Shown here piece by piece: positions 1 through 64,000 of a DNA stretch of 64,000 bases. Under the pieces are notes generated by a model. It did not search any database, was not told the DNA's origin, and worked only from the letters and a program-made list of their open reading frames with translations. The stretch's first letter is position 1; each line of letters begins with the position of its first letter. The DNA comes from Phycisphaerae bacterium (GTDB taxonomy: Bacteria > Planctomycetota > Phycisphaerae > Phycisphaerales > SM1A02): contig PARI01000017.1 in assembly GCA_002711415.1 (NCBI GenBank), forward strand, positions 149,726 to 213,725, read 5' to 3'. Made by a program: the position numbers and the translations under genes.

Positions 1-3000
1 TGAAGCTTGGCCAGTGCCGTCTCCATCGCTGCGAACTCACGTTCAAGGCGCAATCGCTTGGCCTCGAGCCTTTCGTCAATGGCCTCGATGCGCCTGTTGG
101 CCGCATCGATCAGCGTCTGGAACCGGTCATCGGCGATCGAGATCGTTCCATTGGTCGAATCGGTCATGCCTTCCAGGAGTTGGTCGAACAGGTCCCCGAA
201 TCCGAGTCGAGTCGTCTGTACCCCATCGGCTGGAATGGTGACGCCTGGAAGGAGTTCTTCCTCGGTGATCGTCTCCTGCTCGAATGCCGCGAACAGGGCT
301 TCGACCGCGGACGGGTCGGACTGCATCGCCGCGTCCAACCGTTCCTGGTCGAGTTCGAGAAGGCCATCGGCACCGATGGAGATGCCGACCTCGTAGAGGT
401 ACTGGAATCCCGTTTCAGTCCCCATGGAAGAACCCTGCACGGTCGAGTGAAGCATGTTCTTGATCATCGAGACTGTCGAGTCACCCAGGAGCGGTCCCCT
501 CGCCTGAGATTCCGCATCGTACGAGTCGTACGAGTTGATCTTCTCGATGATCGCGTTGAACGCCTCGACGAACTCCTGGATCCTTCCAATGGCCTGTGAT
601 TCATCCTTGTCCACGTTGATCGTGACCAACTCGTCGCTGGCCGACACCGCCTGCAGTTCCAGGCCGGGGATCACGCTGTCGAACGTGTTGCTGCTGCTGC
701 TGATCACGATCGACTGGGACGGATCATCGTTGCCTATGAAGATCTTCGCGTCCCTGCCGCTGGAGAGCACGGACAGGCCGATGTCGACACCATGCGTGTC
801 GATGACCAGTTCGCCGTCATACCCGCTGATCTTCGAAGCCAGGCTCAGTCGGAACGAGTTGCTCCCCTGCCCCGTGTTCATGAAGGAAGCGTCCACCGGG
901 ATGTTCGCCTGGTTGATCTTCTCGATGACCTGTTCAATCGTGTCCGATGCATCCAGGTCGACCATCCTTGCATAGGAGGCGTCCAGGTTGCCGCCGGGTG
1001 CATCCGCCGATCCGACCAGGTTGAGATCCGCGGCCGTCGAGCCGGTCACGGTCTCCACCGTCAACGCGGTGATCGGTGTATCGGTGTTGGTGTCGATGAG
1101 CACCAGGCCGTCGCCGTTGGCATTGATCTGCGCCTCGACGGCCAGCCCTCGTGAATTGATCTCGCGCATCACGTCATGAAGCGTCGACGAGTCGGCAGCG
1201 ATGTCCACGACCGCCGACTGGCCCGATGAATCGGTGATCCTGAAGGTGCCCAGACCGATGCCGCGACCGTAGTTGAGCGTGTCCAGCTTGGTGCCGAAAT
1301 CCAGGTACCGATGCTCGAGATTGCTTCCGATCATCCGGTCGGAAAACTCGGATATGTTGAGTCCGAGTGCATCCCTTGCGTCACCCGTGACATTCAGTGG
1401 AAAGTCGCCCCCTGTCGAGTCGACAAGCAGCAGGCCGATCCCCTCGTCGTTGAGCCGAGCCGTGACACCGACGCCCCCTGCCTGAAGCTGCTGGTTGATC
1501 GTGTCCAGGAGCTCGTCGATCGTCTCCGCCTGATCCAGGTCGGTGATGACCGTCGAGACTCCTGTCCGGTCATTGATATCAAGAGTCGATCCTCCCATGA
1601 GGCCGTTTCCACCATTGAGGTTCTTCACCAGCGTGCTGTCGAGCCCCGAGATGATCCTGGTCCCGGTGATGTTTGAATTGGATTCCGCGCTCATCAATCC
1701 AAGGTCCGACCTGGTCTGATTCGTGATCTGCTCTGACTGGCTCGAGCCATCACCATCACCGGGCAGGAAGGAGATGTTGCCGAATTCCGAAAAGAACTCC
1801 AGCCTGTGACCATCGTCTGAAATCGTGATCCTGGCTCGCCCGAGGGTCTGCTGGGACACGCGATCCATCAATTCCTGGATCGTGCTGACACGGTCCATCT
1901 GGACGTTGTTCGGGATCGTCGAACCGACGATCAGGTCTCCGCTTCCCCCGCCGCTGCCGGTGTAGATTCCCAGGTCCTCGGCGGTCTGTGATCCATTGAC
2001 CCCGGCTCCCAGGACCTCAATCGGATCCGCACCGCCGAGATTGTCCTGGAGCAGGAACCCATCGGATGTCTCGTTCAATGACATCACGACCTCACCCTCG
2101 CCAAGCTCGAGTTCCAGCGACTGGTTCACCCGGTCCAGCAGCTGCCCCACCGTCGTGACAGCCTCTTCCAGCACCGTTCCATCCGTGTCGAGGATTCTCC
2201 CGAGGTCGATCTCTATGTTGGTGCCGTCACTGGTCCTGATCAGCAAGTCGGGGTCATTCGTCGAGTTGATCGCGATCCCGTCCCCGTTGTTCAGATCCGA
2301 AAGCAGCGTTCCAGCCTCGATGGGAGCGTCGATCCGCCCGAGATCGATGTCGAATACATTGACATTATTCAGTTGCAGGCGGAAGTCGACCGCGTTGTCA
2401 CGTATGAACACTCCATTGCCGTCATTGAGCGTCGAGAGCGCAGTTTGTGCGCCAATGCTCATGATCGATGCGCCATCGATCCGTCCTTCGGCCGAGGTGC
2501 CCTCGATCCCCAGGTCGGTCGCCGTGAAGGAACCACCATGATTGGCCACAGTGAGTGCGCCCGCCCCACCCGACTGATCGGTGATCGTGAGACCGTCTCC
2601 AGTGGCCTCTGCGGTGATGGACAGGCCCGCGGCCTGGTTGATGCGCTGGATCACCTCGTTGATGGTGGTCGCCATCGAGAGATCGACGATGGCGTTGTTG
2701 CCGAGTGAATCCGTGATGCTGATCCTTCCCCTGCGGACCCCGTCATCACCGTTGAGCTCCGACAGGTTCTTGTCCGTGCCAAGACGTCCCTGACCGAATT
2801 CGAACGTGACCGAATCCAGTCCCATGGGCGTCGAATCGGAAGTGGCGAATCCCATGCTGAGCTTCTGGCTCGTGGACATCAACTGCTTCACGTAGAACGA
2901 ATACGTACCTGGAACGACTCCCGATGAAGCGAATGCCTGCATCACATCCTGGTTCGAACTGTTGGCGTTTGCAGCACCGAACACGTTCTCGTTACGGAAA

Positions 3001-3191
3001 CTTGACGCAATGTTCTTCAATGCGAGCAGGCTCGAGTTGATGTCGAGCATGGCTGCCTGCGCTGCCTGGAGTCCGACGATCCGTTGCTGAATCGGGTACT
3101 TCGACTGCGCCTCGAGCGCCATGAGCTGATTGACCAGCGACCCGGTGTCGATGCCGCTGATCAAGCCGATGCTGGAACTGATCGAACTCAC
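1..3191 (-). CDS. fliD: Flagellar filament cap / hook-associated protein 2, very long, 3' end cut by window edge
   Basis: FliD caps the growing flagellar filament and helps exported flagellin fold. The N-terminus (residues 7-25) reads GLISGIDTGSLVNQLMALE, the FliD_N signature. Near the left edge (about residues 985-1063) lies the FliD_C pattern: a GTIS segment followed by a charged coiled coil with RIEAIDERLEAKRLRLER. The middle carries about five hook-IN-type motifs of the form LNxGxG...ITDxxG, near residues 145, 257, 305, 530 and 645. The frame stays open for 1063 codons to the window edge, against roughly 450-700 residues in most FliD; probably only a few tens of residues are missing. The GTG start at 3191 has AAGGAG six bases upstream. 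The gene lies downstream of parB on the same strand. No other flagellar gene is visible; fliS often follows and may lie outside the window. Confidence 0.93.
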   Translation of the reverse strand, partial: MSSISSSIGLISGIDTGSLVNQLMALEAQSKYPIQQRIVGLQAAQAAMLDINSSLLALKNIASSFRNENVFGAANANSSNQDVMQAFASSGVVPGTYSFYVKQLMSTSQKLSMGFATSDSTPMGLDSVTFEFGQGRLGTDKNLSELNGDDGVRRGRISITDSLGNNAIVDLSMATTINEVIQRINQAAGLSITAEATGDGLTITDQSGGAGALTVANHGGSFTATDLGIEGTSAEGRIDGASIMSIGAQTALSTLNDGNGVFIRDNAVDFRLQLNNVNVFDIDLGRIDAPIEAGTLLSDLNNGDGIAINSTNDPDLLIRTSDGTNIEIDLGRILDTDGTVLEEAVTTVGQLLDRVNQSLELELGEGEVVMSLNETSDGFLLQDNLGGADPIEVLGAGVNGSQTAEDLGIYTGSGGGSGDLIVGSTIPNNVQMDRVSTIQELMDRVSQQTLGRARITISDDGHRLEFFSEFGNISFLPGDGDGSSQSEQITNQTRSDLGLMSAESNSNITGTRIISGLDSTLVKNLNGGNGLMGGSTLDINDRTGVSTVITDLDQAETIDELLDTINQQLQAGGVGVTARLNDEGIGLLLVDSTGGDFPLNVTGDARDALGLNISEFSDRMIGSNLEHRYLDFGTKLDTLNYGRGIGLGTFRITDSSGQSAVVDIAADSSTLHDVMREINSRGLAVEAQINANGDGLVLIDTNTDTPITALTVETVTGSTAADLNLVGSADAPGGNLDASYARMVDLDASDTIEQVIEKINQANIPVDASFMNTGQGSNSFRLSLASKISGYDGELVIDTHGVDIGLSVLSSGRDAKIFIGNDDPSQSIVISSSSNTFDSVIPGLELQAVSASDELVTINVDKDESQAIGRIQEFVEAFNAIIEKINSYDSYDAESQARGPLLGDSTVSMIKNMLHSTVQGSSMGTETGFQYLYEVGISIGADGLLELDQERLDAAMQSDPSAVEALFAAFEQETITEEELLPGVTIPADGVQTTRLGFGDLFDQLLEGMTDSTNGTISIADDRFQTLIDAANRRIEAIDERLEAKRLRLEREFAAMETALAKL

Positions 3192-3238
3192 TGCAGGCTC
3201 CTTGGTCGATGCCTGCGAGGTTCCTCCATGGAGTCCGC

Positions 3239-3424
3239 TCAGGCAGCGATGTCCAGTGACCAATCCTGCGGTTCATGAAGATCCTGGATACGCCAGGTCG
3301 GCAGGAGCAGGTCGCAACGCCTGTACTCGAGCAAATCCGATGCCCATGAGCCAAGAACCCGGGCAAAGTCGGCCTTTGCCTGTTCCATGGCCATGTTCGA
3401 TTGTTCAACGGTCGGTCGCTGCAT
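3239..3424 (-). CDS. Small hypothetical protein (61 aa) between parB and fliD
   Basis: This is a possible short gene in the 357-bp parB-fliD gap. The ATG at 3424 is preceded by GGAG nine bases upstream. Immediately before that lies a hairpin (7-bp stem) at 3439-3457 that could sit in the leader. The predicted product is soluble, with an acidic to neutral helical middle (AKADFARVLGSWASDLLEY) and no signal peptide or recognisable domain. It ends 47 bp before the fliD start, so co-transcription with fliD is plausible. The frame also extends upstream into parB, which weakens the case. I do not recognise the family; it could be a flagellar accessory protein or no gene at all. Confidence 0.35.
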   Translation of the reverse strand: MQRPTVEQSNMAMEQAKADFARVLGSWASDLLEYRRCDLLLPTWRIQDLHEPQDWSLDIAA

Positions 3425-3548
3425 TGTTCCTGGCTCCAAGGGGTCCGTGAGACCCCTATCGACCAGGCTCAGGCGCTGCTGAACCCAACCTGCGCAATTG
3501 GTACAAACCAATTCACCGACATAGCGTCCGATAATAATTAGAACCGTT

Positions 3549-4565
3549 CTATTCCAATGCGTCGGTATCCACCGAGACTCCCAGTCTCTGGCACAGGCCT
3601 TCGAACTGGTCATTGGAGTAGAAGCTCAGCGACATCTTGCCTGAACCAGGCTTGGCCCCACGAGTGATCTGCACACGGGTTCCAATCTGGTCACCGATGG
3701 CTTTCTCCAGTGCTTGGACATGTGACTTGGAGACGCCCCCCTTCCGTGTCGACGTGCCTGGTCCTGTCCGAGGATCCATGGCGTCTCGAACAGCCGACTC
3801 CAACTGCCGGACCGACCATTCATTCCGGACCGTGTTGCCAAGCAATACGTGTCGAAGCTTCAAGTCGGTACATCCAAGCAAGGCCTTCGCATGCCCCAGA
3901 GAGATCTGTTCCACGCGAAGCGCCGCAGCTGTAGTGTCATCTAAGTCACTTATTCGCAACAGGTTAGAAACGGTCGTCCGGTCAAGACCAACCTCCTTGG
4001 CGATCTGCTCATGAGTCAAGGAGAACTCGTCGGCAAGCCTTCGAAGCGCCATGGCGCGCTCCATGGGATTCAGGTCTTCTCGCTGGAGGTTCTCGATCAA
4101 GGCAAGTTCCGCGGCTTCTTGATCGGAGACATCACGGATGACGGCTGGGATCAACTCGAGTCCGATCTGCCTGGCTGCCCGCCACCGCCGCTCCCCTGCG
4201 ATCAGCTCGAATCCTCCGCCTGTCCTCCGGACGACTATTGGCTGCATCAATCCAGCTGATTGAATTGAACCAGCCAGCTGGTCAAGCGCCTCCTGGTCAA
4301 AGGTCTCCCGGGGCTGTCGCGGATTTGGACTGATTTGATCTGTTCGGATCTCATCAATCCCCTGCCTGCTCGCTCCGTTCTCTGGGCCTGCTTCCATCCC
4401 AGGCTCATCAACGGAAATCGATCCGGATGAAACGCTGGACTCAGTCTTCCGGGCAGATTTGGAGAGTTCAACTGGCACCTGGATCAGGCTCCCGAGCCCC
4501 CTGCCAAGCTTGCGTCCGGTGGACTTCTTTGGACTAGTCTTCGTGGTCTTCTTGGTCGTTGCCAT
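3549..4565 (-). CDS. parB: Chromosome partitioning protein ParB
   Basis: ParB is a parS-binding CTPase that loads and slides on DNA around the origin. This copy is 338 aa, a normal length. It has a basic N-terminus with the KLGRGLGSLI motif (residues 19-28), a ParB/Srx domain with QISPNPRQPR (77-86) and the CTP-binding box GERRWRAA (124-131), then NLQREDLNPMERA (159-171). A helix-turn-helix follows at about 183-204 and a C-terminal dimerisation domain after about 290. No parA lies beside it, although parA usually sits directly upstream. Instead, the DNA upstream of its start carries two parS-type palindromes. It lies upstream of fliD on the same strand. Confidence 0.95.
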   Translation of the reverse strand: MATTKKTTKTSPKKSTGRKLGRGLGSLIQVPVELSKSARKTESSVSSGSISVDEPGMEAGPENGASRQGIDEIRTDQISPNPRQPRETFDQEALDQLAGSIQSAGLMQPIVVRRTGGGFELIAGERRWRAARQIGLELIPAVIRDVSDQEAAELALIENLQREDLNPMERAMALRRLADEFSLTHEQIAKEVGLDRTTVSNLLRISDLDDTTAAALRVEQISLGHAKALLGCTDLKLRHVLLGNTVRNEWSVRQLESAVRDAMDPRTGPGTSTRKGGVSKSHVQALEKAIGDQIGTRVQITRGAKPGSGKMSLSFYSNDQFEGLCQRLGVSVDTDALE

Positions 4566-4728
4566 GGTTCAGTCCCCTGTGATTCGAATTGGCCCTATCG
4601 AGGCGCGACAATGGCAAGAAAGCCAAGGGCTACGACCCCAGGCCATGATTCGCAGTCAAGTTCGTTGTACTGAATCAAGATCGCTCTCCCTGGCGATTGG
4701 CGCTTCCTTGCAATATTTGAGTTATCCC

Positions 4729-4746
4729 ACGTTCCACGTGGAACGT
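4729..4746. promoter_or_regulatory. parS-type site 1
   Basis: ACGTTCCACGTGGAACGT is a perfect 18-bp palindrome containing the core GTTCCACGTGGAAC, which matches the parS core used by ParB proteins (Pseudomonas-type GTTCCACGTGGAAC). It lies about 165 bp upstream of the parB start. Confidence 0.85.
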
Positions 4747-4931
4747 CAAGAAACCCTCCCATGACACTCACTCTCAACTTGTCCACAATCCTGTCGTGGA
4801 AAACTCCGGCAAGCACTACGACCCATGAGGGCCCTGACTGAATCGAAAATCACTACTTGGGGTCTGGATGGCTGGCAATACTCGTTTCAGCCCTGGCCTA
4901 TTACCGCGATGATCCGTGGGCACCTGCCATC

Positions 4932-4940
4932 TTATCCACA
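4932..4940 (+). promoter_or_regulatory. DnaA-box-like 9-mer
   Basis: TTATCCACA is identical to the strong consensus DnaA box. A second, one-mismatch copy, TTGTCCACA, lies at 4779-4787 in the same orientation. A single perfect 9-mer can occur by chance; the weight comes from its position beside parS and parB. Confidence 0.5.
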
Positions 4941-4953
4941 GGCAAATTATGAC

Positions 4954-4969
4954 TGTTCCACGTGGAACA
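4954..4969. promoter_or_regulatory. parS-type site 2
   Basis: TGTTCCACGTGGAACA is a perfect 16-bp palindrome and a textbook parS sequence. Its centre is 224 bp from the centre of site 1. A perfect DnaA box, TTATCCACA, ends 13 bp before it. Confidence 0.88.
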
Positions 4970-5453
4970 CGATGCCGTCCAGCAATTACGAGGCCTATCA
5001 TTTTCGCCAGAAGAGGCTTCCGCGCGGAAAATAAAAAGCACGTTCGCGGCATGATCGATACATATAGATGCACTTTCGATGCAGATCGAATCATAATACG
5101 GCATATTATGAGTATGCCCCACTGTCCCTGAGATTGATTCTTGGTGGTATTCAACTGTGGGGGGATCGAATTCAATGCTGGGCACCGCGCCGGATCAAAT
5201 TGCTCACCCAGATCTCCCAGGGAACCACATCCTTCGAGGGTGAAGACCCAACATCCGATCATGTTTGATGCGTGATCAGGCCACTTTCGATGGTCCGAAA
5301 AAACAGGATGCGGTAGGGGATGAATCGGCCGTTTCCGTCATTGCGGATTTTGAATCCAACAAGCATGCGTCTGGTCACTTCCACTTGCCTGAACAGGGAG
5401 TAGGATTCCATGTCCTGCCCACTGGTGGAACGATGGACAGGGGAGGAGTCAGG

Positions 5454-6380
5454 ATGGTCCAGAGACAGTCATTCTCCGGTGTGATCGCCGCGCCATACAC
5501 ACCGTTCGATGTTAACGGCGCGATTGACTTGGGGCCGGTCAACGACCAGGTCGCGTTGTTTCAGGAGATGGGCGTCACCGGCGTGTTCATCTGTGGAACC
5601 ACCGGCGAGGGGTTCAGGATGACCGTTGAAGAACGGATGTCCCTGACCGAGCGATGGTCGCAGGTTCGTTCCGACGGCATGAGGCTCTTCGTACATGTCG
5701 GGGCGAACACCGACGAGGACAGCATCATGCTGTCGTCACATGCTGCAGGGCAGAACGTCGATGCGATCGCCGCAAGAATTCCCGTCAGTGAACCGGGTGC
5801 GGGCAGAAATGTCGCCGAGGTGCTTGACCGGCTTGACGAGATCGCGTCGGCAGCGGGGGAGACCCCCGTGTACTTCTATGACATCCCATCACTTGACGGC
5901 GATCCGATCGCGACACATGCCATTCTTGAACGTGGGCGTGATCGAATCCGGAACCTCGCCGGGGTGAAGATCTCCCACACCGATCTTGATCACCTCCAAC
6001 GATGCCTCGATGTCGGAAGTGATCACTTCGAGATCCTCTTCGGTGTCGATGAGATGCTGCTTTCAGCACTTGAACGCGGTGTGCATGGCGCCGTGGGCAG
6101 CACCTACAACTACGCGACACCTCACTATCTCAAGATGATCGAGGCCTTTGATTCCGGTGACATAGAAACCGCTCGAGAACTCCAGGACCGCTCCCGCAAG
6201 CTCGTTGATGTCCTCTACCAGTTCGGACTTCTTCGCGCGGGCAAGGCCATCATGACGATGATGGGAGTCGATTGCGGTCCGCCGAGGGATTCAGAGCAGC
6301 CGCTGAGTGTCGATGATCGACGTCGACTCAGGGACCAGATCGAGCCGCTGAACATCGTGGCGCGTCCGCTGGCCTGCTGA
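5454..6380 (+). CDS. Dihydrodipicolinate synthase / N-acetylneuraminate lyase family aldolase
   Basis: This class I TIM-barrel aldolase is 308 aa, the usual length of the family. It probably acts on sialic acid or a similar 2-oxo acid in the cytoplasm. The GTTGEG pyruvate-binding loop is at residues 48-53, the catalytic Tyr at 142 (YFYDIPS) and the Schiff-base Lys at 172 (GVKIS). The later GAVGSTYN segment resembles N-acetylneuraminate lyases more than DapA. The ATG at 5454 is chosen because GGGGAGGAG lies just upstream and the protein then begins at the first barrel strand; the frame is open back to 5265. No other sialic acid gene is adjacent, so the substrate is uncertain. Its 3' end faces the DUF1501 gene with a 13-bp gap. 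Confidence 0.87.
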   Translation: MVQRQSFSGVIAAPYTPFDVNGAIDLGPVNDQVALFQEMGVTGVFICGTTGEGFRMTVEERMSLTERWSQVRSDGMRLFVHVGANTDEDSIMLSSHAAGQNVDAIAARIPVSEPGAGRNVAEVLDRLDEIASAAGETPVYFYDIPSLDGDPIATHAILERGRDRIRNLAGVKISHTDLDHLQRCLDVGSDHFEILFGVDEMLLSALERGVHGAVGSTYNYATPHYLKMIEAFDSGDIETARELQDRSRKLVDVLYQFGLLRAGKAIMTMMGVDCGPPRDSEQPLSVDDRRRLRDQIEPLNIVARPLAC

Positions 6381-6393
6381 TTCGAATTTACTG

Positions 6394-7818
6394 TTATGCG
6401 AGCAGTGGTTCGACGACGTGACCCTTCACGTCAGTCAGTCTCATGGCCCGGCCACCGAAATCAACCGTCAGTTCCTTGTGGTTGACTCCAAGCAGGTGCA
6501 GCATCGTCGCATGCAGGTCATGCACCTCGACGGGTTTATCGACCGCCTTGTAGCCATACTCATCCGTGGCGCCATGCACCGATCCTGCACGTGTTCCGCC
6601 ACCGGCCATCCAGATGGTGTATCCGAAGGGGTTGTGATCCCTGCCATTGCCTCCCTGGGCGAAAGGGGTCCTGCCGAACTCGGCGGCCCAGACCACGAGG
6701 GTCTCATCCAGCATGCCTCGTGCCTTCAGGTCCTTCAGAAGCCCTGCGATCGGCTGATCGACACCGAGGGCGTTGGCCGTGTGGCCATCCTTGATGTTGT
6801 TGTGCTGGTCCCATCGATCCGTTCCCACATCCGGGCATGTCAGTTCAACGAAACGGACACCCTGCTCGACCAGCCGCCTGGCGAGCAGGCACTGCCTGGC
6901 GAAGATCCGGGTCTGAGCATGTGGCGAGTCGAGCCCGTACAACTGTCGGGTCGCCACGGATTCCCTGGTGATCTCAAGCACCTCAGGGACCGACCACTGC
7001 ATGTTGAATGCCAACTCAGCATTGGCGATCGCTGACTCGAGTTCGTCCGGGTTTCCGTATCCACGGCTGGCCCTGGAGTCCAGGCTGTCCACAAGATCGA
7101 GTTTTCGCCGCTGTTGGTGGGGTGACTCCAACGGGCGGATGTTCGAGACTCCCTCGTCATCCGGCTTGAACAAGCTTCCCTGGAACCTCGCGGGAAGAAA
7201 TCCATTGGAGAAACAGGACAGGCCGCCGGGTGGGACAAGGCCTCCGTTGAGAACGACGAAACCCGGCAGGTTCCTGTTGAGACTTCCAAGCCCATAGCTG
7301 ACCCACGAGCCCATGCTCGGCCTGCCGGCGATTCCCTGGCCGGTATGAAGGAAGTAATTCGCGTTGGTGTGTTCGCTGAACTCCGAGACCATCGACCTGA
7401 CGATGCAGAGGTCGTCGGCGCACGTCGCGACGTGGGGGAAGAGATCGCTGACCCAATGGCCCGACTGGCCGTGCTGCTTGAACTTCCACGGGGACTGGAG
7501 TGTCTTCCCGTTGTTGTTGAACTGGGTTCTCTCCATCTCCATGCCGAATGGCTGCCCGTTCTCTCTGGTCAGCCGCGGTTTCGGATCGAAGGTGTCGACC
7601 TGTGAAGGACCACCATCCATGTAGAGGAAGATCACATTTCGTGCCCGCGGAGCATGATGGGTGATGCCCAGTTCCTGTCCATGCAGCAGGCTCTTGGCGA
7701 TCGACTCCTCGCCAAGCATGCCGGCAAGGGCGACGGCCCCGAATCCGCTGGCGCAACTGCGAAGCATCTGTCGTCTCGACAGTGGGGGAGCAACGTAGTT
7801 TCCGCAGTGGTGTCCCAT
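6394..7818 (-). CDS. DUF1501 family secreted protein
   Basis: This 474-aa protein belongs to DUF1501, an alkaline-phosphatase/sulfatase-fold family greatly expanded in Planctomycetes and almost always paired with a PSD1-type cytochrome gene, as here. A twin-arginine-like signal starts at SRRQMLRSC (residues 14-22), followed by a hydrophobic stretch to about residue 35. Family segments visible include FLYMDGGPSQVDTFDPKP (about 64-81), VWAAEFGRTPF and GRDHNP. It starts 22 bp after the end of the PSD1 gene on the same strand, so the two are probably one operon. The substrate is unknown; linkage to polysaccharide breakdown is inferred from similar planctomycete pairs. Confidence 0.92.
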   Translation of the reverse strand: MGHHCGNYVAPPLSRRQMLRSCASGFGAVALAGMLGEESIAKSLLHGQELGITHHAPRARNVIFLYMDGGPSQVDTFDPKPRLTRENGQPFGMEMERTQFNNNGKTLQSPWKFKQHGQSGHWVSDLFPHVATCADDLCIVRSMVSEFSEHTNANYFLHTGQGIAGRPSMGSWVSYGLGSLNRNLPGFVVLNGGLVPPGGLSCFSNGFLPARFQGSLFKPDDEGVSNIRPLESPHQQRRKLDLVDSLDSRASRGYGNPDELESAIANAELAFNMQWSVPEVLEITRESVATRQLYGLDSPHAQTRIFARQCLLARRLVEQGVRFVELTCPDVGTDRWDQHNNIKDGHTANALGVDQPIAGLLKDLKARGMLDETLVVWAAEFGRTPFAQGGNGRDHNPFGYTIWMAGGGTRAGSVHGATDEYGYKAVDKPVEVHDLHATMLHLLGVNHKELTVDFGGRAMRLTDVKGHVVEPLLA

Positions 7819-7840
7819 GGCCAGGGTGTTCTCCGTCGCC

Positions 7841-10800
7841 CTATTTCAGGTAGATGAATTCCTTGGTGTTGAAGATAACATGCGCCAGGTCATTCCATGC
7901 CTGGCCCCGATCACCCTCGTGTTCGTCGACAAAACGCTGAAAATCGCGGATCTCCTCGGGCTTGGCATCTCGGCCATACGCCTGCAGGCAGGCCTGCCGG
8001 ATCCGGTCATGATCCTCGCGACTCGACGCGATCAACGCTTCGGCCCATACCCCGGCCTGCTCATGGACGAACGGATCATTCATGAGCATCAACGCCTGGG
8101 CGGGTACGTTGGACCTGGTGCGGGCGCCGACGGGTTCCGATGGTTCGGGGAAGTCGAATGCCGTGAGCATCGGCATCAGGAAGTTCCTCCGTACCGTGAT
8201 GTAGATCGTTCTCCGGCCGTTGCCATCGAGCGGACCGCTCGCACCCGGCCTGCCACGACCCGTCATGTGCGGGGTCAGGTGAATCGGGACCGGGGGTCCA
8301 AGGATCGTCCTGTCCAATCGACCGCTTGTCGCGAGGATCGAATCCCTGATCGACTCACCCGACAGCCGCTTGATGATGGCGCGATGCCAGAGCCGATTGC
8401 CCGGATCACGATCTTCGGACTCGGCTTGGTTGGTCGACGAGCTCATTCGATAGGTGCTGCTTCTGGCGATCATGCGAACGAGGTTCTTGATGGACTGATC
8501 CCTGCGGAACCGATCGGCCATGTAATCAAGCAGTTCCGGGTGCGATGGCGGCGTTCCCATGCTGCCAAAGTCGTCGGTCGTCTCGACGATGCCCCGCCCG
8601 AGCATGTGATGCCAGGTACGGTTGGCCATGACCCGCCATGTCAGGGGGTTCCCATCGTCGATGATCTGCTCGGCCAGGTGCAGGCGTCCTGAACCGGTCA
8701 TGTCGCGTGGTGCCACCGCTCCAAGGCTCTCGATGAACCGGCGAGGGACGATCGGTCCCCTGGATCGGTGTTGCCCCCGGATGAAGACGTACTCGTCCTC
8801 AGGGGATCCATCCTCGATCGCCAGGGCTCGGGCAGGGGAAGGTACCTTCGATGACATCTCGGGGTACGAACCGAGTTGGCTGGGGATCGAGCCCGGATCG
8901 ACCGCATCGATCAACCCCATGTTCCAGAGCCGTGCCTGCAACTCCGGGCCGGCCGGAAGCGTGTGGTTGTCCCAGGGCGACTCCTGGTCCGGTGAGCCGA
9001 CGATCGCATCCACCTCGAGGTATCCATCGCCGTCATCGATCAGCTCGATGTGGGCTCGATGCCCCTGGTACCTCCGAGCATCCATCGTGTAGGTGGCGAA
9101 ACCTGCTCCCGGGTGATCGACATCCTGGATCATGCCCTCGAAGAGCAGGGGGTTGGCCTGGTTGAGTCGATACCCGTCGATGATCAACCGAAGGCGACTG
9201 CCGGTTCCCCGTGCCCTGAAGTGGATGAAGTCGTCCACCAGCTCGAACGTCTGTGAACGCATGGTTCCCTGCGCCTGGTCCGTCATGAGACCACTGCAGG
9301 CGGTTCCAGCCTCGGCCAGCATCCATCGTCCTCCCTGGAACCGCGCCTGGCCGACATCCTGCGGTGATTCACCGAAGGCCATCCCCGAGATGAACCATCG
9401 ATCACGGAATGGTCCTTCGAACTGCTCGATCCAACGGAGTCCATCCTCCGCAGGCGGATCCGGTGCATCCATCATGTCCGCTTCCAACTGATCCACCCAC
9501 TTGGCCAGGACGGTCCGGTCAAGGCCCAGCTTCGCCGCGGTCTCCTCCAGCCCGCTGCCGTCATGAATCTCCCTGACGCCATCGAGCATCGAGTCGATGT
9601 CCTGGGCGTGGATCGATTCCAGGATCCAGGATGCTCGTTCATGGGTGGTTGCCTCGTGCAGTTGTGCCAGGGATCTCATCGCGTCGTCGATCCGGCCATG
9701 AGGATCCAGGTATGTCGACTGGGAACGGGAACTCTGCAGGAATCCCGCGAGTGCGTAGTAGTCCTTCGTCGTGATCGGATCGAACTTGTGATCATGACAT
9801 CGCGCACAACTCACGGTCAGCCCGACGAACGTCTTGCTCAGCACGTCGATCTGGTTGGCGACCCGTTCGACCTCATCCTGTCGCACGTCGACCGGTCCGT
9901 GTGTTCCCTGGTGGAGAAACCAGAAACCGGTCCCCTTGATCGACTCGTTGGTCATGTCCGAGGTGTTCAGCCGCGGTTCCCCGACCAGGTCGCCTGCAAC
10001 ATGCTCCATCACGAGCTGTCCGTACGGCACGTCCTGGTTGAAGGCGTTGATCAGGTAGTCCCGGTACTTCCAGGCGTTCGGGATCCCGTAGTCGAACTCG
10101 TGTCCCCTCGTCTCGGCATAGCGGATCAGGTCCATCCAGTGACGCGCCCAGTGCTCCCCGAAGTGCGGTGAGTCGATGTACTGCTCGATCAGCCGGTTCC
10201 AGTGCTCCTCGCTCGGATCATCGATGAACCCACGGGCGTCCTCCGGGTTCGGAGGAAGCCCCGTCAGGTCGAACGCGAGTCGACGAAGAAGCACGTGTGG
10301 CTCCGCTTCCGGTGCCGGTTGGATCCCGCTGCTCTCCAGATCCGCCAGGATGAAGTGGTCGATCGGCTCACGACACCACGCACGGTCATCCACATCCGGT
10401 GGTGGGGGCGATGACAGGGGGGTCCACGCCCAGAGCTGCTCGTACTGGGCGCCTTGCTCGATCCAGTCCCGGAGTATCCGGATCTCATCCGGGTCCAGCT
10501 GCCCGTGATCCGGTGGTGGCATCCTGTCACCAGGATCCATGGCCGTGATCCTTGCGAGCAGTTCACTGTCTTCAGGGTTGCCCGGTTTGATGACCGCCAG
10601 GGCGTCGTCACGGTTGTCCAGGCGAAGATCCGCCTGGCGGCTGCTTGGATCCCTGCCATGGCAGACCAGGCAGTTCCTCGCCAGGATCGGCCGCACCTGT
10701 CGATTGAAGTCGATCCGATCGGGTGTCACCTTGATGAAGGCCGTGGGGGCATTGCCGGCACGCCCCTTGACCGGCCATGCAGCGAGGCCTGCACACAGCG

Positions 10801-10858
10801 CGGCGAGGACACACACTGTCCATGGCACGATCTTCGTGTTCTCCCCAGTCCTGATCAT
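7841..10858 (-). CDS. Planctomycete cytochrome with PSCyt1, DUF1549 (PSCyt2) and DUF1553 (PSD1) domains
   Basis: This is a large (1005 aa) exported protein with an N-terminal hydrophobic signal (about residues 11-30). A PSCyt1 haem domain carries CLVCH within about residues 55-160. DUF1549 follows (DHFILADLE, LTGLPPNPED) and ends near a second haem motif, CARCH, with DHKFDPI. The middle region of about 250 residues resembles a jelly-roll or lectin insert. The C-terminal DUF1553 has NPLTWRVMANR and GTPPSHPELLD. The expected role is periplasmic redox or dehydrogenase activity on carbohydrates with the neighbouring DUF1501 protein; this is inferred from family context, since no member is well characterised biochemically. 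Confidence 0.92.
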   Translation of the reverse strand: MIRTGENTKIVPWTVCVLAALCAGLAAWPVKGRAGNAPTAFIKVTPDRIDFNRQVRPILARNCLVCHGRDPSSRQADLRLDNRDDALAVIKPGNPEDSELLARITAMDPGDRMPPPDHGQLDPDEIRILRDWIEQGAQYEQLWAWTPLSSPPPPDVDDRAWCREPIDHFILADLESSGIQPAPEAEPHVLLRRLAFDLTGLPPNPEDARGFIDDPSEEHWNRLIEQYIDSPHFGEHWARHWMDLIRYAETRGHEFDYGIPNAWKYRDYLINAFNQDVPYGQLVMEHVAGDLVGEPRLNTSDMTNESIKGTGFWFLHQGTHGPVDVRQDEVERVANQIDVLSKTFVGLTVSCARCHDHKFDPITTKDYYALAGFLQSSRSQSTYLDPHGRIDDAMRSLAQLHEATTHERASWILESIHAQDIDSMLDGVREIHDGSGLEETAAKLGLDRTVLAKWVDQLEADMMDAPDPPAEDGLRWIEQFEGPFRDRWFISGMAFGESPQDVGQARFQGGRWMLAEAGTACSGLMTDQAQGTMRSQTFELVDDFIHFRARGTGSRLRLIIDGYRLNQANPLLFEGMIQDVDHPGAGFATYTMDARRYQGHRAHIELIDDGDGYLEVDAIVGSPDQESPWDNHTLPAGPELQARLWNMGLIDAVDPGSIPSQLGSYPEMSSKVPSPARALAIEDGSPEDEYVFIRGQHRSRGPIVPRRFIESLGAVAPRDMTGSGRLHLAEQIIDDGNPLTWRVMANRTWHHMLGRGIVETTDDFGSMGTPPSHPELLDYMADRFRRDQSIKNLVRMIARSSTYRMSSSTNQAESEDRDPGNRLWHRAIIKRLSGESIRDSILATSGRLDRTILGPPVPIHLTPHMTGRGRPGASGPLDGNGRRTIYITVRRNFLMPMLTAFDFPEPSEPVGARTRSNVPAQALMLMNDPFVHEQAGVWAEALIASSREDHDRIRQACLQAYGRDAKPEEIRDFQRFVDEHEGDRGQAWNDLAHVIFNTKEFIYLK

Positions 10859-10926
10859 CCATTCAGCATACCGATCAACGCCTCGATCGACGCGGGAGAA
10901 TCCGGCCGTTCAAGGTCGATGGCGAC

Positions 10927-11997
10927 TCAATCGGTCAGGATGACCACGTCTTCGGGGTCGACGCACAGCCGGATCGTCTCACCGGGTTCGCCGAACGCCC
11001 TCGGGTTCATCTCCAGGACCTTCAGTCTCGTGCCATCCTGCAACTCGATGACGTGTTGTGCGACCTCGCCAAGGTAGGTGCTTTCAATGCGCCTGCCAGA
11101 GAGCGAGTTCCCCGCAGTGTCCTGTTGCTCCCTCAGGATCCGGAACGATTCCGGCCTGATCGAGGCGGTCACGTTCCCTCCGCCGGGGCAGTCGGCATGG
11201 AACGTGCTGCTTGAAAGCCGGCCGGACGATGTCTCGATGACGACCGTGTCACCACCGGACTCGGCAACGGTTCCTGCCATGAAGTTCGTCTCGCCCAGGA
11301 AGTCAGCCGTGAACCGGTTGCCCGGTTGATGGTAGAGGTCCCTGGGCCTGCCACGCTGCATGACCAGGCCGTCCCGAAGGACCACCATGTCATCGGCCAT
11401 CGACAGCGCCTCCTTCTGGTCGTGCGTGACGTACACCGTCGTCATGCGGGTCTCGGAGCAGATTCGCCTGATCTCCGACCGCATCTCGAGTCGCAGTTTC
11501 GCATCGAGATTGCTCAGCGGCTCGTCCAGGAGGAGGACGTCCGGTTCGAAGACCAGGGCCCTGGCCAGCGCGACCCGCTGCTGCTGTCCACCGGACAACT
11601 CGTTCGGCTTGCGGGTTCCGTACTCACCCATCCTCACCAGTTCCAGCGCCTTTGCGACCCTCTCCTTGATCTCCGGCTGCGGGATCTTCCTGACCTTCAA
11701 CCCGAAGGCGACGTTCTCGTGCACGGTCATGTGGGGCCAGAGGGCATAGCTCTGGAACACCATGCCCGTGTTCCGCTTGTTCGGGGGGACGTTGGTCACG
11801 TCCTTGTCACCGATCCGGATCGTTCCGGCGGTCGGCTCGATGAACCCGGCGATCATCCGCAGGAGCGTGGTCTTCCCGCATCCGGACGGACCCAGCAGGA
11901 AGAACAGGTCGCCGCCGGCGATCTCCAGGTCGATGGAGTCCACCGCCACGGTGTTACCGAAGGTCTTCCTGATGCCCTGGAGTGAAATCGTCTGCAT
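10927..11997 (-). CDS. ABC transporter ATP-binding protein, MalK/PotA/FbpC type
   Basis: This 356-aa ATPase would power an importer. From the ATG at 11997, Walker A is GPSGCGKT (36-43), the Q-loop is FQSYA (81-85), the signature is LSGGQQQ (134-140), Walker B is VLLLDEP (154-160) and the H-loop His is 192. A TOBE-type regulatory domain fills the C-terminal third. The frame extends upstream to 12093, but those residues do not belong to the ABC fold. The usual permease and binding-protein genes are not next to it, so the substrate (sugar, iron, polyamine or phosphonate) cannot be named. It is divergent from the DUF721 gene, with 83 bp between starts. Confidence 0.9.
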   Translation of the reverse strand: MQTISLQGIRKTFGNTVAVDSIDLEIAGGDLFFLLGPSGCGKTTLLRMIAGFIEPTAGTIRIGDKDVTNVPPNKRNTGMVFQSYALWPHMTVHENVAFGLKVRKIPQPEIKERVAKALELVRMGEYGTRKPNELSGGQQQRVALARALVFEPDVLLLDEPLSNLDAKLRLEMRSEIRRICSETRMTTVYVTHDQKEALSMADDMVVLRDGLVMQRGRPRDLYHQPGNRFTADFLGETNFMAGTVAESGGDTVVIETSSGRLSSSTFHADCPGGGNVTASIRPESFRILREQQDTAGNSLSGRRIESTYLGEVAQHVIELQDGTRLKVLEMNPRAFGEPGETIRLCVDPEDVVILTD

Positions 11998-12080
11998 GGA
12001 ATTCACGAGAATAGCACGAGTGGCCGCTTCGTGGTCGATTGTGGATTCCCGACCATCAGCCTGTCGATTACAATCGAGAC

Positions 12081-12419
12081 GTGCAGGACGCAAGAATTCT
12101 CCATCTTGAGCGACTCAGACAGTGGCGGGGCTCACGGGAACGTGACGTCACGATCGGTCAGTTGGTCAAGCGGATCGCCCGCGACAGTCGTCACGCTGAG
12201 CGAAAGCTCGATGGCCTCGAGGACTTCTGGTTCACCCACGTACCCAACGCGGTCGCCACGCGGACCCGGATCACCGGGATCAGCAACGGGATCGCCAGCG
12301 TCGTGGCGGAGAGTTCGAGCGTTCGCTACCAGTTGCACCGGATCCTCAAGTCCGGGCTGGAACGGAAGCTCAAGGATGCCAGCAGCGGTCGCATCCGGAG
12401 CATCCGGGTCTCCATCTGA
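12081..12419 (+). CDS. DUF721 / DciA-like protein
   Basis: This 112-aa protein resembles DUF721, the family of the replicative helicase loader or regulator DciA. The pattern seen is an N-terminal helical part with IGQLVKRIARD, then FWFTHVPNAVATRTRITG, a SNGIASVVAESSSVRYQLH block and a closing beta segment, IRSIRVSI. These match the family order of Trp-containing helix, VA.HTRP-like strand, hydrophobic strand with aromatic, and short terminal strand. The GTG at 12081 is the most likely start, since the frame upstream to 12039 adds nothing family-like. Its TGA directly abuts the stop codon of the convergent thioesterase gene, with no gap. The assignment rests on a pattern match only. Confidence 0.6.
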   Translation: MQDARILHLERLRQWRGSRERDVTIGQLVKRIARDSRHAERKLDGLEDFWFTHVPNAVATRTRITGISNGIASVVAESSSVRYQLHRILKSGLERKLKDASSGRIRSIRVSI

Positions 12420-12836
12420 TCAGTCTTGGTGTTCAACCGTCGGTACCGCGTCGATCAACTGTGGCGGTACGGCCATCGGCCTTCCATCGGCGCCGATGCA
12501 TGCCAGCGTCGTCGTGGCCGTCGTCAGCAGTTGATCGTCCCGCTTCAACTCGTATGAATGCCGGATCTTGACGCGGCCGACCTCCTCGAGCGTCGTCGTC
12601 AGTTCAAGCAGGTCGTCGTACCGAGCAGGCGCCTTGTAGTTGACCCGGATCTCGATCACGGCAAGCGAAATGCCCATCTCCTCCAGCTGGCGGTAGCTGG
12701 TTCCACCACGTCGGATCAACTCCGTGCGACCGATCTCGAACCAGGTCAGGTACGCGCCATGGTGGACGACTCCCATGGGATCACATTCGTCGTAACGGAC
12801 TCGAATCTCGATCTGTTGTTGATCAATGACGGGCAT
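12420..12836 (-). CDS. Acyl-CoA thioesterase, YbgC/4-hydroxybenzoyl-CoA thioesterase family
   Basis: This 138-aa hotdog-fold thioesterase hydrolyses acyl-CoA or acyl-ACP thioesters. The active-site block YDECDPMGVVHHGAYLTWFE (about residues 13-32) has the catalytic Asp in the typical YbgC arrangement. The ATG at 12836 gives the standard family length; the open frame running further upstream overlaps mnmE and is low-complexity noise. It follows mnmE by 46 bp on the same strand and may be last in the yidC-mnmE operon. No tol-pal genes are nearby, so the ybgC name is not justified by context. Its stop abuts that of the convergent DUF721 gene. Confidence 0.88.
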   Translation of the reverse strand: MPVIDQQQIEIRVRYDECDPMGVVHHGAYLTWFEIGRTELIRRGGTSYRQLEEMGISLAVIEIRVNYKAPARYDDLLELTTTLEEVGRVKIRHSYELKRDDQLLTTATTTLACIGADGRPMAVPPQLIDAVPTVEHQD

Positions 12837-12882
12837 GGGACAGATGATCCCGTGGCGGCGTGAAGTTGGCAAACCGTCGTTC

Positions 12883-14241
12883 CTACTTGCCGACGCAGAA
12901 GCCACTGAAGATCTCGCCAAGCACGTCGTCCGGGCTGACCTGGCCCGTGACCGTGCCGATAGCATCCAGCGCCGTCCTGCAGAGCGTCGCGACCAGTTCC
13001 ACGTCTGGCAGGGCATGGTCGCAACGAGCCGGTTCGAGGATCCTGATGCATTCGCCCAGATGTGCTCGGGCTGATTCAAGGGCCGTTCTCTGGCGAGGTT
13101 CCAGCCTCAGCATCGATGCGCCGATGCTCGTCGCGACCTCCTGGAGTTCCACCCGGATCGCCGTCTTCAACTCCTGGATTCCAGTCCCGTCGATGACGCT
13201 CGTGTGCAGGCCCGGTTGACCGGATGTCCCCAGGTCCGACTTGGTTCGAACCAGCAGGCATCCATCGCCGGGTCGATCCCCGGTCACGGGACGGCTCGCT
13301 TCGACGCAGTCGAGTACGAGGTCGGCCCGATTGGTCGCCGTTTCGGCCGCACGCTGCATCGCCGGGTTCAACCCCTTGTCGTCGTGATCCAGTCCGGCCA
13401 TGTCCACGAGCATGATCTCGATCGCTCCATGCCCGTCCTCGATCTTCAGTGGTTCCATGATCACGTCCCTGGTTGTTCCATGGATCTGCGAGACCACGGC
13501 ACGCTTCCTGTCCAGCAGGGCGTTCAACAGCGACGACTTGCCCGCATTGGGTTCACCTCGAAGCACGACCCATGGCATGGCCTGGATCCGTTCACCGCCG
13601 GTTCGATTTTCGAGCAACTGCTCGAGCGAGGCCTCCAGTCCCACCAGGCCATCGAGCAGGTCGCCGGGTTCGATCGGAACCACGTCCTCCTGGTCCGTGA
13701 AATCGATCCCGGCTTCGACCAGCGCCAGCAGGCCGGTCAGTTTCGAGGATGCCTCCATCACGACCCGGCTCACCTTGCCATCCAGCAGCAGCCGTGCCGC
13801 CTCGAGTTCCCCGTCGTTCTCGGCACTGATCATCGCGGCGACACCCTCGGCTTCGGCCAGGTCGAGCTTGCCGTTGAGATACGCCCTGAAGGTGAACTCC
13901 CCGCCCGTGGCGCGCCGGACCTCGATCGAAGCCTCGGCACCGATCCGGATCATTCGATCGACCAGATCCTCCAACAGATGCGGGTTTCCAGGGAGCAGTA
14001 TCTCGATCAAGTCCTCGCCCGTGTAGCTTCGGGGACCGGGGTACGTGATCACCATCCCTGGAAGTCCATGCAGCTGGTCCACGAGCCGGGTTGCATGGAT
14101 CGATCTGGAGGGCGATGCCCCGGAATCCACCATGATCAGCGAGGCCAGGTCCAGCGCGTGTTCACCCGAGATCCTGAGAAGACCCTTCGGCGAGACGCCG
14201 GGAGGACTGGCCACTGCGATGATCGTGCCGGATGCATCCAT
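12883..14241 (-). CDS. mnmE: tRNA uridine-5-carboxymethylaminomethyl modification GTPase MnmE
   Basis: MnmE with MnmG modifies the wobble uridine of certain tRNAs. The protein is 452 aa, typical. The N-terminal folate-binding domain begins GTIIAVASPPG and contains the conserved GEFTFRAYLNGKLDLAEAE (114-132). The G domain has GEPNAGKSS (229-237), GTTRD, DMAGL in place of the usual DTAGL, and TKSD for the base-binding motif. The catalytic C-terminal motif FCVGK (448-452) retains the essential Cys. It starts 23 bp after yidC, an order known from many origin-proximal clusters. MnmG is not in the window. Confidence 0.95.
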   Translation of the reverse strand: MDASGTIIAVASPPGVSPKGLLRISGEHALDLASLIMVDSGASPSRSIHATRLVDQLHGLPGMVITYPGPRSYTGEDLIEILLPGNPHLLEDLVDRMIRIGAEASIEVRRATGGEFTFRAYLNGKLDLAEAEGVAAMISAENDGELEAARLLLDGKVSRVVMEASSKLTGLLALVEAGIDFTDQEDVVPIEPGDLLDGLVGLEASLEQLLENRTGGERIQAMPWVVLRGEPNAGKSSLLNALLDRKRAVVSQIHGTTRDVIMEPLKIEDGHGAIEIMLVDMAGLDHDDKGLNPAMQRAAETATNRADLVLDCVEASRPVTGDRPGDGCLLVRTKSDLGTSGQPGLHTSVIDGTGIQELKTAIRVELQEVATSIGASMLRLEPRQRTALESARAHLGECIRILEPARCDHALPDVELVATLCRTALDAIGTVTGQVSPDDVLGEIFSGFCVGK

Positions 14242-14264
14242 CGATTCGGAGACCCCGCGGCAGC

Positions 14265-16613
14265 CTACTTCCGCTTCTTGAAGTTCGCGTTCTGCTTCTT
14301 CGAACGCTTGTCCTTGGCTCGTTCAAGGGCCTCGGCGTACATCCGACCCATCGAGTCCTTCGGCTTCTTCTTGGTCTTTCGGGCCTTCGGTGAGAGGTCC
14401 ATCTGCTCGACCTGCTTGCGGATGAAGTAGCCCTCGACGACGCCGATCGTGCTCGAGGTGAGGATGTAGAGCGTCAGGCCGCTGGGCGCCGTGTAGAGCA
14501 TGATCGGGAACATGATGGGGATCATGATCTTCATGATCTTCTGCTGCTGCAGCTGTTCCGGGCTCATGTTGGGGCTTGGTGGCGGGCTCATGTACTTCTG
14601 CTGGAAGAAGAAGACGGCACCCATCAGCAGTGGCAGCAGGTTCAGGCCGGTGAGATTCCAGAAGAACAGCGTGTAGGTGTGTTCGAATTCACCGAAGAAA
14701 TGGTCCGGCGCGGCCAGGTCGGCCAGGAAGGGCCAGTTGCCGATCAACTGGAACACGCCCCAGAACGCGGGTTCCTGCCGAAGTTCGAAGGCGAAGAAGA
14801 GCATGGCGTACAGGGCGATCCAGATCGGCATCTGCAGGAGCATCGGGAGGAAGCCGCCTGCACATCCGAGTGGATTCAGCCCCTTCTCGCGGTAGAGCCG
14901 CATCTGCTCCTCCTGGAGCTTGCGCTTGTCGTCACCGTACTTCCGCTGCAATGCGTCCAGTTCCGGCTTCAACTCCGTCATCATCCTGCTCATCCGCTGC
15001 ATCGAGATCTGCGACTTCTTCATCAGCGGGTGCAGCAGCAGGCGAACGACGACGACCAGCACGATGATCGCGATCGCCCAGTCGAAGACGACGTTGTCAT
15101 GGAGGAAGGTCAGGAACCAGACGAGGAAGTTGGCCAGCCAAGAGAACGTGCAGAAGGTGCAGCATCCGCTCATCAGGTAGACGATGATGGCCTGCATGTT
15201 CAGGGCCTTGTAGGGCTGCTGGACCCCGAGGACGGTCCTGTCCAGCGGTCCCGCGTACACGCCGATGTCGAACCGGCCTTCGGCACCTGGTTCGACGACC
15301 TTCTCGGGACTGTGGATCTCCGTGACGATGAGCCGATCACTCTCCTGCGTGCCGGCTGAGCCTCCTGCCAGTGCAAAGATCTCGTTGACGCTTCCGGAGA
15401 TGGACTTGTCGTCCTGGTCCGGTGGGGCGTAGTCGGAGAAGATCGCCAGGGTGAAGTAGCGGTTGGTCGTGCCGAACCAGGAGAGGTTCTGCTCGTTCTC
15501 GATGCTTTCCTTGTTGGGCCAGATCGCCGGATCACCCTCGATGACCTGGTCGATGATCTCCTGTCGGTCGTAGAGCTGGCCCTGGGCGATCACCGTCTCC
15601 TGCTGCGGATCCTGCGACACTGGAAGCAGGTAGCCGAAGTGGTATCGCCTGACCTCGACGAAGCTGGACCGGTCCTTGCTCAGGTCGCCGGGTCCGTACT
15701 GCATCCACTGGACCTTCAGGGATCTTCCGGAGAGGTTCGTGACCCGCTGTTCAAGCTGGATGTGATACTGGTCGTCCAGCAGGCGGAATCCGCGGGTCAC
15801 TCGTGCGATCACCGCATCGTCGCCATCGACGATCTCGCTCGTGAAGATGCCGGGCTCGACCTGCGACCACACGTTCCCGAACAACGACACTTCCTGCTGA
15901 TCGATGCGGATCGAACGCATGCCCAGAAGCGGGATGGAGTATTCCTTGCGGTTGATCTTCAGCGACTGCAGTGTCTGGAGCACGTATCGCTGGGATTCGT
16001 CCGGCAGTGGGGGCACATCCGATGCACCGGATTCGACCGCACGCCTGTGCGACTGTGCCTGTCGGTTGTCCCTCGCATTGATCCAGAAGTCGCTGAACAC
16101 GATGTTCTCGAGACCGGCGCCGCTGCCCGTGAAGGTGATGCGGAATCTCGAGTTCTCCGGATCCAGTGATCCGATCGATTCAGGCTCGTCGTCGTCGCTG
16201 AAGCCGCCGGTCGGAGCCCTGGCTCGCAACTGCTTCAGGCCGGAGGTCGTGTCATCGGATGAATCGATCCCGGCCTGATCGGAGCCGCTCTGCCCGTCGG
16301 TCGTCGCGTCGGCCGTTTCACCCTCCGGGTCGGTGTCGCCGGTCGGCTGTTGGGAATCCTGGTTGTCTGGTGTCTCGACTCGGGCCTCTGTCACATCCGC
16401 CGTGTTCGTGGATGTCTCCTCGAGCGTGCCGGTTGCCGGATCGGTCGTCTGGGCGACCTGGTCACCGGCCGGGTCGACCTGCACATCCGTGACCGTCTCG
16501 TCATCCACGGGGGCGGGGGCCTTGCCGGGCTGGAGGATCGTCGTCAGCAGCACACCACCCGCCATGAGGGCGACTGCGATCGGGATGATGATTCGCCTTG
16601 ATTCAGGGCTCAT
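14265..16613 (-). CDS. yidC: Membrane protein insertase YidC
   Basis: YidC inserts and folds inner-membrane proteins. This 782-aa protein starts with a membrane anchor (about residues 8-27), then an acidic Thr/Asp/Gln-rich linker of about 100 residues, the large periplasmic beta domain typical of Gram-negative YidC, and a C-terminal five-helix core. The core has the hydrophilic-groove Arg in VVVVRLLLHPL, a cytoplasmic coiled hairpin (MTELKPELDALQ), and LNPLGCAGGFLPMLLQMPIW. The tail of about 50 residues is very basic, as in ribosome-binding YidC tails. It is longer than the roughly 550-aa norm mainly because of the linker. It starts 4 bp after the metallophosphoesterase stop and precedes mnmE. 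Confidence 0.96.
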   Translation of the reverse strand: MSPESRRIIIPIAVALMAGGVLLTTILQPGKAPAPVDDETVTDVQVDPAGDQVAQTTDPATGTLEETSTNTADVTEARVETPDNQDSQQPTGDTDPEGETADATTDGQSGSDQAGIDSSDDTTSGLKQLRARAPTGGFSDDDEPESIGSLDPENSRFRITFTGSGAGLENIVFSDFWINARDNRQAQSHRRAVESGASDVPPLPDESQRYVLQTLQSLKINRKEYSIPLLGMRSIRIDQQEVSLFGNVWSQVEPGIFTSEIVDGDDAVIARVTRGFRLLDDQYHIQLEQRVTNLSGRSLKVQWMQYGPGDLSKDRSSFVEVRRYHFGYLLPVSQDPQQETVIAQGQLYDRQEIIDQVIEGDPAIWPNKESIENEQNLSWFGTTNRYFTLAIFSDYAPPDQDDKSISGSVNEIFALAGGSAGTQESDRLIVTEIHSPEKVVEPGAEGRFDIGVYAGPLDRTVLGVQQPYKALNMQAIIVYLMSGCCTFCTFSWLANFLVWFLTFLHDNVVFDWAIAIIVLVVVVRLLLHPLMKKSQISMQRMSRMMTELKPELDALQRKYGDDKRKLQEEQMRLYREKGLNPLGCAGGFLPMLLQMPIWIALYAMLFFAFELRQEPAFWGVFQLIGNWPFLADLAAPDHFFGEFEHTYTLFFWNLTGLNLLPLLMGAVFFFQQKYMSPPPSPNMSPEQLQQQKIMKIMIPIMFPIMLYTAPSGLTLYILTSSTIGVVEGYFIRKQVEQMDLSPKARKTKKKPKDSMGRMYAEALERAKDKRSKKQNANFKKRK

Positions 16614-16617
16614 GAAT

Positions 16618-17391
16618 TCAACGGCCTTCGAGCAACCGTTCCCCCAGCCAGTCGCTCAGGTGAGCGTTTTCCCTGATTCGTTGCACGGTGCGATCGACCT
16701 CGTACTCAAGCCGGTGGAACCGGACCTTGGCCTGCCCGTTGTCCTGTTCGATGACCGCATAGCTCGCCCTGGGATCAAGATCCCTCGGCTGGCCGACCGA
16801 ACCGGGATTGATCACCGCCTTCTCGTCCTCACGGATCGTGTATTCGCCGTCAAGGTCGCCGGGCGGGTAGAAGTCGGGTTCGTTCGTGAACACGCCCGGC
16901 ACATGCGTATGGCCGACCAGGCAGTGCGTGTCGATGTTCTCGAAGATCTGTTCCATCTTCACCGGGCTGTTGATGGCATCCTCTGGAAAGATGTACTCGT
17001 TGATCGGTCGGCGAGGGCTGCCATGAACACAGAGGAAGCCATCGAAGCCGACCCGGACACGAAGCCGGCCAAGGAACTCCCATCGCTTCATGCCGGCTTC
17101 AGTGTCGGCCTTGCCGGCATCATCCAACTGGTTTCTCGTCCAGTATGCCGCCTGTTCGGCCGCCGTGTTGAAGTTCGTCGGTTCGTAGAGGACCCCGAAG
17201 TCATGGTTGCCCATCAGCGACCATTCGCATCGCTGGGCGATCAGGTCCACGCATTCGACCGGGTCCGGTCCGTACCCGATGATGTCTCCAAGGCAGATGA
17301 TCCGATCGACACCCTTCTGGTCGATGTCCCCGAGGACGGCTTCCAGCGCGGCCAGGTTCGAGTGGATGTCACTGATGATGGCAGTCTTCAA
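16618..17391 (-). CDS. Metallophosphoesterase, YfcE/MJ0936-like
   Basis: This 257-aa calcineurin-type phosphoesterase has the metal-binding motifs DIHSN (8-12), GDIIGYGPDP (about 36-45), GNHDFG (about 82-87), HGSP and GHTHVP in order. The best start is the TTG at 17391, read MKTAIISDIH, with GGGAG nine bases upstream; a later start would lose the first metal ligand. It is the first gene of a tight leftward run with yidC (4-bp gap) and mnmE. Homologues cleave small phosphodiesters, but the substrate cannot be read from the sequence. Confidence 0.9.
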   Translation of the reverse strand: MKTAIISDIHSNLAALEAVLGDIDQKGVDRIICLGDIIGYGPDPVECVDLIAQRCEWSLMGNHDFGVLYEPTNFNTAAEQAAYWTRNQLDDAGKADTEAGMKRWEFLGRLRVRVGFDGFLCVHGSPRRPINEYIFPEDAINSPVKMEQIFENIDTHCLVGHTHVPGVFTNEPDFYPPGDLDGEYTIREDEKAVINPGSVGQPRDLDPRASYAVIEQDNGQAKVRFHRLEYEVDRTVQRIRENAHLSDWLGERLLEGR

Positions 17392-17498
17392 GCGGCCGCT
17401 CCCAGGTGCGTAGAAGGCTGATCCTATGTCCGTCCATCGGTGCCGTCAAAGGTACCAAGAGCAGCCAATAGGCCTGGAAACTGCTTGATTCAGGGTCC

Positions 17499-18857
17499 TC
17501 AGCCTGCCCGGGAGCCCCACGTGCCCCCGTGCTGGCTGAGCAGGTGGACCAGGTCCGTCTTGGCCATCGGCGTGGTTGCGCAGGCGGTACATCCGGCAGC
17601 AAGGCATTCCTGGGTGATCACGTCACTGGACCGGGCCGTCATCGCGATGACGGGAAGTCGATGTCCGGACTGCCTGAGACTCCTCGTGGCCGAGAGGCCG
17701 TCAAGGCCTGGCATCTGTATGTCCATCAGCACGATGTCGAATTCGCCCATGCGGACAGAGTTGATCGCGGATTCGGCATCCTCGACCGAGGTGACTGTTC
17801 CACCAGCGTTGCGGATCATTCTCGTGAGCACGTCCCGGTTTTCACGGCCATCGTCCGCAACAAGAATGCGAAGACCGTGAAGGGTTGGAGCCCCGGTTTT
17901 CGCTGGTGATTGCTGCTGTCGTTCCCGGTCCAATCCACCATGGGTGATGGGCCCTGTGGCCACGTGCATGGTGAAACAACTCCCGACACCGATCCGGCTC
18001 CTGATGGAGATGTCGCCTCCAAGCAGTTTCGCAAGCCTCCTGGAGATCGACAGGCCGAGCCCGGTTCCTCCCCGGGCCTGGGTTTGGCGGTCATGGGCCT
18101 GGCTGAACGGCTTGAACAGCTGTTCAACCTGGTTCGGACTCATCCCGATCCCGGTGTCTCGAATCCGGCAGACGAGAAATCCAGTCCGGTCCAGTCGCTG
18201 GCCGATCCAGGATGAGCCCTTGGAAGGCGGTCCGTCCATCAACTCGATCTCGACCTGGATCTTGCCTTCGTCCGTGAACCTGACGGCGTTGGCCATCAGG
18301 TTGATCAGTATCTGTCGCAGTCGCGTCGGATCGGTCGCGATCCGATCAGGGAGCATGCTCTTGTCGATCACGCGAACCTGGAGATTCTTCCTCGCTGCTT
18401 CCGGTGCGATGGCGCCGACGGCTTCCCGGATGATCTTGAGCGGATCCACGCTTCGACGGTCGATGTTGACGGTGCCGCTGTCGATGCGAGCGGCATCGAG
18501 AATGTCATCCACCAGCGACAGCAGGTGATCGCAGTTGCCCTTGATCGTGCTGGTCATCTGCATCCATGCCTTCCGGTCATGCTGCATGTCCTCAAGCAGG
18601 TCCATGTAACCGACGATCGCGGCGACCGGGGTCCTGATCTCGTGACTCATCTGTGCCAGCATCTCCTGCGCCTGGTCATGCTCACCTGGACGATCATCTG
18701 CACGAGCTTCCCCCGGGATCCGGCGGAGCATGCACAGTCTCCACACGACCAGGACGGTGATCAGGATCATCAGACCGACGAGTATCCACGTCGCCGCATG
18801 CAGCAATGACAGGCTCTCGATGCCGCCGTGGATCATGTTGTCCTGGTCCTGGATCAT
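17499..18857 (-). CDS. Hybrid sensor histidine kinase with C-terminal receiver domain
   Basis: The protein is 452 aa from the ATG at 18857. It has one clear membrane helix (about residues 19-44) and almost no extracytoplasmic domain, so it probably senses a membrane or intracellular cue. The HisKA domain has the phospho-acceptor His72 in MSHEIRTP. The ATPase domain has NLMANAVRF, DTGIGM and GGTGLGLSI. The receiver domain has VADDGREN and the phospho-acceptor Asp379 in LMDIQMP. The conserved receiver Lys (usually K-P) is replaced by Thr at about 429 (ATTPM), which is unusual. The frame is open to 19043 but those codons overlap the divergent promoter region of lpd. No separate response regulator is adjacent. 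Confidence 0.9.
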   Translation of the reverse strand: MIQDQDNMIHGGIESLSLLHAATWILVGLMILITVLVVWRLCMLRRIPGEARADDRPGEHDQAQEMLAQMSHEIRTPVAAIVGYMDLLEDMQHDRKAWMQMTSTIKGNCDHLLSLVDDILDAARIDSGTVNIDRRSVDPLKIIREAVGAIAPEAARKNLQVRVIDKSMLPDRIATDPTRLRQILINLMANAVRFTDEGKIQVEIELMDGPPSKGSSWIGQRLDRTGFLVCRIRDTGIGMSPNQVEQLFKPFSQAHDRQTQARGGTGLGLSISRRLAKLLGGDISIRSRIGVGSCFTMHVATGPITHGGLDRERQQQSPAKTGAPTLHGLRILVADDGRENRDVLTRMIRNAGGTVTSVEDAESAINSVRMGEFDIVLMDIQMPGLDGLSATRSLRQSGHRLPVIAMTARSSDVITQECLAAGCTACATTPMAKTDLVHLLSQHGGTWGSRAG

Positions 18858-19094
18858 GAAAAGTCCGGTCTTGTCGTTGTTCGTACCGACCCGGGTCTCC
18901 CGGGGCTCGCTCTTTGATCGGTCCGTTCCATGGTCGACTTGTGCCCGATGTCGGCCTGATTTCGCAGTTATCAGGTCCCTGTCACCGGGCAGAGGCTCCC
19001 GGCACCCGCCAGGCGGGTCCAGGCCGTACAATGTCCCCCCCAATTGTTGCCAGTGACCCCGGGATTGCCCGGCATTGAAAGGCGAATATCAAGC

Positions 19095-20579
19095 ATGGCA
19101 GATCAGCAGCATTACGACCTCGTTGTCATCGGAAGTGGTCCCGGCGGATACGTCGGAGCGATTCGCGCCGCCCAGATGGGCATGAAGACCGCGTGCATCG
19201 AGCGAAACAAGCTTGGGGGAGTCTGCCTGAACTGGGGATGCATCCCGAGCAAGGCACTGCTTCACAACGCGGAACTGTACTCCGAGGGCATCGTCCATGG
19301 ATCCGATTGGGGCATTGGCGTCGATCCGGAGAAGGTGTCCGTTGACTGGGAAAAGGTCATCGGTCGCAGTCGTGACGTGACCAAGTCGCTCAACTCCGGC
19401 GTCGGCTTCCTGCTGCGGAAGAACAAGATCGATCACATCACAGGTCATGCCAGGATCACCTCCGGCAAGTCGGCTCACGGACCCTGCACGATCGAGGTGC
19501 TTGATGCACACGAGGACTACTACACTGGCAGTGGCGACAATGTCGCGATGACGATCACCGCGGACAAGATCATGATCGCGACAGGCGCCTCGCCTCGTGA
19601 ACTGCCGGGCCACCCGTTCAACGGGAGCACGATCATCTCGAGCTATGACGCGCTTCAGATGCCCCGGAAGCCTGAATCGCTCGTCATCGTGGGCTCAGGT
19701 GCCATCGGCATGGAGTTTGCCTACTTCTTCAATGCGTTCGGGACGCAGGTGACCGTCGTCGAGATGCTGGACAGGATCCTGCCGGTGGAGGATGACGATG
19801 TTTCCGCCGCTGCGTTGAAGGCCTTCAAGAAGCAGGGCATCACCTTCAAGATGGGGCACACCATCAAGGACATCAAGACGCCCAAGAAGGGCGGTGCCAG
19901 CGTCAGCATCGTCGATGTCAACGACGAGTCCAAGACCGAGAAGATCGATGCAGATGCCGTCCTGGTCGCCATCGGAGTCCAGGCCAGGTATCACGGCCTC
20001 TTCGACGACTCGCTCAAGCTCCGGGTCGAGAAGGGACACATCTGGACCGACTATCGAAGCACGCCCGAACCGACCTACCAGACGAGTGTTCCCGGCATCT
20101 ACGCGATCGGTGACGTCATCGGCCCGCCGTGGCTGGCCCATGTCTCCAGCGAGGAGGCGATCACGTGCGTCGAGCGCATGGCCGGACACAGCACGATCGG
20201 CATCGACTACGAGACCATTCCAGGCTGCACCTACTGCAACCCGCAGATCGCATCGGTCGGCAAGACCGAGCGCGATGTGAAGGAATCCGGTGTTCCGTAC
20301 AAGGTCGGCATGTACCAGTTGAAGTCGCATGGCAAGGCAATCGCTGTCGGCGCGACCGACGGCCTGGTCAAGTTGATCACCAGTGAACCCTACGGTGAGA
20401 TCCTCGGCGCGCACATCCTTGGAGAGGATGCGTCCGAGATGATCGCCGAGATGTCACTGGCCATCCGCCTCGAGGCGACCGCCGAGGACATCATCTCCAC
20501 GATTCATGCCCATCCCACGATGGCCGAATCGATTCACGAGGCCGCCCTGGCGACCGAGGAAAGGATGATTCACGGTTGA
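19095..20579 (+). CDS. lpd: Dihydrolipoyl dehydrogenase
   Basis: This flavoprotein (E3) reoxidises dihydrolipoamide in the 2-oxo acid dehydrogenase and glycine cleavage complexes. It is 494 aa. The FAD-binding GSGPGGYV motif (13-20) is followed by the redox disulfide C44-x4-C49 in GGVCLNWGC, the NAD-binding GSGAIGMEF, a second FAD block YAIGDV, and the C-terminal HAHPTMAESIHE with the catalytic His-Glu pair. The ATG at 19095 is chosen because the Rossmann fold begins just after it; upstream codons to 19044 are not family-like. No E1 or E2 genes lie nearby. It is divergent from the histidine kinase. Confidence 0.95.
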   Translation: MADQQHYDLVVIGSGPGGYVGAIRAAQMGMKTACIERNKLGGVCLNWGCIPSKALLHNAELYSEGIVHGSDWGIGVDPEKVSVDWEKVIGRSRDVTKSLNSGVGFLLRKNKIDHITGHARITSGKSAHGPCTIEVLDAHEDYYTGSGDNVAMTITADKIMIATGASPRELPGHPFNGSTIISSYDALQMPRKPESLVIVGSGAIGMEFAYFFNAFGTQVTVVEMLDRILPVEDDDVSAAALKAFKKQGITFKMGHTIKDIKTPKKGGASVSIVDVNDESKTEKIDADAVLVAIGVQARYHGLFDDSLKLRVEKGHIWTDYRSTPEPTYQTSVPGIYAIGDVIGPPWLAHVSSEEAITCVERMAGHSTIGIDYETIPGCTYCNPQIASVGKTERDVKESGVPYKVGMYQLKSHGKAIAVGATDGLVKLITSEPYGEILGAHILGEDASEMIAEMSLAIRLEATAEDIISTIHAHPTMAESIHEAALATEERMIHG

Positions 20580-20736
20580 TTTTATTGGCCATGTGCCCCT
20601 GTCGGCGACATGAGCCTTGCGATCGTCCCCGGTCCCCGTTTTTTCATGGCCGTGCTCTGGATGCAGCACTATCGTGGAATCACGACGCACTCGTTCGATT
20701 GATCGTGGAGACAGCGTCGACAGAGGAGTGTTCCTG

Positions 20737-21402
20737 ATGAGCAACGCAGGTCCCGTCGCTGACACCCGTGTCGATTCGGACATCGCGCCGTTCGATTTCG
20801 AGCATCTCTATCGAAGCGCGGCCGGCGACGCCTCCGTGATCCCGTGGTCCGATGGACACCCCAATCCCGCGATGGTGACCTGGTTTGACGTGATCGGTCC
20901 GGGGCTCCTTCGCTGCGGTTGTCGTGTCGCGGTCGTCGGCTGTGGTCTTGGTGAGGATGCGCGGGAACTGGTTCGCCGCGGATATGACGTCACGGCGTTC
21001 GACAGCAGCCAGACCGCGGTGGACTGGGCACGCAGGCTCGATCCCGCCAATGCTCAGAGCTACCAGGTCGCCGACCTTCTGGAACTGCCGGCGGCGTTGA
21101 CCCACCGGTTCGACCTGGTCGTTGAAATCTATACCTTGCAGTCAATGCCCCCTTCATGGCGACAGGAGATGATGAACGGCCTGTCCTCGCTCTTGAACAG
21201 CAGGGGCCACCTCCTGGTCATCTGCCGGGAGGAACTGCCCGACGAGCCTTGCTCGGATGAACCCCCTTGGCCGGTGTCCTCCCAGGACCTTGTTTCGCTC
21301 GCATCAGGCAGTGGTCTCACCATGGATGGATCCCTCGATTCATTCGATGATGACCAGGATCCCCCTGTCCGCAGGCTCCGTGGCCTCTTTCGCAACGCCT
21401 GA
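20737..21402 (+). CDS. Class I SAM-dependent methyltransferase
   Basis: This 221-aa protein has the methyltransferase motif I VAVVGCGLGEDA (about residues 66-77), an acidic ribose-binding residue in VTAFDSS, and DLLELP before a motif IV-like FDLVVEIYTL. The layout (long N-terminal segment with W, tight domain, no extra domain) resembles the thiopurine methyltransferase-like group. The ATG at 20737 has AGAGGAG upstream. It sits 157 bp after lpd with no other link to it. The substrate is not predictable. Confidence 0.82.
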   Translation: MSNAGPVADTRVDSDIAPFDFEHLYRSAAGDASVIPWSDGHPNPAMVTWFDVIGPGLLRCGCRVAVVGCGLGEDARELVRRGYDVTAFDSSQTAVDWARRLDPANAQSYQVADLLELPAALTHRFDLVVEIYTLQSMPPSWRQEMMNGLSSLLNSRGHLLVICREELPDEPCSDEPPWPVSSQDLVSLASGSGLTMDGSLDSFDDDQDPPVRRLRGLFRNA

Positions 21403-21677
21403 CACCGGATCATGCCATCGGAAGATCTTTCCTGGCCGCACGGAAAATCGATGTTCCTGACCTCATCTGGCTTGCCTGGACGTGCTGAACCCTCGTATTC
21501 GGCACGATGAGGACCGTGGCATTTTCTCGATGAGAAGAAAAAACACCATGAATCACGGTACTTCATCGTGAAGCAACTATTTCTTGATCCTGCGAATGAG
21601 CGGTCAAGATGCCGTGCCGTTGATTCTCCTGACTTACGTGGTTCATGCATATACGGCAGCAGGATGAGAGGTCTTGA
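21403..21677. other. Intergenic region upstream of the HTH-repeat regulator
   Basis: This 275-bp stretch has no plausible gene. It is somewhat richer in A/T than its neighbours and includes a short inverted repeat, CTTCA-tcg-TGAAG, near 21560. It most likely holds the promoter of the regulator gene. I see no terminator with a T-run after the methyltransferase gene. Confidence 0.4.
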
Positions 21678-22925
21678 ATGAAGACATGTCAAAGCGAGAG
21701 GAGAGGTCGGCTCCACAAGTTCGTTGATCTTGCTCGTGTCTACCGTGGGTGGAACAAGAGCCAGATCTCCGCAGCCCTTGGACGTGACCCGACGAAACTG
21801 GTCCCAGAGAGTGGCAATCCCAAGCTTGATCTCGTGGTGGCCTTGGCCGATGCCCTCGACTGGACGGTCGGCGATGTCGCCGAGGGCCTGTGGTGCAGGA
21901 ACGGGACAGGGAACCAGGAGTGCGCCGGCAAGACGTTCAAGCAGCTGGACAAGGAGGCGCTTGTGGCGCATCGAAATGGCGAGTACCGCTCGATGACCAT
22001 CATCGCCGAGCAGATGTCTGCCATGGCCGATGGGCCCGAACAGATCGCCATCGCCTGCAACCGTGCCGCGGGTGCATGGGACGGCCAGGGGCGCTACACG
22101 AGGGTGCTCGAGTCGATCCAGCAGGGGCTCTCGCAACTGGACATCTCTCCATCACTGCAGTTGATGCTCCAAGGCAACCTCGCCAATGCCCATTACATGC
22201 TCTGGCACCTTTTCGAGGCCAGGGCGACGGCCCATGAGCTGCTCGAGCAGTTCTCGCTGGATCCACCCCAGAGCAGGCTGGAGAAGGTCACGTATGCGTT
22301 TGCGCACTACGTTCGAGGAAACTGCCATCGCCGCATGATCGAGGGTGATGATTCCGAGGCGATCTGTCATGCGAGATCGGCTCGTGAGGATCTCCAGAAA
22401 GCGCTCGAGTCGTACGAGAACCTCGCCCAACAGTTCGATGACGAGTCCTACCGCGGCATCGCCCACACGTGCCGGGGTGCCCTTCTGGAGGTCGAGGTGG
22501 CGCTCGGCCTGGTAAAGCCGGTGGCCGCGATACGCCGGATCAACGACATGCTCAACGGCGTGATCGATGTCGATGCAATCGAGTCCGGCGACTGGCTGGA
22601 AAGCCATGGATGGTGGTGTGTCTTCGGATGCAACATTGCGCTGCGGGGCAGTTGTGGAGACGATCAGCATCGGATCATGGCCGTCTTCAGCAACAAGGCC
22701 ATCGAGATTGCCGAGAAGCTGGACAACTGGAGCCTCCGTGAACGAGCGTTCACGATGGAGCATTTCCGGAGACAACGAGTGAGCGATGCCGTTGGCGTCG
22801 AGATCGACTGGATACTCGATGACGAGGAGGTCCGTGTGATCGCTGGAACCATGGGACGGTTTCCGACCTTCCGCGAAACCGGGTGGCAGATACTGGAAAC
22901 GTCCAACGCCCTGGACATGGTATGA
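21678..22925 (+). CDS. HTH-domain protein with long helical-repeat (TPR-like) region
   Basis: This 415-aa cytoplasmic protein has an N-terminal XRE-like helix-turn-helix (about residues 14-72; NKSQISAALGRDPTK then LDLVVALADALDWTVGDVAE). The rest, about 85-400, is alpha-helical with repeated A/L-rich helices of TPR length (such as AIACNRAAGAWDGQGRYTRV and LQGNLANAHYMLWHLFEA). This layout, one HTH followed by helical repeats, is that of RRNPP-type peptide-sensing regulators (Rap, Rgg, PlcR, ComR), but many other regulators share it. The ATG at 21678 has GAGAGG upstream. A small exported ORF begins 18 bp after its stop, suggesting co-transcription. The function is not known to me. Confidence 0.7.
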   Translation: MKTCQSERRGRLHKFVDLARVYRGWNKSQISAALGRDPTKLVPESGNPKLDLVVALADALDWTVGDVAEGLWCRNGTGNQECAGKTFKQLDKEALVAHRNGEYRSMTIIAEQMSAMADGPEQIAIACNRAAGAWDGQGRYTRVLESIQQGLSQLDISPSLQLMLQGNLANAHYMLWHLFEARATAHELLEQFSLDPPQSRLEKVTYAFAHYVRGNCHRRMIEGDDSEAICHARSAREDLQKALESYENLAQQFDDESYRGIAHTCRGALLEVEVALGLVKPVAAIRRINDMLNGVIDVDAIESGDWLESHGWWCVFGCNIALRGSCGDDQHRIMAVFSNKAIEIAEKLDNWSLRERAFTMEHFRRQRVSDAVGVEIDWILDDEEVRVIAGTMGRFPTFRETGWQILETSNALDMV

Positions 22926-22943
22926 GATTCGAGAGATGCACTA

Positions 22944-23222
22944 ATGAACAACATCACCCGACAAATCGACAACACAGGAATACGCGGGTCGTTCGCATCG
23001 AACCCGGCTCGGTTGATCGTCACATGCCTCATGCTCCTGGCGATCACAGGCCCGGTCCGCGCCGTCCAGGATCCGGACCTCCAGTTGCCCTTGTACACGG
23101 GCAAGTCACCGATGATCCACACGATCCAGGAGGAGGTCGTTCTCAATATGTTCATGGGCCGGCCTTGGCCGACCAGCTACTCGAGGATCCCATGGTGGGC
23201 CCGCGTGCGTCACAGGAGATGA
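22944..23222 (+). CDS. Small exported protein, possibly frameshifted
   Basis: This 92-aa ORF starts 18 bp after the HTH-repeat gene. Residues about 20-40 form a signal peptide: positive residues, LIVTCLMLLAITG, then a predicted cut after VRA. The remainder is about 52 residues. Residues 41-75 look like ordinary protein, but the last 20 or so are crowded with Trp and Arg. In the -1 frame the same DNA continues as ALADQLLEDPMVGPRASQE and ends at 23239, which reads like a natural helical tail. One base may be missing near 23156-23170, giving a true product of about 97 aa. The family is unknown. Confidence 0.5.
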   Translation: MNNITRQIDNTGIRGSFASNPARLIVTCLMLLAITGPVRAVQDPDLQLPLYTGKSPMIHTIQEEVVLNMFMGRPWPTSYSRIPWWARVRHRR

Positions 23223-23350
23223 TCGTGCTCATGGAGTGATGCGTTTTCTGGGCACCGTTGTCCTTGCATCGTCGATCGGGGGTCATCGACAAGCCCCCCG
23301 ATCGCTCGGTGGTTGGCGGTTCGGGCACTTGCTGTTGTAGACTTCGCCTG

Positions 23351-23953
23351 ATGACATCTCCCACACAGCCAGGCTCGGATGCCGGAGGGCTCCTGCTGGT
23401 TCTTTCCGGCCCATCAGGAGTCGGCAAGACCACGATCGGTCATGCCGTTCTGGAACACTTTGATGGAGTCTTCTCGGTCTCCGCGACAACCCGTCAACGG
23501 ACCAGGGACGAGGTCGATGGCGTCGACTACTTCTTCATCTCCGAGGATGAGTTCAAGGACTGGATCGAGCAGGGAAGGTTTCTCGAGCATGCCCAGGTCT
23601 ACGATGGAACCTGGTACGGCACACCATCGGCACCGGTCGACGAGCAGTTGGAGCGGGGGCGGCTGGTTCTCCTGGACATCGATGTCCAGGGTGCCTGCCA
23701 GGTACGGAATTCCCGCCCGGACTGTCTCTCGATCTTCCTGCTCCCACCATCGGAGGAGGAGCTTCACCGAAGGTTGCAGTCGCGAGCCCGTGAGAGCCAG
23801 GAACAGATCGAGAGACGATTCGCCAAGGCCCAGAAGGAGATCAAGGCGTCAGAACAGCCCGGCATCTATGATCACTTCGTCGTCAATGATGATCTCTCTG
23901 CCGCCATCGACCAGGTTGAGAAGATCATCAGGTCGCGGCTCCACCCTTCATGA
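23351..23953 (+). CDS. gmk: Guanylate kinase
   Basis: This enzyme converts GMP and ATP to GDP and ADP. It is 200 aa, typical. The P-loop is GPSGVGKTT (20-28), the GMP-binding block SATTRQRTRDEVDGVDYFF follows at about 45-63, then FLEHAQVYDGTWYGTP and LLDIDVQGA. The ATG at 23351 is the nearest start before the P-loop strand. Its stop lies in the palindrome TCATGA, shared with the stop codon of the convergent thymidylate kinase gene. Confidence 0.95.
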   Translation: MTSPTQPGSDAGGLLLVLSGPSGVGKTTIGHAVLEHFDGVFSVSATTRQRTRDEVDGVDYFFISEDEFKDWIEQGRFLEHAQVYDGTWYGTPSAPVDEQLERGRLVLLDIDVQGACQVRNSRPDCLSIFLLPPSEEELHRRLQSRARESQEQIERRFAKAQKEIKASEQPGIYDHFVVNDDLSAAIDQVEKIIRSRLHPS

Positions 23954-24601
23954 TCGCGCAGGCATGGCCGCCATTCGATTCCTGATGCCGTCCTCCAGGG
24001 AGGCGAACACCTCGTCCTGTGACATCGAGGCATCGATCAGGAGATATCGATCAGGATCCTCCGCGACCTGTTCCAGGTAGCCCTGGCGGACCCGCTCATG
24101 AAACACCTGGTCCCGCTGCTCGATTCGATCCGGCTGTGATGAGCGCCTGCTCCTTGAGGTCTCTTCATCCACGTCGAAGATGACCGTCAGATCAGGGTGG
24201 AAGTTCCTCAGCACGATGTCACCGATGTCCAGGATCGCCTTGCGATCGATCCCTCCACCCGTGCCCTGGTATGCGAGCGTCGAGCTGATGAAGCGATCCG
24301 CCAGGACCGTGCCTCCCGCCGAGAGCGTCGGCCCGATGACCTGGTCAATCAACTGGGCGCGTGAGGACATGTAGAGCATCATTTCACAGGTGATGCTCAT
24401 GCACGTGTTCCGAGGATCCAGGAGTATCTCCCTGACCTGCTCGCCGATCTGGGTTCCACCGGGCTCCCTGACCAGGGTCACGTCATGGTTGTTGGAGCGA
24501 CAGTACTCGACGAACCGATCAAACTGGGTGGTCTTGCCTGATCCGTCAGGACCATCGAACACGATGAAACGGCCATTGAGCCAGTCAAGTGAAGTCGACA
24601 T
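23948..24601 (-). CDS. tmk: Thymidylate kinase
   Basis: This enzyme phosphorylates dTMP to dTDP. It is 217 aa from the ATG at 24601; an alternative ATG at 24622 would add seven residues. The P-loop is GPDGSGKTT (17-25), followed by the REPGGT motif and the ADRFISSTLAYQG block that holds the catalytic Arg. The LID region has ETSRSRR. It overlaps gmk by 6 bp tail to tail. Pairing of the two nucleoside monophosphate kinases face to face is unusual and may only reflect compact packing. Confidence 0.94.
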   Translation of the reverse strand: MSTSLDWLNGRFIVFDGPDGSGKTTQFDRFVEYCRSNNHDVTLVREPGGTQIGEQVREILLDPRNTCMSITCEMMLYMSSRAQLIDQVIGPTLSAGGTVLADRFISSTLAYQGTGGGIDRKAILDIGDIVLRNFHPDLTVIFDVDEETSRSRRSSQPDRIEQRDQVFHERVRQGYLEQVAEDPDRYLLIDASMSQDEVFASLEDGIRNRMAAMPARS

Positions 24602-24657
24602 GCACTGACTATCGCCGGGCATGACCGAACGTGCAACCCGAAGGCAGGGTCAATCCG

Positions 24658-25305
24658 ATGGACTCGCATCAATTGCTTCTACTGGGTGCCGGCGGACATG
24701 CGGCCGTGGTGGCCGAGGCGGCACGTGCATCCGGTTGGTTGATCCTCGGGTACTGCACGGATCATCCATCTCCCGATGGTTTCCCGTTGGATGAAGATAT
24801 CCCATGGGTCGGTCCTCCCGATCCAGAGTCGTGCGCCCACCTGGCTGAAGGCGGTCAACCACCATCGGTCATCGCGGCGGTGGGGGATCCTCGGCTGAGG
24901 TCGCTCTGGACCACCGACTTCACCCGCCGCGGCCATCCACTGGCGACGATCATCGACCCGGCGAGCAGGATCTCATCGTCCGCCCGCATCGAGGACGGGG
25001 TCTTCGTCGGTCCCCTGGCCTGCATCAATGCCGGCTCGCGCATCGGTCGATCATCGATCATCAACAGCTCCGCCGTGGTCGAGCATGGGTGCGTGCTCGA
25101 CCCCCTCGTGCACATCGCTCCTGGAGCGATCCTGACCGGAGAGGTCACGATCGGCGAGGGAACACTGGTCGGAGCCGGCAGTGTGGTCCTGCCGGGGCTG
25201 GAGATCGGCGCGTGGACGACCATCGGTGCCGGCTCGGTGGTCCAAAGGGACGTGCCTTCCGAATGCGTCGTTGCGGGTGTTCCGGCAAGAGAACTGGTCA
25301 GGTGA
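24658..25305 (+). CDS. NeuD/PglD-type sugar O- or N-acyltransferase
   Basis: This 215-aa protein has an N-terminal Rossmann-like half with LLLLGAGGHAAVVAEAA (about residues 5-21) and a C-terminal left-handed beta-helix built of hexapeptide repeats. The repeats include IGRSSIINSSAVVEHG, VHIAPGAILTGEVTIGEG and TTIGAGSVV, with the acceptor-site His in VEHG. Such enzymes acetylate sialic acids or UDP-amino sugars. The ATG at 24658 is preceded by a purine-rich AGGCAGGG. It is divergent from tmk and its 3' end overlaps the convergent zinc-ribbon gene by 8 bp. No sugar biosynthesis genes are adjacent, so the substrate is open. Confidence 0.85.
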   Translation: MDSHQLLLLGAGGHAAVVAEAARASGWLILGYCTDHPSPDGFPLDEDIPWVGPPDPESCAHLAEGGQPPSVIAAVGDPRLRSLWTTDFTRRGHPLATIIDPASRISSSARIEDGVFVGPLACINAGSRIGRSSIINSSAVVEHGCVLDPLVHIAPGAILTGEVTIGEGTLVGAGSVVLPGLEIGAWTTIGAGSVVQRDVPSECVVAGVPARELVR

Positions 25306-26053
25306 CCCACATGATCACCCTGGAGCCGAGTACCAGGATGATCAGGCTGATCGCCGAGATCCCGAGGATGACTCCGGCATCCCTGATCGTGGTTCTGAAG
25401 AGGATCATGATCACCAGTCCTGCCAGCATCGCACCACCGAGTATGTAGACCAGGTCGTACACGAATGCGAACGGAATCGGTATGAGCCTGAGCAGTCCGA
25501 TCAACATGGCGGTCGCCAAACCTCGTGCAATCAGTCCGCCCACATCACCGACCCGTCGATCGGTCAGCATGGCGTACATGGCGGCGCCTCCACTGACGCA
25601 TCCACCGATCATTCCGGACAGCACGAGGGACTTTGCGGAACTGATCAGCCTGTTCATGACCGTGGGCGCATCGAGCTTGAACGCGCCTTCGCTGTTCCGG
25701 AACAGCCCGTCCTGGGTGTCGAACAACTGCATCAGGCCGATCATGTAGCAGACGACCATCACGCCCGCGATGACGGCCGAGATCACCAACAGCGTTCTCG
25801 TCCATGACCTGCTTGCAAACCCCTCCCGAACATCCTCTCCCTCCTCATCGACCTCGGTCTGGCCGACCCGGGTCTTCTCAACCCGGTTGTCCTTCAGGTT
25901 GTAGCCGCATTCCATGCAGACCAGATCCGTGTCTCCTGGAAGATCCGTCCCACAGTTGGGGCAGGCTTCCGGTTCCACCTTCTCCAGAGGGAGGGGCTCG
26001 GCCTCATGGTCGAATGGGGATTCCTCGTGATTGTCCACACCCTTATCATTCAT
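25298..26053 (-). CDS. Zinc-ribbon multi-pass membrane protein
   Basis: This 251-aa protein has an N-terminal double CxxC zinc ribbon (CPNCG and CMECG, about residues 26-45), an acidic linker, and about five hydrophobic helices from residue 75 to the end. No catalytic motif is visible. The ATG at 26053 gives a compact start; the open frame to 26149 lies over the divergent DUF481 gene's leader. Its start and that of the DUF481 gene are only 55 bp apart, so they share a divergent promoter region. The family is unknown to me; similar zinc-ribbon membrane proteins are common in Planctomycetes. Confidence 0.72.
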   Translation of the reverse strand: MNDKGVDNHEESPFDHEAEPLPLEKVEPEACPNCGTDLPGDTDLVCMECGYNLKDNRVEKTRVGQTEVDEEGEDVREGFASRSWTRTLLVISAVIAGVMVVCYMIGLMQLFDTQDGLFRNSEGAFKLDAPTVMNRLISSAKSLVLSGMIGGCVSGGAAMYAMLTDRRVGDVGGLIARGLATAMLIGLLRLIPIPFAFVYDLVYILGGAMLAGLVIMILFRTTIRDAGVILGISAISLIILVLGSRVIMWVT

Positions 26054-26108
26054 GACAAGAATGTACACTCTGCAGCCCCTGAAACATGATCTACCAGGAG
26101 ACCAGAAG

Positions 26109-27167
26109 GTGAACAATTCGTACAAAGGCCTGTTAGCCGTCATCCTCATCTCGTTTTCCTGCAGCCATATTGCCCAGGCACATCAGGAGCAGTCCGGGCA
26201 GGCCGCCGATTCCGGTCAGATGGTTGTCCTGAAACTCGTGTCAGGAGACAGGCTCACTGGCAAGCTCGTTTCCAGTGACGATGGCAGCTACACGCTGGTG
26301 CACTCGATACTCGGCAAGATCACGATTCCATCCAAGGATGTCGAATCGGTCTTGCAACTGGCAAAGTCGCCAGATGATGCAGGCGATGAAAAGAAGTCCG
26401 CCGAATCCGCGTCGGATGAAAACGATGGGAGCAAGTCGAGTGAATCGGACAAGTCCGGTGAATCAGGGAAGACAGCACCATCCTCGGCCGCGACCGAACC
26501 CGAGAAGCCGAAGAGCCCCTGGACAAGTTCCTTCTCCCTCAGTTTTACCGGCAGCTGGTCCAACAGCAACTCGATGACCCTGAGACTTGGTTTCAAGACA
26601 CAGCGCAAGACCGAGAGCACCTTGCTGTCGATCAACACTTCCTACTACTACAACCAGAGCAGCGGTGAGACCAAGAACAACGACTTCCTCTTCGACATCA
26701 TCAACCAATGGACGATCGGAAAGTCCAAGTGGTTCGTCTTCGCACAGGGGCGGTACCAGTACAACGAGTTCGAGGCCTGGGAGCATCGTGTCGAGGGATA
26801 CGGTGGTGTCGGCTACTACTTCATCAACAACGACAAGGCCTTGCTCGAGGCCAGGGCCGGTATGGGTGCCTCGAAGGAACTCTCCGGGAAGCAGCAGCTT
26901 CAGCCGAACGCCCTTGCAGGACTGTCGGGCAACTGGAACTTCGACAAGATCCAGTCGATCAACGGTTCGATCACGTTTCTTTCCGATGTCGCTGACTTGA
27001 GCCAGTACAGGGTCCTTGCCAACGGGGAATACGTGCTCAAGCTCCCGTCACTGATGGATGGACTCGCGTTCAACGCGGGATTCAACAACGAGTACCAGTC
27101 AACGGTCACAGGCAGCAGCACACACAACGATCTGAAGATCTACGCAGGTATCCAGTTGCAGTTCTGA
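26109..27167 (+). CDS. DUF481 outer-membrane beta-barrel protein
   Basis: This 352-aa exported protein has a signal peptide (residues about 8-22, LLAVILISFSCSHIAQA). A short beta domain follows with LVSGDRLTGKLVSSDDG (about 39-55) and the ITIPSKDVESV motif, a low-complexity Ser/Asp/Glu/Lys linker (about 95-140), and a DUF481-type barrel with alternating strands (FSLSFTGSWSNSNSM, LRLGFKTQRKTES) ending in an aromatic residue (LQLQF), as outer-membrane barrels do. The GTG at 26109 is chosen because AGGAG lies eight bases upstream and the signal peptide then begins at once. Transport or structural function is unknown. Confidence 0.87.
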   Translation: MNNSYKGLLAVILISFSCSHIAQAHQEQSGQAADSGQMVVLKLVSGDRLTGKLVSSDDGSYTLVHSILGKITIPSKDVESVLQLAKSPDDAGDEKKSAESASDENDGSKSSESDKSGESGKTAPSSAATEPEKPKSPWTSSFSLSFTGSWSNSNSMTLRLGFKTQRKTESTLLSINTSYYYNQSSGETKNNDFLFDIINQWTIGKSKWFVFAQGRYQYNEFEAWEHRVEGYGGVGYYFINNDKALLEARAGMGASKELSGKQQLQPNALAGLSGNWNFDKIQSINGSITFLSDVADLSQYRVLANGEYVLKLPSLMDGLAFNAGFNNEYQSTVTGSSTHNDLKIYAGIQLQF

Positions 27168-27184
27168 GTCCCGATTACTCCGAA

Positions 27185-27997
27185 TCAGCTCTCGGTCGAT
27201 TCCCCGACGATCGAGCGGCCGATCCGAACCATGTTCGCACCTTCCTCGATCGCCGGCTCGAAGTCGGCGCTCATCCCCATGGAGAGGATGTCGAATCGAT
27301 TGCCGCCGATGCCCGCCCTGATGATGTCCTCGAAGAGCTCGCGGCATCGTTCGAAGCAATGGCGGGCACCATCGAGCCGTTCCTGCTCCGGCCGACCTTC
27401 CATCAGCGGGGCCATGCACATGAGGCCTCTCGGCTTGATGTTGACCATGGTGTCGATCTGGTCGATCAGGTGCCGTACGGCTGCCGGGGCGATTCCCTGC
27501 TTGCTGTTCTCCGAAGTGACGTTCACCTCGATCAGGATTTCAACCGGTTTGTCGCACTTGACCGAGACCTGCTGGATCTCCTCCGCCAGGCGAAGCGAGT
27601 TCACCGAGTGGATCAATCGTGACAGTTCGACCGCCTTGCGGACCTTGTTTCGCTGAAGCGAGCCGATCATGTGCCATCGGACGAATTCAGGAAGTGGATC
27701 GGCCTCCTGGGCGCCCGCTGACAACTCCATCCGCCTCTGGAGGAATTCTTCGACCTGCCCGGCCCTCTGGGTCAATTGCTGCACCCTGTTCTCGCCCAGG
27801 TCCACCTGGCCCAGTCCCATCAGTTCCCGGATCTGGTCCATGGATGCGTTCTTGGTGACGGTGACGAGGCAGATCTCATCGGCTCTCCTGCCGGATTTTT
27901 CCGCGGCTGCCGCGATTCTCTCCTTGACCTGTTGGTAGCTGTCACACAGGGACATCGTGGCATTGCTTCCAGTACCGTCATTGGCTGTTGTACTCAT
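27185..27997 (-). CDS. Pyridoxal phosphate homeostasis protein, YggS family
   Basis: YggS-type proteins bind PLP and balance free PLP in the cytoplasm. This copy is 270 aa from the ATG at 27997. Seen in order are LVTVTKNASMDQI, with the PLP-binding Lys of the family's TVTK motif at about residue 49, LGENRVQQL, RWHMIGSLQRNKV, EVNVTSENSKQGI and LSMGMSADFEPAI. It is 35-40 residues longer than most because of a short N-terminal extension and an insert before RWHMIG. The frame continues upstream to 28432 over gpmI and is not real there. It is divergent from gpmI. Confidence 0.93.
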   Translation of the reverse strand: MSTTANDGTGSNATMSLCDSYQQVKERIAAAAEKSGRRADEICLVTVTKNASMDQIRELMGLGQVDLGENRVQQLTQRAGQVEEFLQRRMELSAGAQEADPLPEFVRWHMIGSLQRNKVRKAVELSRLIHSVNSLRLAEEIQQVSVKCDKPVEILIEVNVTSENSKQGIAPAAVRHLIDQIDTMVNIKPRGLMCMAPLMEGRPEQERLDGARHCFERCRELFEDIIRAGIGGNRFDILSMGMSADFEPAIEEGANMVRIGRSIVGESTES

Positions 27998-28081
27998 GAA
28001 ACGAGGATACGTCCCCGCAGGCTCACTGACAACCACGGCAGGAAATAGAATGCGCCGATGTGATGGAGTAACCTGAACGCC

Positions 28082-29731
28082 ATGGACCACCAAACCCGCC
28101 AGCTTCATGATGCTCCCGTAGTCCTGGGGGTGCGTGATGGATGGGGACAGAATCCAAATCCTGATCACGCCACGTTTAACGCGATCGAACTGGCTGACAC
28201 GCCCGTCGCGGATCGCCTGATGAACGAGTGTCCGTGGACGCTCGTCAGGACCAGCGGTGAGGATGTCGGACTGCCCGTCACCGGTGACGGTCCGACCATG
28301 GGCAACTCCGAGGTCGGTCACCAGAACATCGGTGCCGGTCGAATCGTGGACCAGGAGCTGCTGCGGATCCCCAGGAGCATCCGTGATGGAAGCTTCTACT
28401 CGAATCCCGGACTTCGAGAGGCCTTCGATCATGCCACTGCCACGGGCGGCTCACTGCATCTTCTCGGGCTCGTCAGTGACGGCAAGGTTCATAGTGACCT
28501 GGAACACCTCTTCGCCCTGATCGACCTGGCGTCACGACTGGACTTCCCTTCTGATCGGCTGGTCATCCACGTGATCACCGACGGGCGGGACACCGATCCG
28601 ACCAAGGGGGTCGCCTACGTCCAGCAGCTTCTTAGGAAAATCGAGCATGAGGGTCGGGGCCGGATCGGCTCTGTGATCGGTCGTTACTACGCGATGGATC
28701 GAGATCACAGATGGGATCGGGTCCAGCGGGCGTATCAATGTCTTGCCGGAAGCATCGACCGATCCTGCGTCGATCCCATCGCGGCGATCAAATCCTACTA
28801 CGACAACCCGGACTCCCCGTCACTGTCTGGTGACGAGTTCATCAGCCCGACACAGATCGGTGACGATCCGGACCAGATCGCAGCCACCAGGATCAGGGAT
28901 GGAGATTCCGTGATCTTCTTCAACTTCCGTGGAGACCGTCCTCGCCAGATCACCAGGGCCTTCACCTTCGATGACGATGCCTGGCGCACCGTCCAGGGCG
29001 GCGGATTTGATCGCGGTCCGGCCAAGAGGAATCTGTTCTTCTGCACGTTGACGAGCTACGAGGCCGGTTTGCCTGTCACCGTCGCGATGGCCCGTCCGGC
29101 TCACATGCAGTCGATCCTGGGCCAGGTCGTGTCCGATCACGGACTGCGGCAGTTCCGATGTGCCGAGACCGAGAAGTTCCCCCACGTCACCTTCTTCTTC
29201 AACGACTACAGGGAGGAGGCCTTCGACGGCGAGACCCGGGTGATCATCCCGAGTCCTAAGGATGTCGCGACCTATGATCAGAAACCCGAGATGTCGGCCG
29301 AGGCGGTCACGGATGCGGTGATCGATCGACTCGAGGCCGTCGACTGCGAGCCGTTGATCGTGGTCAACTTCGCCAACGGCGACATGGTCGGACATACCGG
29401 CGTGCTCGATGCGGTCGTCAAGGCCGTCGAGGTCGTTGATCGATGTGTCGGTCGAATCGTCGAGGCGACTTTGAAGCGGGGAGGGACCCTGCTCGTCACG
29501 GCGGATCATGGAAACGCCGAGCAGATGAGAGATCCGACCACGGGTTCTCCTCACACGGCCCATACCGTCTACGATGTGCCGCTGCTCCTGGTGAGCTCCG
29601 GGGAACACGCCCCGGGATTGCGGAACGGCGGACGGCTTGCGGACATCGCTCCGACCATACTTGAGCTTCTGGGCATCGAACCGCCAGAGCAGATGACCGG
29701 TGAATCCCTGCTCCTCAGGGAGAATGACTGA
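28082..29731 (+). CDS. gpmI: 2,3-bisphosphoglycerate-independent phosphoglycerate mutase
   Basis: This enzyme interconverts 3- and 2-phosphoglycerate in glycolysis. It is 549 aa. The first metal ligand lies in RDGWG (about residues 19-23), the nucleophilic Ser in TMGNSEVGHQ (about 76-85), then HVITDGRDTDP and GRYYAMDRDHRWDR, and late metal ligands in FANGDMVGHTG and TADHGNAEQM. These follow the expected order for the alkaline-phosphatase-fold mutase. It starts a rightward run with the DUF1573 lipoprotein gene, 3 bp after its stop. Confidence 0.95.
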   Translation: MDHQTRQLHDAPVVLGVRDGWGQNPNPDHATFNAIELADTPVADRLMNECPWTLVRTSGEDVGLPVTGDGPTMGNSEVGHQNIGAGRIVDQELLRIPRSIRDGSFYSNPGLREAFDHATATGGSLHLLGLVSDGKVHSDLEHLFALIDLASRLDFPSDRLVIHVITDGRDTDPTKGVAYVQQLLRKIEHEGRGRIGSVIGRYYAMDRDHRWDRVQRAYQCLAGSIDRSCVDPIAAIKSYYDNPDSPSLSGDEFISPTQIGDDPDQIAATRIRDGDSVIFFNFRGDRPRQITRAFTFDDDAWRTVQGGGFDRGPAKRNLFFCTLTSYEAGLPVTVAMARPAHMQSILGQVVSDHGLRQFRCAETEKFPHVTFFFNDYREEAFDGETRVIIPSPKDVATYDQKPEMSAEAVTDAVIDRLEAVDCEPLIVVNFANGDMVGHTGVLDAVVKAVEVVDRCVGRIVEATLKRGGTLLVTADHGNAEQMRDPTTGSPHTAHTVYDVPLLLVSSGEHAPGLRNGGRLADIAPTILELLGIEPPEQMTGESLLLREND

Positions 29732-29734
29732 TCC

Positions 29735-30871
29735 ATGATTGACACGAGCAGGACATTCCGGATGAACTCGTTCCTCCTCCATGTGTTGATTGCATTGCTC
29801 ATGCTTCTGCAGGTCGGGTGCGGCAGCGAGCCGACTCCTCCATCCGGGTCGGCGCCCGATGTCTCGGCGAACGGGCCCACCAGGCCGATCGACTCGGGCG
29901 GTCCCGTTCTGAGCTTCCAGACCCAGTCACATGATTTCGGTGATGTCCTGGACTTCGGTTCGCATGATGTCGAGTTTCCGTTCGTCAACGCCGGCACCGA
30001 GACGTTGCAGGTGTTCGAGGTCCGACCCACGTGCGGATGTACCACCACGAAACTACAGAAGAAGATCTTTGCGCCGGGCGAGGGCGACACGCTCCGGCTC
30101 ACCTATTCGCCCAAGTCATCCGGACGCCAGGTCAAGAAGGTGATGATCAGGTCGAACGATCCAGTCAATCCCCTTCAGTCGGTCGAGATCTCGGCTGATG
30201 TCACGCCTGTGATCAAGATCAATCCACCGTCATTCTCCTTCGGCAGCATCGACATCGGCGATGGCGCAATCGGGCAGATCAGCCTCGAGGCGGCCCATCC
30301 CGGGTACACGGCCACGTCCGTCCGGCTTGGCGGGAGGCTTGCGCCCCATGCGACCGCTGCCTTGCGGGAGGTCCAGTCGGATGAAGGATCACCCCGGCAG
30401 TGGGTCATCGACGTGGTCATCGAAAAGGACGTGCCCTGGGGGATCCAGAACGGAAGCATCGGTCTCACCGGGGCGCTCGATCAGGAGGATGGCACCCGAT
30501 CCCGGCACAGCAGGTCGATCCAGGTCAACGGCACCGTGTCCGGAAAGCTCCAGACGTCCGAGCCGACTTTCCGACTGCTGCTGCTGGAGCCAGACAAGCC
30601 GTTCAGCAAGAGGATCACGATCAAGCACGCTGATGGAGAAGCGTTCAACCTCTTCTCCGCCACGGTGCTCGAGGCTCGTTCCGGCAACCTCCAGGTGCAG
30701 GTGCTGCCCGTGGCCGACTCCGGTGGATCCGAGTACCAGTTGCTGCTCACCGGTGACACCACCGGCTTCACCGGTGCGATCGTCGGAAAGGTCAACGTGC
30801 GTACCGACGTACCCGGCGAGGAGGAGATCGATATCCGCATTTCCGGCGTGGTCATGCCCCCTGAAGGCTGA
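29735..30871 (+). CDS. DUF1573 lipoprotein
   Basis: This 378-aa exported protein has a signal peptide with the lipobox LLQVGC (Cys at about residue 29). The first DUF1573 domain spans about 50-150, with the sequence HDFGDVLDFG and the family's CGC motif (PTCGCTTTKL). At least one more immunoglobulin-like domain of the same type follows, starting near FSFGSIDIGDG. Such proteins are abundant in Planctomycetes and Bacteroidetes and lack a known function. The start may be the ATG at 29735 or 29762. Its close spacing to gpmI suggests translational coupling. Confidence 0.86.
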   Translation: MIDTSRTFRMNSFLLHVLIALLMLLQVGCGSEPTPPSGSAPDVSANGPTRPIDSGGPVLSFQTQSHDFGDVLDFGSHDVEFPFVNAGTETLQVFEVRPTCGCTTTKLQKKIFAPGEGDTLRLTYSPKSSGRQVKKVMIRSNDPVNPLQSVEISADVTPVIKINPPSFSFGSIDIGDGAIGQISLEAAHPGYTATSVRLGGRLAPHATAALREVQSDEGSPRQWVIDVVIEKDVPWGIQNGSIGLTGALDQEDGTRSRHSRSIQVNGTVSGKLQTSEPTFRLLLLEPDKPFSKRITIKHADGEAFNLFSATVLEARSGNLQVQVLPVADSGGSEYQLLLTGDTTGFTGAIVGKVNVRTDVPGEEEIDIRISGVVMPPEG

Positions 30872-30941
30872 ATCGGCCTTCCGGCTCGTCCTTCGGCTTC
30901 CTGAAGTACAATGCACGGCTCACCGGAGACACCGTTTCACC

Positions 30942-32366
30942 ATGTTGACCCGACTGGCCATCGTAGGACGACCGAACGTGGGGAAGTCCAGCCTATTCAA
31001 CCGCCTTGTCGGGCGGCGTGTTTCCATCGTCGACCCGACGCCCGGGGTGACGCGCGATCGAATCAACCACGTGGTCGAGATCGATCCGCCGGCCGAGATG
31101 AAGAACGACCTTGAGCCGAAGCTGGTAGACCTGATCGACACCGGCGGACTCGGCGTTTACACCTCGCAGGATGGCCGCTTCGATGATGCTGGAGAGGATC
31201 TCTCGAAGCTCACCGAGTCGATCGAGAGCCAGATCCAGGCCGCGGTGGATCAATCGGACCTCATCCTCTTCGTGATCGACGCCCAGGAGGGCATCGTCGC
31301 GTTGGATCGCATGGTCGCGGACCTGCTTCGACGCAAGGATGCGACCGACCGGGTCATTCTCGTTGCGAACAAGGTCGACGACGAGAGCTGGATGTCCCAC
31401 TCCCATGATGCGACCTCCCTTGGACTTGGTGATCCGCTGGTGATCTCGGCGACGAGCGGTTACGGCATCAGGGACTTCATGAGCAGTCTCTACGATCGTG
31501 TGCCGACGGGTGGCGATCGTGAACCCGATCCCGTCTGCAGGTTCGCGATCATCGGCAGTCGTAACGCAGGCAAATCGACCTTCATCAACGCCCTTGCCGG
31601 CGAGCCGAGGGTGATTGTCTCTGAGATCGCGGGCACGACCCGTGATTCGGTCGATGTCGAGTTCGAGATCGACGGCAACAGGCTCCTGGCAATTGACACC
31701 GCCGGTCTGAGGAAGACCAAGAGTTTTGCCGACGACGTCGAGTTCTATGCATCGACCCGGGTGAGCAACGCCATGCGCAGGGCGGACGTCGTCATGCTGA
31801 TGGTGGACGCGACGGCCAAGGTCACGCAGGTTGACAAGAAGATCAGCAAGAACCTCCAGGATCTCTACAAGCCCACGGTCATCGTCATCACGAAGTGGGA
31901 TCTTGTTGAGAAGGATCTCAAGCCGGATGATTACATCGACTATCTCACCCAGGAACTGAGGGGACTGGACTACGCCCCGATCGTCTTCGTCTCCTCGGTC
32001 AATGGAGATGGTGTTTCAGAAGCCGCTCTGATGGCATGCAATCTCCACGCTCAGGCCTCTCATCGCGCGGGTACTGGCATGCTCAACAGCGTCGTGGAGG
32101 ACATCCTCCAGAGGAGGGGGCCGAGCCCTCGGCTCGGTCAGAGGGCGAAGATCTATTTCGCCAGCCAGGTCGACACGAACCCTCCGACGATCGTCTTGAT
32201 GGTCAACAACCCCAAGCTGTTCAGCCCGGGGTACCGGCGGTACATCATGAACCGCCTGCACGAGGAACTTCCTTTCTCCGAGGTGCCGATCAGGCTGCTT
32301 TTCAAGCCCAGGAGTCGCGTGAGTCTCAACCAGCTCAAGGGTGGAGAGCACCGTCACCAGGCGTGA
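30942..32366 (+). CDS. der: Ribosome biogenesis GTPase Der (EngA)
   Basis: Der is a tandem-GTPase needed for 50S ribosome assembly. This copy is 474 aa. G domain 1 has GRPNVGKSS (9-17), TPGVTRDR, DTGGL and NKVD. G domain 2 has GSRNAGKST, GTTRDS, DTAGLRK and TKWD. A KH-like C-terminal domain ends in a basic tail. The G1 domain carries a short acidic insert around PPAEMKNDLEPK. The frame is open back to 30261 across the DUF1573 gene, but the ATG at 30942, at the start of the first beta strand, is the only sensible start. Confidence 0.96.
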   Translation: MLTRLAIVGRPNVGKSSLFNRLVGRRVSIVDPTPGVTRDRINHVVEIDPPAEMKNDLEPKLVDLIDTGGLGVYTSQDGRFDDAGEDLSKLTESIESQIQAAVDQSDLILFVIDAQEGIVALDRMVADLLRRKDATDRVILVANKVDDESWMSHSHDATSLGLGDPLVISATSGYGIRDFMSSLYDRVPTGGDREPDPVCRFAIIGSRNAGKSTFINALAGEPRVIVSEIAGTTRDSVDVEFEIDGNRLLAIDTAGLRKTKSFADDVEFYASTRVSNAMRRADVVMLMVDATAKVTQVDKKISKNLQDLYKPTVIVITKWDLVEKDLKPDDYIDYLTQELRGLDYAPIVFVSSVNGDGVSEAALMACNLHAQASHRAGTGMLNSVVEDILQRRGPSPRLGQRAKIYFASQVDTNPPTIVLMVNNPKLFSPGYRRYIMNRLHEELPFSEVPIRLLFKPRSRVSLNQLKGGEHRHQA

Positions 32367-32534
32367 TGTTTTTCTCGCATCGGGATCTCCAGGCCCTATA
32401 CTGACAGAAGCATTGCTCTTGAAACCATGGGTCGGCCAGGCGTTCCATGGGGCTGAAAACCCGCCTGGAGTCATCATGCACGCTGCCTTCCACCATCCAT
32501 TGGTGTCAATGCGCGTGAGCGGGAACACCGAGCA

Positions 32535-33923
32535 ATGTCCATCTTTCCACTCCAGGTTTTCGAGGAAGACGCTGATCCATCGCGCCGCGACGCCCTGACA
32601 GACCAGGAGCGTTACGATGCGCTGGAGCCCCCGAAGTCGATCGTCGTCCGCTACGGCTACATGAGGAACGTGGCGGAATATCGATACGAGGGTGACGCCA
32701 AGCCGGGTTGTGGCACCAAGCTCGTGGCCAGGACCAATCGCGGCACCGAGGTCGTCGAGATGCTCACGACCACCTGTGAGAACGCCGGTTGTGGAAAATC
32801 ACTGACTCGCAAGGAGATGCTCCAGTACATCGAGCAGTCTGGAGGGAAGGACTTTCCGTTCAGGACCGACGGTCGTGTGCTCAGGGTGGCATCGATCGAA
32901 GACCTGAACAGGTGGTCCAGGCTCAGGGACGAGGCTCGCGATCGGATCTCGATCGTGAAGGAGATCGTGTCCGACAACGGCCTTGACATCAAGATCATCG
33001 AGGCTGAGCCGGTGCTCTCCGAGGAGATGCTCACGATCTACTACATGTCCGAGGAGAAGGTCGATTTCAGGGATACCGTGAAGGAACTCGCCTCGAGATT
33101 TGCTGTCAGGATCGAGATGAGGCAGGTTGGTGCTCGTGACGAGGCTCGACTGGTCGCCGACTATGAGCGTTGCGGACAGCATTGCTGCTGCAAGAACTTC
33201 CTGAAGGTCCTGAAGCCGGTATCGATGAGATCGGCCAAGGTGCAGAAGGCCACCTTGGATCCATTGAAGATCTCCGGGAGGTGTGGCAGGTTGATGTGCT
33301 GTCTCCGGTACGAGGATCAGACCTACGCCGAGCTCAAGAAGAACCTTCCTCATCGAAAAACACGTGTCGGAACCAGTGAAGGCCCCGGGATCGTCATGGA
33401 GACCAAGATCCTCGTTCAACTTGCGCTGGTGAAGCTCGAGCATGATGGTCGCGAGATCGCCGTTCCCGTCGAGGAGCTCATGGATCCTGATGAATGCCCC
33501 CGTCCTGGCGAGGCTGTTGATCGGTCGGATCCATTGCGTGGCATGGATCAATCGGAGGTGTCCGACAGGACCAGCGATCGCCGGCGACGAAATCGCGGAC
33601 GCAAGTCCAGGTCGAAGCAGCAGGAGGAGTACAAGGGAGATGCCATCAAGCAGGAGTCGGCGGAGCCTCGTGAAGCCGGTGAGGAGCAACTGGAATCCCC
33701 GTCCAAGAAGAGGCGGCGACGTCGACGAAGGCGAAAGCAGCAGGAGGAGTCGGATGCCGGAGCGGCCTCTCCCGAAATCGGGGAAGCACCCGGGCAAACC
33801 GAGACGACCGATGACCAGTCCGGCCCCAGGAAGAAGCGCCGTCGAAGACGGCGCCGGCGAAGAGGTGGCGGTGGTTCGGGTTCCGATGACGCACCGGGCG
33901 GATCGAACCCCGATTCGGCGTGA
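32535..33923 (+). CDS. PSP1-domain protein, RicT/YaaT family, with arginine-rich tail
   Basis: This 462-aa protein contains the RicT core. YEGDAKPGCGTKLVART starts the PSP1-like part, and the Cys-rich signature (CGQHCCCKNF, then SGRCGRLMCCLRYE) lies at about residues 215-258. In Bacillus, RicT forms an Fe-S complex with RicA and RicF that directs RNase Y. Here the core is followed by about 120 residues that are mostly charged, ending in two poly-arginine blocks (KKRRRRRRRRRK type) separated by acidic stretches. The core alone is about the usual family length, so the tail is an addition. The ATG at 32535 precedes a normal N-terminus. It is followed by lepB after 40 bp. Confidence 0.88.
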   Translation: MSIFPLQVFEEDADPSRRDALTDQERYDALEPPKSIVVRYGYMRNVAEYRYEGDAKPGCGTKLVARTNRGTEVVEMLTTTCENAGCGKSLTRKEMLQYIEQSGGKDFPFRTDGRVLRVASIEDLNRWSRLRDEARDRISIVKEIVSDNGLDIKIIEAEPVLSEEMLTIYYMSEEKVDFRDTVKELASRFAVRIEMRQVGARDEARLVADYERCGQHCCCKNFLKVLKPVSMRSAKVQKATLDPLKISGRCGRLMCCLRYEDQTYAELKKNLPHRKTRVGTSEGPGIVMETKILVQLALVKLEHDGREIAVPVEELMDPDECPRPGEAVDRSDPLRGMDQSEVSDRTSDRRRRNRGRKSRSKQQEEYKGDAIKQESAEPREAGEEQLESPSKKRRRRRRRRKQQEESDAGAASPEIGEAPGQTETTDDQSGPRKKRRRRRRRRRGGGGSGSDDAPGGSNPDSA

Positions 33924-33963
33924 ATCCCGGACACGTCGCTGGCACCTCGGCTAGTATTCAGCC

Positions 33964-35592
33964 ATGAACGACGTGAGCGGCCAGCAGTCATCTCCTCCAG
34001 GAAGTGGAATCATCGAGACCATCCAGTCCCTGGTCGTCGCCTTCGTGCTGGCCATGGTCTTTCGCGGCTTCGTCATGGAGGGATTCGTCATTCCGACAGG
34101 CTCCATGGCGCCGACGTTGATGGGGCAGCATGTCCACATGCATTCGGAACAGACCGGGTACGACTTCTCGATCGATGCGGGACCGGTCATGTACCAGTTG
34201 TCCCGTATGCAGCAGGGTGCCACGTCGGAAACCTCCTTCAAGGCGTACGATCCGATGCTGTCAACGACTCGTCCCATCGAATCGCCCAGTCTTCGCGAGC
34301 TGTACTCGAACCTGCGGATGGGTGATCGAGTCCTCGTGTTGAAGTTCCTGCCCCCGTTCTTCTCACCGAAGCGATGGGATGTGACCGTCTTCAAGAATCC
34401 AACGGATCCGATCGGGCCCGCCCAGAACTACATCAAGAGGCTGGTCGGACTGCCCCGGGAACAGCTGCTCATCGCCGATGGGGACATCTTCACCGGACCG
34501 TTGGACTCCGATGTCGAGGAATTCGCCATCCAGCGGAAGCCGGAGTACATCCAGCGTGCGATCTGGCAGCCGGTTTATGACAGCAGTTTCATACCGGTGG
34601 ACATTCAGACGCTCGAGGCGAGCACTCGCAGGGCATGGAACGGTCCGCCCTGGGAGGGAGCAGGATGGGACACGATGGATGCTCGAACCTATCACTGGAA
34701 TTCGGATGCGCCCACGACCCTCCAGTGGGATCCGGATACGATTCCGATCAACGACTTCACGACATACAACATGCTGCGGGACATCTCGCAGCTTTATCCC
34801 ACGAGCGACCTGAGGCTGGCATGCACTATTCAGGTGGATGATCCTGATGGCTTCAGTACGAGTTTCGCGATCAAGGCACGGAGCCACATCTTCACATTCA
34901 TGCTCCAAGAAGGCCGGGTCTCCACATCGATCGAACACTTCGAAAGTCGGGAGCAGCTTCTCGAGAAAACCGCGGATTTCAGCCTGTCCGGCTCTGATGG
35001 GATTCTCGAGTTGGAGTTCTGGCATGTTGACCAGTGCATGTACGTCTTCATCGACGGCGAGCAGATCCTCCGGGCGGCGTATGACGACTGGTCGCCTATC
35101 GAACGGATCGAGTATGCCCATTTCGGTCGGACACTCGAGCAGTACCGGGCCGCACCGACCGTTCAGAAGCCGACACCCCCCAGCCTGGACTGGTCATTCA
35201 GTGGCTCATCGATCACCCTTCACAACGTGAGGCTTGATCGGGATCTCTACTACCGACCCGGGAAGCTCAACCCCGGCGACCAGTTCTACGTGAACAATGA
35301 TGAGTACATCAGGGGATTGAGTTTCGGAACCGATCCACTGAAGCCGGCCATCATCGGCGAGGGCGAGTACATGATGCTTGGTGACAACTCCGCAGCCAGC
35401 AGGGATTCACGTGCATGGGGGTGGCCTCACCAGCTCGTGAGACGGACCTTTGACTGGAACACGCCGTTCCTGGTTCCCCGACAGCTTCTTGTCGGCAAGG
35501 CATGGGGGGTCTACTGGCCTTCTTTGATACCGCGTGAACCCGGCGGGGCAAGGAATATCCCGGATTTCGGCCGATGGCGTTTCATTCGCTGA
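33964..35592 (+). CDS. lepB: Signal peptidase I with large inserted domain
   Basis: This S26 peptidase cleaves signal peptides at the outer face of the membrane. At 542 aa it is about twice the usual length. An N-terminal helix (about 20-38) leads into the nucleophile Ser47 in PTGSMAPTL. Box C is near GDRVLVLKF (120-128), the general base Lys158 lies in NYIKRLVGLP, and box E GDNSAASRDSR follows at about 477-487. The extra length lies in two inserts: about 65 residues between Ser47 and GDRVLV, and about 280 residues (170-450) between the Lys box and box E. The latter contains beta-rich, lectin-like segments (FWHVDQCMYVFIDGEQI, ITLHNVRLDRDLY). The catalytic residues are intact, so it should be active. 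Confidence 0.9.
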   Translation: MNDVSGQQSSPPGSGIIETIQSLVVAFVLAMVFRGFVMEGFVIPTGSMAPTLMGQHVHMHSEQTGYDFSIDAGPVMYQLSRMQQGATSETSFKAYDPMLSTTRPIESPSLRELYSNLRMGDRVLVLKFLPPFFSPKRWDVTVFKNPTDPIGPAQNYIKRLVGLPREQLLIADGDIFTGPLDSDVEEFAIQRKPEYIQRAIWQPVYDSSFIPVDIQTLEASTRRAWNGPPWEGAGWDTMDARTYHWNSDAPTTLQWDPDTIPINDFTTYNMLRDISQLYPTSDLRLACTIQVDDPDGFSTSFAIKARSHIFTFMLQEGRVSTSIEHFESREQLLEKTADFSLSGSDGILELEFWHVDQCMYVFIDGEQILRAAYDDWSPIERIEYAHFGRTLEQYRAAPTVQKPTPPSLDWSFSGSSITLHNVRLDRDLYYRPGKLNPGDQFYVNNDEYIRGLSFGTDPLKPAIIGEGEYMMLGDNSAASRDSRAWGWPHQLVRRTFDWNTPFLVPRQLLVGKAWGVYWPSLIPREPGGARNIPDFGRWRFIR

Positions 35593-35611
35593 GAGGCTTG
35601 GAATCTGCTCC

Positions 35612-36028
35612 ATGAACGACGCCGAGTTCATCATCGCATTCGAGGAATGCACCCTCCCGATCGAGCAGTGGGACCATCGTGCCCACGTACGGGTTGCATG
35701 GATCTACCTGCAGCGGCATGGTTATGCACGAGCCCTCGACTTGATGAGGCAGGGCATTCTCGCCTTCAACTCGTCCAACGGTATCAGGATCGGGCCGGGG
35801 ACCGGCTACCACGAGACCCTCACTCGGGCCTTTCTTCGACTGGTTGATGCCGAGCGCAACGCTTCGATCATCGACTTCAACTCCTTCTGTGATCATGCAA
35901 GCAAGCTCCTGGACAAGAAGATCATCCTCGAGCATTACTCGAAGGAACTCCTGGATGATCCCATCACTCGAATGGAGTTCGTCGAACCCGATCAGTCATC
36001 ACTTCCGGATGGAAGTGGTTCACCGTAG
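35612..36028 (+). CDS. Conserved hypothetical protein (138 aa)
   Basis: The ATG at 35612 begins MNDAEFIIAFEECTLP. The protein is all alpha, with WDHRAHVRVAWIYLQRHG (about residues 21-38), GYHETLTRAFLRL (about 66-78) and a helical end. This pattern (W-x-HRAHVRV, GYHET) recurs in uncharacterised proteins of many bacteria as far as I recall, but I know no function. It follows lepB by 19 bp. Its last 37 bp overlap the end of the convergent hypothetical gene at 35992. Confidence 0.72.
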   Translation: MNDAEFIIAFEECTLPIEQWDHRAHVRVAWIYLQRHGYARALDLMRQGILAFNSSNGIRIGPGTGYHETLTRAFLRLVDAERNASIIDFNSFCDHASKLLDKKIILEHYSKELLDDPITRMEFVEPDQSSLPDGSGSP

Positions 36029-37470
36029 ATCACCCAGTCGGATCCTCCGGTCTGGAACGCCTGCTTGTTCTTGGTCAGTTGCACGCCATCGAAACGCCGA
36101 TCAAGACCTGCGTGCACGATCCTGATTGCATCTCCGATCCTCTCGTACCTCATCTGTTCCATGACGAACGGGTCGATTCCACCCCATGCCTCGCTTGAGA
36201 GATCGAGATCATCGATGGAATCCGGATAGTCTCCATGTTCGAGCCGATGAATCTCGGCCTCGATTGCGAGTGCGAGACCCGCCTTGAGACATGCGAACCT
36301 GGATTCGATCTGGAACATCCTCGCTCTCTGGATCAGGAGCATGCTGATGACCGGATTGGGTGTCATTTTGGCGATGTAGTCCAGTTCCGGATCCGGATCA
36401 TCGAGTTGTTGATCGATTGGCCTCTTCGCACCTGCGATTGTGATGTCGAAGATGTCATTGACCTGCATGGTCGTGGTCTTCCTGTCAGGAAGGGTGAGCC
36501 GTCCGAAAAGTGAGTCCAGGATCCCCAGTCCGAAGTTCCCGCCCCATGGAGACACGGGCATCCCGCCGACGGCCGAGCCCACGAGCCAGCCGTTGCCTGA
36601 ACCATCATCCGTGTAGTTCCACTGGATGATGTCCAGGAGGTACAGGCGTTCGGACTCGAGGTGATACTCGATGCCGGGGATTTCGTCTGTTTCAATGACC
36701 ATGTTCTCGAGCCGGCGGAGGCCCTCCTGGTCCAGCACCTTCATCTCCAGCAGATCGGATGCCTGTTGAAGCACGAGCGTCTCGATCGCGATGCCGCTGA
36801 GCCGACCGACCAGGGTCGGATGCCAACTGATCGCCCGGCCGATCCCGATGGCGCGTTCCAGGGTGTCCAGTGCGTCATCCTGCCTGCCCTGCTCGATCTG
36901 TATCCAGGCCTGTGCGACCAGCAGGCGCGACAGGCTTCGTGCTGGAGAGAGAAAGGGCAGCATCCAGTTGATCAGTTGCTGGCCACGTGGTGGTTCAAAC
37001 ACGAACGACTCGGATGCCAGTGCCTGATCGATGATCAGTTGCATGTCGCTCTGTTCCAACTGCTCGATCAGCCATTGCTCCGGCTCGAGGTTTCCTGGAA
37101 TTGACTCTTCGCTCATTTCTCGTGATGGATACAGAAGTGTCGTATCGATACTGTCCCACCGGGTTCCATCGCTGCCGAGACGCGAGTCGGGGTATCGGTT
37201 CAATGCCCTGCTCGTGAGCAGGTCACCCAGGTGGAACGATCGTTCGAGCGAGTCCCTTCCGTTCTCCCCGACCGACTGCGCCTCGACCTGCAGTTGAATG
37301 ATCATCCCCGGGTAATCGGTCGACGCGATGACCGGGGTCGTCAGGGTGTCGATGATCCACAACAGGACCACGACGATCGCGATCGCCGGGATCGCCAGCA
37401 GGGTGATGCACCCGACCTTGTTCCTCGGGGGCAACGGCCGGTTCCTGAAAACCGTCGAATCAGAACTCAT
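35992..37470 (-). CDS. Hypothetical membrane-anchored protein (492 aa)
   Basis: An N-terminal membrane helix (about residues 20-42, ITLLAIPAIAIVVVLLWII) anchors a long outer domain. That domain is helical and contains TPR-like stretches (LVAQAWIQIEQGRQDDALDTLERAI). It ends with a small beta domain resembling type II secretion pseudopilin tails or similar (GGIDPFVMEQMRYERIGDAIRIVH). I do not recognise the family. Its start codon overlaps the stop of the upstream lipoprotein gene by 4 bp (ATGA type), so the two are translationally coupled. Confidence 0.7.
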   Translation of the reverse strand: MSSDSTVFRNRPLPPRNKVGCITLLAIPAIAIVVVLLWIIDTLTTPVIASTDYPGMIIQLQVEAQSVGENGRDSLERSFHLGDLLTSRALNRYPDSRLGSDGTRWDSIDTTLLYPSREMSEESIPGNLEPEQWLIEQLEQSDMQLIIDQALASESFVFEPPRGQQLINWMLPFLSPARSLSRLLVAQAWIQIEQGRQDDALDTLERAIGIGRAISWHPTLVGRLSGIAIETLVLQQASDLLEMKVLDQEGLRRLENMVIETDEIPGIEYHLESERLYLLDIIQWNYTDDGSGNGWLVGSAVGGMPVSPWGGNFGLGILDSLFGRLTLPDRKTTTMQVNDIFDITIAGAKRPIDQQLDDPDPELDYIAKMTPNPVISMLLIQRARMFQIESRFACLKAGLALAIEAEIHRLEHGDYPDSIDDLDLSSEAWGGIDPFVMEQMRYERIGDAIRIVHAGLDRRFDGVQLTKNKQAFQTGGSDWVIYGEPLPSGSDD

Positions 37471-38513
37471 GGCATGTCAATGATGTAGGGATCCTCGAAC
37501 TGGGTGGCCCATGTCTCGTGATCGAAGCCCCTCGATTGGATGGCCAGTTCGGCCTCGGCGGCGATGTGTCCGAATGCCGGCCAACTCGATGAAGCCACGA
37601 TCGAGTTGAGCAGTCGATTGCTTCCATCCATATTCCCATTGAATCTCATCCACATGGCCAGGCCATAGCCTGTCGTTGCAGATTGGACGTCGGCCGACAG
37701 CACCGATCTCTCATCAGTCGTTTGAATCTCGTCCCTGTCCATTTCACCCTTGAAAAGCAGCAGCAGCCGGTGGTACTGGGAGTTCTCAATGATCTCCATC
37801 TCCCTGTTGATCGGTTCGAGTAATGCCACGGCCTCCGTCTGCCGGTTCCTTTGCATCGCCGTGAGCCACCGCCAGTACGTGCACGCCACGATCTGGTCAT
37901 CGTGCCTGGACAAGCGTTTGCATCGCTCGAGGCTGCGGTCGGCTTCCTCGAGTCGACCCATCAGGTAGTAGGTCAGGCCGAGGTGATACTGGATGTTCCA
38001 CTTGGTCGTGGTCAGTGGGATTCCCGCTCTGTTGGGCATGCCGTCCTGCTCGACTCGATCAGGCATCAGCTCCGAATGCCGCGCGGCGGCCTTGAAGTCG
38101 GCCAGTGCCTTGTCGAGTTGTCTTGTGGTGAGATGGCGATGTCCCCTGTGCCTCAGGAGCCTGGGATTGTCCGGATGAAGTTCCAGGCCCATCGAGTAGA
38201 TCTCGATGCTCCTGTTGTATCGACCGATGTAGGCGTTTCTTCGTCCCATCCAGATGATCGCGTCAATGTCTGTCGGATCCTCGATCGCGATCGCGGCTGC
38301 TTCACGGAGCTTGTCGACCTGTTCCTGGTGGAACCGCGAATCCTGCATGGGCCTGTACAGCGGATCTCCGTCGAGGGACCACGCTTCCACCGGCATCGAC
38401 GCGGCCTCTGCGCGGCCCTGGCGATCCTTGGGGTTCATGGAAGCGTTCCTTGTCGCATCACAGCCCCCGAGCATGAATGCAGCCAGTGCAAGACAGGCCA
38501 CATTGCGTGCCAT
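37467..38513 (-). CDS. TPR-containing lipoprotein
   Basis: This 348-aa protein has an N-terminal signal peptide ending in a lipobox (LAAFMLGGC). It is followed by several TPR units (such as [42 protein letters not shown] and [17 protein letters not shown]). It probably serves as a scaffold in the periplasm. The ATG at 38513 leaves a standard signal peptide; an upstream GTG/ATG pair at 38549-38555 would add about 14 residues and is also possible. It is coupled to the following membrane gene by a 4-bp overlap. Confidence 0.8.
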
Positions 38514-38670
38514 TCGTCTTGGTGCCGGGTTTTCTCCTTGCTCCTGCATCAACACCGAGTCTATCGTGAGTCACCACGTGTTGGCCAGTCGGACTGTAGG
38601 AATCGTGCCGTTTCAAGGCCCGTTGGTACCATTGGGTGGCTTGGAGATTCGAGTCCACAGGAGATGTCAG

Positions 38671-40236
38671 ATGCCCATCATCGAGTTGACTGCTTCCCTC
38701 ATGATGATCCTGTCCCAGGGGTCATCGATCGGTGACGACTCTCAGCCACCAAGGCCCAATATCATCTTCATCTTCACCGACGATCACTGCACGCAAGCCC
38801 TTGGGGCGTATGGCTCCCGCATGAACACCACCCCGAACCTGGACCGCATCGCCACTGAAGGCATGCGGTTCGATAACTGCTTCGTGACCAACGGCATCTG
38901 TGCACCCAGCAGGGCCGTCGTTCTCACCGGGCTTCACAGTCACCTCAACGGACAACGTGTCAACGGGCCGGCATTCGACGGAGCCCAGGTGACCCTTCCC
39001 AAGCTTCTCAGGGAATCCGGATACCAGACCGCGATCGTCGGCAAGTGGCATCTTCGCAGTGCGCCGACCGGATTCGACCACCACGACGTCCTGATCGGAC
39101 AGGGGCCGTACTACAACCCGACGATGATCCGTAACGGTACACGACATGCTCATGTGGGTTACACGACCGACATCATCACCGACAAGGCCATCAAGTTCAT
39201 GTCCCGGCGCGACACCGATCGACCATTCATGCTCATGTATCAACACAAGGCTCCGCATCGAAACTGGCAGCCAGGCCCTGATCACCTGGACATGTACGCC
39301 GACGAAACCATGCCTGAACCCGATACATTGCTGGATGACTATTCCGGTCGTGGATCAGCATCGACCAGACAGACGATGACCATCGCAAGGGATCTCAGCA
39401 GGCACGACCTCAAGCTGGATCCACCCAGGAACCTGACTGAAGAGCAGTTGGAGCGATGGAATGCGGCTTACGGACCCAGGAACGAGTTGTTCGAGCAGCG
39501 GCAACTCGAGGGAGAGGACCTGGTCCGCTGGAAGTACCAGCGATACGTCAAGGACTATCTCCGGTGTGTCGCCAGCGTCGATGACAACATCGGTCGCATC
39601 CTGGACTACCTGGACCAGGAAGGGCTCTCCGGGAACACGGTGGTCATCTACAGTTCGGATCAGGGCTGGTATCTCGGCGAACACGGCTGGTACGACAAGC
39701 GTTGGATGTACGAGGAGTCACTTCGCACGCCCTTGCTGGTCCGATGGCCTGGAGTGGTCGATCCGGGATCCTCCTCCGATGATCTCTGCCAGAACCTCGA
39801 CTTCGCGCCGACGATCCTGGACATGGCGGGACTTGAGCCTCCCGCCTCGATGCAGGGCGAGAGTCTCGTGCCGATCCTGGAAGGCGATTCCCCCGATGAC
39901 TGGCGCGATTCGATCTACTATCACTACTACGAGAATCCCGGAGCACACACCGTTCCGCGGCACGAAGGCGTGAGAAACAGTCGCTACAAGCTGATCCACT
40001 TCTATCGCATCGGTGAATGGGAGCTGTATGACCTGGATCGGGATCCCGATGAGATGAGGAACGTTCATGGAGATCCCGCCTATTCGGACGTACTGGTCGA
40101 GATGAAGCTTGAACTCCAGCGTCTCAGGCAGTTCTATCGCCTTCCCCCGCTGGCGGACGATGATCCGTTTCCCCAGCTTGACGAGGAAGCGAAGTCCCCG
40201 AGGTCACGACAGACGCTCGAGCAAGATCAGCGTTGA
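38671..40236 (+). CDS. Type I (formylglycine) sulfatase, secreted
   Basis: This 521-aa sulfatase removes sulfate esters, probably from polysaccharides. The metal-binding [10 protein letters not shown] block (31-40) is followed by the formylglycine motif CAPSR with Cys77, then [17 protein letters not shown] and the late metal site [17 protein letters not shown]. The start ATG at 38671 has CAGGAG nine bases upstream. The N-terminal hydrophobic stretch ([12 protein letters not shown]) is a weak signal peptide. No formylglycine-generating enzyme gene is in the window. Its end overlaps the convergent PSCyt1 gene by 10 bp. Confidence 0.93.
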
Positions 40237-40607
40237 TCGTCCGGATCCTCCGGCCACGGCGCACCCTGTCGGATCCATTCCCTGAGGATGTCGATCTCCA
40301 CCTTCCAGAGCGGCCCATCCTTCGGTGGCATCATGTCCTGCGGATCACGGGTCGTCACCCGCTGTATCAGCAGGCTGCCGTCCGGATCTCCGGGGATGAT
40401 GGCCGGTCCTGAACGGCCACCCTTCAGCATCGCTTCTCGGGAATCCAGTCCGAGCCGGCCCTTGGTCCTCAGGCCGTAGTGGCACTGGTGGCAGAATGTC
40501 TGAAGTATGGGGAGCACGTCGGTCCGGAAATCAATGGCTGGATCCGGCGGCTGCTCGACCGCGGCATGGGTTGCAATCACCAGCAATGGCACGGTCGCAA
40601 GGTTCAT
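40227..40607 (-). CDS. Small stand-alone PSCyt1-type cytochrome
   Basis: This 126-aa protein has a signal peptide (about residues 1-18) and a single PSCyt1 domain: [17 protein letters not shown] with the haem-binding CHQCH, then [23 protein letters not shown] with the likely axial Met, and [15 protein letters not shown] at the end. It is the domain found at the N-terminus of the large cytochrome at 7841-10858, here alone. It lies 6 bp after the end of the DASS transporter gene on the same strand and overlaps the sulfatase gene tail to tail. Confidence 0.86.
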
Positions 40608-40613
40608 GAGTGT

Positions 40614-42152
40614 TCAACGACCCTCGGATCCGGTCATTGCGACCGGAGTACCCGTTCCTGGATCGAAATGGTTCGAGACCACCCATCGAACGGTGGTGAA
40701 CGCGGCCATGGTCACCACGACCATGGCAAGAATGTTCATGAAGAAACCTCCGCGGCACATCAACGGCACCGTGAGCCGTCCAGAGCCGAAGACGATCGCG
40801 TTCGGTGGCGTGGCCACAGGCATCATGAACGCGCAGCTGGCCGCGATGGTCGCGGGGATCACCAGCTCGACCGGAGCGATTCCCAGGGGAACCGAGAGGG
40901 CGGCCAGTATGGGCACGAACGTAGCCGTCGTGGCGGTGTTGGAGGTGAGCTCGGTCAGGAACACGATCCCCGTGACGATCAGCAGGATGATGATCACTTC
41001 CGGGAACCCCGCCATGTCGTCGATCAGTGAAGCCATGTGCTCGGACAGGCCGGTCGCCTTGACCCCGGCGGCGAGACTTAATCCACCGCCAAGGAGGATG
41101 AAGATACCCCATGGGAGGTTGCGAGCGGTCTTCCAGTCCATGGCGAACTGGTTCCGCTTCGGATCGATCGGGATGATGAACAGGACAAGCCCTCCCGTGA
41201 TTCCGATGATCCCGTCGTTCAGGCCGGGGAAGAACTCCTGGAGCGATGGTCGGAAGATCCAACATGCCGCCGTGAGACAGAAGACGATTATGGTGACCTT
41301 CTCGCCACGTGACATCGGACCGAGTCGATCCAGCCTTTCCTGGAGAAACGCTCCCGACCGGGAGTTGTCCATGGGCTCTGGTCGATAGAGCAGTCGCACC
41401 AGGATCCACCACGTGATCGGCAGCATGATGATCGCGATCGGAACCGTCATCATCGACCATTGAAGAAAACTGATCGAAACACCGTACTCCTGCTCGAGAA
41501 ATCCGACTGCGATGCCATTGGGAAAGGTTCCGATGATGGTGCAGGTTCCGCCGATCGAAGCGGACCATGCGATCGCAAGCAGCAGCGCCACGGCGAACCT
41601 GCTTCTGCCGGCGTGGGGTGTACCCTCTTCGGCCAGTTCGACGATGCCCATGGCCAGTGGCAGCATCATGGCCGTGGTGGCCGTGTTTGAGACGAACGAA
41701 CTCAGCACCGCAGTCACGATCATGAATCCCGCGATCATCCGGCCCGGCGAGGGTCCGATCGTACGGAGGGCCAGCAGGGCGATTCGCTGGTCCAGCTTCC
41801 ACTTGTGCAGGCTCAGTGCAATCAGCAGGCCACCCGCGAAGAGGAAGATAAGCTTGTCCGCATAGGGGGCCACGACCTGGTTCATGCCGACGGCACCGAA
41901 CAGTGGAAGGATGATCACCGGAAGCAGCGCCGTCACGGCGATGTCCACCGCTTCCGTGAGCCACCAGATCGCCATCCATATCATCAGCGAGGCGACCACG
42001 ATCCCACCCCCGGTCAGCGGGGCCTCAATCATGGAGGGGTCATCCGGCTGCATGAAGAGATACATCAGCAGGGCTGCGACCGGGCCCGCGATGAGGCACG
42101 CGATCCTGAAACCGAATGCCGGGGTTGCAGTTGAGTCGGTCGCCTGGTCCAT
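40614..42152 (-). CDS. DASS-family (SLC13) anion/dicarboxylate symporter
   Basis: This 512-aa inner-membrane transporter has about 12 hydrophobic helices. Conserved DASS features include the first sodium/substrate motif SNTATTAMMLP (about residues 150-160) and the second, SNTATTATFVPI, in the C-terminal half, consistent with the inverted-repeat fold. Likely substrates are dicarboxylates, or sulfate released by the adjacent sulfatase; the latter is only an inference from context. The ATG at 42152 has AGGAG six bases upstream, better than the ATG at 42173. Confidence 0.9.
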   Translation of the reverse strand: MDQATDSTATPAFGFRIACLIAGPVAALLMYLFMQPDDPSMIEAPLTGGGIVVASLMIWMAIWWLTEAVDIAVTALLPVIILPLFGAVGMNQVVAPYADKLIFLFAGGLLIALSLHKWKLDQRIALLALRTIGPSPGRMIAGFMIVTAVLSSFVSNTATTAMMLPLAMGIVELAEEGTPHAGRSRFAVALLLAIAWSASIGGTCTIIGTFPNGIAVGFLEQEYGVSISFLQWSMMTVPIAIIMLPITWWILVRLLYRPEPMDNSRSGAFLQERLDRLGPMSRGEKVTIIVFCLTAACWIFRPSLQEFFPGLNDGIIGITGGLVLFIIPIDPKRNQFAMDWKTARNLPWGIFILLGGGLSLAAGVKATGLSEHMASLIDDMAGFPEVIIILLIVTGIVFLTELTSNTATTATFVPILAALSVPLGIAPVELVIPATIAASCAFMMPVATPPNAIVFGSGRLTVPLMCRGGFFMNILAMVVVTMAAFTTVRWVVSNHFDPGTGTPVAMTGSEGR

Positions 42153-42354
42153 CGTGATCTCCTGGATCAGCAACCACTGTACGAAAAACCACGTTTTCTG
42201 CCCTCAGAAGCCCCATCAGATCGCATTCCTGAAGTTTTTCCCGGGGGATCTGATAGATCCGTCCGGCTCATGCGGAAAGGGGCATCAAGGGGATGGTCGT
42301 GGGGCCAACCTCGCCTGAATCAAGTCAATCAACCTCATTCCTGGAGCCGATCCA

Positions 42355-43542
42355 ATGCTGACTCTCCGAAGTCTCGTCGCTGTCACTGCAACCACATGTC
42401 TGGCCGTAGGCGCATCCGCATCCGATGCCCCCGATTGGGAGGACCAGACGATGTCTTCCACCTTCAATGTCGCGGACATCACCGTCACCAACGGCATGCG
42501 TGTCGATTTCAATTGCTTCATGACCCTGCCGCCGAGTCTCGTCTGTAGCGGGTATGCATATGTCGACAATCCTTCAACTCCGTGCAGCAGCAACAAGGTG
42601 CTCATGCTGAAGGACATCACCGCGAACTTCGATTTCGCGGGGACCATCGGACCCCAGACCGACCTGGTCATGGATTTCGGTGAGTATGGCGGCAACATCA
42701 ACCTGGCCATCAACGGTGTTCCTGCGAATTTCCACAACTTCATCGACATCCACGGTGCCGTGATCGGCGGTGTGACGGTCAACGTCATCTCGGGTGGATA
42801 CGGCAATGACTGCGGTACCGTGGAGTTTCTCGGAACAATCCAAGGAATGCGCATCGGTGGACGCGACATGTGGATCGATGGTGCCGGAATCTCCAGTGCG
42901 TGCGAGTACGGCTATGGCGACACCTACCTTGGTGACATCGAGATCGTGGGCGACATCTTCTCCAGCCAGGACATCCAGTACGAGATGCTCGACTTCCAGT
43001 GGTCTAACCTCAACTGGACCAGCGGCGGGTTCCTGCAGGTCATGAACGTCGGTGCCGCCTGCAGCACCGGCAACGAACTCTGGACCAACAACATCAACCT
43101 GGCCTTCAACTTCGCCGGTTCGACCGGCGCCATGGAGAACGTCGGCTGGTCCTTCGGTGAGTACGGTGGGAACATCAACATCGAGATCAATGGCGACTTC
43201 CGGAACGTGGACAACTACATCGACCTTCATGGATCCATGATCGGCGGAGTCCTCTTCGAGGTGACCTCGGGCGGCTACGGCAATGACTGTGGGACAGTCG
43301 AACTGACCGGCATCGTTGATCGACTCGTGGTTGGTGGGCAGGAACATTCGATCGACTGCCTCGTCGGTGACGTCGCGCTCGCCGCAGCAACCGGAGATCT
43401 CGATGGTGACGGAGCCGTCACCGGTGCCGACCTGGCTCTCCTGCTCGGCCGATGGATGACCAGTGATCCCGATGCGGATCTGGACAAGAACGGGTTCGTC
43501 GATGGAGCCGATCTTGCGATGCTCCTGGGCAACTGGAACTGA
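42355..43542 (+). CDS. Secreted repeat protein with C-terminal dockerin-like domain
   Basis: This 395-aa protein has a signal peptide (about residues 1-22, cut after ASA) and two homologous repeats of about 150 residues. The same blocks, FDFAG...MDFGEYGGNINLAING and NVISGGYGNDCGTVE, appear at about 92-160 and 245-320, the second as FNFAG...FGEYGGNINIEING and EVTSGGYGNDCGTVE. The C-terminus (about 348-395) has two EF-hand-like calcium loops: GDLDGDGAVTGADLALLL and a second ending DGADLAMLLGNWN. This dockerin-like ending recurs in two other secreted proteins of the window. The function is unknown. GGAG precedes the start. Confidence 0.85.
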   Translation: MLTLRSLVAVTATTCLAVGASASDAPDWEDQTMSSTFNVADITVTNGMRVDFNCFMTLPPSLVCSGYAYVDNPSTPCSSNKVLMLKDITANFDFAGTIGPQTDLVMDFGEYGGNINLAINGVPANFHNFIDIHGAVIGGVTVNVISGGYGNDCGTVEFLGTIQGMRIGGRDMWIDGAGISSACEYGYGDTYLGDIEIVGDIFSSQDIQYEMLDFQWSNLNWTSGGFLQVMNVGAACSTGNELWTNNINLAFNFAGSTGAMENVGWSFGEYGGNINIEINGDFRNVDNYIDLHGSMIGGVLFEVTSGGYGNDCGTVELTGIVDRLVVGGQEHSIDCLVGDVALAAATGDLDGDGAVTGADLALLLGRWMTSDPDADLDKNGFVDGADLAMLLGNWN

Positions 43543-43573
43543 GACTCTTCCCCCTGATCCGGGTTTGAATCTT

Positions 43574-43610
43574 CACGGCGGGCTCTTCAAGAGCCCGTCG
43601 TGATGTTCTT
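43574..43610 (+). terminator. Intrinsic terminator-like hairpin after the dockerin protein gene
   Basis: A 13-bp near-perfect stem (43575-43587 with 43589-43601, one G-T pair) centred on GGGCTCTTcAAGAGCCC is followed by the modest T-rich stretch GATGTTCTTGTT. It lies between the convergent ends of the dockerin gene and the M28 peptidase gene and could serve either, better the rightward one. Confidence 0.6.
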
Positions 43611-43619
43611 GTTCCCCGA

Positions 43620-45524
43620 TCAGCCCGGTCTTGCCTGGAGGGTCACAGTCACCGACTCCTCCCGACCATCACGCAGCAGGAGGATCTCGACCGTGTCACC
43701 GGGCTTGGCATTCATCATGAGCCTCTGGAGCCCTCTCGTCCCGGCAGGGATCTTCTCGCCGTTCCAGCTGGTGATGACATCACCAGCCATGATCCCGGCC
43801 TGTGCGGCGGGCCCGCCCTCGGCCACGGATCGAATCGTGACGCCATTCTCGTTCTCTGCATCCCTGTTGATCCGAACACCCAGGCGCACGCTCGGTCTCG
43901 TGTTCCTCTGTTGTGACTGGCCCTGGGTGAACTCGAAGCGTTCCGGATGCATGGCCGCGGCCAGTGCGATCTCGTGGAACGTGTCGATGATGTCCGCCGC
44001 CCCCTCGCGATTGATCATGTCGGAGGTGTCCTTGGAGGTGTGGTAGTCGGCATGCCCGCCCGAGCCGCCAGAGAGGATCGGAACCTGCTTGCGGAGGAAC
44101 GAGATGTGATCGCTTCCGCCACCCGCGTTGCCGCGAACGGTGATGTCCAGTTCGCTCTTCTCCGCGATGGGATCGACGATTCCACCGAGCCCGGTACCCG
44201 TACCTGTTCCGGAGATGGAAGCTTTGTTGTCCCGTACCCTGCCGATCATGTCGAAGTTGATCATCAGCACATGATCCTCGATGTCACGTGGAGGGTTGTC
44301 CGCGTACCATCGTGATCCGTTGAGCCCACTTTCCTCGGCAGAGAATCCAATGAAGATGATCGAGCGGAGATCCTGATCCTCGGGCAGGTCCTCGTACGAC
44401 TGCGCCAGTGAATCAGCAAGCATCAGTACGGCGATGCTTCCGGATGCGTTGTCATCGGCACCGGGATGAAGTTTTCCGGGACCTTCCCTCGAGCCGAACT
44501 CTCCCATGCCAAGATGATCCAGATGTCCTCCGATCACGATGTACTGATCAGCAAGTTCGCCGCGACCCGACAGTAGACCGCCGACGTTCTCCGCCTCGAT
44601 CTGCTCGTTGACCATCGTTCCTCCGAGGCTCACGACCGTGTCATCGAACGAGATGACGGTGCCTTGCTCATCAGCCATCCGTCTCAGATCCATGAGGGTG
44701 CGTCCATCCCGATCGGCACTGCGGACGAGCCTGTCCGCGGCATCCGTGGACATGTGGAAGAAGGGGAATTCATCGGTGTCCTGACCCGAGCTCTTGATCA
44801 GTGAACGGATTCGAGGATCATCCGCACCCGGGGTGTTCACGAGGATGACCGCCTCGGGGCCGAGCTTCTCAAGCTGGCTGATCTTGTTCATGAACGTCGC
44901 GGCATCCGTCCAGTCGTTGCTTCCGGACCAGAGACTCCGGCCTTCCCCGTCCATCGGTTCAAACCTGAGCACCAGAGCGATCTTCCCCTCAAGATCAAGA
45001 TCCTCATCGAAGCTCATGTACCCGTCTGGACCGTCACCAACGGCGTATCCGACGAAGACGAGTTGGCCGGAGGCATCGCCATCGGAACCCATTCCAGTCA
45101 TCTGGAAGTCACTGCCCAGTTCGAATTCCATCCTGGCCTTGCCGGTCTCTGCGACCAGTGACTGATCGACCATGGTGCCGGAGACTCCCAATGGAAACAC
45201 CTGCCTGTACGACAATTCGCCTTCTTGTTCCGTTGGGAACACGGTCATCAGTCCCGAGGCTTCGAAGTGCTCCTGCATGTAGTCCTTGGCCCGCTCCATG
45301 CCCGCGGTTCCCGGAAGCCTGCCTTCCATGAACGGACTGGACAGGATGACGATGTGTTCGTCGAAGGTCTGCACGGCACGATCCTTGTCCCTGATCACCT
45401 GGCCGAGTGGCTGCTTCTGTTGAGCATCGTCGGCAGCCGACTTCATTGCATCCTGTGCCTGTGCTGTTATCGTGACCAGCATGGCGAATATCAGGGTCAT
45501 GCATCGTGAGAAATGGGGATTCAT
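43620..45524 (-). CDS. Secreted M28 aminopeptidase with PA and C-terminal PDZ domains
   Basis: This 634-aa zinc exopeptidase has a signal peptide (residues about 5-22, cut near AQA), a protease-associated segment in the first half, and the M28 core. The core metal ligands are HLDHLG, GADDNASG, SAEESGLNG, NFDMIG and SDHISF. A PDZ domain follows (RPSVRLGVRINRDA, GVTIRSVAEGGPAAQAGI, GDVITSWNG). The ATG at 45524 has a strong AAGGAG seven bases upstream; the frame runs on to 46022 but those codons lie over the divergent esterase gene and are not protein-like. Confidence 0.93.
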   Translation of the reverse strand: MNPHFSRCMTLIFAMLVTITAQAQDAMKSAADDAQQKQPLGQVIRDKDRAVQTFDEHIVILSSPFMEGRLPGTAGMERAKDYMQEHFEASGLMTVFPTEQEGELSYRQVFPLGVSGTMVDQSLVAETGKARMEFELGSDFQMTGMGSDGDASGQLVFVGYAVGDGPDGYMSFDEDLDLEGKIALVLRFEPMDGEGRSLWSGSNDWTDAATFMNKISQLEKLGPEAVILVNTPGADDPRIRSLIKSSGQDTDEFPFFHMSTDAADRLVRSADRDGRTLMDLRRMADEQGTVISFDDTVVSLGGTMVNEQIEAENVGGLLSGRGELADQYIVIGGHLDHLGMGEFGSREGPGKLHPGADDNASGSIAVLMLADSLAQSYEDLPEDQDLRSIIFIGFSAEESGLNGSRWYADNPPRDIEDHVLMINFDMIGRVRDNKASISGTGTGTGLGGIVDPIAEKSELDITVRGNAGGGSDHISFLRKQVPILSGGSGGHADYHTSKDTSDMINREGAADIIDTFHEIALAAAMHPERFEFTQGQSQQRNTRPSVRLGVRINRDAENENGVTIRSVAEGGPAAQAGIMAGDVITSWNGEKIPAGTRGLQRLMMNAKPGDTVEILLLRDGREESVTVTLQARPG

Positions 45525-45633
45525 TTTCGATCTCCTTTCAGGTGGATTCGCCATGGTATTGGCTTTGGCCAGAACATGTAATCCCAGTCCGATTTGAAAG
45601 CGAGAATTCGCCGCCAGCACGGGTATCAACGAC

Positions 45634-47676
45634 ATGAAGCGACATTCCACGGCGACCGTTCTTCTTCTGCTCCTCCATGCCACGGCCGTCTTCGGTGAGG
45701 TGACCGTTCCGAGCATCATCTCGGACAACATGGTTCTGCAGCGAGGCATGGCCGCCCCCATCTGGGGCAGAGCGATTCCCGGCGACACGGTGAAGGTGAC
45801 CTTCGCAGGGCAGGAGCATGAGGTCGTGGCGGCTGATGACGGTACCTGGATGATCCGTCTGGAACCGATGCCGACCAGCAACACGCCTCGCAGCCTTGTG
45901 ATCGAGGCCGGGAACAGGATCCAGATCGACGATGTCCTTGTTGGAGATGTCTGGGTGTGTTCAGGCCAGTCAAACATGGAGTGGCCTGTTTCCGCATCCG
46001 CAGATGCCGCCGCTGAGATCAAGGCTGGCGATCACCCGGACATCAGGATGTTCATGGTGGCCAGGAATCCTCGTTCAACAGCTCAGTACTCGGTGCAGGG
46101 TCGATGGGACGTCTGCTCGCCATCGACAGTGGGGGCGTTCAGCGCGGTCGGCTACTACATGGCCAGGACGCTCCAACAGGAGCTGGGCGTTCCCCTCGGA
46201 ATCCTGAACACGACGTGGGGTGGTACGCGAATCGAGCCATGGATCCGCTTGGACGATCTCGTTGAACACCCGGCGTTCACTGAAAGGGCCTCGGCGTTGG
46301 CGGAACAGGTCGCGGCACACGAGAACCGCGATGAGCTCGAGCGGATGCGGCAGAGGCGGAAGCAGATGGAGGCGTATTCCCGGACGGCGAATGCGTACTG
46401 GGCCGATGTTCTCAAGGATGATCCCGGCATGTCGGGAGGCTGGATCGAGCAGGGATTCGACGACAGTGGTTGGCCGACCATGGACGTGCCGACTCTGTGG
46501 AAGGATGTCGCCGGAAGTGATCTCGCTTCGTTTGATGGTGTCCTCTGGATGCGCAGGGCCATCGGCATTCCCGTGATGTGGAATGGGCGGGATCTCCAGT
46601 TGGATCTTGGCCGCATCGATGATTCCGACATGGTCTTCTTCAATGGGACCCGCATCGGGATGACGACCGAGCAGCACCAGAGATCTCGACAGTACCGCGT
46701 TCCAGGAACCCTCGTCGAGACCGGCATGTCCGTGCTGGCGGTTGCGGTGATCGACGCCGGGGGAGTTGGAGGCATGACCGGTCCTGCTTCAGCGATGACG
46801 GTGGTTCCGATCAACCTCCCTGCAGGGGCCAAGCCACCCTTCGCAAGTCTCGCTGGTCCATGGAAGTACATGAAAGGGAGTTCCGGAGTCCGTCGTGGCC
46901 CGGTTGTTCCGGGCCTGGAAGCATCACCCGGCTCCTCCCATTCCTCCTATGCCGCTTTGTACAACGGGATGGTCTCTCCACTTGTTCCCTACGGAATCAG
47001 GGGTTTCACCTGGTACCAGGGTGAATCCAACTCCAGGGAGCCGGAGCCATATCGTGAGCTTCTTCCTCTATTGATCGACAGTTGGAGATCGCAGTGGGGT
47101 CAGGGCGATCTTCCGTTCGGGATCGTTCAGCTCGCGAGTTTCCGTGCACCGAATCCTCACAACCCGAATGAAGGCGGGTGGGCGCTGCTTCGTGACGCCC
47201 AGTTGCATGCAAGAAGGACGGTCGAGAACACCGGGCTGGTGGTCACGATAGACATCGGGGATGCCGATGACATCCATCCGCGGAACAAGCAGGATGTCGG
47301 GAAGAGACTCGCGATGTGGGCGTTGGCGACCTCCCACGGTCGCACCAACAGCAGCTCTGGTCCGATTGCATCTGCCCGGGTTCGGACAAACCACAAGGGT
47401 CATGAAGCATTCGCCATCACGTTCGAGCATGCCACGGAGGAGATCGATGGCGGGTTGGTCACCAGTGACGGCAGGTCACCCCGGGGACTCGGGATCTGTG
47501 GACCGGACGGGATATACCACTGGGCAAGCGCGGAGATTCAAGACAACACGCTCATCGTGTGGTCGGATGTGGTCAAGGATCCCGTTTCAGTCGTCTATGC
47601 GTGGTCGAACAACCCGGATCGTGTGAATCTCACCAATGGATCAGGTCTTCCAGCCACTCCATTCAGATTCGATTGA
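45634..47676 (+). CDS. Sialate O-acetylesterase-like SGNH hydrolase
   Basis: This 680-aa secreted esterase removes O-acetyl groups from sialic acids or from plant polysaccharides. It has a signal peptide (about 1-21), an N-terminal beta domain (VPSIISDNMVLQRGM...PIWGRA), the nucleophile Ser113 in CSGQSNMEWP, a WGGTRIEPW block, an inserted jelly-roll domain (about 260-400), FTWYQGES (Gly/Asn oxyanion region) and the Asp-His pair in DDIHPRNKQD. The length fits the two-domain SIAE family. It is divergent from the M28 gene with 109 bp between. Confidence 0.93.
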   Translation: MKRHSTATVLLLLLHATAVFGEVTVPSIISDNMVLQRGMAAPIWGRAIPGDTVKVTFAGQEHEVVAADDGTWMIRLEPMPTSNTPRSLVIEAGNRIQIDDVLVGDVWVCSGQSNMEWPVSASADAAAEIKAGDHPDIRMFMVARNPRSTAQYSVQGRWDVCSPSTVGAFSAVGYYMARTLQQELGVPLGILNTTWGGTRIEPWIRLDDLVEHPAFTERASALAEQVAAHENRDELERMRQRRKQMEAYSRTANAYWADVLKDDPGMSGGWIEQGFDDSGWPTMDVPTLWKDVAGSDLASFDGVLWMRRAIGIPVMWNGRDLQLDLGRIDDSDMVFFNGTRIGMTTEQHQRSRQYRVPGTLVETGMSVLAVAVIDAGGVGGMTGPASAMTVVPINLPAGAKPPFASLAGPWKYMKGSSGVRRGPVVPGLEASPGSSHSSYAALYNGMVSPLVPYGIRGFTWYQGESNSREPEPYRELLPLLIDSWRSQWGQGDLPFGIVQLASFRAPNPHNPNEGGWALLRDAQLHARRTVENTGLVVTIDIGDADDIHPRNKQDVGKRLAMWALATSHGRTNSSSGPIASARVRTNHKGHEAFAITFEHATEEIDGGLVTSDGRSPRGLGICGPDGIYHWASAEIQDNTLIVWSDVVKDPVSVVYAWSNNPDRVNLTNGSGLPATPFRFD

Positions 47677-47865
47677 TTGTGGCAATCGGCCAGTGATTGC
47701 ATTCTCAACATGAATATTCAATCCAGCCCGGGCAATCCTCACGCGTTGAAGGGGATGTGTCGTCGCGGAAATTCTTCGATTTGGTCGAGCAGATCCATCG
47801 AGTTGCTACTTGTTCAGGTTGATGACGGATTGTTTTTGTTCGCACCCCCATCAGAGAATCCCCCA

Positions 47866-48255
47866 ATGCCAAATGAATATCCAGCAAGTCCTGGCTCAAG
47901 GCAGTGTCCACCTGAGGCCATCGCCGATTTCATCGTCAGTCTTTGGAACAGGGGGGAAAAGAAGATCACGATCGATCAACTCAGGTCACCCAGCTACAGT
48001 TCAACGCATGGCGCAAGCATGTGCAACGCTCGAGGACTCCATTGCTCGATGCTGATGTGCCATCTCGACAACCACTCGATCGAGTACCTGGCATCTCTGG
48101 CCTTCTCCGGAGGCAACCCGATGGAGGCCTTCCAGGATTCCATCGACTGGATGTCCTTCCGATGGGGTGAATCCAAGACCCGTCGTACTGCGCAAAGGGC
48201 TCTTGCTGATGCAGCCGTATGGCATGCCGGACTGGAAGAGAGCAGCGTGGTATGA
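47866..48255 (+). CDS. Hypothetical protein (129 aa), Cys-rich centre
   Basis: The frame is open from 47677, right after the esterase gene, but sequence before the ATG at 47866 looks non-coding. The product starts MPNEYPAS and contains CNARGLHCSMLMCHLDN (about residues 53-69), where three cysteines and a His could bind a metal. A helical end follows (AFQDSIDWMSFRWGESKTRRTAQRALADAA). There is no signal peptide and no strong ribosome binding site. I do not recognise it, and it may be real or spurious. Confidence 0.42.
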   Translation: MPNEYPASPGSRQCPPEAIADFIVSLWNRGEKKITIDQLRSPSYSSTHGASMCNARGLHCSMLMCHLDNHSIEYLASLAFSGGNPMEAFQDSIDWMSFRWGESKTRRTAQRALADAAVWHAGLEESSVV

Positions 48256-48560
48256 GACAAGCACATGCCTGACAGCGGATAAGGGGCTGGTCGTTGTTTT
48301 CCTGGGCGGAACCTCGGCCGGCCTTCCGCTGATCAGGGACTGATGTCGTGGGGCTGCGGCAGGAAGACCTCGGCTTTCACACGTGGCCGGCACCACTGTC
48401 CCACATTCCTCATTACCATGAACGGTGAAACTCCAGAGTTCACCTTTGGGCTTGTCACCGATTCATGCCACACCATCTGCCTTCACTCCATGCAAGGATC
48501 TCCGGTTCGACCGGGGATATTGATGCCAACGGCAACGAGCCCGACAAAGGTGGGCGCCGG
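48256..48560. other. Intergenic region upstream of the MFS gene
   Basis: About 300 bp lie between the hypothetical gene and the chosen MFS start. ORFs here overlap the MFS N-terminus in other frames and look like shadows. I see no terminator hairpin with a T-run and no clear promoter. If the ATG at 48465 were used instead, the MFS protein would gain a 32-residue polar N-terminus. Confidence 0.35.
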
Positions 48561-49931
48561 ATGTGGCTCACACTGTTCGCTGTTGGAATCGCCCAGTTCC
48601 TGGTCTGCGTCGACTACTGGTCTGTCGCGGTTGCGCTTCCTGACATGGCTCGTCAGTTCAAGGTGTCACCGGTCTCCCTTGAATGGGTGTTGTCGGGATA
48701 CATCATCGCGTTTTCCGCAACCATGGCGGTGGGTGGTCGTCTCGGAGATCTCTACGGCCGTAAGAAACTTCTGCTCGTGGGTATCGCGATCTTCGGAGCC
48801 CTCTCCGTCCTGGTCGGTCTGAGTTCGACCTTCTGGATGATCGTGGCTTCTCGTATCGTTCTCGGAATCGGAGGCGGGTTGATCATTCCCCTGGCCACCG
48901 CAGTGGTCAGTGACACGACACCGGCGCGGGACATGACCAGGATCCTCGGATTCCTGACAGGAATCTGCGTTCTCGGTGGGGCCGTTGGTCCCGTCGTCGG
49001 TGGGGCTTTCACCGAAACATGGGGCTGGCCCTGGATTTTCTTCCTCAACCTGCCGATCTCGATCATCGCGTTCATCATGGTGATCTTCGTGACGAGGGAA
49101 TCACGCGACCAGACCGTGTCAGGCCGCCTGGATTACCCCGGTACCATCCTCCTGATCATCTCGATCGTGTCGATCGCCCTTCTGATTGACCGCATCGCAC
49201 AGTGGGGAATCCTCTCGATCCCGATCCTCTCACTCCTGTCGATCGCAATCGTCTTCATATTCCTGTTCATGCTGAGGGAACACAAGGCGAAGTCACCACT
49301 CGTGGAACTTGATCTGTTCAGGAACCGGACGTTTCTCGGCTTCGTTTCGAGCGGGGCGTTCTCGAACTTGTACTGGTGCCTGACGATCTTCACGTCCACG
49401 ATCATGTTGCAGAAGGTCATGGATTACACACCTCTTCCAGCCGGCCTGGTCTTCCTGGCCATGAGCATCCCTGTCTCGATCGCAAGCCTGTTCGTCGCCC
49501 AGGTTCAGAACCTCATCGGCGCCAAGCGTGTCATGATCATCGCGCTGGTCCTTCAGGCGGCGGGCGGCATGATCATATGGTGGAACCATGAACTCGTCTG
49601 GCTGCTGATTGGTTTCGCAATTGCAGGTCCTGGATGTGCCTGGGGCTGGTCGCTGCCGGTGACCGGATCGATTCTCTCCCTGCCACGTGAGAAGGCCGGG
49701 CTTGCAAGCAGCGCGTGCCAGACCATCGTGATCATGACAGGAGGCCTGTCGATCACACTGGCGGGGACGGTCATCGATGCATTCGCAGACAAGACGAGCG
49801 TCGATCCCGGGGTCAGGATGTCCTACCTCGTAGGTGTCCTCGCCTGCATCATCGGGATCATCCTGGCGTGGATCCTGATTCCTCGCAGTTCCGGCATCGA
49901 ACAGGCCGAGACCGCCGGTGACACGGATTAG
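48561..49931 (+). CDS. MFS exporter, DHA2 (EmrB/QacA) type
   Basis: This 456-aa drug:proton antiporter-like protein has about 14 hydrophobic helices. Motif A (GGRLGDLYGRKKLL) follows helix 2, and the antiporter motif C-like segment (GICVLGGAVGPVVGG) lies in helix 5. Helix 1 carries LVCVDYWSVAVALPDMARQF, close to the DHA2 motif LDxTIVNVALP. The substrate is unknown. The ATG at 48561 is chosen for AAAGGTGG upstream; 48465 is the alternative. Confidence 0.88.
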   Translation: MWLTLFAVGIAQFLVCVDYWSVAVALPDMARQFKVSPVSLEWVLSGYIIAFSATMAVGGRLGDLYGRKKLLLVGIAIFGALSVLVGLSSTFWMIVASRIVLGIGGGLIIPLATAVVSDTTPARDMTRILGFLTGICVLGGAVGPVVGGAFTETWGWPWIFFLNLPISIIAFIMVIFVTRESRDQTVSGRLDYPGTILLIISIVSIALLIDRIAQWGILSIPILSLLSIAIVFIFLFMLREHKAKSPLVELDLFRNRTFLGFVSSGAFSNLYWCLTIFTSTIMLQKVMDYTPLPAGLVFLAMSIPVSIASLFVAQVQNLIGAKRVMIIALVLQAAGGMIIWWNHELVWLLIGFAIAGPGCAWGWSLPVTGSILSLPREKAGLASSACQTIVIMTGGLSITLAGTVIDAFADKTSVDPGVRMSYLVGVLACIIGIILAWILIPRSSGIEQAETAGDTD

Positions 49932-49988
49932 AACGAATCCATATCCATGAAATCCCGGAACAACAGGGCATACGAAAGGAAATAAAGC

Positions 49989-50153
49989 ATGGATCGAGTG
50001 TTAAGAAGGCGACTGGCTGGTGGAGTGATCATACTCGCGGGCTTGGCCGCCATATTCTGGCTGGGCTCAGCAGACGAATCCAGCAAGGGCTGGATCATCG
50101 GTACGATCTCGATGTTCGTCGGAATCATCGTTGCCGCATGGCCTGCTCGGTGA
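49989..50153 (+). CDS. Small two-helix membrane protein (54 aa)
   Basis: This ORF begins MDRVLRRRLAGG and encodes two hydrophobic helices (about residues 11-27 and 35-51) joined by a short polar loop (SADESSKG). A basic N-terminus suggests both ends in the cytoplasm. GAAAGGAAAT lies about six bases upstream of the ATG, a fair ribosome binding site. It follows the MFS gene by 57 bp and could be co-transcribed. The family is not recognised. Confidence 0.6.
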   Translation: MDRVLRRRLAGGVIILAGLAAIFWLGSADESSKGWIIGTISMFVGIIVAAWPAR

Positions 50154-50386
50154 GCAGTTCGATGTGATTGATGGATCAATAGCACCGGGCGCGTCGAACA
50201 TAAATCTACTAAATCAAAGGAACCATCTTGGCAGTGGAATTCGCGTTGATATTCTTGGCTTCATGTCCGGGACGGTGAACTGATCGTCCTTGTATTCATG
50301 GTTTCAAGACAGCGCTCCCCGTGGGTAACAGGTGGGCATGTGAAGGATGGTAGTGGTCTTTTCCTGTACGAGGCAGGCTTCGACTG

Positions 50387-51502
50387 TCATGTGCCCTTGG
50401 CCGTGTCTTGCCACCAGTTCGGATCGGCAAGGTGCTCCACGAGATCCGCTGCACCGTGTTCGCTGGCAAGGGTCATGCCCGCCTCCGATGCTCTGGATCG
50501 GTACTGCACGAGGTTCGACAGGACCATGTCAATCGCCGATTCAAGCGATTCGCCCGATGGTTTCTCCATGGTGACCCCGCAATCAAATCGATCCGTCATC
50601 CTGCCCAGCCACGTATCGCTCGTGGTGATGACAGGTGCGCCGGCTGCAAGAGCGTCCAGCGTGATTCCACTGACACGATCGAAGAAATCATTCCTGTCAT
50701 AGGGTTGGAGAACGATTGAGCCCGGGAAGAGTCCCCTGTACTCATCCTGCCCCATCGAATGCTCGATCAGCTCGAGCGGCTCGTATCCAATACGGCGTAG
50801 CCGGTCCAGTTCATGCTGGACATCCGTCGGATGTCGTCCATGATCAGCCTGGCCGATCTTGCCCGGGTGATTCGGCGTGGAAACCTGCATCTTCAGGGCA
50901 ATTGATCTTCCCTGTTCCGCGTATCTCTGGACGAGGTCGACGACATGCGGCAGCCCCTTGTCCATTCTCGCAGCCCCTGCGACAAGGAGGTGAGGTTCGG
51001 ATTCACAATATGTCTTGGCAGGCTCCAACTGGGACGGGTAGTTGATCTGCCGGACGTGAATGAACCCAGCGTCCTGGAAGATCTCCTTCAATCTTGATGT
51101 CATCACCGCGATCGACAGGCCCGGGTGCTTGCGAGCGATCCTGGACAGCCACTTCATCCTTCCCTGCTTCATCCTGAACCAGTGCACGACCATCACGACC
51201 TGCCCAGGCTCATCGATGGCCTGTCCCGAGTGGCTGGCAAGCAGGAAATCGGTACTGCCGGCCGTCGTCACGATCATTGGCTGGTGCCTGCTTCTCAGTT
51301 CTCTGTAGAGACGAAACGCCTGGAGTCTCCTGAAGGTCTTTCTGAAATGGTCATGAACCACGACCCCGTCGCCCTTGTCTAGGACGTTGCCGGCTCCAAT
51401 GCCGCCCCAGATCTCCAGGTTCCGTTCACCCTGAATTCCCATGATCATGCTTTCAATCAGGCTGGCACAGTGTCCGGCGCGATTGCGCAAGGTCGGTTCC
51501 AC
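50387..51502 (-). CDS. Glycosyltransferase, GT-B fold (GT1/GT4-like)
   Basis: At least 371 aa. The N-terminal half has the Rossmann segment of a GT-B enzyme (GDGVVVHDHFR, MIVTTAGSTDFL). The C-terminal half has LLVAGAARMDKGLPHVVDLV, LQPYDRNDFFDRVSGITLDALAAGAPVITT and the donor-binding region around it. The GTG at 51502 is the first usual start, but it begins within a conserved-looking strand (IHLVEPTL, with a few residues upstream), so translation may start further up. It lies 113 bp downstream of the secreted dockerin gene on the same strand. Confidence 0.82.
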   Translation of the reverse strand: MEPTLRNRAGHCASLIESMIMGIQGERNLEIWGGIGAGNVLDKGDGVVVHDHFRKTFRRLQAFRLYRELRSRHQPMIVTTAGSTDFLLASHSGQAIDEPGQVVMVVHWFRMKQGRMKWLSRIARKHPGLSIAVMTSRLKEIFQDAGFIHVRQINYPSQLEPAKTYCESEPHLLVAGAARMDKGLPHVVDLVQRYAEQGRSIALKMQVSTPNHPGKIGQADHGRHPTDVQHELDRLRRIGYEPLELIEHSMGQDEYRGLFPGSIVLQPYDRNDFFDRVSGITLDALAAGAPVITTSDTWLGRMTDRFDCGVTMEKPSGESLESAIDMVLSNLVQYRSRASEAGMTLASEHGAADLVEHLADPNWWQDTAKGT

Positions 51503-51615
51503 AAGATGTATGACATCCCTGATAGGACGAACTCCTGTTCGTTCAATGCCTGCAACGAAAGATGGCAGGGGCCGCTTCGAGGATACCGTGCGGAAAGCCC
51601 GGGGAGCAAACCCGC

Positions 51616-52899
51616 TCAGGGGCAGTTGCCCCAGTTGGCCAGAAGTATGCCCAGGTCGATGCCGTTGGTGGTTCCATCACCATCGATGTCGGCAGTCGAC
51701 TGTCCCCACTGGCTCAGGAGAATTCCCAGGTCGGTGCCGCTGACGATCCCGTCAAGGTCCAGGTCAGCGATGCATCCCACCGGCTCCTCGAGAATGACCG
51801 ATACGTCGTCGACATAGGCCCACCCGCTGGATTCATCCACCTGCTGCAACTGCACGAGGACTTCCATGGAAGCAGTGCCCTCGGGAGCCGTCAGTTCGAC
51901 TCGCCCCTCGGTCCACGTGTCATGCATGATGCGTGGATCACTTCCATCGAGCATCAGGTCCTCGGCCGTAATGAGGAGCTTGCCATCGGCATCCTTCGCT
52001 TGGACCCTCAGGAACAGCTTGTTGGAGCCCATCGACAGCGGAAACTCCGAGTTGGACAATCCATGCGCTGTCGCCGTGATCATGGTCCCGGGTTCAACAT
52101 CGGGAATTTCCTGCCCCATCGTCGAGAGATAGCCGCTCGCCTTGTCCCACGACTCCGCAATGCGGACCGCAGTCTCACCCGATCGTATGTTCGCATACTC
52201 CGGTGTGCAGTTGCCGACCTGGTTGAACCAGCCGTTGAAGTACGGCCATCCGGTACAACCGCAGCCATTGACCCCGGTCTCGAACTCGCCGTTGATCAGC
52301 GGGTTCGAAGGATCTCTTTCAACTGGCTCGACGGCCAGGTCATCGATCCAGACGGTGCCGCCCTCGATCTGCACTTCCTGCATGAGCATCGGGTAGAAGG
52401 TGACGGTCTGTGCCTGCGGGGGTACCAGGACAAGGGCTTCTCCGTAGACCCACTGATCAGTTGCCATTCTCGGATCATCCCCACGGAGGATCTTCACCTG
52501 GGCGATCGAGATCGTGTCCCACACGTCCTTCGGTGATCCGAACTGGACCCTGAATCCCGCCCAGTTCATCGAGCCGACCAGGTCGTCGCCCGATTCGCAG
52601 TAGATCCAGGCCGAGAAACGGTAGAGTTCACCAGGTGTCACGGAGATCGGGTCGGTGGACAGGGCACCTGATGCAAGACCGGAACCCTGGTTGGACACGG
52701 TCGCCTTCAGGGAAAACGAGCCTGAACGAACATGGTCCGTGCTTGCTTCGCCGAAGAAAGGAAGCCAACCATCAAGCTCGTTTTCAAACCCACCGTTGGC
52801 CACGATGTTGCCGGTGCCGGCGATCGCTGCAGTCGTCATGACGACTGTTGCTGCAATCGTCGTTGCGACAGAACTCTTCAAACGTGCATGTGCGGTCAT
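51616..52899 (-). CDS. Secreted protein with two carbohydrate-binding-like domains and dockerin-like C-terminus
   Basis: This 427-aa exported protein has a signal peptide (about residues 8-29, cut near AIA). It is followed by two beta-sandwich domains of the CBM_4_9-like type: NIVANGGFENELDGW (about 30-44) to VWIDDLAVEPV, then PLINGEFETGVNG to AYVDDVSVILEE. The C-terminal 50 residues hold two calcium loops, ADLDLDGIVSGTDLGILL and ADIDGDGTTNGIDLGILLANW. It has no catalytic domain, so it is probably a binding or surface protein. The start ATG at 52899 follows AGAAGAG. A pair of leftward terminators sits 180-310 bp upstream of it. Confidence 0.85.
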   Translation of the reverse strand: MTAHARLKSSVATTIAATVVMTTAAIAGTGNIVANGGFENELDGWLPFFGEASTDHVRSGSFSLKATVSNQGSGLASGALSTDPISVTPGELYRFSAWIYCESGDDLVGSMNWAGFRVQFGSPKDVWDTISIAQVKILRGDDPRMATDQWVYGEALVLVPPQAQTVTFYPMLMQEVQIEGGTVWIDDLAVEPVERDPSNPLINGEFETGVNGCGCTGWPYFNGWFNQVGNCTPEYANIRSGETAVRIAESWDKASGYLSTMGQEIPDVEPGTMITATAHGLSNSEFPLSMGSNKLFLRVQAKDADGKLLITAEDLMLDGSDPRIMHDTWTEGRVELTAPEGTASMEVLVQLQQVDESSGWAYVDDVSVILEEPVGCIADLDLDGIVSGTDLGILLSQWGQSTADIDGDGTTNGIDLGILLANWGNCP

Positions 52900-53075
52900 C
52901 TCTTCTGGCCCCTCGGTACTCGATACAGCGTGTATCCACTTGAATATAGACGACGAGTCAAGAGAGTCGAGAGCCAGGCGAATATGCTGAGAGCCAGATC
53001 GCACCAGGACCCATAAGAAGTGGAAATTCTGGTTCAGAACCTCTTGAATTCGCTTCAAGCCCATGTCTCATCAAC

Positions 53076-53110
53076 AAAAAAAAGGCAGGCCCCCCCACGT
53101 TGGGCCTGCC
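53076..53110 (-). terminator. Strong intrinsic terminator, leftward
   Basis: Read on the minus strand, GGCAGGCCC (53110-53102), a 9-nt loop, then GGGCCTGCC (53092-53084) and eight T residues (53083-53076). An extra outer A-T pair gives a 10-bp stem. On the plus strand no T-run follows. No minus-strand gene ends here; it lies about 180 bp upstream of the dockerin gene at 52899. Confidence 0.88.
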
Positions 53111-53179
53111 TCTACTGTCCTATGAGCATCAACCTCGAAGGGATGCTGCATTCGGATTTTTCCAAGTCAGGATCTTATC

Positions 53180-53210
53180 AAAAACCCCTCTTAGAGGTAC
53201 GAAAAGAGGG
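53180..53210 (-). terminator. Second, weaker leftward terminator
   Basis: On the minus strand, CCCTCTT (53210-53204), an 11-nt loop, AAGAGGG (53192-53186), then G and five T residues (53184-53180). A shorter alternative stem, CCTC-TAA-GAGG, is also possible. It lies 70 bp before the stronger terminator in the same direction. Confidence 0.55.
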
Positions 53211-53342
53211 CATGAATTCGAGAATTGTTGATCAATTAGCATTTCAAGGCTGCTCAAGACTGGGCCTGATGTCCCAGCAATGGAATTACCGGTCTCATGC
53301 TGCGAGATCGTATCCTGTCTCTGAGATGAGCCACCCAATACC

Positions 53343-53783
53343 ATGAATCCCATGGCACATGCCCATCCGGATTCGATCCAGATCACGGCCCGATTCTCCT
53401 CGGCCCTTGACCATGAGGATTGGGCCAAGGCACGGTCCCTCCTGCAGGATGACTGCGAGTATGTCATTCGTGGCAGGCGGGTCATCGGACAGGAGCACAT
53501 CATCCAGGAGTACAGGGCCTCCGCCTCCTGGGGCAGCAGCACCTTTGACGAGATCACGTACAGAAGCCAACTGGAGAAGTGCCGTGATGGCCGGATTCGG
53601 GTCACTTTCATCGATCGGATTCGGAAAGGCGATCATCGCCATGTCTACAAGTGCGACCAGGTCATCAGCGTGGATCAGGATGGCCTGATCAACCGCATCA
53701 TGCACTTTGATCGCGCCCATGACGAGCAACAACTGGTTTGCTTCCTTGAGACGTGTGGAATCCACAGGTCGACCAAACACTGA
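53343..53783 (+). CDS. SnoaL/NTF2-like protein
   Basis: This 146-aa protein has the cone-shaped NTF2-like fold pattern: an N-terminal helical pair (SIQITARFSSALDHEDWAKARSLL), the short strand CEYVIRG, helix EHIIQEYRAS, then three long strands (ITYRSQLEKC, GRIRVTFIDRI, HRHVYKCDQVIS). Such proteins range from isomerases to stress-related binding proteins, and no active site stands out. It ends 14 bp before the membrane protein gene, whose AAGGAG lies just after its stop, so the two are an operon. Confidence 0.75.
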   Translation: MNPMAHAHPDSIQITARFSSALDHEDWAKARSLLQDDCEYVIRGRRVIGQEHIIQEYRASASWGSSTFDEITYRSQLEKCRDGRIRVTFIDRIRKGDHRHVYKCDQVISVDQDGLINRIMHFDRAHDEQQLVCFLETCGIHRSTKH

Positions 53784-53797
53784 AAGGAGACAAGTCA

Positions 53798-54370
53798 ATG
53801 GAATTCATCGCAGCACTTTGGCTCCCGATCATCCTCTCGACCTTCGCGATCTTCATTGTGAGCGCCTTCATATGGATGGCCACCCCGATGCACACGAAGG
53901 ACATCAAGGTGGTTCCCGACGAGCCAGGGCTTCGGAAGTACCTGTCCACCGCTCAACTTGAACGAGGACTCTACATGTGGCCACAGCCATCCGATGGCAA
54001 CATGAACAACGAGGAATTCCGCGCCGCGTACAGGGACGGGCCGTGGGGCAGCGTGACGGTTCTGAATCGAAGGCCGAGTATCCCGATCAACCTGATACGG
54101 GTGCTGTTGTGCTACCTCGCCATATCAGTCTTCATCGCATGGCTTGGATGGACCGCCATGCCCAATGCAACGAACAAGACCGATGTCTTCGTGTTCATTC
54201 TCGTTGCCGGGGTGCTTGGATTCTGCGCCGGCGGAATTCCCAACTCGATCATGTTCGGGAAACACCCTCGATTCTTCCTGACAGATTTGATCGATGGCGT
54301 TATCTTCGCCATCGTCGCCGCAGTGCTGTTCATGCTCTTCTGGCCGTATGCACCAGTGGCATCCTACTGA
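53798..54370 (+). CDS. Hypothetical membrane protein (190 aa)
   Basis: A first membrane helix spans about residues 5-28. A polar domain follows (about 30-95) with LYMWPQPSDGNMNNEEF, then three more helices (about 100-122, 128-150 and 160-183). I recognise no family motif. The ATG at 53798 has an excellent AAGGAG nine bases upstream. It sits between the NTF2-like and deiodinase-like genes and may belong with them. Confidence 0.72.
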   Translation: MEFIAALWLPIILSTFAIFIVSAFIWMATPMHTKDIKVVPDEPGLRKYLSTAQLERGLYMWPQPSDGNMNNEEFRAAYRDGPWGSVTVLNRRPSIPINLIRVLLCYLAISVFIAWLGWTAMPNATNKTDVFVFILVAGVLGFCAGGIPNSIMFGKHPRFFLTDLIDGVIFAIVAAVLFMLFWPYAPVASY

Positions 54371-54445
54371 TCCAGTTCCCGTGCAATCACTCGCGTTTGC
54401 AGGCGTTGCACACGTTGGAATCCGATTTATTCGCAGGAGCACATT

Positions 54446-55906
54446 ATGTGGCCTCAAGTCACGATCCTGACAGCCTTCATCGCATGTTCAGTCTCGTGCA
54501 GCGGGATCCAGAATCCTGCTGACGACGGCATCAAGCCCCAGGTTGATCCACCTCGTCCGACAGAGCGGCAGCGAGGCCAGAGACGAGGGGGCCCCTCGAT
54601 GGGTGCGGATGTTCCATCGGTCAGGGTCCATGATCCTGATGGAGAACTGGTCGAACTGGCCGACCTGATCGATGGCCAGCACACCGTGATCGTCACCGGC
54701 TGCCTGACATGTCCCGTTTTCCTCCGCGGATATCCAACCATCGAGGCGGTTGCTCGGGACTACTCGGACAAGGGGGTCCGGTTCTTCTTCTTGTACAAGA
54801 CACTCGCTCACCCTGAAAACGATGGCTACATCCAGCCACTGACCATCGAGGAACGTGCAATGCACGTGGCCGAAGCCAGGGAAAAGTTGAAGACCACGAT
54901 TCCGTGGATATACGACACCATGGATAACAGCGCCAAGGCGGCTCTCGGTGGAATGCCAAACTCCGAGATCCTGTTCTCGCCCGACGGCAAGGTCCTCTAC
55001 ACACAGCAATGGAGCGATGCCGCACAGCTCCGGTCGACTCTTGCAGGCATCCTCGGCGATGTCGAGGATCCGACCGAACCCGCGGATCTCGATCTCCCCT
55101 CGTTCTCGATGCGCCGAGCCGGTCGGGGCAGCGGATTCGTCGAGCGGGTCCGCGTCGATGAGATCCTTTCACCGATCCTGGTCAGGGCATCCGAGGATGA
55201 TCTTCCCTACTACGTGAAGCTGCGGGCAGAAGCCGACTCCGATCTGCTGACCACTGGAACCGGACGGCTCTACCTCGGATTCCACGTCGATCCGATCCAT
55301 GATGTCCACTGGAACAATCTTGTCGATCCCCTCGAGTGGACCGTCATGTTGCCCGAGGGCTCATCGATGAGTCCGGCTTCAGCGAATGCTCCGAGGATCG
55401 ACGTGGCCAGTGATGTCGAGCCCCGGGAATTTCTCGTCCAGGTCCGTTCATGGGATCCGGAGAAGCCGATCCTTCTCGAGGTCGACTACTTCGCCTGCAG
55501 CGATGCGGAGCAGTGGTGCCTTCCCGTCTCGCAGGGATACCAACTCTTCCTGCAACGTGATCGTGATGCCGGCGGAACCAATGGCCGCTCGTTCCAGCCC
55601 GGTGGAAGGCGTGGGGGTGGTGGTTCACGTGATCGGGCTCGGGGCGGGAATCCGCGGGGAGATGATCGCGGTGGCTCCTTCCTCCAGAACATGGATCTGG
55701 ATGCCGACGGGGTGATCGAGCGGCACGAGGTGCCTGAGCGGATGCAGCAGAACTGGACCCGTTTCGATACCAATGGAAACGACATCCTCGAAGAGGAGGA
55801 GATCGCCATCATGATGGAACGCATGCGTCGCCGGGGTGGCCAGGGTAGCCGGCCCCGTGGAGACGGCCCCGGCAGGCCCGGTGGTCGCCGTCCACCGCGT
55901 TCCTGA
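54446..55906 (+). CDS. Deiodinase/thioredoxin-fold protein with C-terminal EF-hands
   Basis: This 486-aa exported protein has an N-terminal hydrophobic signal (about 1-18, possibly a lipoprotein). Residues about 53-205 form a thioredoxin fold with TGCLTCPVFLRGYP (Cys86 and Cys89), FFFLYKTLAHP, and PNSEILFSPDGKVL, close to the bacterial relatives of iodothyronine deiodinase (T4_deiodinase). The middle (about 215-370) is a DUF2330-like or beta domain. A Gly/Arg-rich linker leads to two EF-hand loops (DLDADGVIERHE and DTNGNDILEEEE) and a final Arg/Gly/Pro tail. AGGAG precedes the start. The substrate is unknown; a redox function is inferred from the Cys pair. Confidence 0.8.
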   Translation: MWPQVTILTAFIACSVSCSGIQNPADDGIKPQVDPPRPTERQRGQRRGGPSMGADVPSVRVHDPDGELVELADLIDGQHTVIVTGCLTCPVFLRGYPTIEAVARDYSDKGVRFFFLYKTLAHPENDGYIQPLTIEERAMHVAEAREKLKTTIPWIYDTMDNSAKAALGGMPNSEILFSPDGKVLYTQQWSDAAQLRSTLAGILGDVEDPTEPADLDLPSFSMRRAGRGSGFVERVRVDEILSPILVRASEDDLPYYVKLRAEADSDLLTTGTGRLYLGFHVDPIHDVHWNNLVDPLEWTVMLPEGSSMSPASANAPRIDVASDVEPREFLVQVRSWDPEKPILLEVDYFACSDAEQWCLPVSQGYQLFLQRDRDAGGTNGRSFQPGGRRGGGGSRDRARGGNPRGDDRGGSFLQNMDLDADGVIERHEVPERMQQNWTRFDTNGNDILEEEEIAIMMERMRRRGGQGSRPRGDGPGRPGGRRPPRS

Positions 55907-55978
55907 GCCTTGGAAGCACCGTTTTTTGCTGTCCCATAAGCCTTCCCAGCCGACAATCAACGGTGACAGGAGCATGCC

Positions 55979-56509
55979 ATGTCCAGGAACAAGTCCTTCG
56001 AGATTCTCGTGCGCCAGCATTCGGCGATGCTGACTGCCTTCATCAGGTCGATGGCCTATGACTCGTCGATCGTCGATGACGTGTTTCAGGAGACCATCGT
56101 CACGGCATGGCAGCGACTGGAGGACTTTGATGCTGACAGGCCGTTCGGCCCCTGGCTGAGGGGCATCGCCAGGAATCATCTGCTGGCCATGAGTCGCAGG
56201 GAGAAGAGGCACCAGGACAAGATATCCATGCTCGTCGAGAAGCGGATCAGCCTCCAATTGGAGAACATCGACAATGTTCCTGGCGACACGTACGCAGATC
56301 GCCTCGTCTCATTGCGTGATTGCATCCAATCACTACCACCAGACAGTCAAGAGGCCATCGATCTGGTCTACATGCGTGGGATGAAGCCCCAGGATGCATC
56401 CCTGACCACGAGCGTTCCGTACGAGACCTTCAGGAAGAGACTGCAGCGCGCACGAGCGATACTCGTCCGGTGTCTTCAATCCAAGAACCTTCTCCTGGAG
56501 ACAGGCTAG
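55979..56509 (+). CDS. ECF RNA polymerase sigma factor
   Basis: This 176-aa sigma-70 family protein has region 2 (about residues 8-75; VDDVFQETIVTAWQRLEDFD and PFGPWLRGIARN) and region 4 (about 113-165; LPPDSQEAIDLVYMRG and VPYETFRKRLQRARAIL). There is no region 1 or 3. The type resembles planctomycete ECF groups. AGGAG lies six bases before the ATG at 55979. Its TAG stop overlaps the GTG start of the next gene (TAGTG), the usual mark of a sigma/anti-sigma pair. Confidence 0.93.
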   Translation: MSRNKSFEILVRQHSAMLTAFIRSMAYDSSIVDDVFQETIVTAWQRLEDFDADRPFGPWLRGIARNHLLAMSRREKRHQDKISMLVEKRISLQLENIDNVPGDTYADRLVSLRDCIQSLPPDSQEAIDLVYMRGMKPQDASLTTSVPYETFRKRLQRARAILVRCLQSKNLLLETG

Positions 56510-57525
56510 TGAGCAGCGAACCTCGCGATCCCGATCATATGCCGATGAATTCGGATGAATACGTGAGCCAGATTCTCGATGACGGAATCGACATCGATCT
56601 GGATCAGGATGCCGATACCACGAGGATCGGCGACCTGCTTGCCCTTCACGGGGTCCTCTCCCTGTTGGGCCCCACGGAGTCCAGTCGGATCGAGCATCGA
56701 ATCCAGACGGCACTCGACCGTGTGGGCGCGCTGGAATCCTCGACAATCATCGGTCGTGTCGGCATGGATTCAAGGTCATCATCGGGCTCAAGGAACGCGA
56801 TCACGGCCGCGATGATCGGTCTCGCCGCCCTTATCCTTGTCGCCATCTTCGTCCCCCCGATCTTCTCTAACAATGCTTGGGCGACCCTCGACGCGATCGA
56901 GAGTCGGTTCGACTCGGGTCGGGATCGGCAGTACGAGATCATCGTTCGCAAGGCGGACGGCCGCTCACACAGGCGAATGGAACTTTCCATCGGTGGCCCG
57001 GGCAAGCACGTCCTCCAGGTCCATGGGGATTCCCGGAACGAACATCGCAGGCACGGGTGTTCCGGGTTCGATGGACAACGCTACTGGCATCTCTCCACCG
57101 AGGGGTCCGTCGTCTATGACGACAAGCCCACTCGAATGCTCCCGATGCTCGGCATCTCATCCAATCTCAGCCATGATCAGCTCATGCTCCGACCGATCAT
57201 CCGCCGACTTAGGCGTGGTTACGACATTGAGTTCGTCGCCCAGCCAGAGGGCGAGTCCGACATCATCCGGATCCGGGCGACTCGACGAGACGACGTGGAT
57301 GAAGCCAGCCGCGCCCCGAGCCAGGTCTTGCTCACTGCGGACAAGCAGACCAAGGAGATTCTCGACATGGATGTCTCCTGGGACAATGGAGACGACCCCG
57401 GCACGGTGACCCGTCAGATCAACTACAAGCTCAAGTCGGACCAGGCGCATCCCAAGGACTGGTTCAGGCCCGACACGCACAAGCAGGGTCGCAAGCGTCC
57501 CCGCCCCGGTGCACCTCGCACCTAG
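56509..57525 (+). CDS. Putative membrane-anchored anti-sigma factor
   Basis: This 338-aa protein has an N-terminal cytoplasmic part of about 90 residues (ending near DSRSSSGSR), a single membrane helix (about 92-116, ITAAMIGLAALILVAIFVPPIF) and a large outer domain. The outer domain is beta-rich and resembles LolA-like or outer-membrane lipoprotein-sorting sensor domains (FDGQRYWHLSTEGSVVY). The GTG at 56509 overlaps the sigma gene's stop by one base. The role, holding the ECF factor until an envelope signal, is inferred from the coupling and topology; no zinc-binding HxxxCxxC motif is visible. Its stop shares CTAG with the convergent cstA. Confidence 0.78.
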   Translation: MSSEPRDPDHMPMNSDEYVSQILDDGIDIDLDQDADTTRIGDLLALHGVLSLLGPTESSRIEHRIQTALDRVGALESSTIIGRVGMDSRSSSGSRNAITAAMIGLAALILVAIFVPPIFSNNAWATLDAIESRFDSGRDRQYEIIVRKADGRSHRRMELSIGGPGKHVLQVHGDSRNEHRRHGCSGFDGQRYWHLSTEGSVVYDDKPTRMLPMLGISSNLSHDQLMLRPIIRRLRRGYDIEFVAQPEGESDIIRIRATRRDDVDEASRAPSQVLLTADKQTKEILDMDVSWDNGDDPGTVTRQINYKLKSDQAHPKDWFRPDTHKQGRKRPRPGAPRT

Positions 57526-59417
57526 AGTCCCTCGACGGACTGCTCCGGAATCGTTGGGTCATCGTCGCAGGCATCGGCTTCCAGCATCCCCCGGGCCCTC
57601 GGAAAGAGCATGAGGGCTTCGATGATCATCCATATCTCCAGAAGCAATGTCAGTATCGCGATGATGACCAGTTCCCAGCGGTCACCCGATTCGATCCAAC
57701 CGGGTGTCGTCCCATGACCGGTGAAGACCTCGATGTACAGCGCCACGAATGGAACCAGGAGCATGAAGATCATCGGGAGCACGATGAACCAGATCGACCG
57801 ACCTCTCCGCCAGAGGTAGAACGCGATCACCAGGAAGGCCAGTCCTGCCAGCAGCTGATTCGTCGCACCGAACAGCGGCCACAGGATGAGTCCGCCCTTG
57901 CCGGCGTTCTCCCAGGACCATGGGCTGTTCCCAGGCGGTTCGGCGGCAAGCAGGCCGGCAAGCACCACGGCGACCAGAGTGATCACGTACCTGTTCGTGA
58001 AGAGCCGCCTGGCACCAACGGCGATTCCTCCTGTCTGCTTCCGTGCGGGAATGATCGTCTTAACCAGTTCCTGCATCACGTATCGCTGGAGTCGACATGC
58101 GGTGTCGAGAGTGGTTGCCGCAAACGATGCGACAAGTACGCCCATCAGCGAGATCGCCGTTTCGGCTGGAATTCCCATCGCTCTCAGGAGATTGCCTGCT
58201 CCGTCGACGAACGCCCCGACCTTTGGCCCCAGTCCTCCCATGTCCGACCACGAGGCGTATCTGGCATCCCAGGCATCCGTTCCAAGAAGCAGCGCACCCG
58301 TCTGGTCGTCACGGATTCCCAGCCCGAGTCCTGACACGCAGGCGAGAATGACGATCGTTGCAAGAAATCCCTCCAGGACCATGCTGCCGTAACCGACGCT
58401 GCTTGCATCACTCTCGCACCGGAGTTGCTTGCTGGACGTGCCGCTTGATACGAGGCAGTGGAACCCGCTGATCGCTCCGCAGGCAATGGTCACGAACAGG
58501 AAGGGAAAGAGCAGTGGCGCTCCGGCCGGACTGAAGTCGACCAGTGGGGCGACGATCTGGAGGGGTTGCCTCGATCCGTCCTCGGTCGGACCGCCGATCA
58601 AGGAGGCCACGATCAGCCCGAGTACGACCAGTCCCAGCGTACAGATCAACTGCATCGAGTTGATGTAGTCCCTTGGTTGAAGCAGCAGCCAGACGGGCAG
58701 CACAGACGCGACGTACGAGTAGACCAGCAGGATGATGACCCAGGCCATGATCGGCAGTCCCGCCGCCCAGTCATTGAACTGGGACAGGATGCCCAGGTCG
58801 CCGAGTATCACGCTCACGTACATCATGGCCAGGACGATGACCGAGGTCGTCGCCAGGAATGAGGCGTGAGTGAACCGCCTGATCAGGAGCCCGACGATCA
58901 CGGCCAGCGGAATCTGCACCAAGCATGGAAAGATCGCGGTGGGGAAGAGCCTGAACACGATGGCGATCACGAGACCGAAGATCGCCAGGACGATGGTCAG
59001 GCCCATGAACAGGATCATCAGGAATAGAATCCTGACCCGCGGGTTCAGCAACCTGCCCGCGACATCTCCGATCGTCTGTCCCCTGCTCCTGAGGCTGACA
59101 ACGAGGCTGCCGAGATCATGCACAGCGCCAATGAAGATCGAGCCCAGCAGCACCCAGAGCAGTGCCGGCAGCCAGCCCCACATGACGGCGATCGCAGGCC
59201 CGACGATCGGACCGGTTCCTGCAATCGACGTGAAGTGATGTCCGAATACGATCGACTTTCTCGTCGGCACGTAATCGACACCGTCCCCTTGTGCCTTGGA
59301 GGGACATTCCCGGTCCGGGTTCAATCTAAAAATTCTTTTTCCCAGCCATCGGCCGTAGGTATGATAGGCAATAAGGTAGGCAGCCCCAGTTCCAATCGCT
59401 ATCACTAAGGTGATCAC
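57522..59417 (-). CDS. cstA: Carbon starvation protein CstA, pyruvate/peptide transporter
   Basis: CstA-type proteins import peptides or pyruvate under carbon limitation. This copy is 631 aa with about 16-18 hydrophobic helices. Family segments seen are YVPTRKSIVFGHHFTSIAGTGPIVGPA (across about residues 48-74), FIGAVHDLGSL and SGFHCLVSSGTSSKQL. The GTG at 59417 has GGAG eight to nine bases upstream. It is divergent from the FG-GAP protein gene. A two-component partner such as BtsSR is not nearby. Confidence 0.94.
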   Translation of the reverse strand: MITLVIAIGTGAAYLIAYHTYGRWLGKRIFRLNPDRECPSKAQGDGVDYVPTRKSIVFGHHFTSIAGTGPIVGPAIAVMWGWLPALLWVLLGSIFIGAVHDLGSLVVSLRSRGQTIGDVAGRLLNPRVRILFLMILFMGLTIVLAIFGLVIAIVFRLFPTAIFPCLVQIPLAVIVGLLIRRFTHASFLATTSVIVLAMMYVSVILGDLGILSQFNDWAAGLPIMAWVIILLVYSYVASVLPVWLLLQPRDYINSMQLICTLGLVVLGLIVASLIGGPTEDGSRQPLQIVAPLVDFSPAGAPLLFPFLFVTIACGAISGFHCLVSSGTSSKQLRCESDASSVGYGSMVLEGFLATIVILACVSGLGLGIRDDQTGALLLGTDAWDARYASWSDMGGLGPKVGAFVDGAGNLLRAMGIPAETAISLMGVLVASFAATTLDTACRLQRYVMQELVKTIIPARKQTGGIAVGARRLFTNRYVITLVAVVLAGLLAAEPPGNSPWSWENAGKGGLILWPLFGATNQLLAGLAFLVIAFYLWRRGRSIWFIVLPMIFMLLVPFVALYIEVFTGHGTTPGWIESGDRWELVIIAILTLLLEIWMIIEALMLFPRARGMLEADACDDDPTIPEQSVEGL

Positions 59418-59537
59418 GTACCGGATCTCCTGTCTTCCATGATCAATGGTGTTCGTTCATGGTGAATTGATTCAGCAGTATGCATGATATCTCAATGAGC
59501 GTGCTTCAAGAACTGTGAATCAGTACAGGAGACCTCG

Positions 59538-61139
59538 GTGTTGGTCCGAATAGCGCTAATTTTGCTCGTGCTTGGTTGCTCACGCATTCTGCATGCCCAG
59601 GAACTCACCGTGTTGCAGGTGACACCGGGCCCATCGATGCTTCAGGTATCGCCATATGAAAACATACGGATTCGATTCGATCGTCCTGTTGATACCAGTT
59701 CCGTTTCCAATGTGACCATCCGCGTCTATTCCAGGAGCGGAGGAAACGTTCACGGTCGCATGGATTTTGTCGATGGGGGGAGAGAAGTCGTCCTGGTTCC
59801 TGATCGACCCCTTGCATCGGGCGAGCCCGTCCAGATCACCCTGGCCAGCAGCATTCGAGGTACTGATGGAACGATGATCAGGCCGGAAGGCTACTCATGG
59901 CGATTCTGGGTTCGAACAAAGCAAGCTGAAATGCAATTGAAGCAGACCCAGGTACTGAGCACGAATTTCAAGGGAGGGGAATCGACCATTCCTTATGGAG
60001 GAGTGGCCACGGATCTCGATGGAGATGGATGGATCGACCTGTCTCTCACGAACGAGGGCACCGATGATGTCAGGGTCTTCATGAACTCGTCGGATGGTCA
60101 TGTCCTGCCCATGTCGCCCTTCAGCTTTGCAGTCGGATCCATTCCAAGTCCGGTCGAGTCTGCTGATTTTGACAATGATGGCCACCCTGACCTGTGCACG
60201 GCCAACATCGGAGACGGAACGATATCGATCCTGCTGGGCAACGGTGATGGCACTTATGGAACGCAGCAGTCCATAGAGGTTGGAAATGGCCCAAGGGGGA
60301 TCGCCGTCCTGGATGTCGATGGTGATGCCGACATGGACATCATCAACCCCAATTCTTCAAGCAGCAACCTCAGTCTCGTGACCAATGACGGAAACGGTCA
60401 GTTCAGTCAGCCCCAGTTCCTCATGGGTGGTGTGCCCACTGAATGGTCCGTCGAGGCTGTCGACATGAACTCCGATGGAATCACGGATCTCGTGGTTGGC
60501 GGAGAAGATCGGATTTCGGTCTTGATCGGAAATGGCAATGGGACGTTTGGTTCTCCGATCACACGAAACTCGGCAGGAATACTCTGGCAGGTTCGTTGCG
60601 GAGATCTGGATGGCGATGGCGATGAGGATGTCACTTCTTGCAACAGTACAACCGGTGCCGGTGCGGTCTTCTTCAACAATGGCGCTGGGCAGTTGTCGCC
60701 ACCGATCTACTATTCAGGCAACCAGTTTCCCATTGCCACGGACCTTGGAGATTTCGATGGGGATGGGGATCTCGACTGGATCCTGTCAGGATACGGCGGC
60801 AGCTGGCGGATTTATGCAAATAATGGCGATGGCCAGTTCTCCCTGATGCAGATCCTGGACGCTCCGGATTCCGCATCCTGCTCGCTTCCCACGGATCTGG
60901 ATAACGATGGTGATCTTGATCTGGCACTCATCGATGAAAACGATGATCTCCTCATCATCATGAAGAACATGGCGGAACACGTATCTGGTGATTTCAACGA
61001 TGATGGCCTTGTCAATGGTGTTGATCTGGCCATACTCCTGGCTGCATGGAAGTCTCAGGATCCCATGAAGGATCTCAATGGGGATGGTTCGATCAACGGA
61101 ATTGATCTGGCCATCCTTCTGGCGAACTGGACTCCTTGA
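59538..61139 (+). CDS. Secreted FG-GAP (VCBS) repeat protein with dockerin-like C-terminus
   Basis: This 533-aa protein has a signal peptide (about 1-20, cut near LHA; the Cys at 14 could make it a lipoprotein). An Ig-like domain follows (about 25-125; VSPYENIRIRFDRPVDTSSV), then about six or seven FG-GAP/VCBS units with DxDxDGxxD calcium loops (DLDGDGWIDLSL, DFDNDGHPDLCT, DLDGDGDEDVTS, DFDGDGDLDWIL and others). The C-terminal 45 residues are the dockerin-like pair GDFNDDGLVNGVDLAILL and LNGDGSINGIDLAILLANW. The GTG at 59538 has AGGAG seven bases upstream. It is likely a surface or secreted adhesin-like protein. Confidence 0.87.
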   Translation: MLVRIALILLVLGCSRILHAQELTVLQVTPGPSMLQVSPYENIRIRFDRPVDTSSVSNVTIRVYSRSGGNVHGRMDFVDGGREVVLVPDRPLASGEPVQITLASSIRGTDGTMIRPEGYSWRFWVRTKQAEMQLKQTQVLSTNFKGGESTIPYGGVATDLDGDGWIDLSLTNEGTDDVRVFMNSSDGHVLPMSPFSFAVGSIPSPVESADFDNDGHPDLCTANIGDGTISILLGNGDGTYGTQQSIEVGNGPRGIAVLDVDGDADMDIINPNSSSSNLSLVTNDGNGQFSQPQFLMGGVPTEWSVEAVDMNSDGITDLVVGGEDRISVLIGNGNGTFGSPITRNSAGILWQVRCGDLDGDGDEDVTSCNSTTGAGAVFFNNGAGQLSPPIYYSGNQFPIATDLGDFDGDGDLDWILSGYGGSWRIYANNGDGQFSLMQILDAPDSASCSLPTDLDNDGDLDLALIDENDDLLIIMKNMAEHVSGDFNDDGLVNGVDLAILLAAWKSQDPMKDLNGDGSINGIDLAILLANWTP

Positions 61140-61169
61140 TCTGGTTTCGGAATCCCGGAGACAATCGTC

Positions 61170-62687
61170 ATGAACCTGATGATCCTGCCACTTCTGCTGC
61201 TTGCACAGGCGGCAGCGGACTCGCAGCCGAACATGATCCTCTTCATCGTCGACGACCTTGGCTGGCAGGACACATCGGTCCCGTTTCACACGGCGGTCAC
61301 GGAGTTCAACGAGCGTTACCACACTCCCAACCTGGAACGACTCGCCGCATCGGGTGTGAAGTTCACGAATGCGTATGCGTCCGCACCGGTCTGCACGCCC
61401 ACTCGAACAAGCATCATGACCGGGATGAGCCCCGGTCAGTCCAGAATCACGTACTGGACGCTTCGCAAGGACACCGATACCTCGAGGAACCGTGATCTCG
61501 TGAAGGCTCCGCCCTGGAACATGAACGGCCTTCAGGAGGACGATGTCACGCTGCCGTCATTGCTCGCCGATGCCGGGTACAGGACCATCCATGTTGGCAA
61601 GGCGCACTTCGGTGCCCATGGAACCAGTGGATCCGATCCCCTGAAACTCGGGTTCGACGTGAACATCGCCGGCCATGGTTCGGGCGCGCCGTCAAGTTAT
61701 CTCGGTGTCCATCATTTCAGTCGCTCGGGTCGTGATGGTGAACCCGGCAAGTCCAGTGCGATCTGGGATGTTCCGGGCCTTGAGAAGTATCACGGGAAGG
61801 ACATCTACCTGACCGAGGCGCTGGCCATCGAGGCGACCAGGCAGATCGAGGATGCGATCGATTCAGGCGTGCCGTTCTTCATGAACATGGCACCGTACGC
61901 CGTGCACACGCCGATCATGCCGAATCACCGGCACCTCGATCGATATGAAGATCTTGACAGCAGGGAAGCGGCCTACGCCACCATGATCGAATCCTATGAC
62001 GAGGCGCTTGGTGAGATTCTCAAGGTCCTGGAGTCTCGAGGCACGCTTGAAAACACGATGATCATCTTCACGAGTGACAACGGGGGCCTGTCCGCCCATG
62101 CGCGCGGTGGTCCGCCACATGTCCACAACGCACCGCTGCGAAGCGGCAAGGGTTCCGCCTACGAGGGTGGAACTCGTGTTCCGACGATCATCGCATGGCC
62201 GGCAAGAATTCCCGGTGGCACCGTCTGCCACGATCCGATCGTCAGCCAGGACTTCTTTCCGACTCTCATGGAGGTCTCGGCTACCCCGATTCCCGAAGGG
62301 CATGTGTCCAGGGTCGAGGGTATCAGCCTGGTCCCTCTTCTCGGTGGCAACTCGCCATTACCACGACCGATCTGCTGGAACCAGCCGCATCAATGGGGCG
62401 CCAGTGGTCCCGGGATCGAACCATTCACATCGATCCGCCTGGGCGATCACAAGCTGATCTACTTCCATGCAGGAAGGAACTTCGAACTCTATGACCTTGG
62501 TTCGGACCCTTCTGAATCCAAGGACATGGCTCGTACGAAGCCCGAGGTGACGCTCGAACTGGCGGGGGCGATGGCCGACTGGTGCCGCAATCGCCAGGTC
62601 CAACTTTCACTGGACAAGGAGACCGGCATGCAGGTTGAAGATCCGCTCTCGGCAGCTACCCGGTGGCTCGAGCAACCCAACGACTGA
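61170..62687 (+). CDS. Type I (formylglycine) sulfatase, secreted
   Basis: This 505-aa sulfatase has a signal peptide (about 1-17), the metal site MILFIVDDLGWQD (22-34), and the formylglycine motif CTPTR with Cys75; Thr at the fourth position is common in planctomycete sulfatases. VGKAHFG, the TSDNGG metal site and GKGSAYEGGTRVPTI follow. It starts 30 bp after the FG-GAP gene. Its end overlaps the convergent edge gene by 32 bp. It is a different subfamily from the sulfatase at 38671, judging by length and flanking motifs. Confidence 0.93.
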   Translation: MNLMILPLLLLAQAAADSQPNMILFIVDDLGWQDTSVPFHTAVTEFNERYHTPNLERLAASGVKFTNAYASAPVCTPTRTSIMTGMSPGQSRITYWTLRKDTDTSRNRDLVKAPPWNMNGLQEDDVTLPSLLADAGYRTIHVGKAHFGAHGTSGSDPLKLGFDVNIAGHGSGAPSSYLGVHHFSRSGRDGEPGKSSAIWDVPGLEKYHGKDIYLTEALAIEATRQIEDAIDSGVPFFMNMAPYAVHTPIMPNHRHLDRYEDLDSREAAYATMIESYDEALGEILKVLESRGTLENTMIIFTSDNGGLSAHARGGPPHVHNAPLRSGKGSAYEGGTRVPTIIAWPARIPGGTVCHDPIVSQDFFPTLMEVSATPIPEGHVSRVEGISLVPLLGGNSPLPRPICWNQPHQWGASGPGIEPFTSIRLGDHKLIYFHAGRNFELYDLGSDPSESKDMARTKPEVTLELAGAMADWCRNRQVQLSLDKETGMQVEDPLSAATRWLEQPND

Positions 62688-64000
62688 CGACGCGGCCGAG
62701 TTCATCCTCGTTCATGGCCTCCTGGCCCGGGCCGAAGCACTGCTTTTGAAGCGCATCCAGTTCCGCATCCAGGTCCGCACGAGCAGCCGCATCCAGGTGG
62801 GCGTCGCTTGAACGGGCGATTCGGCTCAACAAAGCGATCGCGTTCAATGGAGTGACGTGACTCGGGACGACGAACAACTGGTCCTGGCTTGCGTCATCAT
62901 CCGAACGAGCCTTCATGAAGAGGAACGAGCCGGTGATGAGGATCACGAGGATGATGGTCGCGAGGATGATCCACGTCCAGTCCCGTGGCAGCAACCAGGG
63001 ATCAAGTGACACGGGTCCACTGACGGGGATGATGTCCATGTCGGCGTAGCGGCGGTGTGATGTCACGAACGAATCGTCCGTCAGAGCGGGGAACACGAAG
63101 GTGGATGCTGCATCGCCCGGTAGCGGCGCGAGCGTGATGACCCAGCTTCTCTCGGAGACCGGGGTGCTGTCCAGCGACTCCTCATCGATGTCAATGAGAT
63201 TCAGCCCATTGTCCTGCACGTCGGTCACGGTCCAGCCTTCCAGCGAATCCAGATCTGCCAGGAGTGCATCGAGTTCCGGCACGATGCCTCTCGCATCGGC
63301 GCGAACCTCGAGACGGACCACCTGTTCATCCAGTTCCCGGTCGTCAAGGACCATGTCGATCGAGAGGTCTCGCAGGGGTCTGGCAGACTGATCGCCCGTT
63401 GCGTCGACCAGGATCGGCTGTGACAGGACCGGGAGTTGGACCAGTCCGTGGCCGTCCCCGAAATCCATGTCCAGTTGTAGTGGGGGGATCGTATCGACGG
63501 ATTCGTCCCTCGCCTTCATCAGGACATAGGCGAATGGCACCTCGGCCCATCCAGGTCTTCCAAAGCCTCGACTCTTGACGTTCGGTTCGTGGAACTGGAT
63601 TCCAAGGACTTCAAACGGTTCGCTGAGCGTGTCGTTGATCCGATCCTCGAACCGATCACGGTAGTCGACCTGGGCTCGCGTTCCCTGGTTGTACACGGAG
63701 TTGCTCAGGTATCTCCTGAATCCACCGCTTTCCCGTTCCAGGGCGTTGGTGTAGCGGAGTGACACGATGACTCCGAACGGATCGGTCCCGATGCTGGTGT
63801 CTCCATCCAGTTCCATGGTCAGCTGGACTTCTTCGCCGAGTTCCCGGTAGAGGTCGGTCACCTGCTCGAGCAATACGGCATCCGCATGACCATCGACCAT
63901 CCTTCTCGCATGTTCGAGGTACCGCTGCCTCGCATCCGATCGTATCTTGGATATCTGTCCCACGACCGCACGTGCGATGATTCCCTTCTGGATCGACGCG
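62656..64000 (-). CDS. Membrane-anchored protein of unknown function, 5' end beyond window
   Basis: The frame is open from its stop at 62656 to the window edge (448 codons), so the N-terminus is missing; the GTG at 63963 is only an internal codon of the longer frame. The visible part is a large beta-containing domain, then one membrane helix (about residues 340-362 of the GTG form, WTWIILATIILVILITGSFLFM). A cytoplasmic helical tail of about 75 residues follows, beginning PSHVTPLNAIALLSR. The tail resembles those of BatD-like membrane proteins only loosely. I cannot name it. Confidence 0.68.
   Translation of the reverse strand, partial: ASIQKGIIARAVVGQISKIRSDARQRYLEHARRMVDGHADAVLLEQVTDLYRELGEEVQLTMELDGDTSIGTDPFGVIVSLRYTNALERESGGFRRYLSNSVYNQGTRAQVDYRDRFEDRINDTLSEPFEVLGIQFHEPNVKSRGFGRPGWAEVPFAYVLMKARDESVDTIPPLQLDMDFGDGHGLVQLPVLSQPILVDATGDQSARPLRDLSIDMVLDDRELDEQVVRLEVRADARGIVPELDALLADLDSLEGWTVTDVQDNGLNLIDIDEESLDSTPVSERSWVITLAPLPGDAASTFVFPALTDDSFVTSHRRYADMDIIPVSGPVSLDPWLLPRDWTWIILATIILVILITGSFLFMKARSDDDASQDQLFVVPSHVTPLNAIALLSRIARSSDAHLDAAARADLDAELDALQKQCFGPGQEAMNEDELGRVVSRWVARATG

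Follow-up and report, generated by a model that had tools for sequence, protein, structure and literature searches.

The stretch of DNA analysed here (the window: 64,000 nucleotides, positions 149726-213725 of contig C16) carries parB and, upstream of it, two parS sites, and this locus is very probably a chromosomal ParABS centromere and not the replication origin oriC. In kind, it is an ordinary chromosome-partition locus. The initial annotation had offered two readings of the region, the main centromere of this lineage or part of its replication origin. The former is borne out by a full ParB gene, by two parS sites found nowhere else in the assembly and by a parB-parS linkage that is conserved in the order; position, uniqueness and conservation together support it well, with ParB binding itself as an inference. 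The latter is contradicted by an origin-like gap beside dnaA, by a skew change-point at dnaA, and by the parS sites of relatives, which are devoid of DnaA boxes. Since the skew switch lies far from the parS gap, an observation that the initial annotation had itself named as speaking against an origin, this half of the proposal has to be given up. For a little-studied Planctomycetota lineage, probably of the Phycisphaerales, the centromere is thereby clearly placed, and a likely origin is located apart from it.

The parB gene and the two parS sites

The features considered are the following (positions of the window):

3549-4565, minus strand: parB, 338 amino acids, with ParB_N, HTH_ParB and ParB_C dimerisation domains; chromosomal Spo0J/ParB type
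4566-5454, no strand: gene-free gap of 889 bp with 51.7% GC, from the parB start to the aldolase start, holding the parS sites
4729-4746, no strand: parS1, ACGTTCCACGTGGAACGT, a perfect 18-bp palindrome, 164 bp upstream of the parB start
4779-4787, plus strand: near-match DnaA box TTGTCCACA, 32 bp after parS1; not conserved in relatives
4932-4940, plus strand: perfect DnaA box TTATCCACA, 13 bp before parS2; not conserved in relatives
4954-4969, no strand: parS2, TGTTCCACGTGGAACA, a perfect 16-bp palindrome and consensus 16-mer, 389 bp upstream of the parB start codon
5091-5111, no strand: AT-rich inverted repeat TCATAATA-cggca-TATTATGA, with 8-bp arms and a 5-bp loop

The elements on which the initial annotation had built its case are all present, namely the two perfect parS-type palindromes, the perfect DnaA box 13 bp from the second of them, the near-match box, the AT-rich inverted repeat and the gene-free stretch, which had been given as 890 bp and in which no convincing gene was found. 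A search of the same gap, 4566-5454, for an Rfam family, a tRNA or a convincing promoter was equally negative.

The protein encoded by parB scores over the Pfam cut-off for all three of its domains (PF02195, PF17762, and PF23552) and reaches 170 bits against the NCBIfam model TIGR00180, while its CTPase and helix-turn-helix parts align with solved ParB/Spo0J chains with E-values down to 7e-47. Its identity to the ParB proteins of relatives is about 41-51%, and the CTP-pocket motif GERR (G124, E125, R126, and R127) is invariant among them; its nearest named neighbours come from metagenome assemblies of Planctomycetota and Phycisphaerales. On the side away from the gap, parB is adjoined by fliD. 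Beyond the gap lies a gene for a DapA/NanA-type aldolase. Its frame opens at 5265 with TTG, but translation probably begins with the ATG at 5455, which is preceded by a good ribosome site.

The GTTCCACGTGGAAC-type core shared by the two palindromes is the one that serves as parS in Myxococcus xanthus, Pseudomonas aeruginosa, and P. putida, and the 16-mer of parS2 is the P. putida parS consensus (PMC7022226). When the assembly (2.80 Mb in 45 contigs, 94% complete) was searched for the 14-mer GTTCCACGTGGAAC, exactly two copies were found, both in the gap, and no copy with one mismatch was found in the whole assembly; places with two mismatches are near background, with 28 assembly-wide vs 19 for a reversed control pattern. 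The initial annotation had regarded many equal palindromes spread over the chromosome as an argument against its reading, and no such spread was seen. Within the window, the parS 16-mer with up to three mismatches gives three matches vs 0.17 expected, and a perfect 14-bp palindrome of any sequence arises in 6% of gaps simulated with a first-order Markov model of the gap.

Conservation of the parB-parS linkage in the order

A ParB match is present in 60 of the 61 genomes of the order, and the site GTTYCACGTGRAAC in 48 of the 61. By manual count, this site lies within about 2 kb of parB in 35 of 37 genomes, the count taking in only the 37 genomes among the matches listed with sites; of the remaining two, G022 carries its sites away from parB, and contig edges leave G035 undecided. 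At the sequence level, the placement of parS next to parB is a conserved feature, shared by nearly every relative checked.

Some genomes deviate from the usual pattern. G022 and G041 have seven to eight GTTTCACGTGAAAC-type sites distributed over several contigs, none of which is on the parB contig in G022. G018, G012, and G014 are without the usual parS and have TGTTCCCCGTGGAACA-like sites by parB, an asymmetric parS variant.

A split ParABS system

The initial annotation had called parB an orphan. A ParA protein (AAA_31, 182 bits) is however encoded at position 56281 of contig C31, a contig other than that of parB, and ParA-type matches occur in 60 of the 61 genomes of the order. No parA was found next to parB in the window or in the parB flanks of 29 relatives, these flanks being mostly about 1.5 kb long and covering 1.2-1.7 kb upstream in 27 of them. 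In the seven family members that have both genes on one contig at this distance, parA lies 13-18 kb from parB; in others it lies further away or is unlinked. Since parA is located elsewhere in the genome and is not adjacent in relatives either, parB is better described as a member of a split ParABS system than as an orphan. In no genome of the order was parA found adjoining parB; with this, the clear centromere and the separate likely origin, chromosome partition there becomes directly testable.

On a larger scale, 80 loci drawn from many phyla were compared, and 68 of them have parA just upstream of parB. These loci at first suggested that the two genes are separated in every PVC genome, an impression that was dropped: 11 of 30 Planctomycetota loci, from other parts of the phylum, have a ParA-like match beside parB.

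The likely replication origin adjoins dnaA

On contig C16, dnaA is found at 42.6-44.1 kb on the minus strand, about 111 kb from the parS gap, and its product corresponds to the NCBIfam DnaA equivalog, with 455 bits against a cut-off of 344. Directly after the dnaA stop codon comes a gap of roughly 285 bp (about 42.3-42.6 kb), followed by a gene that was assigned as MutM-like by reading of the sequence. No other 300-bp stretch in the surroundings is as low in GC (35%), and the gap holds CTATCCACA-acaaa-TGTGGATAA, that is, a near and a perfect DnaA box placed face to face. An enrichment of DnaA boxes after dnaA is conserved in the order: with one mismatch allowed, 24 genomes have 40 boxes in the 800 bp after dnaA (2.08/kb) vs 21 in the other 164 kb examined nearby (0.13/kb), a 16-fold enrichment (p = 7.5e-25), and at least one box is present in 20 of the 24. 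Most likely, the oriC of this genome therefore adjoins dnaA at about 42 kb of contig C16, outside the window.

The distance from this likely oriC to parS is about 112 kb, or 4% of the genome. With the assembly split into 45 contigs, placement is limited to contig C16. In 17 of the 21 genomes in which both genes were found on one contig, dnaA and parB lie within about 160 kb of each other. In P. aeruginosa, parS is functional inside a zone of roughly 650 kb around oriC (PMC5098823), and the spacing of 112 kb fits the rule that parS lies on the origin side.

Gene strand confounds the raw GC skew of contig C16, and the skew was therefore calculated anew from four-fold sites after the gene-strand effect had been taken out. 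The change-point of this corrected skew falls between the genes at 41.9 and 43.3 kb and spans the dnaA gap, with a statistically modest significance (reached by 41 of 1000 permutations). No change of the corrected skew was found at parS, where the statistic is 0.1, with -0.067 on the left vs -0.063 on the right. In the same line, the raw skew of three relatives turns 8-50 kb from dnaA and not at parB. G025 has its minimum at 253 kb (dnaA at 243 and parB at 196), G008 turns at about 1411-1450 kb (dnaA at 1403 and parB at 1556), and G049 does so at 627-650 kb, 10-34 kb from dnaA (616; parB at 773). The skew evidence from relatives is mainly one of raw skew, since G025 shows no significant change-point after correction for gene strand. 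The cumulative G-C at dnaA is a maximum in the genome of the window vs a minimum in the relatives, and this opposite sign could stem from a local inversion, a reversed polarity or a wrong assembly join.

Two further observations concern dnaA. In G046 (contig C1) and G042 (contig C2), which belong to family f2 of the same order, the parB-parS locus is about 1.1 Mb from dnaA; in G046, a noisy skew turns near dnaA, and parS there seems to be far from the origin. Besides, the genome of the window encodes, on contig C11, a second full-length DnaA-like protein of 486 amino acids, 35% identical to the first over 318 amino acids, which scores 329 bits against the DnaA model, just under the cut-off. 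Two DnaA-type proteins are found in nearly all genomes of the order.

DnaA boxes beside parS and alternative explanations

The presence of DnaA boxes close to parS speaks for the origin reading, according to which the gap at 4566-5454 would be oriC itself with embedded parS sites. The boxes are rare: the whole genome has only five copies of TTATCCACA and eight of TTGTCCACA, and among 2000 simulated gaps of the same composition (first-order Markov), 1.5% contain one TTRTCCACA and none contains two or more. This reading is nevertheless extremely unlikely, considering that dnaA has its own AT-rich, box-bearing gap 112 kb away, that the corrected skew is flat at parS, and that 29 relatives were found to have no DnaA box within 1 kb upstream of parB. 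The gap itself, with 52% GC, has a 21-bp repeat as its only AT-rich element and no extended AT-rich unwinding element; instead of the DnaA-box cluster that would accompany such an element in an oriC, its 889 bp hold a single perfect box and a single near-match. Compared with the usual bacterial oriC beside dnaA, which in the same genome probably lies at about 42.3-42.6 kb of contig C16, it is thus without an extended AT-rich element, a skew turn and conserved boxes. The idea that a parS site accompanied by a DnaA box marks an origin is thereby corrected, as the combination need not do so.

How the boxes came to lie there is a separate matter, for which chance or a lineage-specific link between DnaA and parS may account. 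Their pairing, one box 13 bp from parS2 and a near box 32 bp from parS1, is unlikely by composition, so that DnaA may yet have some role at this place; in addition, boxes at the parS of Caulobacter crescentus are bound by DnaA, which is able to trigger partition there (PMC6399470). A centromere in which such a link would modulate the behaviour of the segrosome or the expression of parB would add to the best explanation, although we regard it as rather improbable: none of the other genomes among the 181 of the family has TTRTCCACA up to 30 bp before parS in the same orientation, the 29 relatives have no box upstream of parB, and selection is not demonstrable from one genome. With the arrangement confined to a single genome, a functional DnaA link is not separable from chance. 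That DnaA would bind beside parS at 112 kb from oriC, a Caulobacter-like link arisen independently in Planctomycetota, is similarly doubtful.

Finally, the palindromes might serve only as an operator for autoregulation of parB, or be the sites of a plasmid- or Noc-type ParB, in both cases without a centromere role. The location of parS within the parB promoter region goes in this direction, as does a score of 208 bits of ParB to the Noc model, but the latter is far below the cut-off of 315. Moreover, the site fits a chromosomal parS and is conserved together with a chromosomal ParB across the order, the neighbours (fliD and the aldolase gene) are ordinary chromosomal genes, and no second ParB of the same type was found in the genome, all of which makes this explanation very unlikely.

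Comparison with known systems and proposed mechanism

In the collection of papers searched, no direct study of planctomycete ParABS or replication origins was found. The centromere described here resembles the ParABS systems of M. xanthus, P. aeruginosa, and P. putida in its parS core, its full-length chromosomal-type ParB and the position of parS on the origin side. It differs from them in that there are only two parS sites, both by parB, in that parA is outside the parB operon, and in that parS and the likely oriC are about 112 kb apart. The likeness to C. crescentus (PMC6399470) consists of DnaA box sequences beside parS, whereas the distance of parS from the origin is about 8 kb in that species vs 112 kb here, where the boxes are putative and not conserved in relatives.

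In the mechanism that we propose for the centromere, ParB would load as a CTP-dependent clamp at both parS sites and then spread, and ParA, encoded elsewhere, would pull the ParB-parS complexes apart. This separation would come soon after the fork from the dnaA-side origin has duplicated the locus, given a distance of 112 kb or 4% of the genome. ParB probably also tunes its own expression, because parS sits in the parB promoter region. The AT-rich inverted repeat is, taken alone, at about chance level (DNA fold z = -1.75); it could be due to chance, or it may be the site of a regulator acting on the aldolase gene downstream.
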